Source of the DNA: Chloroflexota bacterium
Lineage (GTDB): Bacteria; Chloroflexota; Dehalococcoidia; SM23-28-2; RBG-16-64-32
Assembly (NCBI GenBank): GCA_016190405.1
Contig: JACPQO010000076.1
Coordinates: 1-6,465 of the forward strand
Direction: 5' to 3'
DNA: 6,465 nucleotides
This document shows positions 1-6,465 of this stretch, one piece after another. The notes beneath the pieces are model-generated. The model was not told where the DNA came from and made no database searches. It was given only the letters and a program-made list of their open reading frames with translations. The position numbers and the translations under genes are program-made. Position 1 is the stretch's first letter, and each line of letters begins with the position of its first letter.

Positions 1-29
1 CAATAAGGAAGGCGAGCGCACGCCGGCGT

Positions 30-887
30 ATGGTACTGACAGATCGTGATCGGGAGATCGTCCGCTGGGTCGCCGAGGTTGGCGTCGCCACTCGTGAGCA
101 TGTGCAGGCCATGTTCTTCGGGCCGGGCGGCAGGTCTCGCTGCCAGCATCGGCTTGCGCTGCTGTTCCAGCACCGGTACCTGGACCGCCTGCCCAGGCGG
201 GTTCCCAATGCGCATGACACGTACCACCTGTCGCGGAGGAGCGTGAACGGGCTGCGCCTCCTTCGCGCAACTGCAATCGGCGACCGCGTTCAGCCCGCGC
301 GAATCAGCCGTGCGCGCCTCCAGCACAGTCTAGATCTCGTGAGCTGCCGTGTGCACATCACATGCGCATGCGAAGAGGCCGGCTTCAAGCTCCTGGCTTG
401 GCTGAACACATACGAAGTCGTGCAAACGACTGCCGCCGCCGGGATTGTGCCCGATGCCTTCTTCCGGTTAGCGAGGCCGAATCGTGACGGCGAGGACAAG
501 AAGTCAGCGTTCTTTCTCGAAGTGGAACGCAGCGATAAGTCGGGCAGGGCCCTGATGGAGAAATTCCGGCGGTACGGGGAGTTCTACTACGGCGGCGCCT
601 TTGAGCAGAACTTCGGCACCCGCGCGCTGCGTGTCCTGGTGCTCATCGGTTCCGACTACGGCATCCTCCCGGAGCGCCGGGTCGAGAAGCTGACGGTCCT
701 CGCCGAGCAGACCAACGTCACGTTCCTGCACTTTGCCCCCCTGGCGGCGTTCCTTGGGACTCCGCCAAAGGGTGTTCTGACTGAGTCCATCTGGCGGCGG
801 CCGGGAGTAGAGGGCCGAGTGCCGCTGTTCTCCGTGCCTGACCTGCGTGTTGATCCCACTCGGAAGGTGAATTCGCATGGCAACTAG
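30..887 (+). CDS. Replic_Relax-family protein (replication-relaxation-like)
   Basis: The 285-aa product resembles the Replic_Relax family, which is found mostly on plasmids and integrative elements and whose biochemical role is poorly defined. Residues 1-80 fit the family's winged-helix DNA-binding domain: LTDRDREIVRWV (3-14), then TREHVQAMFFG and a C-Q-H-RLALLFQHRYLDRL stretch. The second half carries V-PD-AFFRL (140-146), FFLEVER (161-167, with E164 and E166) and K178. This spacing recalls a PD-(D/E)xK nuclease-like fold, which is my inference and not proof of cleavage. The ATG at 30 was chosen because the homology-like sequence begins right after it. The frame is open to the left edge, and the purine-rich AAGGAAGG at 5-12 is too far away to be a good ribosome site, so an earlier start is possible. 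The gene overlaps the following recombinase by 11 nt, which suggests translational coupling within one mobile-element operon. Confidence 0.75.
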   Translation: MVLTDRDREIVRWVAEVGVATREHVQAMFFGPGGRSRCQHRLALLFQHRYLDRLPRRVPNAHDTYHLSRRSVNGLRLLRATAIGDRVQPARISRARLQHSLDLVSCRVHITCACEEAGFKLLAWLNTYEVVQTTAAAGIVPDAFFRLARPNRDGEDKKSAFFLEVERSDKSGRALMEKFRRYGEFYYGGAFEQNFGTRALRVLVLIGSDYGILPERRVEKLTVLAEQTNVTFLHFAPLAAFLGTPPKGVLTESIWRRPGVEGRVPLFSVPDLRVDPTRKVNSHGN

Positions 888-1875
888 TTTGTTTCGTGTA
901 CGGTACGGAGGAGCGGTTGCGCGCCGACGTGCCTGCGCAGCGCAGCCTCTAGACCGTGTCATCCAGTCATACCTGCTCTGCTGCGAGACCGAAGGCATGA
1001 GCAAGGACACGGTGCGCTGGTATCGGCAGAAGCTCAGTTCGTTTCTCGATTTCCTAAACGACCGCGAGGATGAACCGACGCTGTCATCCCTGACTCCGGA
1101 GGTCGTTCGGGACTTTGTTGCCTTAGTGCAAACGGCTGGCCGGACCGCGTTCACGACCCGGGGATACATCCAAGTTCTGAAAGGGCTTGGCACCTGGCTC
1201 GCGGAGGAGGGCTACGTGGCAGTGAGCCCCCTTCAGAGACTACGGTTGCCGAAGGTCCCGAAGTACCTTGTGAAGCCGCTCTCCCACAGTGAGGTTGGTG
1301 CCCTTCTGAGTGCGATCAAGTCTCGCTCCGCCGCGGGTGCCCGGGATCTCGCGGTACTTCTCATGTTGCTCGACACTGGGATGCGTCTGGGCGAGATGGC
1401 ACGCTTGACGCTGCGAGATGCCGACGAGGCGATCAGAGATGGGGTGTTCAAGGTCATGGGGAAAGGCTCGCGCGAGCGCTATCTTCCTCTCGGAAAGGCA
1501 GCCCGGGATGCCTTGCGGAGGTACGTCCAGGTCTATCGGCCGGAGGTGCGGACCGATGCTCTATTCCTTGGCCGCGACCATCGGCCGCTCACGACAGAAG
1601 GATTCCGGCAGATCGTTCGCCGGGTGTCAAGTCGCGCTGGCGTTGGCGGGGTGCACCCACACAGGCTCAGGCACACGTTTGCCGTAAACTACTTGGTCAA
1701 CGGCGGCGACGCGATGTCACTCCAGCGCATTCTGGGCCACAGCACCCTGGAGATGGTCCGGAACTACGTCGCCCTGGATATGCGCGACATCAAGGCAAAG
1801 CATGTTGAGGCTTCTCCAGGTGATCGCTTCTGGGCTGAGAGAGCAGGGAGTCGAACATCGCATCAGCTCCGGTAG
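877..1875 (+). CDS. tyrosine recombinase / phage-type integrase (XerC/D-like)
   Basis: This 332-aa site-specific recombinase would cut and rejoin DNA through a covalent phosphotyrosine intermediate. Residues about 25-115 form the SAM-like core-binding domain (TVRWYRQKL, AFTTRGYIQVLKGL). Residues about 130-315 form the catalytic domain with a full set of active-site residues: R170 in TGMRLGE, K196 in GKGSRER, H262 and R265 in HPHRLRH, H288 in LGHST, and nucleophile Y297 in VRNYVAL. The ATG at 877 follows a GGAAGG ribosome site (862-867) and lies inside the end of the Replic_Relax gene, in another frame. It is about half identical by eye to the convergent recombinase at 1954-2907, and the two are separated by only 78 bp with no convincing terminator. 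The short N-terminal basic stretch (RVRY...ARRR) could help DNA binding. It probably belongs to an integrative element; XerC/D housekeeping function is unlikely given the context. Confidence 0.93.
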   Translation: MATSLFRVRYGGAVARRRACAAQPLDRVIQSYLLCCETEGMSKDTVRWYRQKLSSFLDFLNDREDEPTLSSLTPEVVRDFVALVQTAGRTAFTTRGYIQVLKGLGTWLAEEGYVAVSPLQRLRLPKVPKYLVKPLSHSEVGALLSAIKSRSAAGARDLAVLLMLLDTGMRLGEMARLTLRDADEAIRDGVFKVMGKGSRERYLPLGKAARDALRRYVQVYRPEVRTDALFLGRDHRPLTTEGFRQIVRRVSSRAGVGGVHPHRLRHTFAVNYLVNGGDAMSLQRILGHSTLEMVRNYVALDMRDIKAKHVEASPGDRFWAERAGSRTSHQLR

Positions 1876-1953
1876 CCTGCTCCCTCCACCGTACTACGAT
1901 TAGCTCGGTCGCGTGAGGTGCGGGGGGATGCCGGGGACGACGCCCTAGCTGAT

Positions 1954-2907
1954 TCAGGACGCATGACGTGCAATACGTGCGAGCCGGTCGGCAGGCGAAG
2001 CCCTCTGATGTACGGCCTTCACATCGGCGTCCGTCAGCATCACGTAGTTGCGCGTCATGCTGAGGGTGGAGTGGCCCAGGATCCGCTGCAGGGAGAAGAC
2101 GTCGCCGCCCGCGCGGAGGAAAGTGACGGCCGCTGTGTGGCGAAGGCGGTGGGGGTGCACGCCCCTAACGCCTGCGCGGTCGGCAAGACGTCTGATGACC
2201 TGGCGGATCCCCTCGGCTGTGAGCGCCTGGCCACTGAAACTCACGAAGAGCGCATCGCTGTGCATGGCACGGCGGTGGATCTGGATGTACCGACGGATAG
2301 CATTCTGAGTAGTCAGCCCTACCGGCACCATACGTTCGCGCGAGCCTTTACCGAAGACCCGGACGATCCCTTCGCGGACCGCCTGTAACCCGTCGTCTTC
2401 TGTCAGGGCCGCCAGCTCTCCCAGGCGCATGCCGGTATCCAGGAGCAGGAGGAAGATCGCGAAGTCCCGGGCTCCGGCCCGGGTTCTGGGGTCGATCTCG
2501 CTGAGGATCCGTCGCACCTCGTCCTCGTCCAGCGGCCTGACGACGTACTTCGGAGTCTTCGGCAGTTTGACCCGGCGCAGAGGATTGTCGGCGATGTAGC
2601 CCTCGTTTTCGAGCCAGGTGAAGAGGCCTTTCACCACCTGCACATAACCGCGTGTCGTGAACGCAGATACGCCGGTCGCCTGAAGGTGGACAACCAACCC
2701 GCGGACTATCTCGGGGGCGAGGTCTTCGGGGGCTAGCGGTAGTTGTCGCGCGCGAAGGTAGTCACAGAGCGCTCGCAGCTTCTGTTCGTACCAGCGGATG
2801 GTGTTGGGCGACTTCCCTTCAGCGCGACAGGTGAGCAGGTAGGACTCGATGAGGTTGGGGAGCTCCAGCCCCCTCCCCAGCGGCCGGAGCCGGCTTCGCA
2901 CAGCCAT
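1954..2907 (-). CDS. tyrosine recombinase / integrase next to tRNA-Trp
   Basis: This 317-aa tyrosine recombinase has an N-terminal core-binding domain (about 17-107, TIRWYEQKL, AFTTRGYVQVVKGLFTWLE) and a catalytic domain with all expected residues: R161, K187, H253 and R256 of HPHRLRH, H279 of LGHST, and nucleophile Y288 in TRNYVML. The start at 2907 is preceded by GAGAGGA at a short spacing. It is a close relative of the recombinase at 877-1875, sharing the same motifs and end (ASP-DR). Its 5' end is about 80 bp from the 3' end of tRNA-Trp, and both are on the minus strand. This matches the common layout in which an integrase sits just inside the junction of an element integrated at a tRNA 3' end. 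Two copies of a 9-bp direct repeat lie between gene and tRNA and could be accessory binding sites. Confidence 0.93.
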   Translation of the reverse strand: MAVRSRLRPLGRGLELPNLIESYLLTCRAEGKSPNTIRWYEQKLRALCDYLRARQLPLAPEDLAPEIVRGLVVHLQATGVSAFTTRGYVQVVKGLFTWLENEGYIADNPLRRVKLPKTPKYVVRPLDEDEVRRILSEIDPRTRAGARDFAIFLLLLDTGMRLGELAALTEDDGLQAVREGIVRVFGKGSRERMVPVGLTTQNAIRRYIQIHRRAMHSDALFVSFSGQALTAEGIRQVIRRLADRAGVRGVHPHRLRHTAAVTFLRAGGDVFSLQRILGHSTLSMTRNYVMLTDADVKAVHQRASPADRLARIARHAS

Positions 2908-2941
2908 GTCTGTCCTCTCTTTCCGGGGCTGAGGACGACAC

Positions 2942-2959
2942 GCGGTCTATGCGGTCTAT
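2942..2959. repeat. tandem 9-bp repeat GCGGTCTAT x2 between integrase and tRNA
   Basis: GCGGTCTAT occurs twice head to tail. Its first seven bases, GCGGTCT, recur in inverted orientation inside the tRNA-Trp anticodon arm (3032-3038 on the plus strand reads AGACCGC). Short direct repeats beside an att site often bind integrase arms or an excisionase, but nothing here proves that. The neighbouring GGGCC-TTTT-GGGCC (2963-2977) may form a weak hairpin downstream of the tRNA. Confidence 0.5.
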
Positions 2960-2988
2960 TTCGGGCCTTTTGGGCCGGATTTCGTATC

Positions 2989-3064
<76 letters not shown>

Positions 3065-3107
3065 GCGGTTTAGGAGGGCCACTCCCGCCTCAGGCGGGTA
3101 CGCCCCT
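3065..3107 (-). repeat. tRNA-Trp 5'-half-like repeat unit A (proximal)
   Basis: This 43-nt unit abuts the tRNA 5' end. It starts with the same nine bases as the tRNA (AGGGGCGTA) and ends in the same CTAAACCGC-type anticodon-arm sequence (the tRNA has CAAAACCGC), with an equal overall length. In place of the D-arm it has the hairpin CCCGCC-TGA-GGCGGG (read on the minus strand). It may be a degenerate copy of the tRNA 5' half or a dispersed repeat that happens to join the tRNA start. Confidence 0.75.
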
Positions 3108-3153
3108 GCGGTTTAGGGGGGCCACTGCCCGACAACGTCGGGGTACGCCCCCC
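3108..3153 (-). repeat. tRNA-Trp 5'-half-like repeat unit B (distal)
   Basis: This second tandem copy has the order GGGGGCGTA, a hairpin with stem CCCGAC/GTCGGG, AGTGGCC and CTAAACCGC. Relative to unit A the inner stem carries a paired change (C-G to A-T) and the outer GGGGGGC/GCCCCCC stem is fully paired, so the fold rather than the primary sequence appears to be maintained. A further CGCAGG (minus strand, 3155-3160) precedes it, like the junction before unit A and the tRNA. Confidence 0.75.
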
Positions 3154-3163
3154 ACCTGCGTCC

Positions 3164-3194
3164 AGTATATCAAGGAGAGGCGGCAGCGGGTCAA
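3164..3194 (-). promoter_or_regulatory. putative sigma70-type promoter for tRNA-Trp and its leader repeats
   Basis: On the minus strand TTGACC (3189-3194) and TATACT (3164-3169) each match the consensus at 5 of 6 bases. The spacer is 19 bp, longer than ideal. GATATA, two bases upstream, would give 17 bp. Transcription would start near 3157, just before the two repeat units, so these would be in the pre-tRNA leader. The -35 overlaps the stop codon of the phosphodiesterase gene upstream. Confidence 0.5.
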
Positions 3195-3901
3195 GGATGG
3201 GGCTGGCGGTCCAGCAGGGCCAGCGCCCGGTCCGGAAAGTTCGTCACTATGCCGTCCACGCCCAGGTCGATGAGGCGCTGGATGTCCGCCTCGGCGTCGG
3301 CGGTCCAGGCATAGAGGGTGAGGGCGCTGCGCCGCGCCTGGCCCGCGATCTCTTCCGTGATTCCCGGGTAAAAGACGCTGACCGCCTGAAGGCCCATTCG
3401 CAGCGCGGCCTCGCGCATCTGGGGCCAGGAGGGGAGCGCCTGGGGGGCGATGAGGAGACCGGCGGGCAAGAGGGGCTCGGCCTGGCGCATGGTGGCCAGG
3501 GCCTGGGCGAAGAACGACCACACCATGACGTCGCCCAGAGCGCCGGCCTCTCGCACGACGGCGGCCACCTGCTCCTCGATACCCGGCTGCTTGATCTCGA
3601 CGACGAGCAGGGCGTTACCCTTGGTGAGGGCCAGGACCTCGGCGAGGGTCGGGACGCGCTCACCGCCGCCCGCGTCCAGGGCGCGCAGCTGGTCCAGGGT
3701 GAGCTGGGCCACGGGTCCCCTGCCGCCGGTGGTGCGGTCGACGGTGAGGTCGTGCATAAGGACGGGCACGCCGTCGGCGCTGGCCTGGACGTCGATCTCG
3801 ATGGCGCCGGCGCCGAGGCGGAGGGCCGCGCGGATACCGGCCAGGGTGTTCTCCGGGGCGTGGCCGGCGCAGGCGGCGTGGGAGATGACGATGGGGTGCA
3901 C
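3191..3901 (-). CDS. glycerophosphodiester phosphodiesterase (GDPD/UgpQ-like)
   Basis: The 236-aa product matches the GDPD TIM-barrel family, which hydrolyses glycerophosphodiesters to glycerol-3-phosphate and an alcohol in a metal-dependent way. Visible motifs are ISHAACAGHAPENT (6-19), IEIDV (E35, D37), DGVPVLMHD (H50), VEIKQ (E102, K104) and VDGIVTNFPD (215-224). The usual HR pair at the start is H8-A9 here, so the conserved Arg is missing while H8, E17, E35, D37 and H50 remain. No signal peptide is visible, so a cytoplasmic UgpQ-like role is likely. I chose the GTG at 3901 because family homology starts there, the length then matches the family, and a perfect TATAAT ends 6 nt upstream. 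Reading upstream to 4093 in frame only runs through palindromic repeats. No operon partner is evident; tRNA-Trp follows on the same strand. Confidence 0.88.
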   Translation of the reverse strand: MHPIVISHAACAGHAPENTLAGIRAALRLGAGAIEIDVQASADGVPVLMHDLTVDRTTGGRGPVAQLTLDQLRALDAGGGERVPTLAEVLALTKGNALLVVEIKQPGIEEQVAAVVREAGALGDVMVWSFFAQALATMRQAEPLLPAGLLIAPQALPSWPQMREAALRMGLQAVSVFYPGITEEIAGQARRSALTLYAWTADAEADIQRLIDLGVDGIVTNFPDRALALLDRQPHP

Positions 3902-3937
3902 GCTGCGATTATACAGGCTGGCTGCGGATGGGCTGAA
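3902..3937 (-). promoter_or_regulatory. promoter for a leaderless phosphodiesterase mRNA
   Basis: On the minus strand a perfect TATAAT lies at 3908-3913, followed by CGCAGC and then GTG. A start site seven bases after the -10 box would fall on the first base of the GTG, leaving no 5' UTR. No ribosome-binding sequence precedes the GTG, which agrees with leaderless initiation. The -35 is weak (TTCAGC, 3932-3937, 18 bp away). Confidence 0.6.
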
Positions 3938-3989
3938 GCGTGGCGGATGGTCTCCGCACAGAGGCGTTTGGACGGTTGTTGGAGGGCTC

Positions 3990-4011
3990 ACCCTTCGACT
4001 ACGCTCAGGGT
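3990..4011. repeat. palindromic intergenic repeat, copy 1
   Basis: Stem ACCCT/AGGGT encloses loop TCGACTACGCTC. It is one of six copies in the window with the same loop type. It lies upstream of the phosphodiesterase promoter. Confidence 0.75.
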
Positions 4012-4038
4012 TCGCAACAGAATTGCAGGGCCGGTCTA

Positions 4039-4061
4039 CGTCCTTCGACAGGCTCAGGACG
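4039..4061. repeat. palindromic intergenic repeat, copy 2
   Basis: Stem CGTCCT/AGGACG encloses loop TCGACAGGCTC. It is in the same orientation as copy 1, about 50 bp away, so the two form a short cluster. Confidence 0.8.
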
Positions 4062-4140
4062 AACGGATCGTCGCGCCTACTCGGGCGCCACACGCCACGA
4101 ATTGCGTAATGACCATAAGCCTGGCCCTCGGGGATAGTGC

Positions 4141-4160
4141 GGCCAGGCTGAAGCCTGGCC
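4141..4160. repeat. 9-bp inverted repeat downstream of the 201-aa gene
   Basis: GGCCAGGCT and AGCCTGGCC are perfectly complementary around GA. It lies about 30 bp past the stop of the minus-strand gene at 4190, where a terminator might be, but no T-run follows on either strand. AAGCCTGGCC recurs as a direct repeat nearby (4118-4127), so it may be another small repeat. The rest of 3914-4189 holds copies 1 and 2 of the palindromic repeat and no gene. Confidence 0.45.
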
Positions 4161-4189
4161 TTCGAGGGTCGTAACGAGGTGGGCGCGGA

Positions 4190-4795
4190 CTAGATCGGCT
4201 CGCTGCTGGCCGCGAAGATGGTGATCATATCGCGGCGCCTGGCGGCCACCTCGATGGCCAGGTCGCGGGCGTTCAGGGCCAGCTCGAAGCGCAGGGGCGA
4301 GTTGGCGTAGCCGCTCTTGAAGTTGATCTGGCGCGCGATGCGATGCAGATCCTGGGCCATGAAGCGGATACGGACCCGCCAGTCGATGGTGGGGTCGCAG
4401 ACGGGCGGGATGCGGCGGTCCAGGCAGAAGAACTCGCAGGCGCGCTCCAGGTCGGACTCCAGGCGGGCGGCGACCATGCGGTGGACGGCGCGCACCATCT
4501 CCCAGTCGTCCTCGCCGTCGCCCAGGAAGGGGAGCACGCGACCGATGCGGGTGCGCAGGGTGTCGTCGCCTTGCTGCTGGGCGTCTAGCTCCAGGTTAAG
4601 GCGGCGTTGCTGGGCCAGGTAGAGGCTGAGGATGTACGTCTCGTCCTCCAGGAGGGCCAGCCCCCTGGGCAGGACATCGACGACCGACTGGGCCCAGCCG
4701 CGGACGCGGCGGTCCAGCTCGTCGACTTTGCGCTGGACGCGGCGCAGGGCGCGTTCGTCTTGCGGTATGTACAGCTCTTGGTGCTGGTCGAGCAA
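4190..4795 (-). CDS. hypothetical helical protein, 201 aa
   Basis: I do not recognise this family. The start is a TTG at 4795, nine bases after a strong AAGGAG (4805-4810); the next in-frame Met is about 100 residues in, so TTG is well supported. The protein looks largely alpha-helical and rich in Arg, Asp, Glu and Gln. Residues 13-60 (ERALRRVQRKVDELDRR onward) suggest an N-terminal amphipathic or coiled-coil helix. Three cysteines (C120, C124, C133) fall in ACEFFCLDRRIPPVC and could bind a metal or form a disulfide, which is speculative. No signal peptide or membrane segment is seen. It is divergent from the selenoprotein candidate across a 170-bp gap, so shared regulation is possible. Confidence 0.75.
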   Translation of the reverse strand: MLDQHQELYIPQDERALRRVQRKVDELDRRVRGWAQSVVDVLPRGLALLEDETYILSLYLAQQRRLNLELDAQQQGDDTLRTRIGRVLPFLGDGEDDWEMVRAVHRMVAARLESDLERACEFFCLDRRIPPVCDPTIDWRVRIRFMAQDLHRIARQINFKSGYANSPLRFELALNARDLAIEVAARRRDMITIFAASSEPI

Positions 4796-4935
4796 GGCCG
4801 CTTACTCCTTGGCTGGTCACATGCCAATAGGTAAGACCAGGGCAGGAAGGGCCTGTTACGGGGGGCGCCCGCCGCCGGAGTAAAGAATTGGTGTACTTGT
4901 CGACAGCCGTTTTCCCTAGCCAGGCGGCGTTGCGT

Positions 4936-4960
4936 TAGAATGGGGCGAGTAACTGGAGGT
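4936..4960 (+). promoter_or_regulatory. -10 box and ribosome site for the selenoprotein candidate
   Basis: TAGAAT (4936-4941) matches the -10 consensus at 5 of 6 bases; no clear -35 is seen. GGAGG (4955-4959) stands six bases before the ATG at 4966 and fixes that start. In the same divergent gap, CTGGTC (4813-4818) and GACCAG (4835-4840) form a short inverted repeat near the start of the opposite gene, possibly an operator. Confidence 0.55.
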
Positions 4961-4965
4961 GCCGC

Positions 4966-5832
4966 ATGGCCATAGACAGCTTCAAGTTCCTGCCGGGCTC
5001 CATCGCCAACTACTATCGGAACCTACCGGTACAACGGGAGGAGCCGGTCCCCTGGACGCCCCTGAAGAAGCCGCTATCGGAGTGCCGGTTCGCGCTGGTG
5101 ACGACGGCGGGGATATCGGTGGAGGGGCTCGAGCCGCCTTTCGACGCCGAACGGGAGAAGCGGGAGCCGATGTGGGGCGACCCGACCTACCGGCGGGTCC
5201 CGCGCGACGTGAGACAGGAGCAGGTCCGCTGCTCCCATCTCCACATCAGCAACCGGGACATCCTGGCCGACGTGAACATCGCGCTGCCGGTGCGGCGATT
5301 CCTGGAGCTGGAGTCGGAGGGGGTCATCGGTTCCCTGGCGCCCACGAGCTACTCGTTCATGGGCTACCAGATGAACACCGGCGAGTGGCGGGACCGCTAC
5401 GCCCCCGAGGTGGCCGCACTGATGAAGCAGGAGGCCGTGGACGCGGCGCTGCTGACCCCCGCCTGACCGGACTGCTGCCGGAGCGTGCCCGTGCTGGCGC
5501 GCAGTATCGAGGCGGCGGGGATCAGCACCGTGGTGGTGACGATGATGCCCTACTGGTCGGAGCGCATCGGCGTGCCGCGAACAGTGGGGGTAGCGTTCCC
5601 CTACGGCCACCCGTTAGGGCGGCCGGGCGACCGCGAGACGCAGACGGCCATTGTCCGGGCGGCGCTGGCGCTCCTGGAAGAGGCGCAGGCGCCGGGAGAA
5701 ATCCGGGAGCTGGACATGGAGTGGCCGCAGGAGCTATCGGAGGCGAAGAAGGACTGGCAGCCGCTGGAGCCCTCGCCGATTATCAAGATGATGTTGGAGC
5801 AGGCGCGGCAGAGGCGGGAGGGGGCGGGGTAG
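4966..5832 (+). CDS. putative selenoprotein of the GrdB/PrdB-like reductase family (in-frame TGA as Sec167)
   Basis: Two open stretches (4966-5463 and 5467-5832) lie in the same frame and are separated only by a TGA at 5464-5466. Joined, they give 288 aa resembling the selenoprotein B family of glycine/betaine/sarcosine/D-proline reductases. Visible family-like segments are ALVTTAGISVEGLEPPFD (43-60), GDPTYRRVP (71-79), SHLHISNRD (90-98), SFMGYQ (130-135), DAALLTPA (159-166) and FPYGHPLGRPGD (211-222). The TGA falls exactly where family members have Sec or Cys before PxC, giving U167-P-D-C170-C171, a UxxC redox motif. In the anaerobic reductases Sec attacks the substrate's C-N bond; many shorter relatives, such as this one, have no known substrate. 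The ATG has a good GGAGG. It could instead be a Cys-to-stop pseudogene or a sequencing error, but codon-level conservation after the TGA argues for an intact product. No sel genes are in the window. Confidence 0.8.
5464..5498 (+). promoter_or_regulatory. candidate bacterial SECIS element (UGA plus hairpin)
   Basis: Downstream of the UGA, GCCGGAGC (5477-5484) pairs with GTGCTGGC (5491-5498) around the loop GTGCCC. The pairing includes two G-U pairs and one A-G mismatch. The loop starts 18 nt after the UGA and begins with G, consistent with the general layout of bacterial SECIS elements. A competing fold, CCGG/CCGG at 5467-5481, is shorter. In GC-rich DNA such stems occur by chance, so this is only supporting evidence. 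Confidence 0.45.
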
Positions 5833-5844
5833 GGAGCAGCGGCT

Positions 5845-5877
5845 GAGGTTGGAAGTGGGAGGTTGGAGGTTGGATGG
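5845..5877 (+). repeat. short imperfect GGTTGGA tandem repeat
   Basis: GAGGTTGGAAGTGG is followed by GAGGTTGGAGGTTGGATGG, i.e. three to four imperfect copies of a GGTTGGA unit just past the selenoprotein candidate. It looks like low-complexity intergenic sequence and no terminator is visible in it. Confidence 0.6.
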
Positions 5878-5904
5878 CGCCTGGCGACGTTGTGGTCTCG
5901 CTCA

Positions 5905-5923
5905 TGGTTCGACAGGCTCACCA
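5905..5923. repeat. palindromic intergenic repeat, copy 3
   Basis: Stem TGGT/ACCA encloses loop TCGACAGGCTC. The flanks CTCA (left) and CGAACGG (right) resemble those of other copies. Confidence 0.75.
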
Positions 5924-5980
5924 CGAACGGAGAGGTGCGCCGTGTGAAGGCGGATGCTATGGAGGGTCTGGTCCCGTCCC

Positions 5981-6010
5981 GCTCACCCTGAGCTTGTCGA
6001 ATGGGTGAGC
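5981..6010. repeat. palindromic intergenic repeat, copy 4 (inverted)
   Basis: Read on the minus strand it is GCTCACCCAT, loop TCGACAAGCTC, then AGGGTGAGC, a nine-pair stem with one bulged A. It is opposite in orientation to copy 3, about 60 bp away, and ends just before the ribosome site of the GIY-YIG gene. Confidence 0.8.
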
Positions 6011-6029
6011 GGAGCAAGGCGATTGCGAG

Positions 6030-6326
6030 ATGAGCTTCTTGGTGTACATGCTCCGATGCGCGGACGGCTCCATCTATACAGGACATACGGATGATCTGGA
6101 GGCGCGGCTGGCAGCACACCGGCTGCGCGTCTATTGTGGCTATACCTCCACGCGACTGCCGGTGCGCCTGATCTTCCACGAGCAGTTTCCAACACGAGAC
6201 GAGGCTTTTGCCGCCGAACGACGGATCAAGCGGTGGTCCCGAGCAAAGAAGTTGGCACTTGCCAGAGGGGACTGGCGGGAGCTTCGGAGGTTATCATCCG
6301 CTCATGGTTCGACAGGCTCACCATGA
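6030..6326 (+). CDS. small GIY-YIG nuclease-domain protein (UPF0213/COG2827-like)
   Basis: The 98-aa product is a stand-alone GIY-YIG domain. VYM (5-7) and YTG (16-18) stand for the GIY and YIG motifs, followed by R26 in DLEARLAAH. E63 lies in AERRIKRWS (62-70) and is the expected metal-binding Glu. Members are thought to act on DNA, but the function of these single-domain proteins is largely unknown. The ATG at 6030 follows AAGG (6016-6019). The real domain ends near residue 89; the tail AHGSTGSP and the stop codon are encoded by palindromic repeat copy 5, which seems to have replaced the original 3' end. Its upstream region is also repeat sequence (copy 4), so the gene is bracketed by two copies. 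Confidence 0.85.
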   Translation: MSFLVYMLRCADGSIYTGHTDDLEARLAAHRLRVYCGYTSTRLPVRLIFHEQFPTRDEAFAAERRIKRWSRAKKLALARGDWRELRRLSSAHGSTGSP

Positions 6327-6330
6327 GCGG
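6298..6330. repeat. palindromic intergenic repeat, copy 5 (within the gene's 3' end)
   Basis: A perfect 11-bp stem, CCGCTCATGGT/ACCATGAGCGG, encloses loop TCGACAGGCTC. The TGA stop of the GIY-YIG gene (6324-6326) is inside the right arm. The hairpin could protect the mRNA 3' end or slow transcription. Confidence 0.85.
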
Positions 6331-6349
6331 AAGGAGGTCGGATCTTTGC

Positions 6350-6370
6350 GGGAGCGCTTTCGGCGCTTTT
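6350..6370 (+). terminator. possible weak rho-independent terminator
   Basis: GGGAGCGC, loop TTTCG and GCGCTTTT form five Watson-Crick pairs plus three G-U pairs, ending in a run of four T. It lies 24 bp past the GIY-YIG stop on the same strand. The T-run is part of the stem, so its strength is doubtful. Apart from this and repeat copy 6, positions 6331-6465 show no gene. Confidence 0.35.
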
Positions 6371-6401
6371 GCTACGTCTCGCGTCGGGCGCGGTGGGCGG
6401 G

Positions 6402-6440
6402 CGACCCTTCGATAAGCTCAGGGCAGGCTCTGAAGGGTCG
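6402..6440. repeat. palindromic intergenic repeat, copy 6
   Basis: Inner stem CCCT/AGGG encloses loop TCGATAAGCTC. An outer alternative pairs CGACCCTTC (6402-6410) with GAAGGGTCG (6432-6440). Confidence 0.7.
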
Positions 6441-6465
6441 GCCGGCGGGGTCGACGATCAACCCG

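Follow-up and report, generated by a model that had tools for sequence, protein, structure and literature searches.

Cleavage of the D-proline ring is a fermentation best known in anaerobic clostridia. In the available text of the Sargasso Sea survey this reaction is used to explain PrdB, of which 42 Sec-containing genes with a UxxC motif were counted (PMC1088965), and the available text of the GOS survey gives 235 Sec and 110 Cys genes of PrdB from 38 samples (PMC2398784). 'Proline reductase' accounts for 6.4% of selenoprotein genes in the accessible part of another study (PMC9402790), and the marine surveys, as excerpted, place 'PrdB' or 'proline reductase' among the commonest selenoprotein families (PMC2398784, PMC9402790). 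Dehalococcoidia with glycine reductases are also reported, according to the accessible part of the source (PMC9751293). In the portions available of the open-licence literature searched, no description was found of a PrdB-like selenoprotein without PrdA, and the same literature gave no paper on selenoproteins of the Chloroflexi/SAR202.

The gene analysed here lies at 4966..5832 (+ strand) in a 6,465-nucleotide stretch of a Chloroflexota contig, referred to as the window. Its product is best understood as a UxxC selenol oxidoreductase that stands alone, of a kind whose database entries are commonly labelled proline reductase and truncated. Sec-containing UxxC 'PrdB' has been known since the sea surveys of 2005 and 2008, and the finding is not new as a kind. 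The initial annotation had suggested that a lineage with the UPDCC motif may be undescribed; this is not supported, because UxxC PrdB selenoproteins appear already in the available parts of the Sargasso Sea and GOS surveys and the UPDC/UPEC/UPAC motif is found in 45 of the 81 sequences compared.

Reading frame and homology across the in-frame TGA

The gene begins with an ATG at 4966, 6 nt downstream of a GGAGG (4955..4959, +) that was read directly in the sequence and is the probable ribosome-binding site. Codon 167 is a TGA (5464..5466, +), after which the frame continues for 121 codons to a TAG at 5830-5832. The frame had been described as open from 4966 to 5832 apart from this TGA, flanked by ALVTTAG and FPYGHPLGRPGD and with the motif UPDCC, all of which is seen in the sequence and its translation. 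Translation with U at the TGA gives 288 residues, of which 167-171 read UPDCC. Standard ORF calling, as had been foreseen, splits the gene into ORFs of 166 and 115 aa. The latter (5485..5832, +) would be an artefact of halting at the TGA and no gene of its own; its apparent GTG start is Val174, and in the window's motif group (see below) 39 of the 40 sequences with Val at that position have this codon.

Each half matches the PrdB model TIGR04483 by itself, the left at 2.9e-27 over profile positions 18-145 and the right at 5.2e-12 over 157-235, so that the second match takes up the profile after the first; the joined product matches at 1e-48. Homology is thus not confined to one half, and the proposal of one 288-aa selenoprotein is borne out by the matches to both halves and to the joined chain, together with the conservation of the TGA described below. 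In the suggested alignment to PF07355 and GrdB, Sec167 aligns with the Sec of GrdB (hhalign probability 97.6 with the GrdB of locus L094); PF07355 covers the left half only, with residues 15-164 on positions 201-345 of the 347-position profile. PF07355 was found in 40 of the 41 sequences of the structure and conservation alignment, in which 35 of the 80 loci introduced below are included.

The homologue database search gave 1,203 matches, and the following figures refer to the best 120 of these. As many as 113 stop exactly at residue 166, one before the Sec position, and the TGA would be the endpoint of those entries; as a result of truncation at the Sec codon, most of the nearest database entries cover half of the protein and miss its active site. 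Sec or Cys had been expected at residue 167, and this is what is found, as TGA in relatives and as Cys in three full-length homologues listed (P0002, P0008 and P0092). Two further full-length homologues (P0004 and P0006) have Asp in place of Sec, reading VDANCC against AUPDCC in the window. P0038 has Leu at 167 and a tail that looks frame-shifted, and P0055 is without this stretch.

In GTDB species genomes 88 loci were confirmed by a scan, and 80 of them were compared. The tblastn match crosses the TGA in frame in all 80 (that of L018 ends after residue 190, at the contig end), the codon at residue 167 is TGA in every one, and a Cys follows three residues on in all of them. Thirty-two of the 80 loci are titled Chloroflexota, including the 21 closest, with a best identity of 76%; the others bear titles such as Acidimicrobiales, Deltaproteobacteria, Syntrophaceae, Desulfobacterales, Alphaproteobacteria, Nitrospinota and similar groups. 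The motif pattern fitted 63 of the 80 rows. The remaining 17 fall outside it because the second Cys is there Ala, Ser, Asn or Met, and inspection of these rows by eye placed the TGA at the same position; Cys171, the residue next after Cys170, is not conserved across the 80 loci. In the 41-sequence alignment the invariant residues are D60, R63, E64, W70, D72, R76, H91, H93, D102, C170, E182, R205 and W253.

The AlphaFold2 model, made from the 41 sequences with Cys in place of Sec, is a single chain with a pLDDT of 95.3 and a pTM of 0.93. Residue 167 is located between the strand 160-164 and the helix 168-183, with Cys170 (codon 5473..5475, +) in the first turn of the helix. The first turn of a helix is a usual place for a redox-active CxxC. 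Selenol redox chemistry at the UxxC is somewhat favoured. The most likely target of an attack by Sec167 would be a small activated organic or disulfide-like molecule; Cys170, its expected resolving partner, would resolve the product as a Sec167-Cys170 selenenyl-sulfide, and a dithiol donor of the thioredoxin type may re-reduce this bond. None of the fold matches of the model names a substrate. The protein is small, single-chain and confidently modelled, and its activity is therefore directly testable.

Selenocysteine machinery and a candidate SECIS hairpin

Genes for selenocysteine synthesis and insertion were sought, using curated cut-offs, in 17 close genomes (those of L001-L016 and L018). 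tRNA-Sec is over the cut-off in 16 of the 17 (best scores 69-82 bits) and has the anticodon TCA in both candidates checked; a second class of tRNA scores near 50 bits probably represents other long-armed tRNAs. selA is over the cut-off in 13 genomes, selB in 11 and selD in 15. All four genes are found in 8/17, including the single-contig chromosome of L016, and at least two in every genome, the genes missing from the remaining relatives being assumed to reflect incomplete drafts. The cut-offs are not perfectly clean, as among 14 control genomes tRNA-Sec passed in 5, selB in 2, selA in 1 and selD in 2. The SelD gene itself has one in-frame TGA in 13 of the 17 genomes (G001-G017), which is a second sign of selenoprotein synthesis in these lineages.

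According to the accessible part of its source, the bSECIS model has a loop of 3-9 nt, a stem of 4-16 bp, a G in the first two loop places, a distance of 16-37 nt from UGA to loop and an energy of at most -7.5 (PMC13188914). The candidate hairpin in the window (5483..5502, +) consists of a 7-bp stem (5483-5489/5496-5502) and a 6-nt loop (5490-5495, CGUGCU) with G at the second loop place, 23 nt separating the UGA from the loop. Folded alone (-11.8 kcal/mol) it lies within every limit given in that part of the source, whereas a 47-nt fold of the window favours a different, longer stem (z -1.83). SelB bound to this hairpin would deliver Sec-tRNA(Sec) to the UGA at 5464-5466, and it is because of this delivery that the UGA would be read as Sec.

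Hairpins and codons were compared in two groups, one of 45 sequences with UPDC, UPEC or UPAC, including the window, and one of 28 with UPLC, UPFC or UPYC; L073-L080, with Met at +4, were excluded. In the first group the hairpin, with a 7-bp stem and a 6-nt loop, has its start 19 nt beyond the first base of the TGA. No placement among the 10,800 tested is better paired than its inner 6 bp, which pair fully in 40/45 sequences; all 7 bp are paired in 22/45, and the loop opens with CGU in 43/45. The second group has another hairpin, at +14, with a stem of 7 bp and a loop of 3 nt; it is fully paired in 25/28 and is likewise the best of 10,800 placements, at a different offset from that of the first group. 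In the codon test, the baseline for each amino acid was taken from the same genes, using 60 codons on each side of the TGA. Constraint is strongest in the 8-codon window beginning at +3 in the first group (of 113 windows) and at +2 in the second (of 104). In the first group Pro at +8 is CCC in 41/41 and Val at +9 is GTG in 43/43, and the codons of the 3' arm (+11 and +12) are barely above baseline conservation; in the second group Ser is TCC in 28/28.

Pairing was counted in 42 distinct rows against 500 shuffles, with slid stems as a control; the 44-row alignment was made without L027, which is the same stretch as L026. Of all cells, 92.2% are paired, a value reached by 4 of the 500 shuffles, and the slid versions give 13.6-57.1%. 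Two-sided changes occur in three pairs (8 cells), a number of pairs that 38 of the 500 shuffles match, and the stem slid by +2 also has three such pairs, with 10 cells against 8. Eighteen of the 42 rows leave the outermost pair open, and further pair types show no excess over the shuffles in these rows. Covariation as such is weak in this stem. Single-sequence folding is weak as well: the 40-nt fold of the window holds the hairpin with a z of -1.37, and three of eight relatives fold no better than shuffles. The case for the SECIS consequently lies in its placement and in the codon constraint rather than in covariation.

Insertion of Sec at the UGA is, judged from the sequences, almost certain, and very probably the gene encodes a single selenoprotein, a stand-alone relative of PrdB and GrdB, whose UGA is read as Sec by way of the SECIS; a UxxC redox function is assigned to it with less confidence. 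Other accounts of the TGA fare poorly. An error or a pseudogene at 5464-5466 might be suspected from a single window, but a TGA kept in 80/80 loci across several phyla, with constrained codons around it, is no sequencing error, and conservation refutes this account, which retains a negligible probability. It is just as hard to credit a changed genetic code, in which TGA would stand for another amino acid such as Trp. Such a code would leave the frame open, as does any reading of the TGA as a residue, yet the recombinase at 1954-2907 (-) in the same window terminates with TGA, the tRNA-Trp of the window has the anticodon CCA, three full-length relatives have Cys and not Trp at residue 167, and the relatives have tRNA-Sec genes and a SECIS-like hairpin. 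UGA decoding competes with release factors in general, and the TGA could on that ground be partly a real stop, giving a regulated 166-aa form with the full length made only when selenium is present. This is very unlikely, however, given that the 113 of 120 closest entries with the 166-aa form reflect gene calling and not protein evidence, that the part after the TGA is conserved, holds the invariant Cys170 and forms a single chain with the rest in the model, and that nothing points to a role for the short form.

Family scores, partner subunits and neighbouring genes

With the TGA taken as Sec, the protein might be a true D-proline reductase subunit (PrdB), or a subunit of a glycine, sarcosine or betaine reductase, acting with a pyruvoyl partner. 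In keeping with this, the best curated family is TIGR04483 (PrdB), Sec in UxxC, by which PrdB is recognised, is present as UPDC, the Sec aligns with that of GrdB, and a PF09338 protein occurs in 5 of the 65 host genomes searched. Against it, the TIGR04483 score of 165.9 bits is below the curated equivalog cut-off of 300, as are all 19 matches to this model in the 17 close genomes (105.6-168.4 bits), each with one TGA inside. The gathering threshold of PF07355 (22 bits) is passed at 41.7, over profile positions 201-345 only, and the cut-off of TIGR01918 (65.45 bits) is missed at 49.3, with the match starting at position 203 of 431. The earlier description as 'GrdB/PrdB-like' is therefore sound as regards the matches to TIGR04483 and PF07355, but by curated cut-offs the protein is neither PrdB nor GrdB proper. 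The partner subunits PrdA and GrdE are relatives within PF09338, and the distribution of this family also counts against a proline or glycine reductase. As the initial annotation had stated, no reductase partner is nearby: none was found in the window with Pfam and NCBIfam, nor among the annotated recurrent neighbours. The search for PF09338 covered the genomes of 65 of the 80 loci; the family is present in 0/17 close, 3/10 more distant and 2/38 other genomes and was not found in 60 of the 65, mostly drafts, in which absence is weaker evidence than in closed genomes. The positive genomes indicate that the search works, and the control genomes of the 17-genome search gave no match. In the two of the five positive genomes that were examined (G027 and G029) the PF09338 gene adjoins a separate full-length GrdB. 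With no pyruvoyl partner of the PrdA/GrdE type found in most of the host genomes searched, the protein is probably no D-proline or glycine reductase. For D-proline reductase in particular there is good confidence in this negative, and the chance of a true subunit of either kind is put as low.

Full-length GrdB genes were also found at L094:1231-2547 (-) and L095:1423-2808 (+), each with an in-frame TGA in the motif UGTGTRSG, so that no Cys lies three residues after Sec. Both adjoin a GrdE-like gene, and in L094 there is in addition a CoA-transferase-A-like gene. The GrdE-type protein of L094 matches the PrdA model as well.

Conserved neighbours were considered as a clue to function and set aside: among the 2,434 ORFs of at least 80 aa within 6.5 kb of the 80 loci and in the window, clusters are lineage-local only, and with Pfam run on ten cluster representatives only, no operon names a substrate. 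In close Chloroflexota relatives the neighbour is a divergent 201-aa ORF without a Pfam or NCBIfam match (4190..4795, - in the window), all nine members of whose cluster (8 loci and the window) lie less than 300 nt away on the opposite strand. The second neighbour is a glycerophosphodiester phosphodiesterase (3191..3937, -; PF03009, 4.1e-40), whose start is provisional, the longest ORF extending to 4093; its cluster has 10 sources, including the window. A glycosidase gene lies downstream in a few close Chloroflexota, and genes for AMP-binding proteins, enoyl-CoA hydratases and short-chain dehydrogenases are scattered among the neighbours elsewhere. At L073-L080 a cluster assigned from its L078 representative to MDMPI_N/SCP2 (mycothiol maleylpyruvate isomerase type) is located on the same strand directly before the PrdB-like gene in 8/8 loci, 21-41 nt upstream of the match, and its product is a possible functional partner in these loci.

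The window also contains two convergent tyrosine recombinases, at 877-1875 (+) and 1954-2907 (-), with 55% identity over 294 residues. The second starts about 80 nt from the 3' end of a tRNA-Trp gene (2989-3064, -), and a Replic_Relax protein is encoded at 30-887; together these look like one end of an element integrated at a tRNA gene. A 31-nt direct repeat (3056-3086 and 3099-3129, 94%) overlaps the 5' end of the tRNA-Trp gene with its first copy. A dispersed 33-nt repeat with the core TTCGACAGGCTCA is found around the PrdB-like gene at 4035-4067, 5899-5931 and 6299-6331, the copies being 73% and 94% identical to the reference, and a GIY-YIG ORF (6030-6326) ends within the last of them.

Comparison with known systems

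The protein would stand alone and be related both to PrdB and to the C-terminal half of GrdB. It shares with PrdB (TIGR04483) the same domain over most of its length and Sec in UxxC, and differs in scoring 166 bits against 300, in being 50 residues longer than the 238-position model and in that 60 of the 65 host genomes searched gave no match to the PF09338 partner family. With GrdB, GrdF and GrdH (PF07355, TIGR01918) it has in common the matched C-terminal half and the aligned Sec; unlike these proteins it is without the N-terminal half (profile before position 201), stands alone and reaches 49.3 against 65.45 bits for TIGR01918.

The 'PrdB' of the Sargasso Sea and GOS surveys (PMC1088965, PMC2398784), as described in the available parts of both, is likewise of PrdB type with UxxC, has more Sec than Cys members and is abundant in environmental data, and is listed there, unlike here, under proline reductase. 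Likened by these descriptions, it probably includes the present family, and for this branch the label 'proline reductase' is probably a misfit. If the genes do work without PrdA, as 60 of 65 genomes suggest, the proline reductase interpretation fails for this branch, which leaves a widespread redox enzyme without an assigned function. We lean, by a small degree, towards regarding the abundant environmental 'proline reductase PrdB', at least where its hosts are the Chloroflexota, Acidimicrobiia and Deltaproteobacteria compared here, as a separate orphan selenoenzyme family with no pyruvoyl partner and a substrate other than proline. Each of its two main branches would have a SECIS hairpin of its own after the same codon, and of the 120 closest database entries 113 are cut at the Sec codon.

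In the available part of its description, the farACEB operon (PMC10838667) resembles the present case in that a GrdB-like selenoprotein is proposed for a non-amino-acid substrate, as part of a fluoroacetate reductase operon; it differs in that farB adjoins farE, the second component of a B complex of the glycine reductase type, and no such neighbour is found here. The excerpt suggests that GrdB-like selenoproteins are able to act on substrates other than amino acids, and thus that the fold may tolerate other leaving groups.
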